Source: Candidatus Dormiibacterota bacterium (GTDB taxonomy: Bacteria > Chloroflexota > Dormibacteria > Aeolococcales > Aeolococcaceae). Taken from it: a stretch of DNA of 42,804 bases. Below are positions 1 through 42,804 of the stretch, in pieces (position 1 is the first letter of the stretch; each line of letters opens with the position of its first letter). The position numbers and the translations under genes are program-made. The stretch lies in NCBI GenBank assembly GCA_036495095.1, contig DASXNK010000099.1, forward strand, positions 1 to 42,804. The letters are read 5' to 3'. Below the pieces are notes generated by a model. It saw only the letters and a list, made by a program, of their open reading frames with translations, did no database searches and was not told the origin of the DNA.

Positions 1-595
1 GCAGAGCCGGGTTCTCCAGCACCAGCACGAGCACGACGGTCGCCCCGACCGCGGCCAGCCCCAGACCCAGAACCGGCCGATCCCGTCCCGCCGCACCCGC
101 CCGCGGCGGCGCGGGCCGGCGCTCGAGCGCGGCGATCACCACCGCCGTCACCACCACGGCCACGAGCCACGGGAGCCACATCCTCGCGAGGAACCGTCCG
201 CCGGTGAGGTGGAGGTGGCCGAGTACGATCAGGTTGGTGAGGTTCGAGCCGGGGAGCAGCAGCGAGCCCGCGTTCGCGAGCAGCAGGGAGCCGTACAGCA
301 GCCGCGCCTCACCGTCCCCCCGGCTGCGCGCCGCGTGGATCAGCACCGGTGTCAGGAAGGCGACCGAGGTGTCGAGGTTCAGCACCGCCGTCACCGTCGC
401 GACGAGGACGACGGAGCCGGCGAAGAGGAGGCCTCGGTGGCGCGCCGCCCGGGCCAGGGCCCGGCCCGCCGACGAGAACAGGCCGTCGTCGTCGGCGACC
501 AGGCCGATCAGCAGCAGGCCGGCGACGAGCACGAAGGCCGGCCACGCCTGGGCTGCGGCCGAGAGCGCCGCCGGCGCGATGGACGGGTCGGTCAC
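1..595 (-). CDS. ArsB/SLC13-type ion permease, partial (C-terminus beyond left edge)
   Basis: Reading the minus strand from a GTG at 595 gives an uninterrupted hydrophobic protein of about 198 residues that leaves the window still open. Several membrane segments alternate with short Arg-rich loops. The stretch AVLNLDTSVAFLTPVL followed by SLLLPGSNLTNLIVL resembles the paired half-helix regions of the ArsB/NhaD/SLC13 ion-transporter superfamily, where Asn-rich re-entrant loops bind the ion. The substrate (arsenite, citrate, sodium/proton exchange) cannot be told. No clear ribosome binding site precedes the GTG and the frame is open further upstream, so the start is uncertain. It is divergent from the response regulator gene at 765. 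Confidence 0.62.
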   Translation of the reverse strand, partial: MTDPSIAPAALSAAAQAWPAFVLVAGLLLIGLVADDDGLFSSAGRALARAARHRGLLFAGSVVLVATVTAVLNLDTSVAFLTPVLIHAARSRGDGEARLLYGSLLLANAGSLLLPGSNLTNLIVLGHLHLTGGRFLARMWLPWLVAVVVTAVVIAALERRPAPPRAGAAGRDRPVLGLGLAAVGATVVLVLVLENPAL

Positions 596-764
596 ACCGT
601 GCAGGATGCCCGACCGGTCACCCGCTTCAGGTTTCCGCAAGCGAGCGCCGGTACCGTCGGGCCATGGGCGCCGGCCCCGCCGACGGCAGGGTTGCGCACA
701 GGCCGGGCTATGATGCGGCGACGGTGACGTGGTGGGTGTGGAGCGTCGATCGACCGGGGACGGG

Positions 765-1433
765 ATGCGCCTGCTGATCGCAGAGGACGACGCACCGATG
801 CTGTCGGTGCTCGTCCGCGGGCTGACGCACCACGGATACGCGGTCGACGCAGCCGAGCGCGGCGACGACGCCCTGGAGCTGCTCGTCGCCAACCCGTACG
901 CGGCCGCGGTGGTGGACTGGCGCATGCCGGGGATGTCCGGACGCGACGTGGTGGCCACGGCCCGCCGCCGGGGGGTCACGACGCCGGTGCTGATGCTCAC
1001 CGCGAGGGACACCACCGCGGACCGGGTGGAGGGCCTCGACGCGGGCGCCGACGACTATCTGGTGAAGCCGTTCCAGTTCGACGAGCTGATGGCGCGCCTG
1101 CGCGCCCTCCTGCGCCGGCCGCCCAACTCCACGGAGCCGGTGCTGCGGCGTGGCGCGGTCACCTTCGATCCCTCGACCCGCGAGGTCACGGTCGCGGGGT
1201 CCCCGGTCGCGCTCACCCGGCGCGAGCTCAGCATCCTCGAGGTGCTGCTCCGACGGGCGCCCTGGGTGGTCACCCGCGCGCAGATCGGCAGCAACGCCTG
1301 GCAGGAGGAGGCCGAGGGCGCCAGTCAGAACGCCATCGAGGTCCACATCGCGAGGCTCCGCGGCAAGCTGAGCGGCGGACGGGTGCGGATCGTGGCGGTG
1401 CGCGGTACCGGGTACCGCGTCCTCGACGAATGA
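765..1433 (+). CDS. OmpR-family response regulator
   Basis: A 222-residue two-component response regulator. The receiver domain (about 1-115) has the acidic pair E7-D8-D9, the phospho-acceptor D51 in AVVDWRMPG, the conserved LMLTARD strand and the LVKPF lysine. The C-terminal winged-helix DNA-binding domain (about 125-222) has the LTRRELSILEVLL and NAIEVHIARLRGKL helices and the RGTGYRV wing of the OmpR/PhoB family. I chose the ATG at 765, with a purine-rich GGGGA just upstream, because the receiver fold begins at MRLLIAEDD. Its stop overlaps the start of the histidine kinase by four bases (ATGA), so the two are translationally coupled. The signal sensed is unknown. Confidence 0.93.
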   Translation: MRLLIAEDDAPMLSVLVRGLTHHGYAVDAAERGDDALELLVANPYAAAVVDWRMPGMSGRDVVATARRRGVTTPVLMLTARDTTADRVEGLDAGADDYLVKPFQFDELMARLRALLRRPPNSTEPVLRRGAVTFDPSTREVTVAGSPVALTRRELSILEVLLRRAPWVVTRAQIGSNAWQEEAEGASQNAIEVHIARLRGKLSGGRVRIVAVRGTGYRVLDE

Positions 1434-2662
1434 GCTCCCGATCGGCCAGGCACGTCCGTCGCCGTGCGCTGCGCGTCGCCGCGCTGGCGACCGCGATGGT
1501 CGCGGCGATCCTCGTCGCCCTCTGCGCCGGCACCGACATCCTCGTCGTCCGCAACCTCACCGATGCGGCGGACCATCGGCTGGCGGAGCGGATCGACCGG
1601 CTCCAGGGTCCGGGGCAGCCCACCCCGGACGCGATCCTCGGGGCCGTGCCGGCCGACCACGATCACGACTACGACCAGCCGGTGCTGACCTGGCTCATCA
1701 GCGGCAGCCGGGTGGTCGCCGGCCCCGGGGCGCCCCCACTCGCCTCCGGCCTCCGGGCGGTGACCGCTCCGGTGACCGTTTCGATCGCGGGGACCAGCTT
1801 CCGGATCGCGGGGGTCGAGGCGCCGACCGGGCACCTGGTCGTGGCCACCACCCTGGCGCCGGTCGCCCAGGCCCTCGGCGGCGCCATCACCGGAGAGGTC
1901 CTCTTCGGCGCCCTGCTGCTGCTGCTCGCCTTCGGCGGGGCGCTGGTCATCGGGCGCCGTGTCGCCGCACCGGTCGAGGAGATGCGGCAGCGCCAGCTCG
2001 CGTTCACCGCGGACGCGTCCCACGAGCTGCGGACGCCGCTCGGCGTCATCGAAGCGGAGGTCTCGCTGGCACTGAGCGAGGCGCCCCGGATCGACGTCTA
2101 CCGGGAGGCGCTGGAGCACGTCGCCGGCGAGTCCGAGCGGATGCGGCGGCTCGTGGACGACCTCCTGTGGCTGGCGCGCTTCGACGACCGTCCGCCGCCC
2201 CCCGGTGCCGAACCCGTCGACGTCAGCGCCGTGGTCGCCGGCGCCGCCGAGCGCTTCGGCGCCGTGGCCGCGTCGCGCGAGCTGCAGCTGCTGGTGCAGG
2301 TTCCCGACGAGGTCGCGACCATCGACGCTCCGCCGGAGTGGATCGACCGTCTCGCCGCGGTGCTCATCGACAACTCCTGCAAGTACTCACCCCCGGGCGG
2401 CGCGGTCGGCGTCACCGTCGAGGGGCGCGGTGCGCGGGTTCTGCTGTCGGTCACGGACGAGGGGGAGGGGATCGCCCCGGCCGAGCGTGAGCGCATCTTC
2501 GACCGCTTCCACCGGGCGACCTCCACCGGCGACGGGGCCGGGCTCGGCCTCGCCATCGCCGACTCGATCGTGCAGGCGACCAGGGGTCGCTGGGAGGTGG
2601 TCCCCGGACCCGGCGCCACCGGCACCCGGTTCACCGTGACCTGGCCGCGCGCGGCCTGCTGA
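1430..2662 (+). CDS. Sensor histidine kinase (membrane-bound, HAMP-less)
   Basis: A 410-residue kinase partner of the upstream OmpR-type regulator. It has membrane helices at about 15-38 and 155-175 around an extracytoplasmic loop of some 115 residues containing HDHDYD. The dimerisation box carries the phospho-accepting H198 in FTADASHELRTPL. The ATPase domain has the N box (IDNSCKYSPPGG), G1 box (VTDEGEGIAP), F box (IFDRFHRA) and G2 box (GAGLGLAI). Only about 15 residues separate the second membrane helix from the H box, so a full HAMP linker is absent, which is unusual for this architecture. It converges on the next gene with a 12-base gap. Confidence 0.92.
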   Translation: MSSRSARHVRRRALRVAALATAMVAAILVALCAGTDILVVRNLTDAADHRLAERIDRLQGPGQPTPDAILGAVPADHDHDYDQPVLTWLISGSRVVAGPGAPPLASGLRAVTAPVTVSIAGTSFRIAGVEAPTGHLVVATTLAPVAQALGGAITGEVLFGALLLLLAFGGALVIGRRVAAPVEEMRQRQLAFTADASHELRTPLGVIEAEVSLALSEAPRIDVYREALEHVAGESERMRRLVDDLLWLARFDDRPPPPGAEPVDVSAVVAGAAERFGAVAASRELQLLVQVPDEVATIDAPPEWIDRLAAVLIDNSCKYSPPGGAVGVTVEGRGARVLLSVTDEGEGIAPAERERIFDRFHRATSTGDGAGLGLAIADSIVQATRGRWEVVPGPGATGTRFTVTWPRAAC

Positions 2663-2674
2663 GGGCGCCGCGGG

Positions 2675-3427
2675 TCACCCCGCCCTGAGGACGATCCCGG
2701 GCGGCGGCGGTGTGCCAACGACGGTGTCGCCGCGAGGGTGGTCCCGCCCGCGCTGCGGAGCCTGGGACCCGGGCACGGTCGCGATCGCGAGCACCAGGCC
2801 GAAGACGACCGCACCGGCGACCGCGCCCCGGCGGCGGCCCGCCGCTCTCGCCGGACGTCCCGGGTCGGACCCCTCGGGTGCCGGCCTGGCCGCCCGCGCC
2901 GTGCGCCACGCCCGGGGCAGGTACGCGAGCAGGTGGATGGCGACGGCGGCGCAGAACACCACGGCGGCGTCGGTGTGCAGCGTGCTCCACGGCTGAAGCC
3001 GGCTGTGATCGATCCACATCACCACCCCGCTCACGAACAGCAGCGCGGTGGAGCCGACCAGGACCGGTGCCAGCAGCCGCAGCGCCGGTGCCGGCGGGCC
3101 CGCCGTCCGATAGCGGGCGCTCCCCAGGTAGTACCGCGCTGCCCGGTAGCCGGTGCTGGCGAGCTTGAGCAGCACCAGGGGGAGCAGCAGGAAGCCGGCG
3201 AAGTAGTGGACCCGCCAGAGCTGGCCGAAGACCAGGCCGCTGCCGGTCACCACCAGCAACGGCAGGAGGAGGACGAGACCCGTGACCGCCGTCAGCCGCG
3301 TGTTCTCGCGCACCCCGGGGTCGGCCGGTTCGTGATCGTGGGAGGCGATCGCCCCGCTCCGGCCGGGCAGCTGTCGCAGCGCGCGGCGGACCGCGGCCTC
3401 GCGCCGGTCGGCGGCGGGCGTGTCCAT
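2675..3427 (-). CDS. Membrane protein resembling a four-helix b-type cytochrome
   Basis: A 250-residue integral membrane protein with predicted helices near 45-68, 74-96, 115-138, 149-172 and 197-218. Histidines lie at the membrane faces (H74 in WRVHYFAG, H141, H151, H165 in AIHLLAYL). This spacing is what a b-type cytochrome of the cytochrome b561 or formate dehydrogenase gamma type would use to hold heme between helices two and four. The fifth helix near the C-terminus is followed by a Pro/Gly-rich tail. No electron-transfer partner lies next to it, so heme binding is inference. The ATG at 3427 has no strong ribosome binding site. It runs towards the histidine kinase gene. Confidence 0.6.
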   Translation of the reverse strand: MDTPAADRREAAVRRALRQLPGRSGAIASHDHEPADPGVRENTRLTAVTGLVLLLPLLVVTGSGLVFGQLWRVHYFAGFLLLPLVLLKLASTGYRAARYYLGSARYRTAGPPAPALRLLAPVLVGSTALLFVSGVVMWIDHSRLQPWSTLHTDAAVVFCAAVAIHLLAYLPRAWRTARAARPAPEGSDPGRPARAAGRRRGAVAGAVVFGLVLAIATVPGSQAPQRGRDHPRGDTVVGTPPPPGIVLRAG

Positions 3428-3480
3428 TGACGGCCACCGTACCCGCCCAAGCTTTCGGATCCCTGACGAACGCGAGCCGT

Positions 3481-4638
3481 TCAGGACACGGAGACGCCGA
3501 TCAGCCGGCCGATCCCGAAGGTGACGGCGGCGGCGAGCAGGCCCAGGATCAGCTGGCGGGTCCCCGAGAAGAGCGCGGAGCGGCCGGTGAGCAGGGTGAT
3601 CGCGGCGCCGATGGCGAAGAGGCCCACGGCGGCGCTGGCGATGCTGATCACCGCAGCGAGCGTCCCGGTGGTGACGAGGAAGGCGATCAGCGGGACGATC
3701 GCCCCCATCGCGAAGAGGAGGAACGAGGCGCCGGCAGCGACGTAGGGCGAGCCGGTGAGCACGTCGGGATCGAGACCCAGCTCCTCACGGCTCAGGGTCT
3801 CGAGGGCGGTCGAGCGGTCCGCCATCATCCGCCCGGCGACGGTGCGCGCCTCGTCGGGCGACAGCCCCTTGGCCTCGTAGATGAGCGCGAGCTCCTCCCG
3901 CTCCTCCTCGGGCGCCTCGTCGATCTCGTCCGCCTCGATGCCGATCTGGCGCTGCGCCAGCTCGCGCGCGCTCTGCACGGAGACGTACTCGCCCATCGCC
4001 ATCGAGCAGGCGCCGGCGAGGAGACCGGCGAGGCCGGTGATCACGATCGCACGGTTCTGCAGCTGGGCACCGGCCACGCCCATGACCAGGCTGAGATTGG
4101 AGGTGAGCCCGTCGTTGGCTCCGAGCACGGCGGCGCGCAGCGCGTTCCCGCCGATGGCGCGATGACGGCCCTCGAGGCGCGCGATCGTCGGTCCCGCGAT
4201 GCCGCGGCCCCCCGGACCCGCCAGCAGTGACAGCACCCGTGCATGGGACCGCTCCTCTGCGCGCATCGGCGTGGTCGCGGTCTCGGGCTGGTCGTCGTAG
4301 ACATGCTGGTCGAGCTCCTCGAGCGTGGCCACGGAGGGGAGCACGAACCGCGGCCCCAGCCGCCGTGCCAGGAAGCGGAGCACGCGCGCGCGGCTGGTCG
4401 GTGCCGGAGGCGGCGGCGACACCCCGCTGTCGCGGAGCTTCGCCTCCCAGAACCGCGCGTGCCGGGTCTCGACCTCGGCGAGCCGGCGATACAGCTCGGC
4501 CAGCTCGGGAGAGGGCTCGCGCTCGGCCATCGCCTCGTAGATGGCCGCGCTGTCGATCTCGTCCTGGAGGTTGCGCAGGTATCGCGCGACCGCGGTGTCG
4601 GTGCTCTCGCGCGAGCCGACGGGTTCCCGCTCGTCCAT
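3481..4638 (-). CDS. Rubrerythrin-VIT1 fusion iron transporter (MbfA-like)
   Basis: A 385-residue fusion. Residues 15-140 form a ferritin-like/rubrerythrin domain with E27, ExxH at E57-H60 and a second acidic helix ending in ExxH at E129-H132, the usual di-iron ligand pattern. Residues 165-385 are a VIT1/CCC1 domain (AAVLGANDGLTSNLSLVMGVAGA, then hydrophobic segments and an acidic cytoplasmic loop ADEIDEAPEEEREE). This is the erythrin-VIT arrangement of MbfA, which exports iron and protects against peroxide in rhizobia; the same role here is inferred. The ATG at 4638 was chosen because AGAGGAG sits eight bases upstream and the domain follows directly. Palindromes just upstream suggest metal-dependent control. 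Confidence 0.88.
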   Translation of the reverse strand: MDEREPVGSRESTDTAVARYLRNLQDEIDSAAIYEAMAEREPSPELAELYRRLAEVETRHARFWEAKLRDSGVSPPPPAPTSRARVLRFLARRLGPRFVLPSVATLEELDQHVYDDQPETATTPMRAEERSHARVLSLLAGPGGRGIAGPTIARLEGRHRAIGGNALRAAVLGANDGLTSNLSLVMGVAGAQLQNRAIVITGLAGLLAGACSMAMGEYVSVQSARELAQRQIGIEADEIDEAPEEEREELALIYEAKGLSPDEARTVAGRMMADRSTALETLSREELGLDPDVLTGSPYVAAGASFLLFAMGAIVPLIAFLVTTGTLAAVISIASAAVGLFAIGAAITLLTGRSALFSGTRQLILGLLAAAVTFGIGRLIGVSVS

Positions 4639-4653
4639 GCCGCACACTCCTCT

Positions 4654-4681
4654 TGATATCAGCGATATCATGTCATATGAT
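4654..4681. promoter_or_regulatory. Nested inverted repeats between divergent genes
   Basis: TGATATC-AGC-GATATCA (4654-4670) is a perfect 7+3+7 inverted repeat. It overlaps ATCAT-N5-ATGAT (4667-4681). The site lies directly upstream of the ribosome binding site of the iron-transporter gene and is AT-rich in a GC-rich region, so it is a probable operator. Which repressor binds is unknown; it does not match the IdeR/DtxR consensus. Confidence 0.5.
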
Positions 4682-4744
4682 GGCTGTGGCACCGGGCAGC
4701 CCGTGCGCGCCACGGCGCGCCACCATGAGACGGGGGTGGACATC

Positions 4745-5173
4745 ATGTGGAGCGCAGACCAGGACAAGAATGCCGCGGCGGCGTGCGCTGCCGGAGCTGC
4801 GGCGCAGAAGGCGACCGCCGCCAGCCGGACCGCTCACGAGGTGGCCGAGGAGGTCGCCGGCGCCGCCACCCTCGCCGCCGCGCTGGCCGCCCAGGAGACG
4901 GCGGCGCTCGCCCTGGCCGCGGCGGTGACCGGTCACGAGAGGACCATCGCCGCGGCCGCGCTGCACCGGGCTCAGCTGGCCGCGGCCGCGGCCGCGACCG
5001 CCGCCGCCAGCGGGGTGGTGGAGAGCGTCGCCCAGGGCGCCGCCTCGCGGGCCGGCGCCGCCGCCGACGACGCCACCCACGCGGTCGACGCCGCCGCCCG
5101 GGCGACCGAGCAGCTGCCGCCGTCGGCGGATCGCATCCGTGCCGCGGCCAGGATGCTGCGGGAGGGCGCGTAG
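4745..5173 (+). CDS. Alanine-rich helical protein of unknown function
   Basis: A 142-residue protein, about half alanine, that I do not recognise. It has no signal peptide or hydrophobic membrane segment. Runs such as AQETAALALAAAVTG and HRAQLAAAAAATAAASGV, spaced by charged residues, suggest long amphipathic helices or a coiled coil, as in histone-H1-like or phasin-like proteins. G/C in third positions supports real coding. The start is uncertain: ATG 4745 fits best, but GTG 4736 and ATG 4670 are in frame. It is divergent from the iron-transporter gene and shares its palindromic promoter region, so co-regulation with iron is possible. Confidence 0.5.
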   Translation: MWSADQDKNAAAACAAGAAAQKATAASRTAHEVAEEVAGAATLAAALAAQETAALALAAAVTGHERTIAAAALHRAQLAAAAAATAAASGVVESVAQGAASRAGAAADDATHAVDAAARATEQLPPSADRIRAAARMLREGA

Positions 5174-5181
5174 GCCGGGGC

Positions 5182-5508
5182 TCAGACCTGGCTCGCGAGC
5201 TCCGACATCTCCGACCACCCCTCACCGGGCAGCTCGACGTTGACGATCCTGGGCGCCCCGGCGAGGACCCCGGGGACCCAGGTGATGAACTCGGTGAAGT
5301 GCTCGGTCCGGGTGTGCCCGTCGCTCGCCTCACGGGACTCGAAGCTCTCGACCATGGTGAAGCGGTTCGGGGTCTCGACGCTCTCGAAGCACTCGAACTC
5401 GGGGCCGCCCGGCTCCTGCCGGACCGCCTCCGTGTAGCGCCCGATCCCGGCCAGCCAGTCCTCCCGCCGGTCGGGACGGATCTGCATCTGGACGACGATG
5501 AAGATCAT
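5182..5508 (-). CDS. ABM-domain (antibiotic biosynthesis monooxygenase-like) protein
   Basis: A 108-residue ferredoxin-like fold protein of the ABM family: MIFIVVQMQIRPD opens the first strand, GRYTEAVRQEPGGPEFECFESVE the conserved helix and strand, and RFTMVESFESREASDGHTRTEHF the segment with the conserved His. Such cofactor-free dimeric proteins oxidise quinols or degrade heme; no substrate can be assigned here. GGAGG sits well placed before the ATG at 5508. The gene is divergent from a MarR regulator, and a palindrome lies between the two, so it is a likely member of that regulon together with the efflux pump. Confidence 0.82.
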   Translation of the reverse strand: MIFIVVQMQIRPDRREDWLAGIGRYTEAVRQEPGGPEFECFESVETPNRFTMVESFESREASDGHTRTEHFTEFITWVPGVLAGAPRIVNVELPGEGWSEMSELASQV

Positions 5509-5530
5509 GGCAGGTCCTCCGTTGAGCAGA

Positions 5531-5567
5531 TAGTTACATCAGCCTGATTAATGTATCCTTAGCACAG
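5531..5567 (+). promoter_or_regulatory. Promoter and palindromic operator of the MarR-MFS unit
   Basis: A -10-like TATCCT (5554-5559) ends eight bases before the GTG at 5567, implying a leaderless message. TAGTTA (5531-5536) is a weak -35 with a 17-base spacer. The spacer holds TACAT-N11-ATGTA (5535-5555) and within it ATCAG-C-CTGAT (5538-5548), a typical MarR-size operator. Confidence 0.5.
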
Positions 5568-6016
5568 TGCAGGATATCAGGCCACCCGCGGATGGCAATG
5601 CCGACCTCGGAGCGGCGCTGGGGCTCGCCGTCGGCCGCATCGCCCGGAGGGTGCGGCAGGCGCACTCGGTGGGGGACGTGACCCTCTCCGAGGTGTCCGT
5701 GCTGTCCCGGCTGAACCGTGACGGCGCGGCGTCACCGGGGTCGCTCGCCGAGCTGGAGCGGGTGCGTCCGCAGGCGATGGCGTCCACCCTGGCCACGCTC
5801 GAGGAGCGCGGTCTGGTGAGCCGGCGGCCGGACGCCGCCGACGGCCGCCGCGTGGTGATGACGGTGACGGCCGCGGGCCGCAGGCTCCTCGCCGACCGGC
5901 GCTCCGAATCGGTGCGCCGCCTGACCACCGTCCTCGAGGACGAGTTCACTCCCGCGGAGCGACGGAGGCTGCTCGCGGTGCTGCCGCTGCTCGACCGGCT
6001 CGCGGAGCGGCTGTGA
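5567..6016 (+). CDS. MarR-family transcriptional regulator
   Basis: A 149-residue winged-helix repressor. The DNA-binding part covers about 45-105: SLAELERVRPQAMASTLATLEERGLVSRRPDAADGRRVVMTVT holds the recognition helix and the D-x-R wing typical of MarR. Flanking helices form the dimer. MarR proteins usually block a neighbouring efflux or oxidoreductase gene until a phenolic or other small ligand binds. Here the efflux gene follows with a four-base overlap (GTGA), and an ABM gene is divergent. The GTG start at 5567 has no ribosome binding site but follows a -10 hexamer directly, consistent with leaderless translation. Confidence 0.9.
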   Translation: MQDIRPPADGNADLGAALGLAVGRIARRVRQAHSVGDVTLSEVSVLSRLNRDGAASPGSLAELERVRPQAMASTLATLEERGLVSRRPDAADGRRVVMTVTAAGRRLLADRRSESVRRLTTVLEDEFTPAERRRLLAVLPLLDRLAERL

Positions 6017-7728
6017 GGGCCGACGGGGCCGGACGCTACCGGTGGGTGGCGCTGTCCAACACGACGCTCGGTGTGCTGATCGCCACCATCGACAGCTCGA
6101 TCGTGATCATCTCCCTGCCCGCCATCTTCCGCGGCATCGGCCTCGACCCGCTGGCCCCCGGCAACATCGGCTACCTGCTCTGGATGATCCTCGGCTACAT
6201 GCTGGTGTCGGCGGTGCTGGTGGTGGCGCTCGGCCGTCTCGGCGACATGTTCGGCCGGGTGCGCATGTACAACGTGGGCTTCGCGATCTTCGCCTGCGCC
6301 TCGCTCGCCCTCTCGCTCGATCCGCTGAGGGGTGGCGGCGGCGCGCTGTGGCTGATCGGCTTCCGGATGGTGCAGGCCATCGGAGGGGCGATGCTGACGG
6401 CGAACTCGGCGGCGATCCTCACCGACGCGTTCCCCGCCCGGCAGCGCGGGATGGCCCTCGGCATCAACCAGATCACCGCCCTCGCCGGCATGTTCCTCGG
6501 CCTGCTCGCCGGTGGTCTGCTGGCCGCCATCGACTGGCGTGCGGTGTTCTGGGTCAGCGTTCCGGTCGGGGTGGTCGGCACCATCTGGTCCTACCGCAGC
6601 CTGCGCGAGACCGGTTCCCCCACGCCGGGGCGCATCGACTGGGCCGGCAATCTCACCTTCTGTGCGGGGGCGGGCGCTCTGCTGGTGGCGATCACCTACG
6701 GCATCCAGCCCTACGGGGGTCACTCGACCGGCTGGACCAGCCCCTGGGTGCTGGGCGGCCTGGGGCTGGGCGTGGTCCTGCTCGCCGTGTTCTGTGTCGC
6801 CGAGACCCGGATCGCCGAGCCGATGTTCGACCTCGGACTGTTCCGCATCCGTGCCTTCGCCGCCGGTAACCTGGCGGCGCTGCTCACCTCGATCGCCCGC
6901 GGCGGGCTGCAGTTCATGCTGATCATCTGGCTGCAGGGCATCTGGCTGCCGCTGCACGGGTACGCCTTCGAGCGCACCCCGCTGTGGGCGGGCATCCTCA
7001 TGCTGCCGCTGACCGCCGGGTTCCTCATCGCCGGTCCGCTCTCCGGGTATCTGTCGGACCGCTTCGGCGCGCGGCTGTTCTCCAGCACCGGGCTGATCCT
7101 GGTGGCCGCCGCGTTCGTCGGCCTGCTGCTGCTGCCGGTGGACTTCCGGTATCCGGACTTCGCGGCGCTGCTGCTGCTCAGCGGGATCGGGCAGGGGATG
7201 TTCTCCTCCCCGAACACGTCGGCGATCATGGGCAGCGTGCCCCCGGGACGGCGGGGGGTGGCGTCGGGCATGCGCTCGACGTTCCAGAACTCGGGGACGG
7301 CGCTGTCGATCGGGCTGTCCTTCTCGCTGATGATCGCCGGCCTGGCCGGGTCGCTGCCGCACTCGCTGAGCAGCGGCCTGCAGGAACAGGGCGTCCCCGC
7401 GGGCACGGCCGGGCAGGTGGCGGCGCTGCCGCCGGTGAGCACGCTGTTCGCCACGTTCCTCGGCGACGACCCGATCCGCAACCTGCTCGGCCCGAGCGGG
7501 CTGCTGCACACCCTGCCGGCGCACGACGTGCAGACCCTCACCGGGACGCGCTTCTTCCCCGAGCTGGTCGCCGGCCCCTTCCACCACGGGCTCGTCGTCG
7601 TCTTCAGCGTGGCCACGGCGATGGCCCTGGTCGCCGCGCTCGCCTCGGTGCTGCGCGGCCGCCACCACCGGATCGACGTCCAGCCGGCCATCGTGGCCGC
7701 CATGGGCGGGGCGACCCCTCCGGCCTGA
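6013..7728 (+). CDS. MFS efflux transporter, DHA2 (EmrB/QacA) type, 14 TM
   Basis: A 571-residue major facilitator with about 14 hydrophobic segments. It carries motif A after the second helix (GRLGDMFGRVRMYN), an acidic residue in helix one (LIATIDSSIVIISLPAI, typical motif D1 of the DHA2 family) and motif C-like glycines in NQITALAGMFLGLLAGG. Drug:proton antiporters of this type export hydrophobic antibiotics, dyes or phenolics. The GTG start overlaps the MarR stop by four bases, so it is translated from the same message and presumably repressed by it. The loop near 455-525, between the last two helices, is longer than usual. Substrate is unknown. Confidence 0.92.
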   Translation: MRADGAGRYRWVALSNTTLGVLIATIDSSIVIISLPAIFRGIGLDPLAPGNIGYLLWMILGYMLVSAVLVVALGRLGDMFGRVRMYNVGFAIFACASLALSLDPLRGGGGALWLIGFRMVQAIGGAMLTANSAAILTDAFPARQRGMALGINQITALAGMFLGLLAGGLLAAIDWRAVFWVSVPVGVVGTIWSYRSLRETGSPTPGRIDWAGNLTFCAGAGALLVAITYGIQPYGGHSTGWTSPWVLGGLGLGVVLLAVFCVAETRIAEPMFDLGLFRIRAFAAGNLAALLTSIARGGLQFMLIIWLQGIWLPLHGYAFERTPLWAGILMLPLTAGFLIAGPLSGYLSDRFGARLFSSTGLILVAAAFVGLLLLPVDFRYPDFAALLLLSGIGQGMFSSPNTSAIMGSVPPGRRGVASGMRSTFQNSGTALSIGLSFSLMIAGLAGSLPHSLSSGLQEQGVPAGTAGQVAALPPVSTLFATFLGDDPIRNLLGPSGLLHTLPAHDVQTLTGTRFFPELVAGPFHHGLVVVFSVATAMALVAALASVLRGRHHRIDVQPAIVAAMGGATPPA

Positions 7729-7754
7729 CCGGCAGGACACCGCCCCGCCGTGTG

Positions 7755-7768
7755 CGAACATCCGTTCG
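7755..7768 (+). promoter_or_regulatory. LexA (SOS) box upstream of DNA polymerase IV
   Basis: CGAAC-ATCC-GTTCG is a perfect match to the CGAAC-N4-GTTCG core of the LexA box known from actinobacteria and Firmicutes. Its last base is the first base of the GTG at 7768, so bound LexA would cover the promoter/start region of the polymerase gene. Confidence 0.75.
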
Positions 7769-8955
7769 TGGACGAGGGAACGATCCTGCACGCGGACCTC
7801 GACGCGTTCTACGCCTCGGTCGAGCAGCGGGACGACCCGCGCCTTCGCGGCCGGCCGGTGATCGTCGGCGGCGGGGTCGTTCTCGCCGCCAGCTACGAGG
7901 CGAAGGCGTACGGGGTGCGAACCGCGATGGGCCTGATCGAGGCCCGCCGCCTCTGCCGGTCGGCGATCGTCGTCCCGCCGCGGATGTCCGCCTACTCCGA
8001 GGCGAGCGAGGCGGTCTTCGAGGTGTTCCGGCGGACCACCCCCGTGGTCGAGGCGCTGTCGATCGACGAGGCCTTCCTCGACGTCCGCGGGATGGGGCGG
8101 GTCTCGGGAACGCCCTCGGAGATCGCGGTGCGGTTGCGCGGCGACGTCCTCCAGCGGGTCGGCCTGCCGATCTCGGTCGGCGTGGCCAGGACCAAGTTCC
8201 TCGCCAAGGTGGCCAGCGCCGTGGCGAAGCCGGACGGACTGCTGGTCGTGCCGCCCGACGACGAGCTGGCCTTCCTCCATCCGCTCCCGGTCGAGCGGCT
8301 CTGGGGCGTCGGCCGGGTGACCGCGGGCAGGCTCCACGACGCCGGGATGACGACCGTCGGCGACGTCGCCCTGCGTGCCGAGGCCACCCTGGTCGCAGTT
8401 CTCGGGGCGGCGACGGGCCGCCACCTCCACGCCCTCGCGCACAACCGGGATCCGCGGCCGGTGGAGGTGGGGCGCCGCCGCCGCTCGATCGGCTCGCAGC
8501 GTGCCCTCGGGCGGGCGCCGACCTCGTCCGACGCCCTGGATGCCGTGGTGGTGGGCCTGGTCGACCGGGTCACACGACGGATGCGCGCCGCCGGGCGCGT
8601 GGGCCGCACCGTCGTGCTCCGCCTGCGCTTCGACGACTTCTCGCGGGCGACGCGGTCGCACACGCTGCCCGCGGCGACCGCGCACACCCAGACGATCCTC
8701 GCCACCGTGAGGGCCCTCCTGACCGCGGCGACGCCGATGATCGAGCGCCAGGGCCTCACCCTGGTGGGACTGGCGGTGAGCAACCTCGACGAGGACGGCG
8801 CCGTCCAGCTCGCTCTTCAGCTCGACCGTCAGAGTGGCGCCGCCCTCGACACCGCGCTCGACACGGTGCGTGACCGGTTCGGAGCGACCGCGGTCACGCG
8901 GGCCTCGCTGCTCGGACGCGACCCGGGCCTGTCGATGCCGCTGCTCCCGGACTGA
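7768..8955 (+). CDS. dinB: DNA polymerase IV (Y family)
   Basis: A 395-residue translesion polymerase. ILHADLDAFYASVEQ gives the first metal-binding aspartate (D10) and the steric-gate region. SIDEAFLDV gives the catalytic D100-E101. IGVARTKFLAKVAS and the palm follow, then the HhH-type thumb (LWGVGRVTAGRLHDAGMTTVGDV) and a little-finger domain. It copies past damaged bases at low fidelity. I prefer GTG 7768 over the in-frame GTG at 7750 because the first would start at the usual V/MDEGTILHADLDAF and because a LexA box occupies 7755-7768, which should be promoter rather than coding. No clear beta-clamp QLxLF motif is visible at the C-terminus. Confidence 0.93.
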   Translation: MDEGTILHADLDAFYASVEQRDDPRLRGRPVIVGGGVVLAASYEAKAYGVRTAMGLIEARRLCRSAIVVPPRMSAYSEASEAVFEVFRRTTPVVEALSIDEAFLDVRGMGRVSGTPSEIAVRLRGDVLQRVGLPISVGVARTKFLAKVASAVAKPDGLLVVPPDDELAFLHPLPVERLWGVGRVTAGRLHDAGMTTVGDVALRAEATLVAVLGAATGRHLHALAHNRDPRPVEVGRRRRSIGSQRALGRAPTSSDALDAVVVGLVDRVTRRMRAAGRVGRTVVLRLRFDDFSRATRSHTLPAATAHTQTILATVRALLTAATPMIERQGLTLVGLAVSNLDEDGAVQLALQLDRQSGAALDTALDTVRDRFGATAVTRASLLGRDPGLSMPLLPD

Positions 8956-9733
8956 GGCCGTGCGAGCCGGTCACCGGCCCGGCGTCAGGCCGAGATATCG
9001 GAGGATCGCCGCGGTCTCGGCCAGATCGGCCGCTCTCTGGCCGTCCCCGGTGCGGGAGCCGTCCGCGGGCCCCTCCACACGGCACGCCACCGTCGTCTCG
9101 TGCCACCGCCGGCACAGCGGGCAGGTCCGAATCGTCGCCATGGTCATGTCCTCGTGCTTCCGTGTCCGTCCCACACCGGTGCATACGCGGTCGGTTACCG
9201 GTCGGGTCAGACGACGTGAGCCCCGAGGCCCTGCCGCAGGCGGACTGAGAGCCCTCGGTGGTGGCGGGTCGAGGTCCGGCAGCTCCGGCCTGGTCGTGCA
9301 CCACCAGCACCGGGACGCGGCTGTGGTGCAGGATCGCATGGCTGACGCTGCCCAGGAGGATCGAGGCGGCGTCGCCCCGGCCCTTCGAGCCGACGACGAG
9401 CAGGTCGTGTCCCCCCGACCTCGCCTCCTCGAGGATCGCGTCCGCGGGCCGGCCGTCCACCAGCAGGGTGCGGAGGTCGACACCGGGCGGGACCAGGGCG
9501 GTCGCCGCGTCCAGGGTCTCCTGCGCCGCGGTCCGCGTGGTGCCGACGAGGTCCTCGATGGTCCGCTGGCTGAGGCCTCCGGGCGCCATCGTCATCAGCC
9601 AGGGGACCTGCGAGCTGTAGACGGTGATGAGCGTGAGCCTCGCCCGCTCGGCCCGGGCGATGTCGACCGCCTCCCGGACCGCCGCGCGCGCATGTCTCGA
9701 GCGATCGACTCCCACGAGGATGCTCGTGAACAT
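8894..9733 (-). CDS. Universal stress protein (UspA family), with doubtful C-terminal run-on
   Basis: From the ATG at 9733 (GGGAGG ribosome site) the first 145 or so residues are a complete Usp domain: MFTSILVGVDRSRHARAAV opens the Rossmann-like fold, VVGSKGRGDAASILLGSVSHAIL is the ATP-binding G-x2-G-x9-G(S) loop, and VPVLVV the last strand. After about position 9290 the frame stays open to 8894 but loses third-position GC bias, runs over a better-looking small gene in another frame and enters the antisense of dinB. The true protein probably ends soon after the domain, and the expected stop has been lost by mutation or sequence error. Divergent from a MarR gene with palindromes between. Confidence 0.72.
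   Translation of the reverse strand: MFTSILVGVDRSRHARAAVREAVDIARAERARLTLITVYSSQVPWLMTMAPGGLSQRTIEDLVGTTRTAAQETLDAATALVPPGVDLRTLLVDGRPADAILEEARSGGHDLLVVGSKGRGDAASILLGSVSHAILHHSRVPVLVVHDQAGAAGPRPATTEGSQSACGRASGLTSSDPTGNRPRMHRCGTDTEARGHDHGDDSDLPAVPAVARDDGGVPCGGARGRLPHRGRPESGRSGRDRGDPPISRPDAGPVTGSHGLSPGAAASTGPGRVRAARPA
8971..9147 (-). CDS. Small CxxC/zinc-ribbon-like protein
   Basis: A 58-residue protein starting MTMATIRTCPLCRRWHETTVAC: two cysteines in CPLC, a His at 16 and a Cys at 22 could bind zinc. The rest ends in a helix (DLAETAAILRYLGL). Almost every third codon position is G or C, whereas the overlapping frame continued from the stress-protein gene is poor in this respect, so this frame is the one under coding selection. 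GAGG lies before the ATG at 9147. It converges on dinB. Function unknown; I know no named family for it. Confidence 0.55.
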   Translation of the reverse strand: MTMATIRTCPLCRRWHETTVACRVEGPADGSRTGDGQRAADLAETAAILRYLGLTPGR

Positions 9734-9768
9734 GATCTGCCTCCCAGGGTCTCTGCTGTACATCTCAC

Positions 9769-9822
9769 ATGATGCATCATTGGAGATGCTATTGCAACGA
9801 TGCATCCCTCGGGATCTACACT
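9769..9822 (+). promoter_or_regulatory. Promoter with two GATGCATC palindromes between usp and marR
   Basis: ATGATGCATCAT (9769-9780) is a perfect 12-base palindrome; its core GATGCATC recurs at 9799-9806, 28 bases on. The second copy lies inside the spacer of a plausible promoter, TTGCAA (9793-9798) and TACACT (9817-9822, spacing 18), which ends six bases before the ATG at 9829 (leaderless). This fits autorepression by the MarR protein with control of the divergent stress gene. Confidence 0.6.
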
Positions 9823-9828
9823 GCGCCG

Positions 9829-10290
9829 ATGCGGGTCGGAGAGCTCTACCAGCTGGGACGGCGCCTCCAGGACGTGGCCGAGAGGGCGATGGGCTCGGGG
9901 CCCGCGCTCGACCTCACCCCCGCGGAGCGGATCGTGGTCGTCGACCTGCTCGACCATGGCACGTCCACGATCAGCAGGGTGTCGTCGCGGACCGGGTTCG
10001 CCCAGAGTCGCGTGTCGACGGTGGTCGCCGCGCTGCGTGAGCGCGGCTGGATCGAGACGTCGGTGTCCGAGGCCGACCGCCGCCACACCCACGTCGCGCT
10101 CGCCGAGGACGGGCGGCGCCGGGCCACCGAGGCGAGGACGAAGGTCGCCACCCCGGCGCTGACCGCGGCACTCGCCGGCATGAGCGCCGACCGCAGGGGA
10201 GAGGTCCTCGCGGCCCTCGAGGAGGTGCACCGAGCGCTGGCACCGCCCGGCGCCGCGATCACCGCCACGAGACCACGGCGTCGCGGCTGA
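9829..10290 (+). CDS. MarR-family transcriptional regulator
   Basis: A 153-residue winged-helix protein. The helix-turn-helix lies at about 40-75 (STISRVSSRTGFAQSRVSTVVAALRERGWIE) followed by the wing SEADRRHTHVALAEDGRRRA, a MarR hallmark. The ATG at 9829 was chosen because MRVGELYQLGRRLQDVAERAM starts the dimerisation helix and a -10 hexamer ends just six bases before it. Two copies of GATGCATC upstream are likely its operators, making the divergent universal stress protein its probable target along with itself. It converges on the cobalt transporter gene with a 23-base gap. Confidence 0.85.
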   Translation: MRVGELYQLGRRLQDVAERAMGSGPALDLTPAERIVVVDLLDHGTSTISRVSSRTGFAQSRVSTVVAALRERGWIETSVSEADRRHTHVALAEDGRRRATEARTKVATPALTAALAGMSADRRGEVLAALEEVHRALAPPGAAITATRPRRRG

Positions 10291-10313
10291 CGCCCGCGGC
10301 GAGTACGCTCCGG

Positions 10314-11132
10314 TCAGCCTCGGGAGGCGACCCGGTCCCGCGATGCGAGGGGCTGCGGTGCGCGGGCCGCCGCCGCCTGGGTCAGCAGGCCGAAGGTGGC
10401 GCCGATCACCAGCCACAGCAGGACCTGCACGCCGACCGACCGGAGCCGGAAGTCCCAGAGCAGGTCCGCGGGCACGCGGATCGGGTCGGTGTTGGCGGGC
10501 AGCGCCACGTACTCGGCGACCAGCGTGGCGGTGAGGATGAGGGCGGCGGCGATCTGTCGCACCGCGACCCCGGCGCCGCGCTCGCGCAGGTGGAGGGCGA
10601 GCCGCCACGCCGACCACACCCCGAGGCAGCCGATGGCGATGGCGAGAACGTAGGCGTAGGTCCGACGGTCGATCGTCGCCGGATCGCCGACACCCGGGGG
10701 GTTGGCGGGGAAGCGGAGGAAGGGGAGCACGTACACGCCGGTGCACATCGCCGCGGCGAGCCCGACCGAGCGCTGCCATGGCGTCCGGGGCGCGGTGCGC
10801 CGTCCCACCACCAGGTAGGCGACCGCGAAGAACCCCCCCGCAGCCAGTCCGAAGAGGGTGGTGGCGAGGACCAGCCCGAGGTGCTGGGTCTGGCGGGAGA
10901 AGACCTCGGGAGGCGGTGCGGGCACCTCCCTCACCGCGGCGGCGACGTCACCGTGGTGGTGGAGGATCGCCGCCTGCAGGGCCTGCTGGTGCTCGGCGGT
11001 GACCCGCTGCGACTCGAGGCCGACCGCCCGATCGATCACCGGCTCGACGAGGAGGAACGCGGCGACGCCGACGATGAACCCCGCGATCAGGCCCGCGACC
11101 ACCCCGCGCAGGAGGTGGGCGCGGACGCTCAT
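10314..11132 (-). CDS. cbtA: Cobalt transporter subunit CbtA
   Basis: A 272-residue membrane protein of the CbtA family with about six hydrophobic segments, starting MSVRAHLLRGVVAGLIAGFIVGVAAFLLVEPVIDRAV. A loop follows containing a His-rich HHHGD. A conserved FLRFPANPPGVGDPATIDRRTY segment, typical of CbtA, comes next, then pairs of helices to the C-terminus. CbtA works with CbtB as a predicted cobalt importer for cobalamin synthesis. The ATG at 11132 overlaps the stop of the upstream CbtB gene by one base, so both are made from one message governed by the cobalamin riboswitch. The open frame extends far upstream but through the riboswitch, so the long form is not real. Confidence 0.92.
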   Translation of the reverse strand: MSVRAHLLRGVVAGLIAGFIVGVAAFLLVEPVIDRAVGLESQRVTAEHQQALQAAILHHHGDVAAAVREVPAPPPEVFSRQTQHLGLVLATTLFGLAAGGFFAVAYLVVGRRTAPRTPWQRSVGLAAAMCTGVYVLPFLRFPANPPGVGDPATIDRRTYAYVLAIAIGCLGVWSAWRLALHLRERGAGVAVRQIAAALILTATLVAEYVALPANTDPIRVPADLLWDFRLRSVGVQVLLWLVIGATFGLLTQAAAARAPQPLASRDRVASRG

Positions 11133-11353
11133 CAGTGGCAGGGGAACCCGAGCAGGTGGCGGCCGTCGTGCATGAGCTCGTGCATGTAGTTCGCCGAGCG
11201 CGAGGCGGCGCCGAGCAGCGGCTGGAGCAGCGCTCCCTGGTCGTAGCCCACGGCGTACACGGCGAGGACGAGGAGCGCCATCAGCGGCCAGGCCCATCGC
11301 GGAATCCCGGGAACAACGGATGCGGCGCTCGTCGGGGGATTCACCATGTCCAT
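11132..11353 (-). CDS. cbtB: Cobalt transporter subunit CbtB
   Basis: A 73-residue single-pass membrane protein: one helix (WAWPLMALLVLAVYAVGYDQG) followed by the diagnostic CbtB tail HELMHDGRHLLGFPCH, whose histidines and terminal cysteine are taken to bind cobalt. The ATG at 11353 follows GAGGAGG at good distance; a second ATG two codons on is possible. It is translated first in a two-gene message with CbtA. The leader contains a full cobalamin riboswitch and a hairpin directly against the ribosome binding site, so expression should fall when cobalamin is plentiful. Confidence 0.93.
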   Translation of the reverse strand: MDMVNPPTSAASVVPGIPRWAWPLMALLVLAVYAVGYDQGALLQPLLGAASRSANYMHELMHDGRHLLGFPCH

Positions 11354-11399
11354 GGCAGCCTCCTCGGGGTCTCCGCCCCGTGATCGGAAGAGGTCCGCC

Positions 11400-11565
11400 G
11401 GCGTCAGTATCCTGGCTCCCGGATCGGCGCTCCCCCCGGCCTTCCAGCCCCGTCGGGCCGTGACCATGGGTGGGAGGAGCTCCCCGGCTACAGTGGCGGG
11501 ACCGCGTCGGATTCCGACCGACTTCCTGCCCACCGGCGGTGTCGGGCGAGAGGGTAGCACGGGCC
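11400..11565 (-). promoter_or_regulatory. Cobalamin (B12) riboswitch upstream of cbtBA
   Basis: On the minus strand the B12 box AGCCAGGATACTGAC lies at 11417-11403, a close match to the AGYCAGGAGACCUGCC consensus. The conserved core GCGGTCCCGCCACTGT followed by AGCCGGGGAG lies at about 11506-11481, preceded by the AGTCGGTCGGAATCCGAC arm near 11530-11510. The 5' limit (about 11565) is estimated. Downstream, CGGGG-N6-CCCCG (11380-11365) abuts the GAGGAGG ribosome site of cbtB, so control is probably at translation start. No U-tract terminator is seen. Confidence 0.92.
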
Positions 11566-11619
11566 GTGGGGCCCGGCCAGCCCCCCGCGGAGCGGTGGGA
11601 CGGGCTCCGCACACGCCGT

Positions 11620-11641
11620 GCACGACCCCCTCGGGTCGTGC
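11620..11641. other. Hairpin, 9-bp stem
   Basis: GCACGACCC-CCTC-GGGTCGTGC forms a perfect nine-pair stem with a four-base loop. No T-run follows on either strand. It sits just upstream of the riboswitch, in the gene-free stretch 11354-11938, where I see no convincing open frame. Confidence 0.5.
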
Positions 11642-11692
11642 AGCGGCGCTGCGAGGAGTGAGCATCTCAGCGTGCGTTGACCTGTGGGAGAA

Positions 11693-11727
11693 CGGTGGCA
11701 CGCCGCCTGCCGTTCGGCGTGCCACCG
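11693..11727. terminator. Strong hairpin, probable factor-assisted terminator
   Basis: C-GGTGGCACGCCG pairs with CGGCGTGCCACC-G across a nine-base loop: 13 uninterrupted GC-rich pairs. It lies about 210 bases after the GlsB-type gene and just before the cbtBA leader, where transcription from the right should stop. No U-tract, as is common in high-GC genomes. Confidence 0.5.
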
Positions 11728-11765
11728 CGGCGCGTTGCAGCCCCCGGCGAGGACGTCCTAGGTCC

Positions 11766-11784
11766 GTCGCCCTCCGAGGGCGAC
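11766..11784. other. Hairpin, 8-bp stem
   Basis: GTCGCCCT-CCG-AGGGCGAC, a compact stem-loop 155 bases downstream of the GlsB-type gene (minus strand). Could contribute to termination or RNA 3' end stability. Confidence 0.4.
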
Positions 11785-11938
11785 CCAGTCACCCCGATAG
11801 ACCCTCATGGTCGGATCGATCTGGAGAACCATCGCGCTGTTCCTCTGATGAATCCGCGGTTCCAGCAGGGGTGAAGTCTGACCCCGGACCGGCACCGGCA
11901 CATCCCGCAACCGGCTAGTTGTCGGGCCCGCATCCGGG

Positions 11939-12229
11939 TCAGCGCCCGAAGGTCGCGGTCGCCCCCCGTCCGCCGCCGGAGCCGCGTCGCAGCGCCCGGA
12001 CCAGGCCGAGCAGGAGGCAGGCGCCGACGAAGGCGACGACGCACTCGCCGACGAAGCTTCCGGCCACGTCGCTGCGGGTGATCGCGTGGAGGATCAGCCC
12101 GCCGATGACGGCGCCGACCAGCCCCACGACCATGTCGCCGAGGAGGCCGAGGCCTCGGCCCTCGACGACCCGCCCCGCGAGTGCGCCGGCGATGAGCCCG
12201 ACGAGAAGCCAGGCGATCACGTGACCCAT
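11939..12229 (-). CDS. GlsB/YeaQ/YmgE-family stress membrane protein
   Basis: A 96-residue protein with three hydrophobic helices: VIAWLLVGLIAGALAG, then GLLGDMVVGLVGAVIGGLIL, then a third helix (VVAFVGACLLLGLVRAL) with a basic Gly/Arg tail. The pattern GLIAGxLAxxxxxGxGLGxxGDxxxGxxGAxIGG is that of the transglycosylase-associated (GlsB/YeaQ) family, found in many bacteria and induced by envelope or acid stress; the molecular role is not settled. GGAGG precedes the ATG at 12229. It stands alone, between the ABC permease gene on the right and a 327-base gene-free stretch with hairpins on the left. Confidence 0.88.
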   Translation of the reverse strand: MGHVIAWLLVGLIAGALAGRVVEGRGLGLLGDMVVGLVGAVIGGLILHAITRSDVAGSFVGECVVAFVGACLLLGLVRALRRGSGGGRGATATFGR

Positions 12230-12329
12230 GGTGATTCCTCCGTGCCACCGGTGTGCGTCTGTGTGCCTCCAGCGTGCTCAGAACCGAGGCGACGGCACAT
12301 CACGCGAGCTGGTGGTCGGCGGACCCGGG

Positions 12330-13976
12330 CTATGCCGGGATGTCCTTGCGCGTGAACCGCAGCGCGCCCAGGCCCAGTGCCAGAACGCTGACGGCGAGGA
12401 CGCCCGCGATCGAGGCCGGCGCCAGGCCGTGCAGCAGCGGGGTGCCGTAGTAGTAGAACGGCGACAGCCGGAGCGTCGCACCGGGCAGGCTCAGCTCCGG
12501 GCCGATGTAGCTGATGAAGAACCAGGCCAGCAGCAGGAAGCTGAGCAGCCCGGTGTCGGCCGCGGTGCGCAGCCAGCCCGACGACAGGTAGCCGAGCGCG
12601 GCGATCAGCAGCCCCAGCGGGATCATCCCCAGGGTCGCCGCCACCAGGTGGCCAGGGTCCAGCCTCAGGCCGGTGGCCGCGGCGGCCGCGGCCGAGGCGG
12701 CCAGGGTGATCACGCCGATGATCACGGTGGCGGTGGCGAGCGCGGCGAAGCGGCCCAGGATCACCGAGAGCCGCGACTGAGGGGTGGCGAGCACCAGCTC
12801 GAGGCGGCCGTTCTGCTCGTCCGCGGACCAGCGGTTGACCTGGGTGACCGCGAACGCCATCAGGAGCAGCGGCAGGAGGCCGAACAGGGTGCTGAGAAGG
12901 CCGGCGTCGAGGCTGGCGCCGCCGCCGCCCAGGTCCCGGATCAGCGTCTGCATCGCCGACCCGGCGAGGAGGCTGGTCATCCTCGTCTCCAGCTGCTGGG
13001 CGGCGATCACCATCCACCCGGCGAAGCCGGCGATGCCCAGGGTCCACCACACCGCCGGCATCGCGATCAGGCCGAGGCTGCGCGCGTAGACCGAGCGCAG
13101 CGACCAGTCGTGGACCGGCAGCGCCCGGCTCCGGTCGCGATGGCGTTCCGGCAGCCGCAGCCAGCGCGGCAGCGGCACCGTCCCGCCCACGTCGCGGCGT
13201 GCGAAGAGCCACACCGCCGCGACCCCCGAGGCCATGGCGAGGCCGAGCAGGATGAGGATGGCGCCGGCGTCGGCGCCGTGGGCGGGGACCAGGGGCTTGC
13301 TGAGGTTGTAGAGGAAGACGGGGGAGACCCGCGAGATCCACTCGGTGCCGGCGATCACCCGGTGGACCATGTCGAGGACGATGGCGACCAGCAGCAGCGC
13401 CGAGGTCACGCCCGCCGCGGTGCTCCGCTGCCGCGTGAACTGCGAGATCAGCAGGGCGAGGCCGCCGAACACCGCGCAGACCATGGCGAGGTTCAGCCCG
13501 AAGAGCAGCGCGCCGCCGAGCCCGAAGTCGGCGCCGAACCTGCTGCCGCCGGCGAACGCCAGCAACCCGATCAGCAGCCCCATGCAGAGCAGCGCCGTCC
13601 ACATCGCCACCAGCTTCTCGAGCGCCACCAGCGTCCGCCGCTGCGGAAGCGAGAGCAGCACCTCCAGCGAGCCGCTCTCCTCCTCACCCCGCAGCATCCG
13701 GCTGGCGGCGAGGATGGGCCAGATCGCGATCAGCAGGATGAAGACGCCGATCTTGAAGGTCGCGTAGCCGCCGATGGTGTCGACCGCGACCACGTCGGCG
13801 TTCCAGGCGAAGGTGCGGGCCAGGCCGACCAGCTGCTCCCGCGCCTGCGGAGTGGTGAGCAGCGTCCCCACGGTCGCCATCGGCGACACCACCACCAGCC
13901 CCATCCCGATGCCCCAGCCCAGGATGGCGACGCGGTACTCGTGGAGGCTCTTGAGATAGACGTTCCTACGCCACAT
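12330..13976 (-). CDS. ABC-2 type exporter permease (duplicated, about 12 TM)
   Basis: A 548-residue permease made of two similar halves, each starting with a cytoplasmic amphipathic stretch and six helices. Each half carries the ABC-2 signature of a regulatory-looking loop: MLRGEEESGSLEVLLSLPQRRTLVALEKL in the first and SADEQNGRLELVLATPQSRLSVILGRF in the second. It should form the membrane channel for the ATPase encoded just upstream. I chose ATG 13976, which has GGAGAGG upstream and overlaps the ATPase stop by 11 bases; an in-frame GTG at 13994 would add six residues. Substrate unknown; a drug or lipid is likely given TetR control. Confidence 0.87.
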   Translation of the reverse strand: MWRRNVYLKSLHEYRVAILGWGIGMGLVVVSPMATVGTLLTTPQAREQLVGLARTFAWNADVVAVDTIGGYATFKIGVFILLIAIWPILAASRMLRGEEESGSLEVLLSLPQRRTLVALEKLVAMWTALLCMGLLIGLLAFAGGSRFGADFGLGGALLFGLNLAMVCAVFGGLALLISQFTRQRSTAAGVTSALLLVAIVLDMVHRVIAGTEWISRVSPVFLYNLSKPLVPAHGADAGAILILLGLAMASGVAAVWLFARRDVGGTVPLPRWLRLPERHRDRSRALPVHDWSLRSVYARSLGLIAMPAVWWTLGIAGFAGWMVIAAQQLETRMTSLLAGSAMQTLIRDLGGGGASLDAGLLSTLFGLLPLLLMAFAVTQVNRWSADEQNGRLELVLATPQSRLSVILGRFAALATATVIIGVITLAASAAAAAATGLRLDPGHLVAATLGMIPLGLLIAALGYLSSGWLRTAADTGLLSFLLLAWFFISYIGPELSLPGATLRLSPFYYYGTPLLHGLAPASIAGVLAVSVLALGLGALRFTRKDIPA

Positions 13977-14892
13977 CCCGGGCCTCTCCGCCACCCGGGC
14001 CGTCGCCCTCGTAGTAGCGCAGGAAGATGTCCTCCAAACTGGGCTCGTGACTGCTGAGCGAGACCACCGGATAGGTGGCCGCCGCCTTGATCACCGCGTC
14101 CGGCGCGCCCTGCATCGCGATCCGCAGCGCATGGACGCCGGCCACCTCCTCGACCCCGGCCACGCCGTCCAGGGTTGCGAACACCGCGGCGGGAACGGCG
14201 GCGCCGAACGTGATCGTGATCTCGTAGCGCTTGATGTCCTTGATCTCGGCCATGCCACCGACCAGCACCAGGCGGCCGTCGCGGATGATGCCCACCCGGC
14301 TGCAGAGGTGCTCGACCTCACCGAGGACGTGGGAGGAGAGGAAGACGGTGCTGCCCGCCTCTCGCGCCTCGTGCACCATCCCGGCGAACTCCTGCTGGAT
14401 CAGCGGGTCGAGCCCGTTGGTCGGCTCGTCGAGGATGAGCAGGCGCGGGCGGTGCATGAATGCCTGCACCAGCACCACCTTGCGCCTGTTCCCGGTGGAG
14501 TACTGGCGGAACTTCCGGCCGGCGTCGAGGTCGAGCCGCTCGATCAGCCGCCGGAGATGCGCCTGGTCGACACCGCCGCGGAGGTGGGCGAAGTACTCGA
14601 GGATCTGCCCACCGGTGAGATCGGGGTCGAGCGCGGGCTCGCCGGGTGCGTAGCCGGTCAGGCGCTTGACCTCGAGCGACTGCTCCCAGCAGTCGAGGCC
14701 GGCGACCCGCGCGGTGCCTGCGTCGGCGCGCAGCAGCGCCATGAGCAGCCGGATGGTGGTCGTCTTGCCGGCGCCGTTGGGGCCCAGGAAGCCGAAGACC
14801 TCACCCTCCTCCACCCGGAGTGAGACGCCGGCGATGCCGCGTTTCCCCCGGTAGCTCTTGGTGAGCTCCTCGGTCTCGATGATCGCTGCCAT
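13966..14892 (-). CDS. ABC exporter ATP-binding protein
   Basis: A 308-residue ATPase: Walker A GPNGAGKTT (about 35-43), Q-loop region YAPGEPALDPDLTGGQ, signature YSTGNRRKV, Walker B LLILDEPTNGLD and the H-loop SSH. A 90-residue C-terminal extension typical of drug exporters (DrrA-like) ends EPSLEDIFLRYYEG. The signature reads STGN rather than LSGGQ, a variant in a subgroup of ABC-2 ATPases. GAGGAGAG precedes the ATG at 14892. It is the middle gene of a TetR-ATPase-permease operon: 12 bases after the TetR stop and overlapping the permease start. Confidence 0.93.
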   Translation of the reverse strand: MAAIIETEELTKSYRGKRGIAGVSLRVEEGEVFGFLGPNGAGKTTTIRLLMALLRADAGTARVAGLDCWEQSLEVKRLTGYAPGEPALDPDLTGGQILEYFAHLRGGVDQAHLRRLIERLDLDAGRKFRQYSTGNRRKVVLVQAFMHRPRLLILDEPTNGLDPLIQQEFAGMVHEAREAGSTVFLSSHVLGEVEHLCSRVGIIRDGRLVLVGGMAEIKDIKRYEITITFGAAVPAAVFATLDGVAGVEEVAGVHALRIAMQGAPDAVIKAAATYPVVSLSSHEPSLEDIFLRYYEGDGPGGGEARDVA

Positions 14893-14904
14893 CGGTGTCT
14901 CTCC

Positions 14905-15588
14905 TCAGCCGAACCAGAACCGCAGGGTCGCCTCGTCGGTGAGGGTGACCGACCCCGTGGGGACGCCCAGGATCCGCTCGAACGCCTCGGTGAAGGCCGC
15001 ATGGGTCCGCCGCACGACCTCGAAGGTGACGGTGCCCGCCCGGCGGCCGAGGAGGTGCTCGAGGGCCAGCTCCTGGTAGCCCTGGAGGAGGCACACCAGG
15101 ATCGTGGCCGTCTCGTCGGGGGATGAGGTGGTGATCACGCCCTCGTCGACGCCCTGGGTGATGACCGCGGACAGGAGCGGCTGCAGGTGGGTCCCGGACA
15201 TGCGGCGGACCTTCTCACGGACGATCGCGTTGCCGTCCGAGTTCCACACCTCGACGATCGCCAGGGTCAGCTCCCTCTGCTCGGCCTTCCACCGGGCGAT
15301 GGCCCCGAACACCCTCTCCAGCTTCCGCAGCGCGGGCAGGTCGGGGTCGGCCAGGAGCGGGGCCACGGCCACCATCGCGCCGTCGGCGAAACGGTCGACC
15401 ACGGCCTCGAGGAGCGCCTGCTTGGAGTCGAAGTAGTGGTAGAGGGCCCCCCGTGAGGTGTCGAGCGCGTCGAGCACGTCCTGGATGCTCATCCGCTCGT
15501 AGCCCTTGGTCTGGATGAGCCGCTGGGCGACGTCGAGGTACGCCTCCCGGCGGACCCGGTGTGCCGCCTCGTTGACCGTCCTCGGCAT
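14905..15588 (-). CDS. TetR/AcrR-family regulator of the downstream ABC exporter
   Basis: A 227-residue repressor. The N-terminal helix-turn-helix (about 13-60) reads YLDVAQRLIQTKGYERMSIQDVLDALDTSRGALYHYFDSKQALLEAVVDRF, a textbook TetR domain. The remaining helices form the ligand and dimer part (IVEVWNSDGNAIVREKVRR, LVCLLQGYQELALEHLL). It is the first gene of the exporter operon, so it likely represses its own promoter and the pump until a pump substrate binds. The ATG at 15588 has no ribosome binding site but a TATTAT -10 box lies eight bases before it, implying a leaderless message. Divergent from the HTH-TOBE gene. Confidence 0.92.
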   Translation of the reverse strand: MPRTVNEAAHRVRREAYLDVAQRLIQTKGYERMSIQDVLDALDTSRGALYHYFDSKQALLEAVVDRFADGAMVAVAPLLADPDLPALRKLERVFGAIARWKAEQRELTLAIVEVWNSDGNAIVREKVRRMSGTHLQPLLSAVITQGVDEGVITTSSPDETATILVCLLQGYQELALEHLLGRRAGTVTFEVVRRTHAAFTEAFERILGVPTGSVTLTDEATLRFWFG

Positions 15589-15593
15589 GCCGC

Positions 15594-15624
15594 CAATAAT
15601 AAACCGATCGTCGGTCTATGTATA
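15594..15624 (-). promoter_or_regulatory. TetR promoter with operator in the spacer
   Basis: On the minus strand TATTAT (15601-15596) is a strong -10 and TATACA (15624-15619) a fair -35, 17 bases apart. The spacer contains an inverted repeat, ACCGA-TCG-TCGGT (15603-15615), extended with one mismatch to 19 bases (15600-15618). The repressor would sit between the two promoter boxes. Confidence 0.65.
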
Positions 15625-15699
15625 TTTCCCGGTCTCCGCACGTGCCGGGCCCAGGCCACGCCGTCCGTGAGGATGCCTGGTTATTCGACATGCCATCCT

Positions 15700-15712
15700 G
15701 TATCTGCGATAC
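15700..15712 (+). promoter_or_regulatory. Inverted repeat and -10 before the HTH-TOBE gene
   Basis: GTATC-TGC-GATAC is a perfect 5+3+5 inverted repeat. Its right half overlaps a possible -10, GATACT (15708-15713), which ends seven bases before the GTG at 15721, so the message may be leaderless and autoregulated. Confidence 0.4.
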
Positions 15713-15720
15713 TCGTCATC

Positions 15721-16149
15721 GTGGCGATGTATGGGATGGGCCAGGCGGCTGAGCTGCTCGGGGTCAGTCCCGACACCGTGCGACGCTGGGCCGACGCAGG
15801 CCGGCTGGCGACGCTCCGCACCCGGGGTGGTCACCGCCGTGTCAGGGGAGAGTCGCTCGCCGAGTTCGCCGCGTCGCAGGCGGCCGGTCATCAGCCCACC
15901 GCGATCGTCTCGGAGTCCGCGCGCAACCGCTTCACCGGTCTGGTGACCCGGGTGGTCCGGGATACCGTCATGGCCCAGGTCGAGATCCAGGCCGGCCCCT
16001 TCCGGGTGGTGTCCCTGCTGAGCCGGGAGGCCGCGGACGAGCTGGACCTCGCTCCCGGCGTTCTCGCCGTCGCCTCGGTGAAGGCGACCAACGTCGTCGT
16101 GGAGCTTCCCGCCCAGAGGGAATCGGAGCGGACCGGCACGCAGAGCTAG
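15721..16149 (+). CDS. HTH-TOBE protein, molybdate/molybdopterin-type regulator
   Basis: A 142-residue protein of two parts. Residues 3-55 form an excisionase/MerR-type helix-turn-helix (MGQAAELLGVSPDTVRRWADAGRLATLRTRGGHRRV). Residues 70-135 form one TOBE (MOP) domain, RNRFTGLVTRVVRDTVMAQVEIQAGPFRVVSLLSREAADELDLAPGVLAVASVKATNVVV, which binds molybdate or tungstate oxyanions. Such proteins sense molybdenum supply and control molybdate uptake or molybdoenzymes. The nearest molybdoenzyme here is 24 kb away and no ModABC genes are in view. GTG 15721 or ATG 15727 could start it; the former sits at a leaderless distance from a -10. A broken TOBE fragment follows its stop. Confidence 0.87.
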   Translation: MAMYGMGQAAELLGVSPDTVRRWADAGRLATLRTRGGHRRVRGESLAEFAASQAAGHQPTAIVSESARNRFTGLVTRVVRDTVMAQVEIQAGPFRVVSLLSREAADELDLAPGVLAVASVKATNVVVELPAQRESERTGTQS

Positions 16150-16158
16150 GGAGATTCC

Positions 16159-16253
16159 ATGGTCAGGGCTGTCCGTGTTCTCGGCCTCGTCGCCCCGGCG
16201 CCGAGGTCTGGGTGTCGGTGAAGGCGACGGAGGTCGCGGTCTTCCCCTCCTGA
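16159..16253 (+). pseudogene. Frameshifted remnant of a second TOBE-domain gene
   Basis: Ten bases after the HTH-TOBE stop, one frame reads AVRVLGLVAP and, one frameshift later near 16190-16200, another reads [19 protein letters not shown] and stops at 16253. Joined, they match the end of a TOBE domain (A[20 protein letters not shown]) better conserved than the intact copy upstream (ELDLAPGVLAVASVKATNVVV). No start or N-terminal domain remains. It looks like the 3' end of a lost paralogue left after recombination or duplication. A sequencing error could explain the frameshift but not the missing front. Confidence 0.6.
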
Positions 16254-16314
16254 GTATCGTGTCGGGGCCGGCGGGAATCGCGCCGGGGTCCACACCCGGC
16301 AGGAGGTCGCGACG

Positions 16315-17778
16315 ATGACGGAGACCGGAACCCGTGGCGGCGTCGCCAGCGCCCTCCACCGCGACGCGCTCTTCGTCGACGGCGCCTGGGTGCCGTCCAG
16401 CGGGACGGGACGCCTCGAGGTGCTCGGAGCCGCCACCGAGGAGGTGATCGGCAGCGTGCCGGAGGGCACCGTCGCCGACGCCGAGCGGGCCGTGGCCGCC
16501 GCCGCCCGCGCCTTCCCGGCATGGTCGGCGACCGCGCCGGCGGAGCGCGCCGAGCTGCTGCGCCGACTCCAGGCGGGGCTGGCGGCGCGTGCCGACGAGC
16601 TCGCCCGGCTCATCGCCACCGAGGTGGGAATGCCGCTGCGGATGTCGACGATGATCCAGGCCGGGCTGCCCGCGATGGTCGCCGGCCTGTACGCCCAGCT
16701 GGTCGAGGACTTCGCCTTCGAGGAGCGCGTCGGCAACTCCCTGGTGGTGCGCGAGCCGGTGGGCGTGGTGGCCGCCATCACGCCGTGGAACTACCCTCTC
16801 CACCAGACCGTCGCCAAGCTCGCCCCGGCGCTCGCCGCCGGCTGCACGATGGTCCACAAGCCCAGCGAGGTGGCGCCGCTGAGCGCCTTCGTGCTCGCCG
16901 AGGTGCTCGACGAGATCGGCCTCCCGCCCGGCGTGTACAACCTCGTGACCGGCACCGGGCCGGTGGTCGGCGAGGCGCTCGCCACCCACCCCCAGGTCGA
17001 CATGGTGTCGTTCACCGGGTCGACCCGGGCGGGCCGGCGCGTCGCCGAGCTGGCCTCGCAGTCGGTGAAGCGGGTCGCCCTCGAGCTCGGCGGCAAGTCG
17101 GCGAACGTCCTCCTCGACGACGCCGACCTGGCGCGCGCGGTGGGCAGCGGCGTCGGCAACGCGTTCCTCAACAGCGGGCAGACCTGCACCGCGCTGACCC
17201 GCCTGGTGGTGCCCCGCGACCGCCAGGACGAGGTCGTGGCCCTGGCGGTGAAGGCGGCCGAGCGGCTGCCCCTCGGCGACCCGCTCAGCGAGGACTCCCG
17301 GCTCGGGCCGCTGGCCTCCGCCGCGCAGCGCGAGCGGGTTCGCGGGTACATCGAGCGCGGTCTCGCCGAGGGGGCGCGCATCGTGACCGGCGGCGCCGAG
17401 GCGCCCGAGGGGCTGCCGCGCGGCTACTACGTGCGTCCCACGATCTTCGCCGACGTCACCCCGGAGATGACGATCGCCCAGGAGGAGATCTTCGGACCGG
17501 TGCTGGCGATCATGCCCTACGACGACGAGGAGGACGCGCTGCGCATCGCCAACGGCACCGTCTACGGCCTCGCCGGCGCGGTGTGGTCGGCCGACGAGGA
17601 GCGCGCCCGCGCCTTCGCCCGGCGGATGCGCACCGGCCAGGTCGAGGTCAACGGCGGCAGCTTCAACCCGCTCGCCCCCTTCGGTGGCTACAAACAGTCG
17701 GGACTCGGACGCGAGCTGGGGCGGTGGGGCCTCGAGGAGTTCCTGGAGACCAAGTCCATGCAGCTGCGCGCCCTGTAG
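16315..17778 (+). CDS. NAD(P)-dependent aldehyde dehydrogenase
   Basis: A 487-residue class 3-fold aldehyde dehydrogenase of normal length. Catalytic N159 lies in [10 protein letters not shown], the general base E257 in [10 protein letters not shown] and the nucleophile C291 in [21 protein letters not shown] is the cofactor-loop, and [10 protein letters not shown] and [13 protein letters not shown] are conserved C-terminal motifs. It oxidises an aldehyde to an acid; the substrate cannot be read from sequence. AGGAGG precedes the ATG at 16315. A large LuxR regulator starts seven bases after the stop, so the two probably share a message, with the regulator perhaps tuned to the same substrate. 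Confidence 0.93.
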
Positions 17779-17785
17779 GCCGCGC

Positions 17786-20533
17786 ATGCCGCCGGTGAGC
17801 CCGGGGAGGCTGCGCGACCGCCGCAGCGAGTGCGACGCTCTCGACGGCCTGCTCGGCGCCGTCCGCGAGGGGCGGAGCGGCGTGCTGGTGCTCCGGGGCG
17901 AGGCGGGGATCGGCAAGACGGCGCTCCTGGACCATGCCGTCGACACCGCGTCCGGCTGCCGCGTCGCCCGAGTCACCGGCGTGGAGTCCGAGATGGAGCT
18001 GTCGTTCGCCGGGATGCACCAGCTCTGCGGTCAGATGCTCGACCGGCTCGATGACCTGCCCGGACCCCAGCGCGCCGCCCTGGACTCGGCCTTCGGGCTG
18101 ACCGCGGGCGCGGCACCGGACCTCTTCTTCGTCGGCCTCGCCGTGCTCAGCCTCCTCGCCGGCATCGCCGAGGAGCAGCCGCTGCTCTGCGTCGTGGAGG
18201 ACGCCCAGTGGCTCGACCAGGCGTCGGCCCAGGTGCTGGCCATCGCCGCACGCCGGCTCCACGCGGAGTCGGTGGTCATGCTCGTCGCCATCCGCGAGCC
18301 CTGTGCGGCGCCCGCGTTCGAGGGTCTCCCGGCGCTGCTCGTCGACGGGCTCCCGGTGCGCGACGCCCGCGAGCTGCTCGACTCGGTCACCCCGGGCGGG
18401 CTCGACCCGCGGGTGCGCGACCGGATCGTCGCCGAGACCCAGGGGAACCCGCTCGCGCTGCTCGAGCTGCCCCGCGGCCTCGAGCCGGCGCAACTGGCCG
18501 CCGGGGTCGGCCTCCCGGGCACGCCGCGCGTCCCCGACCGGATCGAGGAGAGCTTCGCGCGACGGGTCGAGCAGCTGCCCGCCGCGACCCGGCTGCTGCT
18601 GCTCGCGGCGGCGGCCGAGCCCACCGGCGAGGCGGCGCTGCTGTGGCGGGCGGCGGCCGGTCTCGGCATCGGCGTCGAGGCGGCGGCTCCGGCCCGGGCG
18701 GAGGGCCTGCTGGAGCTCGGCGCGCGCGTCGCCTTCCGCCATCCGCTGGTGCGCTCCGCGGTGTACCGGGCGGCGTCGCCGGAGGCGCGCCGCCGCGTCC
18801 ACGGGGCCCTCGCCGGCGCCATCGACCCCGATCTCGATCCCGAGCGCCGGGCATGGCACCTCGCCCACGCCGCGCCCGGCCAGGACGACGCGCTCGCGGA
18901 CGAGCTGGTGCGGCTGGCGGGCCGCGCCCAGGGTCGAGGCAGCGTGGTGGCGGCGGCGACCCTGTTCGCGCGCGCGGTCGTCCTCACCGCCGACCCCGCC
19001 CGCCACGGCGAGCGGGTGCTCACCGCCGCCGAGGCCCACCTGTTCGCGGGATCTGCGGTCGCGGCGTCGGGGCTGCTCGACACCGCGGACCCCGGCCGCC
19101 TCGACGAGCTCGGACGCGCCCGGCTCGAGCGTCTGCGCGCCCGGATCGCGTTCGTCACCGGGCGTGGCCGCGATGCGCCGCCCCTGCTCCTCAGCGCGGC
19201 GCGCCGGCTCGAGGCGCTCGACGTCCGGCTGGCACGGGAGACCTACCTCGAAGCGCTGGAGGCGGCGACCTTCGCCGGCTCGCTGGCGAGCGGGCGCGGG
19301 GTGCTGGAGGTGGCGGAGGCGGCGCGTGCCGCCCCGCCGGCGCCGGGCCCGCCGCGGGCGAGCGACCTGCTGCTCGACGGTCTCGCCGCCCTCCTCACCG
19401 AGGGGTACGCCGCCGGCGTGCCCACGCTGCGGCGGGCGCTCGGCATGCACCGCGACAGCGACGACCTCCGCTGGCTCGGGCTCTCGGTGCGCATCGCCAC
19501 CGACCTGTACGACGACGACGCCGTGCTGACCCTCGCCACCCGCGAGGTGCAGCTCGCTCGCGCGAGCGGCGCGCTGACCGTGCTTCCGCTGGCTCTCACG
19601 TACCTGGCCGGGTGGACCGTGGCCAGCGGCGACTTCGCCGGGGCGAGGTCGCTGATCGAGGAGGCGAGCTCGATCACGGCCGCGACCGGGAGCCCGCCGA
19701 TCACCTCCGCCGAGCTCTACCTCGCCGCCTGGCGCGGCCACGAGGCGGAGCACGCCCGGCTCGCCGCAGAGATCCGCCGGGACGCCGAGGCTCGGGGCGA
19801 GGGCTGGGCGATCGCCACCATCGAGTACGCGACCGCGATCCTCCACAACAGCCTGGGAATGCATCGCACCGCGCTCGCCGCCGCACAGCGCGCCTGTGCG
19901 ACCGGCGAGACCATCGCGAGCGGCTGGGCGCTCCCCGAGCTGGTCGAGGCGGCGGTGCGAGGTGGTCAGCGCGAGCTGGCGCTCCCGTACCTCGAGCGGC
20001 TGTCGGAGCTCGCTCGATGCAGCGCGACCGAGCTGGCACTGGGATTCCGCGCCTGCTGCCTGGCATTGATGGCGGAGGGACGCGACGCCGAGGACCTCTT
20101 CGGCGAGGCGGTGGACCGGCTGGGCCGCACCCGGGCGACGCCCCACCTCGCCCGCGTCCATCTGCTCCACGGCGAGTGGCTGCGCGGCGAGCGCCGGCGG
20201 CTCGACGCCCGCCGGCAGCTGTGGATCGCGCACGGGATGTTCGTGTCGATGGGCGCGGAGGCCTTCGCGACCAGGGCCGCGCGCGAGCTGCTCGCCACCG
20301 GTGAGCGCGTGCCCGAGGCGAGGGTCGAGACCCGCAGCCGCCTCACCGCGCAGGAGGCGCAGATCGCGCGGCTCGCCCACCACGGCCTCTCCAACCCGGA
20401 GATCGGCGCCCGCCTCTTCCTCAGCCCGCGCACGGTGGAGTACCACCTCCGGAAGGTCTTCACCAAGCTCGGCATCGGCTCACGCATCGAGCTCGGGCGG
20501 GTCCTCCCGGGCGTCGACGTGGATCCCGGATGA
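17786..20533 (+). CDS. Large AAA-ATPase LuxR-family regulator (LAL type), copy 1
   Basis: A 915-residue regulator. Residues 10-300 form a STAND/AAA ATPase with Walker A GEAGIGKT (38-45) and Walker B LLCVVEDAQWLD (133-144). A long middle part of Ala/Leu/Arg-rich helical repeats, TPR-like, follows. The C-terminal 65 residues are a LuxR/GerE helix-turn-helix (LTAQEAQIARLAHHGLSNPEIGARLFLSPRTVEYHLRKVFTKLGI). LAL regulators act like MalT: a ligand triggers ATP-dependent assembly and activation. ATG 17786 was chosen, seven bases after the aldehyde dehydrogenase stop; the frame is open upstream only as a shadow of that gene. It is a clear paralogue of the regulator at 35765. It converges on the L,D-transpeptidase. 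Confidence 0.92.
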   Translation: MPPVSPGRLRDRRSECDALDGLLGAVREGRSGVLVLRGEAGIGKTALLDHAVDTASGCRVARVTGVESEMELSFAGMHQLCGQMLDRLDDLPGPQRAALDSAFGLTAGAAPDLFFVGLAVLSLLAGIAEEQPLLCVVEDAQWLDQASAQVLAIAARRLHAESVVMLVAIREPCAAPAFEGLPALLVDGLPVRDARELLDSVTPGGLDPRVRDRIVAETQGNPLALLELPRGLEPAQLAAGVGLPGTPRVPDRIEESFARRVEQLPAATRLLLLAAAAEPTGEAALLWRAAAGLGIGVEAAAPARAEGLLELGARVAFRHPLVRSAVYRAASPEARRRVHGALAGAIDPDLDPERRAWHLAHAAPGQDDALADELVRLAGRAQGRGSVVAAATLFARAVVLTADPARHGERVLTAAEAHLFAGSAVAASGLLDTADPGRLDELGRARLERLRARIAFVTGRGRDAPPLLLSAARRLEALDVRLARETYLEALEAATFAGSLASGRGVLEVAEAARAAPPAPGPPRASDLLLDGLAALLTEGYAAGVPTLRRALGMHRDSDDLRWLGLSVRIATDLYDDDAVLTLATREVQLARASGALTVLPLALTYLAGWTVASGDFAGARSLIEEASSITAATGSPPITSAELYLAAWRGHEAEHARLAAEIRRDAEARGEGWAIATIEYATAILHNSLGMHRTALAAAQRACATGETIASGWALPELVEAAVRGGQRELALPYLERLSELARCSATELALGFRACCLALMAEGRDAEDLFGEAVDRLGRTRATPHLARVHLLHGEWLRGERRRLDARRQLWIAHGMFVSMGAEAFATRAARELLATGERVPEARVETRSRLTAQEAQIARLAHHGLSNPEIGARLFLSPRTVEYHLRKVFTKLGIGSRIELGRVLPGVDVDPG

Positions 20534-20538
20534 ACCCC

Positions 20539-21489
20539 TCAGGACACCGACCGAGCGGGCGCGCTCGACCCTCCCCTCCCGGCGAACTGATCGAACGGCA
20601 TCTGCCAGTCGCCCTCGCCGTCCTCCCCGGTCGCCGGCTTTGTGGATCCCCGCACCATCACGATGTCTCCGGGACGGCTGAGGTTGAAGAATGCCTCGGC
20701 ATGCTCGGGGCTGAGATTGACGCACCCGTGGGAGACGTTGGTGACGCCCTGGGCCGCGAGCGACCACGGTGCTCCGTGCACGTAGTACCCGTCGGTCGAG
20801 ATCGCGGTGTTCCAGTACACGTGCTCGTAGTACCCGTCCCAGGCCTCGCGGGGGATGCCGATGGACGTCGAGTCCATCAGCACATCCTGGTTCTTGTACC
20901 GGACGTACAGCGTCCCGTTGATCGTCTGCAGGTCGGAGCGACCGGCGCTGAGCGGCCACGTGCCGACGAGCCGGTCGCCGTCGTACACCCGCATCCGGTG
21001 GGTCACGGTGTCGACGATCGACACGTGCTTCGCTCCGATCGTGAAGGTCCTCCACCAGCTCTCGTGTCCCGGCGCACCGCCGCCGGCGGGAACGCCGTCG
21101 AGGTCCGCGGTCACGGCCACCCGCGTCCCGGGCGACCAGTACGACGCGGGACGCCAGTGCACCTCGTCGGCGGCGAACCAGTGCCATGCGCCGGCGACGG
21201 CGGGCACGGAGGTCACGCGAATGTGATCGACGAGCTCGCGCCGGTGCTCGGGCGCCACGTCCGCACCGAATCGGATGATGATCGGCATTCCCACGCCGAC
21301 CGTGTCCCCGTCCTGGGGACGCATCGTCGTCCCCGGCGCGCTCACCTGGGGGGCGGCGACGGCACCGGTGGCCGGCAGGCTTCGACCCTGTCCACCGCCC
21401 GCGGCCTGGTCGCCACAGCCGGCGACGGCGACGGAGAGGGTGCCGAGGAGCAGCACCGGGAGGCGATCGGGGAATGGGAAGGGCGTCAT
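20539..21489 (-). CDS. L,D-transpeptidase lipoprotein (YkuD domain)
   Basis: A 316-residue exported enzyme. From the ATG at 21489 a lipoprotein signal runs through LPVLLLGTLSVAVAGC, with the lipidated Cys at 25. Residues about 45-150 form an Ig-like domain of the mycobacterial Ldt type (GDTVGVGMPIIIRFGADV). Residues 153-295 are the YkuD domain with the catalytic H238 in YYVHGAPW and S253-H-G-C256 in the SHGCVNLS motif. It makes 3-3 cross-links in peptidoglycan or attaches proteins to it, insensitive to most beta-lactams. The frame is open upstream to 21609 but that would place charged residues before the signal. The histidine kinase lies upstream on the same strand. Confidence 0.92.
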   Translation of the reverse strand: MTPFPFPDRLPVLLLGTLSVAVAGCGDQAAGGGQGRSLPATGAVAAPQVSAPGTTMRPQDGDTVGVGMPIIIRFGADVAPEHRRELVDHIRVTSVPAVAGAWHWFAADEVHWRPASYWSPGTRVAVTADLDGVPAGGGAPGHESWWRTFTIGAKHVSIVDTVTHRMRVYDGDRLVGTWPLSAGRSDLQTINGTLYVRYKNQDVLMDSTSIGIPREAWDGYYEHVYWNTAISTDGYYVHGAPWSLAAQGVTNVSHGCVNLSPEHAEAFFNLSRPGDIVMVRGSTKPATGEDGEGDWQMPFDQFAGRGGSSAPARSVS

Positions 21490-21633
21490 CAGGAGGTCCC
21501 CGGGATGCAATCGTTCGGCCCGGAGTGTACATGCCGGCACCCGACGCCCTGGTATGTCAGTCCGCGGGGACCTCATCGACCGTGACCTCCGCCGCGTCTG
21601 GCTCAGCAAGCTCCGTCGGTCGGGGGTGGACGG

Positions 21634-22365
21634 CTAGCGCCCCGAACCGACCGGGATCCGCGCCTCGACCACCGTGCCCTGTCCCGGCGCGCTCATGACC
21701 GTGAGCTGACCGCCCGCGAGCTCGGCGCGCTCCCTCATCGAGCGCAGCCCGAAGCGGCGAGCTCCGGCCTGCAATCCCGTGGCGCGCTCTCCCGCCACCT
21801 CGAACCCCCCGCCATCGTCGACGACCCGGAGGCAGAGGGCACCACCGTCCTCCCGCAGCGAGACCTCCACCGTGCTCGCCCCGCCGTGCTTGCGCACGTT
21901 GGTCAGCGCCTCCTGGGCGATGCGGTAGAGGCCGAGCGCGACCTCGAGGGGCGGCTCGGACCTGAGGCGGACGCTCATCCGCAGCTCGAGGCCGGCCCGG
22001 AGCGCCTGATCACGCGCGGCGGCACGGAGCGCCGCCGCCAGTCCCTCCTCGAGGTGGTCGGAACGGAGCTCGAAGACGATCGAGCGGAGGCGCTCCGACG
22101 CATCCCTGGCGAGTTCGCGCTGGTCCTCGACCACCCGACGCTGCCGGGGGTCCAGGATCTCCTCGCACAGGAGGTCGAGGCGGAGCGCCATCGCACCCAG
22201 GGTCTGCAGCGTGTCGTCGTGGATGTCGCGCGCGATCCGCCTGCGCTCCTCCTCCATGGCCGCGGCCATGCGCCGGCAGTCGCTGTGATCGGAGGCCGCA
22301 CCGCGTGGATGCCCGGCGTCCACCGGATGCGGTGAACGTGGCACGCTCGTCGCAGGCCGTTCCAT
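21634..22365 (-). CDS. Soluble NarL-type sensor histidine kinase (HisKA_3), orphan
   Basis: A 243-residue kinase without membrane or sensor domain. The HisKA_3 box MEEERRRIARDIHDDTLQTLGAMALRL carries the phospho-acceptor H49. A HATPase_c domain follows with the N box (QEALTNVRKHGGAS), the G1 DDGGGF motif and the G2 region FGLRSMRERAELAGG. Such kinases phosphorylate NarL/FixJ-type regulators with a LuxR helix-turn-helix. No such receiver protein lies nearby; the large LuxR proteins in this window lack receiver domains. The ATG at 22365 has GGGAG upstream. Divergent from a TetR gene. The first 30 residues are low in structure and may hold a missing sensor contact. Confidence 0.9.
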   Translation of the reverse strand: MERPATSVPRSPHPVDAGHPRGAASDHSDCRRMAAAMEEERRRIARDIHDDTLQTLGAMALRLDLLCEEILDPRQRRVVEDQRELARDASERLRSIVFELRSDHLEEGLAAALRAAARDQALRAGLELRMSVRLRSEPPLEVALGLYRIAQEALTNVRKHGGASTVEVSLREDGGALCLRVVDDGGGFEVAGERATGLQAGARRFGLRSMRERAELAGGQLTVMSAPGQGTVVEARIPVGSGR

Positions 22366-22377
22366 CGTCTCCCGCCG

Positions 22378-22405
22378 TTGTGAACCGATCGTTGCAGAAT
22401 ATACT
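22378..22405 (+). promoter_or_regulatory. Promoter of the TetR gene at 22442
   Basis: TTGTGA (22378-22383) and TATACT (22400-22405), 16 bases apart, make a good housekeeping promoter. The spacer contains AACCGATCGT (22383-22392), the same ten bases found in the spacer of the other TetR promoter at 15602-15611. CGACCGGTT follows at about 22409-22417 and could supply the opposite half-site. Confidence 0.55.
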
Positions 22406-22441
22406 CTACGACCGGTTCCGACCGCTCAGAGAGATGCACGC

Positions 22442-23041
22442 ATGACGCGACCACGGGGGTACGACCTCGACGCTGTGGTGGAGGCGGCCAGGGGCGCCTT
22501 CTGGGAGCGTGGCTACCAGGACACGGGCATCGCCGACCTGGAGCGGCTCGCCCGCGTCAACCGGTCCAGCCTCTACAACGCCTTCGGGAGCAAGGAGGGC
22601 CTCTTTCGCGACTCCCTCAATGCCTACATCCGGGAGTTCATCAACCCCCTCCTCACTCCCATGGAGGCTCCGGGGGCCGGAATGCGGGATGTCGAGGGGT
22701 TCTTCACCCGGCTCGCCGCCCTGTTCCGTGACGCCACCTCGCCCGCCCGGCACGGCTGCCTGTGGGTGAACACGATCGCCGAGTTCGCAGGCCGCCCCGC
22801 GCCGGTGGACGCCCGAGCCGCCGAGCTTCGGGATCGCCTCCGGGCGGCGTTCTGCAACGCACTCGGGGGCACCGGGTCGCGCCGCACCCGAGGCTCCGCG
22901 GTGGTCCGGCGGAGGGCTCAGATCCTCGGGCTGGCGACCTGGGGGGTGTGGATCGGCGCCCGCGACGATCCCGCGGATGCGGCGCTGCTCTGCGACGCCC
23001 TGGTCGCCGAGGTCCGGTCCTGGAGGTGCTCCCCGTCATAG
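22442..23041 (+). CDS. TetR-family transcriptional regulator
   Basis: A 199-residue TetR protein. The N-terminal domain (about 8-55) reads YDLDAVVEAARGAFWERGYQDTGIADLERLARVNRSSLYNAFGSKEGLFRDSL. The ligand domain (FFTRLAALFRDATSPARHGCLWVNTIAEFAG) is of the TetR_C_16/AcrR-like kind with a conserved RHGCL motif seen in regulators such as those of nitroreductases or thiol stress. The Cys in that motif could be a sensor, which is inference. ATG 22442 follows GAGAGATG-type purines. It is divergent from the orphan histidine kinase with a 76-base gap and has no obvious operon partner downstream, since a hairpin follows its stop. Confidence 0.88.
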   Translation: MTRPRGYDLDAVVEAARGAFWERGYQDTGIADLERLARVNRSSLYNAFGSKEGLFRDSLNAYIREFINPLLTPMEAPGAGMRDVEGFFTRLAALFRDATSPARHGCLWVNTIAEFAGRPAPVDARAAELRDRLRAAFCNALGGTGSRRTRGSAVVRRRAQILGLATWGVWIGARDDPADAALLCDALVAEVRSWRCSPS

Positions 23042-23042
23042 T

Positions 23043-23062
23043 TGTGGCCGGTCATGGCCACA
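23043..23062 (+). terminator. Hairpin directly after the TetR stop
   Basis: TGTGGCC-GGTCAT-GGCCACA forms a seven-pair stem starting one base after the stop codon at 23041. There is no T-run; it may be a factor-assisted terminator or a protein site. Confidence 0.4.
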
Positions 23063-23157
23063 TGTGGCGGCCCTGGCGCCGGGTAGCCGAAAGTCATGAC
23101 GGAGCATGGTCAGGTCTGGTGATGGCAGGCCCGCAGCCTCCACCTAGACTCGCCGCG

Positions 23158-23430
23158 ATGGCACTCCTCGACCACCACGCCACCCCCGAAGACCAGGCGA
23201 CCACGTTCGCGGGCCGGACCCGCTACCGCGTCCAGGATGCCGGCCCGGCATGGTGGCCCTGGCGCTGGCGGGTCTGCGCCGTCCGCCCGACGGGTGCTCA
23301 CGCTGTCCCCGTCGCCCTGCCCGTGGGCCGCCGCATGCGGCGCGAGGAGGCCGAGCACGAGGCGGCCTGGCAGAACGCGTGCGAGACCAAGCGCCTCAAC
23401 AAGGCCCTCCTGCTGGGGGTGCGCGCGTGA
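23158..23430 (+). CDS. Hypothetical protein, 90 residues
   Basis: A small soluble protein I do not recognise. It begins MALLDHHATPEDQATTFAGRTRYRVQ, has an unusual Trp/Arg-rich stretch (AWWPWRWRVCAVRP), and ends in a basic amphipathic helix (RRMRREEAEHEAAWQNACETKRLNKALLL). Two features argue it is real: strong third-position GC, and a TAGACT -10 hexamer (23145-23150) ending seven bases before the ATG, the leaderless layout seen elsewhere in this window. No signal peptide. It sits between two TetR genes, the right-hand one convergent. Confidence 0.5.
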   Translation: MALLDHHATPEDQATTFAGRTRYRVQDAGPAWWPWRWRVCAVRPTGAHAVPVALPVGRRMRREEAEHEAAWQNACETKRLNKALLLGVRA

Positions 23431-23458
23431 CCGCGTCGAACCGATCGCATCCATGGAT

Positions 23459-24043
23459 TCAGCCCGGTTCCCTCGCGCTGTGGCGCAGGCCGTCGACGAG
23501 CAGGTCGAGGAGCCGACCGGCCTGCGCGCGCTGCGCCGGCTCGCCGGCGGCAAGGGACAGGCCGCTCAGGCCCAGGAGCACGTCGTTGGGCTCGACATCC
23601 GACCTCAGGGTGCCGGCGGCGACACCGGCGTCGAGGAGCGGGGTGATGGCCGCGATCAGCCGGTCGCGGCTCTCGGCGTACGGGTTCCCACCCGAGGCGA
23701 TGACGGCGCGGAGCGCCCCGGCCATGCCGCGCTTGGTGGTCATGTAGTCGATGAAGCGATCCATCCAGGCGCGGATCGCCTGGTCCGGCGGCAGTGACCG
23801 CAGGAGCTCGGGCACCGCGTCGCACAGACGGGCGAGCTCCTGGCGATAGGCCGCCTCGACCAGCGTCTCGCGCGTCGGGAAGTGGCGGTAGAGCGTGCCG
23901 ATGCCGACGCCGGCCGCCCTCGCGACGGCGTCGAGGGTCACGTCCGCCCCGTCGCTCGCGAAGGCGCGCACCGCGGCATCGAGCAGCCGGGCACGGTTGC
24001 GCAGGGCGTCGGAGCGCACCGCTCGGCCGCCGGTCTCCGACAC
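23459..24043 (-). CDS. TetR-family repressor of the SDR operon
   Basis: A 194-residue TetR protein: LRNRARLLDAAVRAFASDGADVTLDAVARAAGVGIGTLYRHFPTRETLVEAAYRQEL is the helix-turn-helix. The C-terminal domain (LLDLLVDGLRH at the end) is of the type common beside short-chain dehydrogenases. I prefer GTG 24043, which has a strong GAGGAGG six bases upstream, over the in-frame ATG at 24067. It is divergent from the SDR-NTF2-aldo/keto reductase operon, and two identical-pattern palindromes lie in the promoter between them, so it almost certainly represses that operon and itself. Confidence 0.9.
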   Translation of the reverse strand: MSETGGRAVRSDALRNRARLLDAAVRAFASDGADVTLDAVARAAGVGIGTLYRHFPTRETLVEAAYRQELARLCDAVPELLRSLPPDQAIRAWMDRFIDYMTTKRGMAGALRAVIASGGNPYAESRDRLIAAITPLLDAGVAAGTLRSDVEPNDVLLGLSGLSLAAGEPAQRAQAGRLLDLLVDGLRHSAREPG

Positions 24044-24084
24044 GGGGTCCTCCTCTCGAGCCTGCATCGTTGGTGGGGCGCGGG

Positions 24085-24137
24085 TTGCGAAACGGAGGTG
24101 GCTCCGGTTAGACTGTGGCGTAACGGAGGCTCCTCCG
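24085..24137 (+). promoter_or_regulatory. SDR operon promoter with duplicated operator CGGAG-N4-CTCCG
   Basis: TTGCGA (24085-24090) and TAGACT (24109-24114) are 18 bases apart. Operator 1, CGGAG-GTGG-CTCCG (24093-24106), fills the spacer. Operator 2, CGGAG-GCTC-CTCCG (24124-24137), lies just past the expected start of transcription. Both follow AA and are 31 bases apart, three helical turns, so two TetR dimers would bind the same DNA face. Confidence 0.75.
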
Positions 24138-24194
24138 ATTCAGAGCATACCGGGTTCCGGCCCGGTCCGCACCGCCGGACCCACGGGAGAGAGC

Positions 24195-25154
24195 ATGAAT
24201 GTGACCGCGCCTGTCAGCACGCCCATCGTCGCCGGCACGACCCCCGCCGGGACGAAGGTCTGGCTCGTCACCGGCAGCTCCCGCGGCCTCGGCCGTGCCC
24301 TGGCGGAGGCGGTCCTCGCCGCCGGTCACCGGCTCGTGGCCACCGCCCGGGATCCCGGCCGGCTCGCCGACCTCGTCGAGCGGTACCCGGACCGGGCCGT
24401 CGCCGCCGCCCTGGACGTGACCGACCGGGCCCAGGCCGAGGCCGCGATCCGGGCCGCGGTCGACAGCTTCGGCCGTCTCGACGTCCTCGTGAACAACGCG
24501 GGGTACGCGAACGTGAACGCGATCGAGGACTTCACCGAGGAGGACTTCCGCGCCCAGATCGAGACCAACCTCTGGGGTGTCATCACCGTGACCCGCGCCG
24601 CCCTGCCCGTTCTGCGCCGGCAGCGCAGCGGTCACATCATCCAGATCTCGTCCGTCGGCGGCCGCGACACCGCCCCCGGGGTCGGCCCGTACCAGACCGC
24701 CAAGTGGGCGGTCGAGGGCTTCTCCGGCGTTCTCCAGAAGGAGGTCGCGCCGCTGGGCATCCAGGTGACCCTCATCGAGCCCGGCGGGTTCCGCACCGAC
24801 TGGGCCGGGTCGTCGATGACCGTGCACGACATCCGTGAGGACTATCGCCCCACCGTCGGCAGGCTCGCCGAGCTGCGGGGGTCCGGAACGACGGCGATGG
24901 GTGACCCCGTCAAGGCCGCCGGGGCGATCCTGGCGATCAGCGAGGTGCAGGCGCCCCCGCTGCGGCTCCTCCTCGGGAGCGACGCCTACGCGATGGCCCG
25001 CGCCGCCGACGAGGCCAGGATCGCGTCCGACGAGGAGTGGAAGGAGCTGACGCTCTCCACCGACGCCGACGACGCCGAGCTGCGGCTCGACGAGCTGCGC
25101 CGGCTGACCGGGAGCCCGGTCCCCGGACCGGTGCACCCAGGAGGAACGACATGA
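24195..25154 (+). CDS. Short-chain dehydrogenase/reductase (SDR)
   Basis: A 319-residue classical SDR. The cofactor loop TGSSRGLG is at 26-33, LDVTDR binds the adenine, NNAG is at 100-103, the catalytic Ser is in SSVGG (152-153), and Y166-x3-K170 lies in YQTAK. The region ATARDP after the second strand favours NADP. It oxidises or reduces a carbonyl of unknown identity. GGGAGAG precedes ATG 24195. The stop overlaps the start of the NTF2-like gene (ATGA), and an aldo/keto reductase follows, so three proteins share one TetR-controlled message. It is somewhat longer than usual, with a C-terminal tail of about 60 residues. Confidence 0.93.
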   Translation: MNVTAPVSTPIVAGTTPAGTKVWLVTGSSRGLGRALAEAVLAAGHRLVATARDPGRLADLVERYPDRAVAAALDVTDRAQAEAAIRAAVDSFGRLDVLVNNAGYANVNAIEDFTEEDFRAQIETNLWGVITVTRAALPVLRRQRSGHIIQISSVGGRDTAPGVGPYQTAKWAVEGFSGVLQKEVAPLGIQVTLIEPGGFRTDWAGSSMTVHDIREDYRPTVGRLAELRGSGTTAMGDPVKAAGAILAISEVQAPPLRLLLGSDAYAMARAADEARIASDEEWKELTLSTDADDAELRLDELRRLTGSPVPGPVHPGGTT

Positions 25155-25459
25155 CCCCGGTGGCGACCACGACTCTCGAGCTGAGCTTCTTCGACAACCT
25201 GTCCGCGGGCCGGCTCGACCTCGCCCTGGCATCGATGGCCGACACCGCCGGCTGGTGGGTTGCCGGCGGTCCGGAGCAGTTTGCGCTCGCGGGCTCGTGG
25301 ACCAGGGCCGAGTTTCTCGAGATGCTCGCGGTGATGGGAGCGGCGATGCCCGATGGCGTCCGGGTGTCCATCGACTGCCGCCTCCTGCGTGGGGTCTCCG
25401 AGGTTGCGGTGACCGCCACCTGGGATCTCGACTCCCTCGACGCTGCGGTGAGCCGGTAG
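25151..25459 (+). CDS. Short NTF2/SnoaL-like protein
   Basis: A 102-residue protein with the opening helix and strand of the NTF2-like fold: TTLELSFFDNLSAGRLDLALASMADTAGWWVAGGPEQFALAGSWTRAEFLEML, common in SnoaL-like cyclases and in small proteins beside oxidoreductases. The C-terminal strands are fewer than in full SnoaL proteins (120-140 residues), so it may be a truncated or minimal version. The ATG at 25151 overlaps the SDR stop by four bases and has AGGAGGAA upstream. The aldo/keto reductase GTG begins one base after its stop. Role unknown; perhaps it binds the same substrate. Confidence 0.7.
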   Translation: MTPVATTTLELSFFDNLSAGRLDLALASMADTAGWWVAGGPEQFALAGSWTRAEFLEMLAVMGAAMPDGVRVSIDCRLLRGVSEVAVTATWDLDSLDAAVSR

Positions 25460-25460
25460 C

Positions 25461-26426
25461 GTGGCGCGAACATCGACGATCACCGTCGGCGGCGACCTGC
25501 AGGTCGGACGCGTCGGCTACGGCGCGATGCGGCTCACGGGCCCGAAGCGCTGGGGCGAATACCCCGACCGCGACGGCGGAATCGCGCTGCTGCGCCAGGC
25601 CGTCGAAGCGGGTGTGACCCTGATCGACACCGCCGATGTCTACGGACCCCACACCAATGAGCTGCTGATCCGTGATGCGCTGCATCCCTACCCCGAGCAC
25701 CTGGTCATCGCGACCAAGGGAGGCTTCGTCCGCGGTGGCGCGGAGTACTCGTCGCTCGAGGCGATCGGCAACGCCAACTACCTGCGACAGTGTGCCCACC
25801 TGAGCGCTCGGCGCCTCGGTGTCGAGCAGATCGACCTGTACTACCTGCACAGCGGATGGGCGACGGATGCGTCGTTCGAAGACCAGGTCGGCACCCTTGC
25901 GGAGCTGCGCCAGCAGGGCCTGATCCGCCATGTCGGTCTCTCCAACGTGACTCCCGACCAACTGCGTGCCGCACGTCGGATCGTCGACATCGCCGCCGTC
26001 ACCGCCCTCTACAACGTGATCGCTCGCCAGCATGCCGCGCTTCTCGACGCGGCCCTCGAGGCGGGCGCTGTCTTCTCCCCGTGGCAGCCGGTGTCACTCA
26101 CCGCGCCGGGCTCAGCCACCGACACCGGCGGTCCCGGGGCGGTCCGTCGCGTCCTCGAGCCCATCGCCGCCCGGCACGAGGCGACCCTGTCGCAGATCGC
26201 GCTCGCCTGGCTGCTGGCACGCTCGCCGGCGATCATGCCGATTCCCGGCACCACGAGCATCGCACACCTGCGCGAGAACCTCGCCGCGCAGGAGATCGAG
26301 CTCAGTGGTGAGGAGATTCAGTCGATCGACAGCGTGCAGCTCGACCACGGACAGCTCGCGACCGTCCACGAGGGGCGGAGCGGCGTGCTGATGCTCCGCG
26401 AGGGCCCGAATTTGACAATTCCGTAA
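25461..26426 (+). CDS. Aldo/keto reductase
   Basis: A 321-residue (alpha/beta)8 NADPH-dependent oxidoreductase. The catalytic tetrad is visible: D56 and Y61 in LIDTADVYG, K86 in VIATKGG, and H130 in YYLHSGW. The C-terminal cofactor site is PIPGTTSIAHLREN. It reduces an aldehyde or ketone. It is the third gene of the TetR-controlled operon with the SDR and NTF2-like proteins, starting at a GTG right after the preceding stop. Three genes with two reductases suggest a detoxification route for reactive carbonyls, though that is inference. A promoter for the next ABC operon lies inside its last codons. Confidence 0.92.
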   Translation: MARTSTITVGGDLQVGRVGYGAMRLTGPKRWGEYPDRDGGIALLRQAVEAGVTLIDTADVYGPHTNELLIRDALHPYPEHLVIATKGGFVRGGAEYSSLEAIGNANYLRQCAHLSARRLGVEQIDLYYLHSGWATDASFEDQVGTLAELRQQGLIRHVGLSNVTPDQLRAARRIVDIAAVTALYNVIARQHAALLDAALEAGAVFSPWQPVSLTAPGSATDTGGPGAVRRVLEPIAARHEATLSQIALAWLLARSPAIMPIPGTTSIAHLRENLAAQEIELSGEEIQSIDSVQLDHGQLATVHEGRSGVLMLREGPNLTIP

Positions 26427-26440
26427 TCACGGCGCATGAT
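26412..26440 (+). promoter_or_regulatory. Sigma70-type promoter for the ABC exporter operon
   Basis: A perfect -35 TTGACA (26412-26417) and CATGAT (26435-26440) are separated by 17 bases. The -35 lies within the end of the aldo/keto reductase gene. The message would have a leader of about 75 bases before ATG 26522. Confidence 0.65.
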
Positions 26441-26521
26441 CCACCGGCCAGCGGACCCCGGTGCCGCGGTCACGGCTGGAGGACGGCGTCGGTGCGAACA
26501 GACCGTCCACCCGAGGGGGCC

Positions 26522-27544
26522 ATGAAGGTGGCCGCCGGTCATGGGCTCGAGCAACCGCTCGCGGTCGGGGAGCGTCGCGCCCCGGCGGTCCGCGGAACGA
26601 CCGGTCAGGCCGCTGTCGTCGCCAATCAGCTGACCAAGCGCTTCGGTGACCGGACCGCCTTCTCCGAGGTGTCCTTCGAGGTCGCCTACGGCGAGGTCTT
26701 CGGCTTCCTCGGCCCGAACGGTGCCGGGAAGACGACGACGGTCCGCACCCTGGGCACGTTGATCGCGCCGACCTCCGGCTCGGCGACGGTGGCGGGAATC
26801 CCGCTCAGCTCCGAGAACGGGGTGGAGATCCGTGAGCGGATCGCGATCATGCCCGAGGCCCCCGGGCTCTACCTGCGCCTGACCGTGACCGAGAACCTGG
26901 AGTTCTTCGCCGGTCTCCACGGTCTGCACCGGCCCGCGAGGCGCATCGAGGACGCCCTCGAGGCCGTCCACCTCGCCGACCGGGCGGCCGATCTGTGCGG
27001 TGGCCTGTCCAAGGGGCTCCGCCAGCGGGTCGCACTGGCGCGAGCACTGCTCAGCAACCCGGCGATCCTGTTCCTCGACGAGCCGACCTCCGGTCTCGAC
27101 CCGGTGGCGGCACACGAGGTGCACGAACTGATCAACGGCCTTCGGCAGAGGGGGGTGACGATCTTCCTCACCACCCACCGGCTCGACGAGGCCGAACGGC
27201 TCTGCGACCGGGTCGCCATCATGAGCACGACACTGCGAACCATCGGCCGCCCTGCGGACCTGCGCGACCAGCTCTTCACCAGGGCGCTCGCCGTCACGAC
27301 CCTCGCGCCTCTGAGCGACCCCGGCCAGGTCTTCACCCGGATCCCGGGTGTCGACGGCTGGCGCTCCGAGGGCGCCGGTGCGTATGTGCTCACCGTGTCC
27401 GATCCGATGGTCGCCGCGCCCGCGCTGACCCGTGCCCTGGTCGCCGCCGGCGCGGACGTGCTGTCGATCACCGAGTCACGCCACTCCCTGGAGGACGTCT
27501 ACCTCAAGCTGATCGACGAGGATGCCGGGGCAACCCGTCCATGA
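26522..27544 (+). CDS. ABC exporter ATP-binding protein
   Basis: A 340-residue ATPase. It has an N-terminal extension of about 35 residues, Walker A GPNGAGKTT, Q-loop IMPEAPGLYLRLTVTEN, signature LSKGLRQRV, Walker B ILFLDEPTSGLD and H-loop TTH. The C-terminal extension of CcmA/NatA type ends RHSLEDVYLKLIDED. ATG 26522 was chosen because GAGGGGG lies just before it; an in-frame GTG at 26492 is possible. Its stop overlaps the permease start (ATGA). Together they form an ABC-2 exporter unrelated in detail to the one at 12330-14892. No dedicated regulator adjoins it. Confidence 0.92.
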   Translation: MKVAAGHGLEQPLAVGERRAPAVRGTTGQAAVVANQLTKRFGDRTAFSEVSFEVAYGEVFGFLGPNGAGKTTTVRTLGTLIAPTSGSATVAGIPLSSENGVEIRERIAIMPEAPGLYLRLTVTENLEFFAGLHGLHRPARRIEDALEAVHLADRAADLCGGLSKGLRQRVALARALLSNPAILFLDEPTSGLDPVAAHEVHELINGLRQRGVTIFLTTHRLDEAERLCDRVAIMSTTLRTIGRPADLRDQLFTRALAVTTLAPLSDPGQVFTRIPGVDGWRSEGAGAYVLTVSDPMVAAPALTRALVAAGADVLSITESRHSLEDVYLKLIDEDAGATRP

Positions 27545-28305
27545 GAATGAGCACCGGCCGCATCGCCGCGGTGGTCCGCAAGGAGCTGCGCGAGTACCGC
27601 CGCAGCCCCTCCGTCATCGGGACCATGGCGGTGCTCCCGCTGGCCTTCCTCGTCGAGCCGATCGTCCTCATCCTCAAGCTCGGCTCCTCGATTCCTGCCG
27701 GCACTGTGCAGAAATCGGTGGGGGCGACGTTTCTCCTGCTGCTGGTCGCCCCCGCCCTCCTCCCCGCCGTCATCGCCGCGTCCTCCGTGGTCGGGGAGCG
27801 CGAGCAGGGGACCCTGGAGCCGTTGCTGACCACCCCACTGCGCCGGGAGGAACTGCTGCTCGGCAAGGCGGTGGCCGCGATCGTTCCCTCGGTGGGCATC
27901 GCCTACGTCGTCTTCGCCGCCATCGAGGTGACCGCCCGGCTCGTCGCCCGCAACCCGGCGGTCGCTCCCGCCCTGTGGCAGGGCCCGCACGTGCTCGCCG
28001 AGATCCTCTTCGCGCCTCTCCTCGCGGCCTGGTCGATCTGGGTCGGCATCGGCATCTCGGCGCGGTCGAGCGACGTGCGGGCCGCCCAGCAGCTCGGAAC
28101 CCTGGCCAGCCTCCCTCCGCTCGGGGTGGTTGCCCTGATGTCCTTCAACGTCTTCACGCCGAGCCTCACCCTCGCGGTGATCTTTGCCCTGGTCCTCCTC
28201 GCCGCCGACGTCCTCCTCTGGCGCATCGTCTCGGCGATGTTCGACCGCGAGCGGCTGATCACCGGTGCCAGGGCCAGGCGGTCCACCGGGGCGACGAGCT
28301 CATGA
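27541..28305 (+). CDS. ABC-2 type exporter permease
   Basis: A 254-residue membrane protein with six helices. The N-terminal cytoplasmic stretch VVRKELREYRRSPSVIG is typical of NatB/ABC-2 permeases, and the loop VVGEREQGTLEPLLTTPLRREELLLGKAV carries the conserved E-x-GT-x-E-x-LL-x-TP-x-x-R motif that contacts the ATPase. Its ATG overlaps the ATPase stop by four bases. This size suggests a dimeric permease, unlike the duplicated one at 12330. Substrate unknown; sodium, drug or peptide export are all possible. A ten-codon frame (28302-28334) starting on its stop is probably not functional. Confidence 0.9.
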   Translation: MRMSTGRIAAVVRKELREYRRSPSVIGTMAVLPLAFLVEPIVLILKLGSSIPAGTVQKSVGATFLLLLVAPALLPAVIAASSVVGEREQGTLEPLLTTPLRREELLLGKAVAAIVPSVGIAYVVFAAIEVTARLVARNPAVAPALWQGPHVLAEILFAPLLAAWSIWVGIGISARSSDVRAAQQLGTLASLPPLGVVALMSFNVFTPSLTLAVIFALVLLAADVLLWRIVSAMFDRERLITGARARRSTGATSS

Positions 28306-28359
28306 CGCCGGCCTCGCCCACCGCCCCGACGTGACGATCCGCATCCACGAGTCGGACAA

Positions 28360-28926
28360 TCACTTCTTCTTCATCGGCACCGGTCCGTCGACGGCAGCTG
28401 GCTCGATCAGCCTGCCGTTTCTTGACAGGTGGGGGTCGGTGCATGCCGAAAGATTGAAACAGCAGGGCCGTCGCTTGCCGCTCTTCATTTTCGAGATACT
28501 CACGTCGACCCGTCGTCTGCGCGTGTCAGGGTTCTGCGTTGCATTGACCCAGCGAACCCATTCCCAGCGCGCCATCGGCGTGATCTCTCTCCAGAGGTCC
28601 TGGATCTTCTGAGGGGCCGCCGCCAGAGCTGTCTCGAGATCCTGCGGCACGTTCGGCTCCGGCCAGTCCTTGAGGGGCTCGATCTCGAGGATCGCGGTGT
28701 CACCCGCGCTGACAGCGGCGGCTTGCTGTTGCCTCTCATCAACCCGCATCCAGTGGCCAGAACAGCCGTCCGGTTCCAGCACCGTCTGGAACCCGTGGCC
28801 ATTGATCGTTCCCTGTACCGCCACCTGCCCGCGCGACGGCAGTTGCGCGCTCGCTCCCTCAGGCAGCCGCACAACGGTCCATTCGTCGATCGTGTGCAGT
28901 GTGGCATCGAACCGAATTGCTGGCAC
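28360..28926 (-). CDS. YdeI/OmpD-associated family protein with DUF1905-type N-domain
   Basis: A 188-residue protein. The first 90 residues (IRFDATLHTIDEWTVVRLPEGASAQLPSRGQVAVQGTINGHGFQTVLEPDG) match the small beta-barrel called DUF1905. Residues 95-165 (LEIEPLKDWPEPNVPQDLETALAAAPQKIQDLWREITPMARWEWVRWVNATQNPDTRRRRVDVSISKMKSGKRRPCCF) match the bacteriocin-protection YdeI/OmpD-associated family. GTG 28926 follows GAGGGA closely. The GC content is visibly lower than in the neighbours (one 60-base stretch near 28450 is about 52 %), a sign of recent acquisition. It is a single-gene unit convergent with the ABC exporter operon. Confidence 0.8.
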   Translation of the reverse strand: MPAIRFDATLHTIDEWTVVRLPEGASAQLPSRGQVAVQGTINGHGFQTVLEPDGCSGHWMRVDERQQQAAAVSAGDTAILEIEPLKDWPEPNVPQDLETALAAAPQKIQDLWREITPMARWEWVRWVNATQNPDTRRRRVDVSISKMKSGKRRPCCFNLSACTDPHLSRNGRLIEPAAVDGPVPMKKK

Positions 28927-29020
28927 TCCCTCATGCTAGCTCAAGGTCGTCACATGGCATCGACCAGCGACGGTGTCGGGAACCGAGGGGAAGGTCACCT
29001 TGCCGGAACCGGACGGAACG

Positions 29021-29743
29021 TCAGGCGGAGCGGCGTCCCAGCCCGTGTTCCTGCGCGTAGGCGCTCAGCTCACGGGGTGCGCGCTCGATGTGCTCGGTCA
29101 GCACCGCGATGGCCGGTTCCGGGTCCCGGCCGACCGCGAGGTCACGGAGCCGGCGATGTTCCCCGGCGATGTCCCGGGCATGGTCGTCGGTGAGCGCCCA
29201 GTACCAGCGTCGATACAGCTCGGCGCTGTCCCGCAGTGAGGTGACGATACCCTCGAGTCGCGGACTGCCGCACCCCGCGAGCAGGGTCTGGTGGAAGTCA
29301 CGGTGCGCCGCCGACCAGCCGTCGTTGAACTCCCCCGTCGCGTCCGCGACGGGGGTGCGCTCCAGGGTGTGGTGGGCGGCGACCACGGCCGCCTCCCACC
29401 CCACATCCCCGTTCTGGAACGCCTGCCGAAGCGCGAGGGACTCGACCTCGACCCGTACCCGGGTGAGGTCGGCCAGGTCGGCCGTGGACACCTCCCGCAC
29501 GCTGAAGCCGCGCTGGGGGGTCGCCACCACCAGGCCCTGCTCGGCCAGCCGTGTGAGCGCCTCCCGGATGACCGACAGGCTGGCGCCGAACCGCTCGGCG
29601 AGCGGGAGCGACTTGAGCCGGTCGCCCGGCCCGAACGGCCCGTGGAGGTCGAGCAGCTCGCGACGCAGCTCGTCGTAGACCTGCTCCGTGCGCGTGCTCG
29701 CCCGTCGCTCGGCTGCGCCTCGCCCTGGGGTCACGCCGGTCAC
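29021..29743 (-). CDS. GntR/FadR-type regulator of the aromatic locus
   Basis: A 240-residue regulator. The winged helix (RTEQVYDELRRELLDLHGPFGPGDRLKSLPLAERFGASLSVIREALTRLAEQGLV) is followed by an FCD ligand domain with metal-binding histidines in AAHRDFHQTLL, AGEHRRL and LTEHI. The GTG at 29743 overlaps the stop of the FAD monooxygenase by four bases (GTGA), which fixes the start, although the frame is open upstream to 29803. Coupling to the monooxygenase and the inverted repeat between the monooxygenase and the divergent dioxygenase operon suggest it controls both arms, released by a pathway acid. FCD domains usually bind carboxylates. Confidence 0.9.
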   Translation of the reverse strand: MTGVTPGRGAAERRASTRTEQVYDELRRELLDLHGPFGPGDRLKSLPLAERFGASLSVIREALTRLAEQGLVVATPQRGFSVREVSTADLADLTRVRVEVESLALRQAFQNGDVGWEAAVVAAHHTLERTPVADATGEFNDGWSAAHRDFHQTLLAGCGSPRLEGIVTSLRDSAELYRRWYWALTDDHARDIAGEHRRLRDLAVGRDPEPAIAVLTEHIERAPRELSAYAQEHGLGRRSA

Positions 29744-31515
29744 TGTACCGACAATTCGTACCTTTTGCCGATATTCAACAGAAGTTGCCGCATCACGTCG
29801 CACAGGGCGGCAGCGGCGCCGGCGGTGTACCGCTCGGCGCGCCAGGCGACGTGGCGGTCGGGGCGAACCAGCACCGCCCCAGAGCTGGCCACCTCTCGCA
29901 GGTCGGCCCAGTCGCCGTAGCAGTCGCGCAGGCCGTCGCGGGTGCCGATGTGGTGGACGTCGACCGCGACGCCGCTGACGTCGGTGGCGCGCCGAGCGGC
30001 GGCGGTCCAGCCCTCCCCTCCGATCCCCGTGATGAGGCTGAAGTGGGTGGCGGCGACCAGGTCCAGGGTGGAGATCCGCCGGCCATGCCCGTCCAGCCAG
30101 GCGTGGGGGAGGTGGGCGCCGGGCCAGGTGGTGGGCTGGTAGTAGAGCTGCGGATCACGGACGGCGGCGGGTTCGGGGGTGCCGTCCAGCACGATGGCCC
30201 ACGAGCGGTAGCGGTAGCCGAGCTCGACCCCATGGGCGTTGAACTGGTAGTTCATCAGCGCCAGCGCCTCGCGCAGAGCGGCTCGGCGCCGGTCGCCGGC
30301 CGGCCCCGGTTGATAGAGCCCGTCGAGCGCCGCCCAGCCGTCGGCCTCGGACTGGTCGGGCACGAAGCCGAGCGCCTCCTTGACCGCCGCCATCTCGCCG
30401 GCGCTCTGCATGGCGCGGTCCACCACCTGGCGTCCGACCGGCTGGCGTTCACTGCTGTAGCTGTCGAGCAACGCGGGACCGGCCTGACCCCGCAGCACCA
30501 TTGCGAGCTTCCAGGCGAGGTTGAAGGCGTCGGCGATGGACGTGTTCAACCCGAGTCCGTTGGTGGGTGGGTGCCTGTGGACCGCATCGCCGATGGCGAG
30601 CACGCGCCCGTCGTGGTAGCGGCCCGCCACCTGATGGTTGATCGTCCAGGTGGAGAAGCCCTTGATGACCGGCGTGATCGTGGGGTCGCCGACGATCTGG
30701 CGGATCCGCTCGACGGCGAACGCGTCGCTGTGCGGGATGGTCTCGGTGGCGGGGTCGTAGGAGCAGACCATCACGAACTCGTCCCACGGTCGATGGCAGA
30801 TGAGCGTGCCGGCGCCGGTCAGGAACGGCGTGCCGGGTGCGGCGTGCCAGTAGAGGACCCCGGGCCGGTGGGCCAGGTACCGTGACAGGTCGGCCTCGAA
30901 CCACACGTTGACGGCGGTGGCCAGCCCGGATTCGCCCTCGAGCGGGAGTGCCGCCTGTTCCACGACGCGGCTCCGCCCCCCGTCGGCTCCGATCAGGTAG
31001 TCGCAGCGGACGTCACAGGTGGCGTCCGACGCACGGTCGCGCACCGTCGCCGTGACGCCGTCCGCGTCCTGGGCGAAGGAGAGGAATTCGTGTCCGAACC
31101 GGATGTCGGCCTCGGGCCGCTCGCGGGCCGCCTCGAGCAGCACCGGCTCCAGCACCGTCTGCGGGCAGTTGACCATCGGGCACGGGCTCGCCCTGCGGTA
31201 GTCGGCCGCCCGGTCCGGGCTGCTGCCCCATGCGTGCAGCCTGGCGACCTCCTGGCCCGCGAGGCTCGTGTGCCACACGTTGTTGGCCATCAGCTCGTTC
31301 GGGGTGGCGACGGCGCGCAGCCGTTCCTCGAGCCCCATGTGCCGGAAGATCTCCACCGTGCGCTGGTTGACGATGTGGGCTCGAGGGGTGTGCGCGGTGT
31401 CCGGGTGCTTCTCGACCAGGAGGTGGCGCACTCCCTGGCCGGACAGCAGGTTGGAGGCGGCCAGCCCGGCGGGGCCCGCTCCGACGATCAGCACGGGGAC
31501 CTCGATGTCGGCCAT
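29740..31515 (-). CDS. Class A FAD-dependent aromatic monooxygenase (TfdB/PheA type)
   Basis: A 591-residue flavoprotein hydroxylase. The FAD-binding GxGxxG is GAGPAG (12-17), YLIGADGGRSRV is the DG motif and VLAIGDAVHRHPPTNGLGLNTSIADAFNLAWKLA is the GD motif with the flavin-ribityl aspartate. A C-terminal thioredoxin-like domain ends the protein, as in phenol and dichlorophenol hydroxylases. It would add a hydroxyl to a phenolic ring with NAD(P)H and oxygen. AAGGAG precedes ATG 31515. It reads divergently from a ring-cleaving dioxygenase, hydrolase and LLM gene, and a GntR gene is coupled behind it. Exact substrate cannot be told. Confidence 0.92.
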   Translation of the reverse strand: MADIEVPVLIVGAGPAGLAASNLLSGQGVRHLLVEKHPDTAHTPRAHIVNQRTVEIFRHMGLEERLRAVATPNELMANNVWHTSLAGQEVARLHAWGSSPDRAADYRRASPCPMVNCPQTVLEPVLLEAARERPEADIRFGHEFLSFAQDADGVTATVRDRASDATCDVRCDYLIGADGGRSRVVEQAALPLEGESGLATAVNVWFEADLSRYLAHRPGVLYWHAAPGTPFLTGAGTLICHRPWDEFVMVCSYDPATETIPHSDAFAVERIRQIVGDPTITPVIKGFSTWTINHQVAGRYHDGRVLAIGDAVHRHPPTNGLGLNTSIADAFNLAWKLAMVLRGQAGPALLDSYSSERQPVGRQVVDRAMQSAGEMAAVKEALGFVPDQSEADGWAALDGLYQPGPAGDRRRAALREALALMNYQFNAHGVELGYRYRSWAIVLDGTPEPAAVRDPQLYYQPTTWPGAHLPHAWLDGHGRRISTLDLVAATHFSLITGIGGEGWTAAARRATDVSGVAVDVHHIGTRDGLRDCYGDWADLREVASSGAVLVRPDRHVAWRAERYTAGAAAALCDVMRQLLLNIGKRYELSVQ

Positions 31516-31583
31516 CACCACTCCTTCATCCGCCGGCACCGGGAGGAGCTGGATCCCCCGAGGAGGCTTGCCGCGACATTATT

Positions 31584-31606
31584 TCGATATTATATTCCAG
31601 TATCGA
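31584..31606. promoter_or_regulatory. Inverted repeat between monooxygenase and dioxygenase operons
   Basis: TCGATA-N11-TATCGA is a perfect six-base inverted repeat in an AT-rich island (ATTATTTCGATATTATATT) in the 131-base divergent promoter region. It is the best candidate operator for the GntR protein at 29021, but does not contain the common TGGT-N-ACCA FadR core. Confidence 0.55.
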
Positions 31607-31646
31607 TGAACAGACCAGCCCCCGGCCCCGCCTCTGGAGCTACGCG

Positions 31647-32585
31647 ATGAGCCTGCATCGGTTGACCTCGATCACCGTCGGTGTCCCCAACGTGGAGGGG
31701 ACGGCGGCGTACTACGCGGACTTCGGTCTCCGGCGAACCGGGACGTCCCCGGGAGGAGCGGTGCGGTTCGCGACCCGCGACGGCGGCGAGCAGCTGGAGA
31801 TCGTCCCCGCACCCCGTCGCGGGCTGGTGCGCATCGGCGTCGGCGCCCATGACCGGGACGACATCGCCCGGCTGCGGGCCGGCCTCGACCGGCTGGACGT
31901 CATCGGTGAGGGCACCGACGACGCGCTGTGGGCGGTGGACCCGGGCTCCGGCCTGGAGGTCACCGTCGCCGTCGCCCCGGAGATCACCGAGCAGCCGGCG
32001 GCGCCGGAGCCGACCAACGGGCCGGGCCGGGCCGACCGCCCCAACGGACGCGCGCAGGCGGTCGAGCGGGAGGGCCCGGTGCAGCCCCGCAAGCTCGGAC
32101 ACGTGGTCATCGGTTCGGCCGACCGCCCCACCACCCAGCGGTTCTTCGTCGAGGGACTGGGGTTCAAGATCAGTGACGAGGTCCCCGGGCTGGCCAGCTT
32201 CATGCGCTGCTCGACCGACCATCACAACCTGCTGGTGCAGCAGGCACCGCTGAACTTCCTGCACCACACCGCCTGGGAGGTCGACGACGTCGACGAGGTC
32301 GGCCGGGGTGCCACGAAGATGCTCGAGGGCCATCCCGAGCGCCACGTCTGGGGACTGGGCCGCCACCACATCGGCTCGAACTTCTTCTGGTACCTGCGTG
32401 ATCCGGCCGGAAACTTCAGCGAGTACTACAGCGACCTGGACTGCATCGTGTCCGACGCGCTGTGGAAGCCGTCGGTCGTCGAGGGCGCGCGCGGGCTGTA
32501 CAACTGGGGGCCGCCGCCCCCGCCCTCCTTCATCCAGCCCGAGGATCTCGCCGAGCTGATGACCGCCTCGCACGGTCGCGGGTGA
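31647..32585 (+). CDS. Extradiol ring-cleavage dioxygenase (VOC superfamily, type I)
   Basis: A 312-residue two-domain VOC protein. The N-terminal module (1-110) lacks ligands; the catalytic module holds the 2-His-1-Glu iron site at H152 (KLGHVVIGS), H207 (FLHHTAWEV) and E259 (GNFSEYYSD), with H241 in the GRHHIGSN segment a likely active-site base. This is the pattern of 2,3-dihydroxybiphenyl or catechol 2,3-dioxygenases, which open a catechol ring next to the hydroxyls. A Pro-rich linker of about 35 residues between the modules is unusually long. It is first in a three-gene operon (five-base gap, then ATGA overlap) and divergent from the hydroxylase that would make its catechol. Confidence 0.9.
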   Translation: MSLHRLTSITVGVPNVEGTAAYYADFGLRRTGTSPGGAVRFATRDGGEQLEIVPAPRRGLVRIGVGAHDRDDIARLRAGLDRLDVIGEGTDDALWAVDPGSGLEVTVAVAPEITEQPAAPEPTNGPGRADRPNGRAQAVEREGPVQPRKLGHVVIGSADRPTTQRFFVEGLGFKISDEVPGLASFMRCSTDHHNLLVQQAPLNFLHHTAWEVDDVDEVGRGATKMLEGHPERHVWGLGRHHIGSNFFWYLRDPAGNFSEYYSDLDCIVSDALWKPSVVEGARGLYNWGPPPPPSFIQPEDLAELMTASHGRG

Positions 32586-32589
32586 CGCC

Positions 32590-33429
32590 ATGCGTGTCGC
32601 CAGGGTATCTGGACGGTTGTCCCTCCTCGTGGAGGGCGGAGCGGTGGACGTCGAGACGGCCAGCCGTGGCCGGTTCCCCAGCGATCCCGACGATGTGATG
32701 GCGCGATGGGACGAGCTGAGCGACTGGGCCGCGAGGTACGGAGGCGGGGACGTGGCGCCCTACACGCCGGCCGACGTGGGCGCCCCGCTGTTGCGCCCGG
32801 CCCAGGTCTTCGGCATCGGCCTGAACTACCGGGACCACGCCGCCGAGTCCGGCGTCGACGTGCCGCTCGCACCGGCGGTGTTCACCAAGTTCCGGACGTG
32901 TCTGACCGGGCCATACGACGCCGTGCTGCTCCCCAGCGGCAGGGTGGACTGGGAGGTCGAGCTGGTCGTGGTCGTCGGCCGGCGGGCGGAGAACGTCGCC
33001 AGGGAGCACGCCTGGTCCCACGTGGCGGGTGTGACCGTCGGACAGGACCTGTCGGAGCGGACGGTGCAGCTGGCCGGCCCCGTGCCCCAGTTCTCGCTGG
33101 GCAAGTCCTTCCCCGGGTTCGGCCCGATCGGGCCGGCGATCGTGACCCCGGACGAGCTCGCCGATCCCGACGATCTGGAGCTCGCCTGTCGCCTCGATGG
33201 CGAGGTGCTCCAGACGGGTCGCACCCGTGACATGGTGTTCTCGGTGCCCGAGCTGGTGGCCCGGCTCTCCGCCGTCTGCCCGCTGCTGCCGGGCGACCTG
33301 ATCTTCACCGGCACGCCGCCCGGGGTCGGCATGGCCCGCACCCCGCCCCGGTTCCTGAGCGGCGGCACGACGCTGGTCAGCACCATCGAGGGCGTCGGCG
33401 AGCTGCGCAACCCTTTGGTGGCTGCATGA
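32590..33429 (+). CDS. Fumarylacetoacetate hydrolase-family protein
   Basis: A 279-residue FAH-fold enzyme. The metal ligands are E122 and E124 in DWEVELVVVVGR and D153 in GQDLSER. The FGIGLNYRDHAAESG opening, FSLGKSFPGFGPIGP loop and LIFTGTPPGVG turn are family hallmarks. Members hydrolyse or decarboxylate beta-keto acids and the products of meta ring cleavage (for example 2-hydroxymuconate-type compounds). Five bases after the dioxygenase and overlapping the LLM gene by four, it would act on the ring-opened product. The N-terminal cap of about 65 residues is also typical. Confidence 0.92.
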   Translation: MRVARVSGRLSLLVEGGAVDVETASRGRFPSDPDDVMARWDELSDWAARYGGGDVAPYTPADVGAPLLRPAQVFGIGLNYRDHAAESGVDVPLAPAVFTKFRTCLTGPYDAVLLPSGRVDWEVELVVVVGRRAENVAREHAWSHVAGVTVGQDLSERTVQLAGPVPQFSLGKSFPGFGPIGPAIVTPDELADPDDLELACRLDGEVLQTGRTRDMVFSVPELVARLSAVCPLLPGDLIFTGTPPGVGMARTPPRFLSGGTTLVSTIEGVGELRNPLVAA

Positions 33430-34403
33430 GGACCACGCGCCGCGCAGTGAGCTGTCTCATCCCGCCCCGGGAGTCCTTCGCCGCCGCGGCGGGCCACGCC
33501 GAGCTCGCCGAGGAGCTGGGCTACGACTCGGTCAACTGCACCCACATCGCGGCGCGCGACTCCTTCACCGTGCTGGCCGCACTCGCGATGCGCACCGAAC
33601 GGATCTCCCTCGGCACCGCGGTGGCCCCGATCTACCATCGTTCGCCGGCCTCCATGGCCCAGACGGCGGCAACCCTCGACGACATGTCCGCCGGCCGGTT
33701 CCGCCTCGGGCTTGGCGTCGGGCACCGGGTCACCATGGGTGGCTGGCACGGCCAGGAGATCGGACCACCCGTCGCCGAGATGCGCGAGTACCTGGCCATC
33801 GTCCGTGCCATCCTCGCCGGCGACCCGCCGCCGGAGGGCCGGCGCTGGCGCTCCACCTTTGCCTTCAACGGGCTCACCCCCCGCGCCGACCTTCCCATCT
33901 ATCTGGCCGGGCTGTCCCCGGCGATGCTTCGACTCGCCGGTGAGCTGGCCGACGGTGTGATCCTGTGGGCCTGTCCGCACGAGTACGTGCGCACCGTGGT
34001 CGTCCCCGAGGTCAGCCGGGGCCGGCGCGAGGCGGGCAGGGATCTCGACGGCTTCACGATCATGGCCGCGGTGCCGGCGGCGGTCGGCGGCGACCGCGGC
34101 CGCGTGCTCGACGGGGTCCGCAGCGAGCTGCACCGCTACTTCAGCCTGCCCTTCTACCGCGCCATGTTCGACGCCGCGGGGTTCGGTGCGAACCTCGCCG
34201 CCTATGACGCCGCCGCGCCCGATGTGCAGGCGCAGAAGCAGGCGATCAGCGAGGAGTTCGTCGAAGCGCTCTGCGCGCTCGGCGACGAGCGCGACGTCCG
34301 AGCCGGCATCGAGCGCTACCGGGCGGCCGGCGCCACCGATCCGCTCGTGTCCGCCGTCTCCGGCAGCGACTTCACCGCCACGCTGCGCGCCGCCGCGAAC
34401 TGA
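33426..34403 (+). CDS. LLM-class flavin (F420 or FMN) dependent oxidoreductase
   Basis: A 325-residue luciferase-like TIM barrel: HAELAEELGYDSVNCTHIAARDSFTVLAALAMRTERISLGTAVAPIYHRSPASMAQTAATLDDMSAGRFRLGLGVGH is the classical N-terminal half, and LAGLSPAMLRLAGELADGVILWACPHEYV the conserved strand-loop. Members use F420 or reduced FMN for hydride transfer or oxygenation. The gene is last in the dioxygenase-FAH operon and overlaps the FAH stop by four bases (ATGA). Its step is unclear; it might reduce an unsaturated intermediate. About 140 bases without a gene follow its stop. Confidence 0.92.
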   Translation: MRTTRRAVSCLIPPRESFAAAAGHAELAEELGYDSVNCTHIAARDSFTVLAALAMRTERISLGTAVAPIYHRSPASMAQTAATLDDMSAGRFRLGLGVGHRVTMGGWHGQEIGPPVAEMREYLAIVRAILAGDPPPEGRRWRSTFAFNGLTPRADLPIYLAGLSPAMLRLAGELADGVILWACPHEYVRTVVVPEVSRGRREAGRDLDGFTIMAAVPAAVGGDRGRVLDGVRSELHRYFSLPFYRAMFDAAGFGANLAAYDAAAPDVQAQKQAISEEFVEALCALGDERDVRAGIERYRAAGATDPLVSAVSGSDFTATLRAAAN

Positions 34404-34543
34404 TTCCTCACGTTGCAGGCTGCCGATCCCGTGCAGACACGGTGGCGACGGCGCGCGCGCAATCTCATCGACACAAGGCTCGGCGATGCTGTCGCTGAGC
34501 GCGCCGACCCCGTTCCGCCGGGGTGGACCCAGGGCGGCAACCT

Positions 34544-35281
34544 TCAGGGGCCGCCTTCCCCGCGGGTGCGACGCTTGTGCCGCGCGACTCGGACACGGTT
34601 CCCGCACAGGTGAGGCGCGCACCAGCGGCGCCGTGGATTCGTCGCCACGAACAGCAGGGTGCAGCCTGGCCCGTCGCACCGGCGCAGCTTCTCGCGAGCG
34701 GGGCCTCCGAGCAGCTCGATTCCCGATCGAGCGATCGCCGACAGGACTGCGGCCCCGGGGCCGCCGCCTCCGCGGCGCTCGGGGCGTGCGCGGGTCCGCG
34801 GTCCGCCCGCGGCGGTCCACTCGAGGTCGAGGTAGCGTGCGCCCGCGCGGCTGGCGGCGCTCACCGTCCTGAGCGGCACTCGGAAGGGCGCCCTTCCGTC
34901 CAGGGCTGCGTCGAAGAGCGCACGCAACGCCTCCCGCAGCGCAACCAGGGACGTCACGGCGGGCGCCCGGCGGGCATCCGCGGGGAGCCGGTCCGCCTCA
35001 ATCCGGAGCCACTCCACGACCCGCTCGGGTGTTGCGATGAGGTCGCCACCCACGCCCGGCGGGACCAGCGTGTTGACGAGATCGATCGCAATCGGCTCTC
35101 CGAGGAGGAGAAACGTCGGGTGGCGTTTCTGGCGAGCGGCCGAACCAGCCCCGCCTGCAGCGCCGCGGGCAGCACCGCGCTCGGCGGCGGCCGCCAGTGC
35201 GTCGACGCCGCCGTAGGTCGCGACCAGCTCGAGGAGACGCGGCACGTCGGCGCCGTCCACTCCGAGCGGGGAGGCGGTCAT
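34544..35281 (-). CDS. CGNR zinc-finger (ABATE-domain) regulator
   Basis: A 245-residue DNA-binding protein. The C-terminal CGNR finger has C202, C207, C221 and C226 in RRCDGPGCTLLFVATNPRRRWCAPHLCGNRVRVARHKRR. The middle region (FLLLGEPIAIDLVNTLVPP, LVALREALRALFDAAL) is the ABATE stress-linked domain. The family is abundant in actinobacteria and regulates small neighbouring genes, mostly uncharacterised. The first 45 residues are Ala/Gly-rich and poorly conserved, so the start at ATG 35281 is only likely. It is divergent from a small ABM gene with an inverted repeat between them, so that gene is its probable target. Confidence 0.88.
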   Translation of the reverse strand: MTASPLGVDGADVPRLLELVATYGGVDALAAAAERGAARGAAGGAGSAARQKRHPTFLLLGEPIAIDLVNTLVPPGVGGDLIATPERVVEWLRIEADRLPADARRAPAVTSLVALREALRALFDAALDGRAPFRVPLRTVSAASRAGARYLDLEWTAAGGPRTRARPERRGGGGPGAAVLSAIARSGIELLGGPAREKLRRCDGPGCTLLFVATNPRRRWCAPHLCGNRVRVARHKRRTRGEGGP

Positions 35282-35292
35282 GCATGTGGATG

Positions 35293-35312
35293 GTAATGCG
35301 CGAGAGCGTTAC
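35293..35312. promoter_or_regulatory. Inverted repeat between CGNR regulator and ABM gene
   Basis: GTAATGC-GCGAGA-GCGTTAC is a seven-base inverted repeat with one mismatch, 11 bases upstream of the CGNR start codon. Likely operator for the CGNR regulator, unproven. Confidence 0.4.
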
Positions 35313-35385
35313 TATGGGGCTCCCGATGTCCACGGTGCCGGCGGTGACACCCGCCACCCCATTCGATCAGCAGGAGGTTGGGCCC

Positions 35386-35691
35386 ATGGTGAACGTCGCC
35401 CTGTTCGTGCGCCTCGAGGCGAAGCCCGGCAAGGAGGCCGAGGTGGAGAGCTTCCTCCGGGGAGGCCTGTCTCTGGTCGAGGCTGAGCCGGCCACCACCA
35501 CCTGGTACGGGATCCGTCTCGGGCCCTCCACCTTTGGCATCTTCGACACGTTTCCGGACGACGCCGGTCGCCAGGCGCACCTCTCCGGTGCGGTCGCCAA
35601 GGCGCTGATGGAGAACGCCCCGGGACTGCTCGCCGAGGAGCCATCCATCCAGATGGTCGACGTGCTCGCGGCCAAGCTGCCGGGATCCTGA
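35386..35691 (+). CDS. ABM-domain/EthD-like small protein
   Basis: A 101-residue ferredoxin-fold protein: MVNVALFVRLEAKPGKEAEVESFLRGGLSLVEAEPATTTWYGIRLGPSTFGIFDTFPDDAGRQAHLSGAVAKAL follows the ABM pattern with a His in AHLSG. Function unknown, perhaps a cofactor-free monooxygenase or isomerase. AGGAGG sits nine bases before ATG 35386, where the domain begins; the frame is open upstream but unlike protein. It is divergent from the CGNR gene. The larger LuxR regulator follows after 73 bases with its own purine-rich leader. Confidence 0.82.
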   Translation: MVNVALFVRLEAKPGKEAEVESFLRGGLSLVEAEPATTTWYGIRLGPSTFGIFDTFPDDAGRQAHLSGAVAKALMENAPGLLAEEPSIQMVDVLAAKLPGS

Positions 35692-35764
35692 GCCCGCCCG
35701 TCGGCCCGGCCTCAGGAGCAGGAGGGTGGTAGCCTGACGCGTCCGGATCAGCGGGGGACTCGGC

Positions 35765-38509
35765 GTGTTGCTCGGTCGGCGCAGCGAGCGCGAGGTCCTC
35801 GGCCGGCTGGTTCTGGCCGCGCGTGGCGGCGAGGGCGGGGCGATCGTGGTGCATGGAGAGCCCGGCATCGGGAAGACGGCCCTCATCGAGGCCGCAGTCT
35901 CATCCGCGCAGGGGTTCCAGGTCGTCCGCACCGTCGGCAACGAGGCGGAGATGGAGCTGCCGTTCGCGGCACTGCACCAGCTCTGCCGGCCGGGGCTCGA
36001 CAACCTGGAACGGCTCGCGGGGCCGCAGCGCGACGCCCTGCGTGTCGCCTTCGGGCTCAGCGCCGGGGATCCGCCCGACCGCCTGCTGGTGGGCCTGGCG
36101 GTGCTCAGTCTCCTCGCCGAGCTGGCCGCCCGGCAGCCCGTCCTCTGTGTCGTCGACGACGCCCAGTGGCTCGACACATCGTCCGCGCAGGCTGTTGCGT
36201 TCGTGGCGCGTCGGGTGGCGAGCGACGCGGCAGCGTTCGTGTTCGGGACGCGCCGGCTCACCGACGAGCTCACCGGCCTGCCAGAGCTGGTGGTCGCGGG
36301 ACTGGGCGAGCGTGACGCGCGGGCGTTGCTGGATTCGGTGCTGCCCGACCGCGTCGATGAACGTGTCCTCGAGCGGATCCTCGCCGAGACGCACGGCAAT
36401 CCGCTCGCGCTGCTCGAGCTGCCACGGGGCCTGACCCCGTCGCAGCTCGCGGGGGGGTTCGGCCTCCCGGGATCACTGCCGCTGGCGGGTCGGATCGAGG
36501 AGAGCTTCCGGCGGCGACTTGCCGGGCTCCCGTCGCCGTCCCGGCGCCTGTTGCTGCTCGCAGCCGCCGAACCGACCGGTGACCCGGTGCTGATCTGGCG
36601 CGCGGCCGAGCTGTTGGGCATCCCCGAGTCGGCGGCCGACGCGGTCGAGGCCGAGGGCCTGATGGACCTCCGCGCCGCCGTGGTCTTCCGCCACCCGCTG
36701 GTCCGCTCCGCCGTGTATGGCGCGGCCTCCCCGGGGGCTCGGCGGGAGGCGCACCACGCGCTCGCGGAGGCCACCGATCCCGCGGTCGACCCCGACCGGC
36801 GTGCGTGGCACCGCGCGCAGGCGACGTCGCGCCCCGAGGAGGACGTGGCCGTGGAGCTGGAACTCTCGGCGGGTCGAGCCCAGGCGCGGGGCGGGTTCGC
36901 GGCGGCGGCTGCGTTCATGGAACGGTCGGCCACGTTGACGGCCGATCCCGCCCGGAGGGCGCGCCGGGCGCTCGTGGCTGCCGAGGCAAAGCGTCAGGCC
37001 GGTGCCCTCGATGCCGCCCTGGGGCTGGCGGCCACGGCGGAGCGAGGACCGCTGGACGACTTCCAGCGTGCCCAGCTGGACGTGCTCCGAGCCCAGATCT
37101 CGTTCGCGACGCAGCGGGGGAGCGACGCCCCGCCTCTGCTGCTGAAGGCTGCCAACCGGCTGGAAGGCCTCGACGTGCGGCGGTCGCGCGAGACCTACCT
37201 CGATGCACTGACAGCGGCGATGTTCGCAGGCCGGCTGGCGAAGGGCCCCGACGCACGCGCCGTCGCCAGGGCGGCGCGCGCAGCGCCGCGGCCTGCCGAC
37301 CCTCCCCGCGCGTCGGACCTGCTGCTCGACGGCCTCGCGCTCCTCATCACCGATGGATACGCAGCAGGGACACCGGTCATGCGGCAGGCGCTGGACGCGT
37401 TTCGCGGCGGCTCCGCCGCCGTGGACGAGCGGTTGCGCTGGTCGTGGTTGGCCGGGCGAGCCGCCGGATTCATCTGGGACCATGACAACTGGGACGTGCT
37501 CACCGCCGACCAGATCCAGGTCGCGCGCGATGCAGGCGCGCTCTCGGTCCTGCCGCTGGCCCTGAGCACCCGCGCCGGCGCGCACATCTTCGCGGGCGAG
37601 CTCTCGGCGGCCGCGTCGCTGGTCGAACAGAGCAGGGCCGTCGCCGATGCCGTCGACAACCGCACCGTCCCCTACGCAGCGGTGGTCGTCGCCGCCTTCC
37701 GCGGGCGCGAGGACGACGCCCGTCCGCTCATCGACGCCGGCGTCGAGGATTTCGTCGCCAGAGGAGAGGGCATGGCGCTCAGCATGGCGCGCTGGGCCAC
37801 CGCCGCGCTGTGCAACGGGCTCGCCCTCTACGACGAGGCATTCGGTGCTGCTCGGCAGGCGCTCGAGGACCCCGATGAGGTCTGGTACTCGCCGTGGGCC
37901 ACGGTCGAGCTCATCGAGGCGGCGAGCCGCACCGGACATACCGTGGCCGCGGCGACCGCACTGAAACGCCTGGGCCAGGGCACGGACGCGAGCGGGACGG
38001 ACTGGGGCCGTGCGGTCGAGGCGCGATGCCGGGCCCTCGTCGGCGAGGGTGAGGTGGCCGAAACCCTGTACCGCGAGGCGATCGAGCGGCTCGCGCCCAC
38101 GGCGATGCGGCTCGACCTGGCACGCACCCATCTCGTCTATGGGGAGTGGCTGCGGCGCGAGCGCCGGCACGTCGATGCGCGCGAGCAGCTGCGCGCCGCC
38201 GACGAGCTCTTCACCGGGTTCGGGATGGAGGGGTTCGCCGAGCGTGCGCGCGTCGAACTGCGCGCCACCGGAGGGAGCGCTCGCAAGCGGACCCCGGAGA
38301 CCAGCGACGACCTCACGCCACAGGAGGCACAGATCTCACGGCTCGTCGCTCAGGGGGCGACCAACCAGGAGATCGCCGCCCAGCTGTTCATCAGCCCGAG
38401 CACCGTCGAATATCACCTCTACAAGGTGTTCCGCAAGCTCGGCGTCAAGTCCCGAACCCAACTTGCAACTCGCGTCCACGCATCGAGGGCCTTCACGGGA
38501 AGTCCATAG
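35765..38509 (+). CDS. Large AAA-ATPase LuxR-family regulator (LAL type), copy 2
   Basis: A 914-residue protein. The ATPase has Walker A GEPGIGKT (31-38) and Walker B VLCVVDDAQWLD (126-137), followed by a helical-repeat middle and a C-terminal LuxR helix-turn-helix (LTPQEAQISRLVAQGATNQEIAAQLFISPSTVEYHLYKVFRKLGVKSR). Long identical stretches with the copy at 17786 run through the ATPase and repeat regions (for example GNPLALLELPRGL, FRHPLVRSAVY), so the two are paralogues. GTG 35765 follows GGGGGAC. It precedes the NTF2/crotonase/Mo-hydroxylase series on the same strand with a 95-base gap and is its likely activator. Confidence 0.92.
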   Translation: MLLGRRSEREVLGRLVLAARGGEGGAIVVHGEPGIGKTALIEAAVSSAQGFQVVRTVGNEAEMELPFAALHQLCRPGLDNLERLAGPQRDALRVAFGLSAGDPPDRLLVGLAVLSLLAELAARQPVLCVVDDAQWLDTSSAQAVAFVARRVASDAAAFVFGTRRLTDELTGLPELVVAGLGERDARALLDSVLPDRVDERVLERILAETHGNPLALLELPRGLTPSQLAGGFGLPGSLPLAGRIEESFRRRLAGLPSPSRRLLLLAAAEPTGDPVLIWRAAELLGIPESAADAVEAEGLMDLRAAVVFRHPLVRSAVYGAASPGARREAHHALAEATDPAVDPDRRAWHRAQATSRPEEDVAVELELSAGRAQARGGFAAAAAFMERSATLTADPARRARRALVAAEAKRQAGALDAALGLAATAERGPLDDFQRAQLDVLRAQISFATQRGSDAPPLLLKAANRLEGLDVRRSRETYLDALTAAMFAGRLAKGPDARAVARAARAAPRPADPPRASDLLLDGLALLITDGYAAGTPVMRQALDAFRGGSAAVDERLRWSWLAGRAAGFIWDHDNWDVLTADQIQVARDAGALSVLPLALSTRAGAHIFAGELSAAASLVEQSRAVADAVDNRTVPYAAVVVAAFRGREDDARPLIDAGVEDFVARGEGMALSMARWATAALCNGLALYDEAFGAARQALEDPDEVWYSPWATVELIEAASRTGHTVAAATALKRLGQGTDASGTDWGRAVEARCRALVGEGEVAETLYREAIERLAPTAMRLDLARTHLVYGEWLRRERRHVDAREQLRAADELFTGFGMEGFAERARVELRATGGSARKRTPETSDDLTPQEAQISRLVAQGATNQEIAAQLFISPSTVEYHLYKVFRKLGVKSRTQLATRVHASRAFTGSP

Positions 38510-38604
38510 TCGACACCTGCCGACCCGCAGGACTATGGGTTTCCCGGATGCCAGCCCGGCCTCAGCCCTCCGACTATGTCCACAGGGACAAAGCGCGAGA
38601 GGAC

Positions 38605-39051
38605 ATGGCAGTGGACAACGAGCAGATCATCCGGAAGGCCTACAAGTACGCGGAGGACTACGACGTCCCTGGCTGGGTCGCCTCCTTCGCGGAGGGTGGG
38701 ACGTTCACAGACGAATCCACGGGCATCGTCTACCGTGGCCCGGACGAGTTGGGGATCCTGGTCGAGGTCTACAAGACGGCCTTCTCGGACATGCATCGGG
38801 AGCTGTACCGCTTCTATACGACCGGTGACATCGTGGTCGTGCAGCTCGCCCTGCAGGGGACCCACGACGGTCCGCTGAAGCTGCCCCAGGGAACCATCTC
38901 GCCCACCGGCAGGCGGATGGACGCGCCCTGCGCCGACGTCTTCGAGGTGGTGGACGGCAGGATCAAGCGTTTCGACTGCTACCCGTCTGGGACGGTCATC
39001 CTCACGCAACTCGGCGTGCTCGGCGATCTCGCCGCCGCCCTGGTGCGCTGA
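38605..39051 (+). CDS. SnoaL/NTF2-like protein
   Basis: A 148-residue NTF2-fold protein: IIRKAYKYAEDYDVPGWVASFAEGGTFTDESTGIVYRGPDELGILVEVYKTAFSDMHRELYRFYTTGDIVVVQLALQGTHDGPL is typical of the SnoaL-like ester cyclase or nuclear-transport-factor fold, and TGRRMDAPCADVFEVVDGRIKRFDCY the closing strands. Members cyclise, isomerise or simply bind small cyclic molecules. GAGAGG lies just before ATG 38605. It is the first gene after the LuxR regulator and is followed after 15 bases by the crotonase, so it probably belongs to the same pathway. Catalytic residues cannot be named with confidence. Confidence 0.85.
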   Translation: MAVDNEQIIRKAYKYAEDYDVPGWVASFAEGGTFTDESTGIVYRGPDELGILVEVYKTAFSDMHRELYRFYTTGDIVVVQLALQGTHDGPLKLPQGTISPTGRRMDAPCADVFEVVDGRIKRFDCYPSGTVILTQLGVLGDLAAALVR

Positions 39052-39066
39052 GAAGGAGGGATATCC

Positions 39067-39834
39067 GTGGGCGACACCCCGGCGTACTTCGACAACTATG
39101 AGAACTTCGCGATCACGCGATCTTCGAGCGGTGTTCTCACGGTGCGATTCCACACCCAGGGCGGGGAGCACACATTCAACGGGACCACCCACCACGACTT
39201 TCCACGGCTCATCGAGGACATCGGCTACGACCGGGACAACAAGGTGCTCGTGCTGACCGGCACCGGAAGCACCTTCATCGACAGCATCGACGGCCCCAGC
39301 CTCGGCGACATCACCAAGCCGTGGAACGCAGACGTCATGTACGTCGAGGGCCGGCGCGGTCTCCAGCGGTTGGTCGACCTCGAGATCCCGATCGTCGCCG
39401 CCGTGAACGGCCCCGTCTCGGTCCACAGCGAGTACGCCCTCCTGGCCGACGTGGTCGTCGCCAGCGACACCGCCGTCTTCTCCGACGTCCCCCATCTCGC
39501 CTTCGGCATCGCCCCCGGAGACGGGCTCTTCGTCGTCTGGGAGGAGGTCCTCGGGCTGAACCGGGCCCGCCACCTCGAGATCACCAGCGGCTCGTTCACG
39601 GCCCAGGAGGCGCTCACCTGGGGGGCCGTCGCCGAGGTCGTACCTCAGTCGGAGGTGCTCTCCCGTGCCCACGCGCTGGCGGAACAGATGACCGCCCGAC
39701 CGCAGCTGACCAACCGATACATGGCGGTGGTCTTCCGCCAGCGGATCAGCCGCCGTCTGGCCGAGGGCACGGCGCTCGGGATGGCGCTCGAGTGCCTGAC
39801 CGCCGCGAACCTGGCCTACGCGGGCCAGGGCTGA
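39067..39834 (+). CDS. Crotonase, 6-oxocamphor hydrolase-like (beta-diketone cleavage)
   Basis: A 255-residue crotonase-fold protein. The characterised relative I recall best is 6-oxocamphor hydrolase from Rhodococcus, which breaks the C-C bond of a cyclic beta-diketone by a retro-Claisen reaction. Its catalytic residues, as I remember them, are H122, H145, D154 and E244; here H120 (PVSVHSEYA), H143 and D152 (FSDVPHLAFGIAPGDG) and E242 (MALECL) occur with the same spacing, offset by two. The equivalent of W40 is Asn or Phe. It lacks the usual CoA-ester oxyanion pattern of enoyl-CoA hydratases, so naming it hydratase would mislead. GAAGGAGG precedes GTG 39067; 19 bases separate it from the Mo-hydroxylase. 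Confidence 0.83.
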   Translation: MGDTPAYFDNYENFAITRSSSGVLTVRFHTQGGEHTFNGTTHHDFPRLIEDIGYDRDNKVLVLTGTGSTFIDSIDGPSLGDITKPWNADVMYVEGRRGLQRLVDLEIPIVAAVNGPVSVHSEYALLADVVVASDTAVFSDVPHLAFGIAPGDGLFVVWEEVLGLNRARHLEITSGSFTAQEALTWGAVAEVVPQSEVLSRAHALAEQMTARPQLTNRYMAVVFRQRISRRLAEGTALGMALECLTAANLAYAGQG

Positions 39835-39853
39835 CCGCGTACGGACGCCGTCG

Positions 39854-42451
39854 ATGAAGCTCAGGGTGAATGGCGCGGACATCGAGGTCGACGACCGCCA
39901 CGCGAAGACCCCGCTCCTCTGGGTGCTCAGGGACGTGCTGGGGATGCACGGAACCAAGTTCGGCTGCGGAGCCGGCTTCTGTGCGGCGTGCACGGTGCTG
40001 ATCGACGGGCGGAACACGAAGTCGTGTCAGACCGCGACCGAGCGGGCCGTCGGAAGGGCCGTCACGACGGTCGAGGGGGCGTCGGGCCGCGTCGTCGACG
40101 CGATCCGAAGCGCGTGGCATCGCGGCAACGTCGTGCAGTGCGGTTACTGCCAGCCTGGCCAGACCCTCGCGGCGGTGGCGCTTCTCAGCTCCGAGGCTTC
40201 GCCGGACGACGCGACGATCGACGAGTGGATGAGCGGAAACCTCTGCCGGTGCGGGACCTATCCGCGAATCCGGGCCGCCATCCACGAGGCGGCGGGCATG
40301 CTCGCCGCGGGGACCGACCCCGGCCCTCTCACCGCGCCAGCGGAGCCGGAGGTCCGGCGACTGACCGCCGAGGAGATGGCCGACCCCGTCCATCCGTACA
40401 TCCGGATCCGCGACGACGGGATCGTGGTCGCGTTCTCCAGCCAGATCGAGATGGGACAGGGCGCCCACACCGGGCTGGCGACGATCGTGGCGGAGGAGCT
40501 CGACGCGGACTTCGACTCGGTGCGCGTGGTCAACGCGGCCAACGGGGCGGGCCCCAAGGGCGACGTGTATGCGACCCCGTCAGGGGGCGGCGTCTTTCAA
40601 CTCACCGGGGCGTCCACCACCACCATGGGAAACTGGGGCCGGTACCGGCTGGCGGCGGCCCAGGCCCGGGCCCGTCTCGTCGAGGCGGCGGCGGACGCCT
40701 GGGACGTGCCCCCCTCCGAGGTGGAGGTCGAGCGCGGCGTCCTGCGTCACCCCACCGGGAAGGAGGCGACCTTCGCCGGGCTGGCCGCGCCGGCCGAGCA
40801 GCTCCCCGTTCCCGACGGCGTGCAGCCGAAGGACCGGCCGCAGTACCGGCTGATCGGACGCGAGGGGCGGCTGCGCGTCGACACCGCCGCCAAGATCCTC
40901 GGTGACACCCGCTTCACCATCGACGTGACCCTCCCCGGGATCCTGACCGCGGTCGTGCTGCACCCGCCGCGCTTCGGGGCAGCGATCGCATCGGTCGATA
41001 ACAGGACGGCGCTGGCCGAGCCCGGAGTCGTCGCGGTGGTTGCGATCGAGGAGGGAGTAGCCGTTGTCGGCGAGACCTACGCCGATGCGTGGCGTGGCGT
41101 CCACGCGCTGGTCGTCGACTGGGATGACACCAACGCCGAGCGGCGCAGCTCGGAGGAGCTGCTGGCCGAGCACGTCCGGTTGGTGGAGTCCGGCGAGAAG
41201 GCGGTGGTGTCCCGCGACGACGGCGACGTCGACCAAGCCCTGGCCGGCGCCGCCACCGTCGTGGATGCGCTGTACCAGCTGCCCTATCTCGCCCACGCGC
41301 CCATGGAACCGAACAACGCGGTGTGCCGGATGCGGGAGGACGGCGTCCTCGAGGTCTGGGCGGGCACCGAAGGGCCCATGTACACGCAGATGTCTGCCGC
41401 GCAGGCGGCGGGCATCGAGCAGGCCTGGGTCGAGGTCCACGTCACGTACGCAGGAGGCTCGTTCGGGCTCCACAGCACAGCCGAGCACGATCCGACCGCG
41501 GAGGCCGTGCAGGTCGCGCGCGCCCTGGGCTGGAAGCACCCGATCAAGCTGCAGTCGTCCCGGGAGGAGGAGTTCAAGGCCGGCTGGTATCGCCCGATGG
41601 TGGTCCATCGCGTGCGGGCCGGCGCGGACTCGACAGGCCACCTGACAGCCTTCCACCAGCAGATCGCCGCTGCTCCGGTGTCGGTGAACATGCCGGGCGT
41701 CCGCGACGTGATGTTCACCAACGGCGTGGACTTCTTCACGATCACCGGCGCCTCCGAGCCGCCATACGCGTATCCGAACTTCAGACTCGAGTCGACCAAC
41801 GTCGAGACGGGCGTCCGGACGATGGTGTGGCGGTCGGTGGGGAACTCGCACACCGAGTTCGCCCGCGAGTCGGCGATCGACGAGCTCGCGATCGCCACCG
41901 GTCGCGACCCCGTCGACCTGCGCCGAGAGCTGCTCGCGGGCAGCCCGCGAACTCTGCGGGCGCTCGAGCTCGCGGCCGAGCTCTCCGGTTGGGGTTCCCC
42001 GATGCCGGAGGGCAGGGCGCGCGGCATCGTCTCCTCCGGCTTCCTCGGCCACAGCGCCCACGTCGTGGAGATCTCGCTCGACGACCGGCAGCGCATCCAC
42101 ATCGATCGGGTCGTCGCCGTCATCGACTGCGGGATCGTCGTCAACCCCGATCTGGTTCGCGCCCAGGTGGAGGGCGGCCTCGTCTTCGGGTTGAGCGCGG
42201 CCATGTGGGGCGAGGTCGTGCTCGGCCCGGGAGGCGAGATCGTCACCCAGAGCTTCGACCGCTATCCGGTCATGCGCATGCGCTCGGTGCCGCGGATCGA
42301 GGTCCACCTCATCGAATCGGCGGAGCCGCCGACCGGGGTCGGGGAGATCAGCGTCCCCTCGTCGGCGCCGGCGCTGGCCAACGCGGTCGCCGCGCTCACC
42401 GGGACCCGGGTCCGCCGGCTGCCCCTCTCGAACACAGTCAAGTTCCACTGA
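39854..42451 (+). CDS. Fused 2Fe-2S/molybdopterin hydroxylase (isoquinoline 1-oxidoreductase type)
   Basis: An 865-residue single chain. Residues 1-155 carry both 2Fe-2S clusters of the small subunit: C38, C43, C46, C58, then C96, C99, C131, C133. Residues 165-865 match the molybdopterin subunit of the IorB type: IEMGQGAHTGLATIVAEEL, HAPMEPNNAVCRM, MVWRSVGNSHTEFARESAIDELA, and a C-terminal GVGEISVPSSAPALANAVAALTGTR containing the catalytic Glu. These parts are normally two genes (IorA and IorB); there is no FAD domain, so electrons leave to another acceptor. It would hydroxylate a ring carbon with water oxygen. It follows the crotonase by 19 bases and precedes a Tat protein by 12. Confidence 0.9.
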   Translation: MKLRVNGADIEVDDRHAKTPLLWVLRDVLGMHGTKFGCGAGFCAACTVLIDGRNTKSCQTATERAVGRAVTTVEGASGRVVDAIRSAWHRGNVVQCGYCQPGQTLAAVALLSSEASPDDATIDEWMSGNLCRCGTYPRIRAAIHEAAGMLAAGTDPGPLTAPAEPEVRRLTAEEMADPVHPYIRIRDDGIVVAFSSQIEMGQGAHTGLATIVAEELDADFDSVRVVNAANGAGPKGDVYATPSGGGVFQLTGASTTTMGNWGRYRLAAAQARARLVEAAADAWDVPPSEVEVERGVLRHPTGKEATFAGLAAPAEQLPVPDGVQPKDRPQYRLIGREGRLRVDTAAKILGDTRFTIDVTLPGILTAVVLHPPRFGAAIASVDNRTALAEPGVVAVVAIEEGVAVVGETYADAWRGVHALVVDWDDTNAERRSSEELLAEHVRLVESGEKAVVSRDDGDVDQALAGAATVVDALYQLPYLAHAPMEPNNAVCRMREDGVLEVWAGTEGPMYTQMSAAQAAGIEQAWVEVHVTYAGGSFGLHSTAEHDPTAEAVQVARALGWKHPIKLQSSREEEFKAGWYRPMVVHRVRAGADSTGHLTAFHQQIAAAPVSVNMPGVRDVMFTNGVDFFTITGASEPPYAYPNFRLESTNVETGVRTMVWRSVGNSHTEFARESAIDELAIATGRDPVDLRRELLAGSPRTLRALELAAELSGWGSPMPEGRARGIVSSGFLGHSAHVVEISLDDRQRIHIDRVVAVIDCGIVVNPDLVRAQVEGGLVFGLSAAMWGEVVLGPGGEIVTQSFDRYPVMRMRSVPRIEVHLIESAEPPTGVGEISVPSSAPALANAVAALTGTRVRRLPLSNTVKFH

Positions 42452-42463
42452 AGGGAGGAACCC

Positions 42464-42804
42464 ATCATCGCCGACGTCAACCGCCGAGACGCGATCAGGA
42501 TGGGAGCCGCTGGCGTGGCCCTCGCGGGATTGGGGGTGCGCGGGGCCGGGCAGGCGTACGCGGCGACCACCAGCGGCGTCCACGTCCACGGAACCCTGCG
42601 CGTGCTCACCGACACCGCCGGCGGACCCTTCGCCACCACGACGGCGGAGCCGGGTCCCGAGATCCCCGTCGACATCCCGTTCATCATCAGCATCGACGCC
42701 TGGGGGCCGGACTCCGATCTCAGCGGTCAGGGATGGGGCGAGCTGGCCGATCTCTCCGACAGGACGCAGCCGGCGCGCGTCGACCCCATCCAGCGCATCT
42801 ACAG
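42464..42804 (+). CDS. Tat-exported protein, apparent AUC start, partial (runs off right edge)
   Basis: Twelve bases after the Mo-hydroxylase, GGGAGGAA is followed by two ATC codons and then an open frame reading ADVNRRDAIRMGAAGVALAGLGVRGAGQAYA, a clear twin-arginine signal, and a mature part with VHVHGTLRVLTDTAGGPFATTTAEPGPEIPVDIPFIISIDAWGP. No ATG, GTG or TTG lies between the in-frame stop (42449-42451) and the twin Arg. The first ATG (42500) would remove it, so a rare AUC start at 42464 or 42467 is the simplest reading. I do not recognise the mature domain. It may be a periplasmic partner or substrate-binding protein of the same pathway. Confidence 0.6.
   Translation, partial: MIADVNRRDAIRMGAAGVALAGLGVRGAGQAYAATTSGVHVHGTLRVLTDTAGGPFATTTAEPGPEIPVDIPFIISIDAWGPDSDLSGQGWGELADLSDRTQPARVDPIQRIY

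Follow-up and report, generated by a model that had tools for sequence, protein, structure and literature searches.

A candidate catabolic locus combining a beta-diketone hydrolase-type crotonase with a one-chain molybdenum hydroxylase

The locus described here raises the question whether a molybdenum (Mo) hydroxylase and a crotonase encoded side by side form one catabolic operon that couples oxidation by the Mo enzyme to hydrolytic retro-Claisen cleavage of the same substrate, or whether the two genes merely lie next to each other. The analysed window is a complete contig (C99, 42,804 bases, 72% G+C) from a draft genome of 4.4 Mb in 216 contigs. An earlier note on this DNA had proposed a new pathway for its right end, and this proposal was followed up by homology searches, active site comparison, structure models and neighborhood analysis.

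Layout of the locus

The right end of the contig (38605-42804) carries four closely packed ORFs on the plus strand, as had been described before. They encode a SnoaL/NTF2-like protein of 148 aa (38605..39051), a crotonase of 255 aa (39067..39834), a Mo hydroxylase of 865 aa (39854..42451) and a partial protein with a twin-arginine-like signal (~42464..42804), which is cut by the contig end. Only 15 bp separate the SnoaL and the crotonase gene and 19 bp the crotonase and the Mo gene. The crotonase gene starts with GTG, preceded by AAGGAGG, and no terminator-like sites were seen between the genes of the locus. Judged by this spacing, the four frames would constitute a single transcription unit. 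In the part of the operon within the contig no gene for an electron acceptor was visible.

A large LuxR-type (LAL) regulator with the Pfam domains AAA_16 and GerE is encoded on the same strand (35765..38509, +), 95 bp upstream of the SnoaL gene. The earlier note had it act as the activator of the locus, which claims more than this position conveys; an activator role is possible. Another tight same-strand row of genes (31647-34403), coding for an extradiol-dioxygenase-like VOC protein, a FAH-family hydrolase and an F420-type luciferase-like oxidoreductase, lies 4 kb upstream and represents a separate ring-cleavage-like cluster, the first gene of which is nearly absent from relatives.

The fourth frame ends with the contig at 42804 after 113 codons. 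It had been taken for a Tat-exported protein, and a twin-arginine-like N-terminus (NRRDAIRMGAAGVALAG...AYA) is indeed present, but only behind an ATC codon and in a truncated frame. The sole starts including the twin arginine are ATC at 42464 and 42467, five and eight bases after GGGAGG, whereas ATG at 42500 would drop the motif and no ATG, GTG or TTG includes it. The ribosome-binding site suggests a start at ATC, and ATC at 42464 is a candidate for either a non-canonical start or a base error. Among plasmids, the own genome and the class no homologues of this frame beyond chance level were detected; matches at E ~1e-3 proved to be chance on inspection. The single-sequence model (pLDDT 51) yielded no confident fold.

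The crotonase and its partner proteins

The crotonase passed the general Pfam model ECH_1 (E 5e-27), as all crotonases do, and could on these grounds be an ordinary CoA-dependent enoyl-CoA hydratase (ECH) or isomerase whose residues match those of diketone hydrolases by chance. This reading is highly improbable, and an ordinary ECH was set aside given the gap in scores and the active site. In a phmmer search against all PDB chains, Anabaena beta-diketone hydrolase (ABDH; 2J5G, 7e-70) and 6-oxocamphor hydrolase (OCH; 1O8U, 1e-54) came far ahead of the first ordinary ECH (1e-16), which corresponds to a lead of about 120 to 170 bits over ordinary crotonases. For OCH, we take H45, H122, H145, D154 and E244 to be the catalytic set. 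H120, H143, D152 and E242 of the crotonase correspond to OCH H122, H145, D154 and E244 in an alignment beyond doubt, and the previously noted H/H/D/E set with an offset of two was thereby confirmed. With an offset of one, H42, D140, H143, D152 and E242 align to H43, D141, H144, D153 and E243, the catalytic residues of ABDH (PMC3584854); H42 and D140 are thus likewise kept, and had been absent from the earlier residue list. All six residues (H42, H120, D140, H143, D152, E242) are invariant in a ten-member crotonase alignment and kept in 21 of 24 relatives of a wider set, whereas none of the four ordinary ECHs compared from the own genome has the set.

A structure model of the crotonase was built from four sequences (mean pLDDT 63.6, low confidence at 150-166). 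Foldseek searches with this model ranked ABDH (44-45% identity) and OCH (41-42%) first. Because the VIA-align Z scores for ABDH and OCH tie with those of ordinary crotonases, the model, which is of moderate quality, appears to add the fold and not the function. Taking the sequence evidence together, the enzyme is predicted with near certainty to cut C-C bonds in 1,3-diketones in the manner of the CoA-independent beta-diketone hydrolases. It has the fold and the full catalytic set in common with ABDH (Anabaena alr4455, PDB 2J5G/2J5S) and OCH (Rhodococcus, 1O8U/1SZO) and differs from both by adjoining genes for a Mo hydroxylase and a SnoaL-like protein.

In the Mo protein the Pfam domains Fer2, Fer2_2, MoCoBD_1 and MoCoBD_2 were found in one ORF without an FAD domain, so that the single-chain Mo hydroxylase of the earlier note stands. 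Two [2Fe-2S] clusters (residues 1-150) are followed by a linker of ~25 residues and the Mo-cofactor domain (~180-865). Sequence and alignment show the cysteines of the clusters as well as the GVGE motif, which includes the catalytic Glu. The nearest full-length relatives, with 43-44% identity along the whole chain, are encoded on alphaproteobacterial plasmids of Azospirillum, Rhizobium and Sinorhizobium, where an FeS gene ends with a stop codon before the Mo gene, whose product carries an N-terminal twin-arginine signal (SRRGFLKGAGG, SRRNFLLGALA). On contig C99 stop codon and Tat signal are gone and the linker takes their place. IorAB-type pairs consist of a separate FeS subunit and a Tat-exported Mo subunit, whereas one chain without Tat signal is found here; the protein is therefore best described, at the sequence level, as an IorAB-related fusion and not as a typical IorAB. 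Since the Tat signal is lost, the enzyme is predicted to stay cytosolic, and with no export signal it should share the cytosol with the crotonase. AtcABC and MhyADH comprise three subunits with FAD, and at our locus there is neither an FAD domain nor an FAD subunit; the Mo protein may nevertheless work like these enzymes.

At least seven related genomes likewise encode FeS-Mo fusions without a stop codon, and the one-chain architecture was therefore rejected as a novelty. In one of these genomes (L036:7802-12921) the fused FeS-Mo hydroxylase has an internal twin-arginine-like motif, TRRAVIKTG, where the two parts join, and the next gene codes for a multihaem cytochrome.

The SnoaL-like protein was assigned by Pfam (SnoaL_2, E 3e-13; SnoaL, 1.5e-10) and gave weak PDB matches to polyketide and ester cyclases. 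Its nearest relatives are encoded on a Kitasatospora plasmid (69%) and a Streptomyces plasmid (56%), where they adjoin SDR or P450 genes, and no relatives at E<=1e-15 were found among 109 other genomes of the class. Judging from its fold family, the protein may act as a ring isomerase, cyclase, hydratase or epoxide hydrolase. A SnoaL gene from another subfamily immediately precedes an OCH-type crotonase gene in Streptomyces anthocyanicus.

Distribution of the crotonase and its neighbors

The closest crotonases (65-67%) are encoded on Streptomyces plasmids with LysR, SDR or transposase genes as neighbors. Neither these nor the next closest (same phylum, 51-53%) have a Mo gene nearby. A contig scan of the own genome detected only two distant homologues of the crotonase. 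Within the class the crotonase was not found beyond the own genome, and within the phylum two other genomes of 400 carry it. The relatives of the Mo protein within the class all come without this crotonase, and the full four-gene set was not found beyond this genome in the plasmids and genomes searched.

A xanthine-oxidase-type Mo subunit is encoded within 8 kb at five of 21 annotated plasmid loci with crotonases of the family, namely in Pseudonocardia, Paraburkholderia graminis, Caballeronia and two Methylobacterium. On the Pseudonocardia plasmid pBCI1-2 the genes run in the order cyclase, crotonase, Mo, FAD, FeS, and those for crotonase and Mo subunit are only a few bases apart. On the Paraburkholderia and Caballeronia plasmids a row of FeS, FAD, Mo and MFS genes adjoins the crotonase gene, and in Methylobacterium the Mo genes lie ~7 kb away on the opposite strand. 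In a proximity control with 18 plasmid records (11.7 Mb, 16 MoCoBD_1 genes) four crotonase loci with a MoCoBD_1 gene within 8 kb were observed versus 0.41 expected (P(>=4) = 3e-4); with the homologous Methylobacterium blocks counted as one, three remained (P(>=3) = 0.004). The plasmid loci had been picked by rank and diversity, and catabolic genes cluster anyway. In this sample OCH/ABDH-type crotonases lie near Mo hydroxylases more often than chance. In the crotonase tree the Mo-linked members are spread over three distinct clades, one of which holds the contig C99 member. The Mo enzymes at these other loci have three subunits, contain FAD and are not of the IorAB type. For the shared neighborhood which the earlier note expected of homologous loci the outcome is accordingly divided: a second locus with the complete set did not turn up and the closest crotonases are otherwise flanked, whereas crotonases of the family adjoin other Mo hydroxylases.

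Several further arrangements were encountered around crotonases of the family. On the Novosphingobium plasmid pLA3 (L054:6033-8759) a gene annotated as "molybdopterin-dependent oxidoreductase" precedes an OCH-like crotonase gene by 12 bp; it was rejected as support for the pairing, as its product is of the DMSO-reductase type and the crotonase is without H120 and E242. At six loci (L015, L016, L053, L060, L062, L064) the crotonase genes are located amid genes for LysR, glutathione S-transferase (GST), peroxiredoxin-like and SDR proteins, often with an alkene reductase. This conserved LysR/GST/SDR block may represent a catabolic or detoxification cluster that has not been described. In Pseudonocardia and Paraburkholderia megapolitana (L058, L067) the gene immediately preceding that of the crotonase codes for a "cyclase family" metal hydrolase (PF04199). 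The OCH/ABDH-type crotonase of Deinococcus aetherius (L017:7905-8759) has a signal-peptide-like N-terminus, MRPLVLTLTAALTLSLAGAQ, which suggests an exported diketone hydrolase.

Proposed coupling of oxidation and cleavage, and rival readings

For the reading of the locus as a catabolic operon with Mo-dependent oxidation and hydrolytic retro-Claisen cleavage of one substrate we estimate a probability of about 50%. In such a route the Mo enzyme would make or activate a 1,3-dicarbonyl or a vinylogous equivalent, either through hydration and dehydrogenation of an enone or through hydroxylation at a position adjacent to a carbonyl. In the crotonase, water activated by H143/D152 would attack one carbonyl, while H120 and other residues would steer the enolate, and opening of the C-C bond would give a keto acid. 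An intermediate may be isomerised, cyclised or hydrated by the SnoaL-like protein. The order of steps, the substrate and the roles of the SnoaL-like and the Tat protein are put forward here as conjecture. That the Mo enzyme hydroxylates a ring directly to give a diketone, as originally suggested, is the less likely chemistry for the Mo-hydroxylase family; on an alicyclic ring it would be an unusual reaction, and the described route to a 1,3-dione in this family is the enone hydration and dehydrogenation of AtcABC. The cyclic terpenoid, steroid or heterocycle named as substrate was a guess, as nothing in the sequence selects any of them. The coupling of an OCH-like diketone hydrolase with a fused Mo hydroxylase, on the other hand, is plausible, as related crotonases adjoin Mo hydroxylases above chance, and as a hypothesis the "new pathway" is reasonable and moderately supported.

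The coupled operon is favored because the crotonase has the full ABDH/OCH active site, because the genes are tightly spaced on one strand without a terminator-like site, because the Mo hydroxylase is identified, fused and devoid of its Tat signal, because the crotonase-Mo pairing recurs elsewhere and because precedents exist in AtcABC (PMC6678751) and in a gene pair of pAO1 (PMC6122326). Against it stand the closest and next-closest crotonases without a nearby Mo gene, the three-subunit, FAD-containing nature of the other Mo neighbors, the Mo relatives of the class without crotonase, and the occurrence of the set in one genome only, on a contig ending inside the set. IorAB-type enzymes, moreover, are known to act on aldehydes and N-heteroaromatics, for which no diketone is needed, and the doubts about the hydratase activity of the related MhyADH (PMC4052635) also count against the coupled route.

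A serious rival, possible though not probable in our estimate, reverses the order: the crotonase would cleave the diketone first, and the Mo enzyme would oxidise downstream an aldehyde derived from cleavage of a beta-keto aldehyde or from a side chain. The best PDB matches of the Mo subunit are aldehyde oxidoreductases (8GY3, 1SIJ), and PaoC and other aldehyde oxidoreductases are among the NCBIfam matches; all of these curated models, however, scored far below their cut-offs, and superfamily names do not fix a substrate. The gene order from crotonase to Mo gene is compatible with downstream oxidation, and the co-localisation fits equally well. Independent acquisition of the two genes side by side, with the crotonase degrading or detoxifying plant-type linear beta-diketones and the Mo protein serving another purpose, we regard as unlikely. 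It would agree with the closest relatives of each gene occurring in different bacteria with different neighbors, with the lack of crotonase and SnoaL genes in the rest of the class and with the many family members that lack a nearby Mo gene and have SDR, LysR, OYE and GST genes as neighbors. The curcuminoid hydrolase CurH, which is described as a beta-diketone hydrolase, offers a parallel at the level of chemistry. The short gaps on one strand and the recurrence of the Mo neighbor in other crotonase clades speak against independent acquisition.

The coupled operon can be compared with known systems. In the anaerobic 2,3-seco pathway of androgen degradation in Steroidobacter and Sterolibacterium, AtcABC produces androstan-1,3-dione, which is then cleaved hydrolytically (PMC6678751, PMC5554518); the 1,3-dione is formed by enone hydration and dehydrogenation, and the hydrolase was reported to "remain unidentified" (PMC6678751). 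The likeness, drawn by description, consists in a Mo enzyme of the xanthine-oxidase family and a cyclic 1,3-dione ahead of ring opening, whereas AtcABC has three subunits with FAD and our protein is one FAD-free chain. On pAO1 the gene of a Mo ketone dehydrogenase (6-hydroxypseudooxynicotine) adjoins that of 2,6-dihydroxypseudooxynicotine hydrolase (PMC6122326). Here, too, a Mo hydroxylase gene lies beside a hydrolase cleaving the C-C bond of a diketo tautomer, but that hydrolase belongs to the alpha/beta-hydrolases, with a serine as catalytic residue, and its neighboring Mo enzyme is made up of three subunits. MhyADH of Alicycliphilus is a possible third system with the same logic (PMC3692508), although its hydratase activity was questioned by its own discoverers (PMC4052635). 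A literature search for crotonase, diketone and Mo hydroxylase together returned nothing relevant beyond a steroid review, and a description of the crotonase-Mo pairing as a degradation module was not found.

Each part of the locus belongs to a known family. What is new is their combination, and a related pairing occurs repeatedly on plasmids of other bacteria. Only tentatively can a Mo enzyme with a crotonase-fold beta-diketone hydrolase be considered a module for ring opening that recurs, has gone undescribed and works without oxygen; contig C99 would then carry a one-chain, FAD-free version. The structures of OCH-type hydrolases are well known and few natural pathways have been assigned to them; the repeated Mo-hydroxylase neighborhood provides a testable link between the two enzyme groups. 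If the module holds true, OCH-like crotonases would be candidates for the missing hydrolase of the 2,3-seco steroid route and for that of anaerobic cyclohexanol breakdown, and the step following AtcABC, in which steroid 1,3-diones are hydrolysed, would gain a candidate enzyme class.
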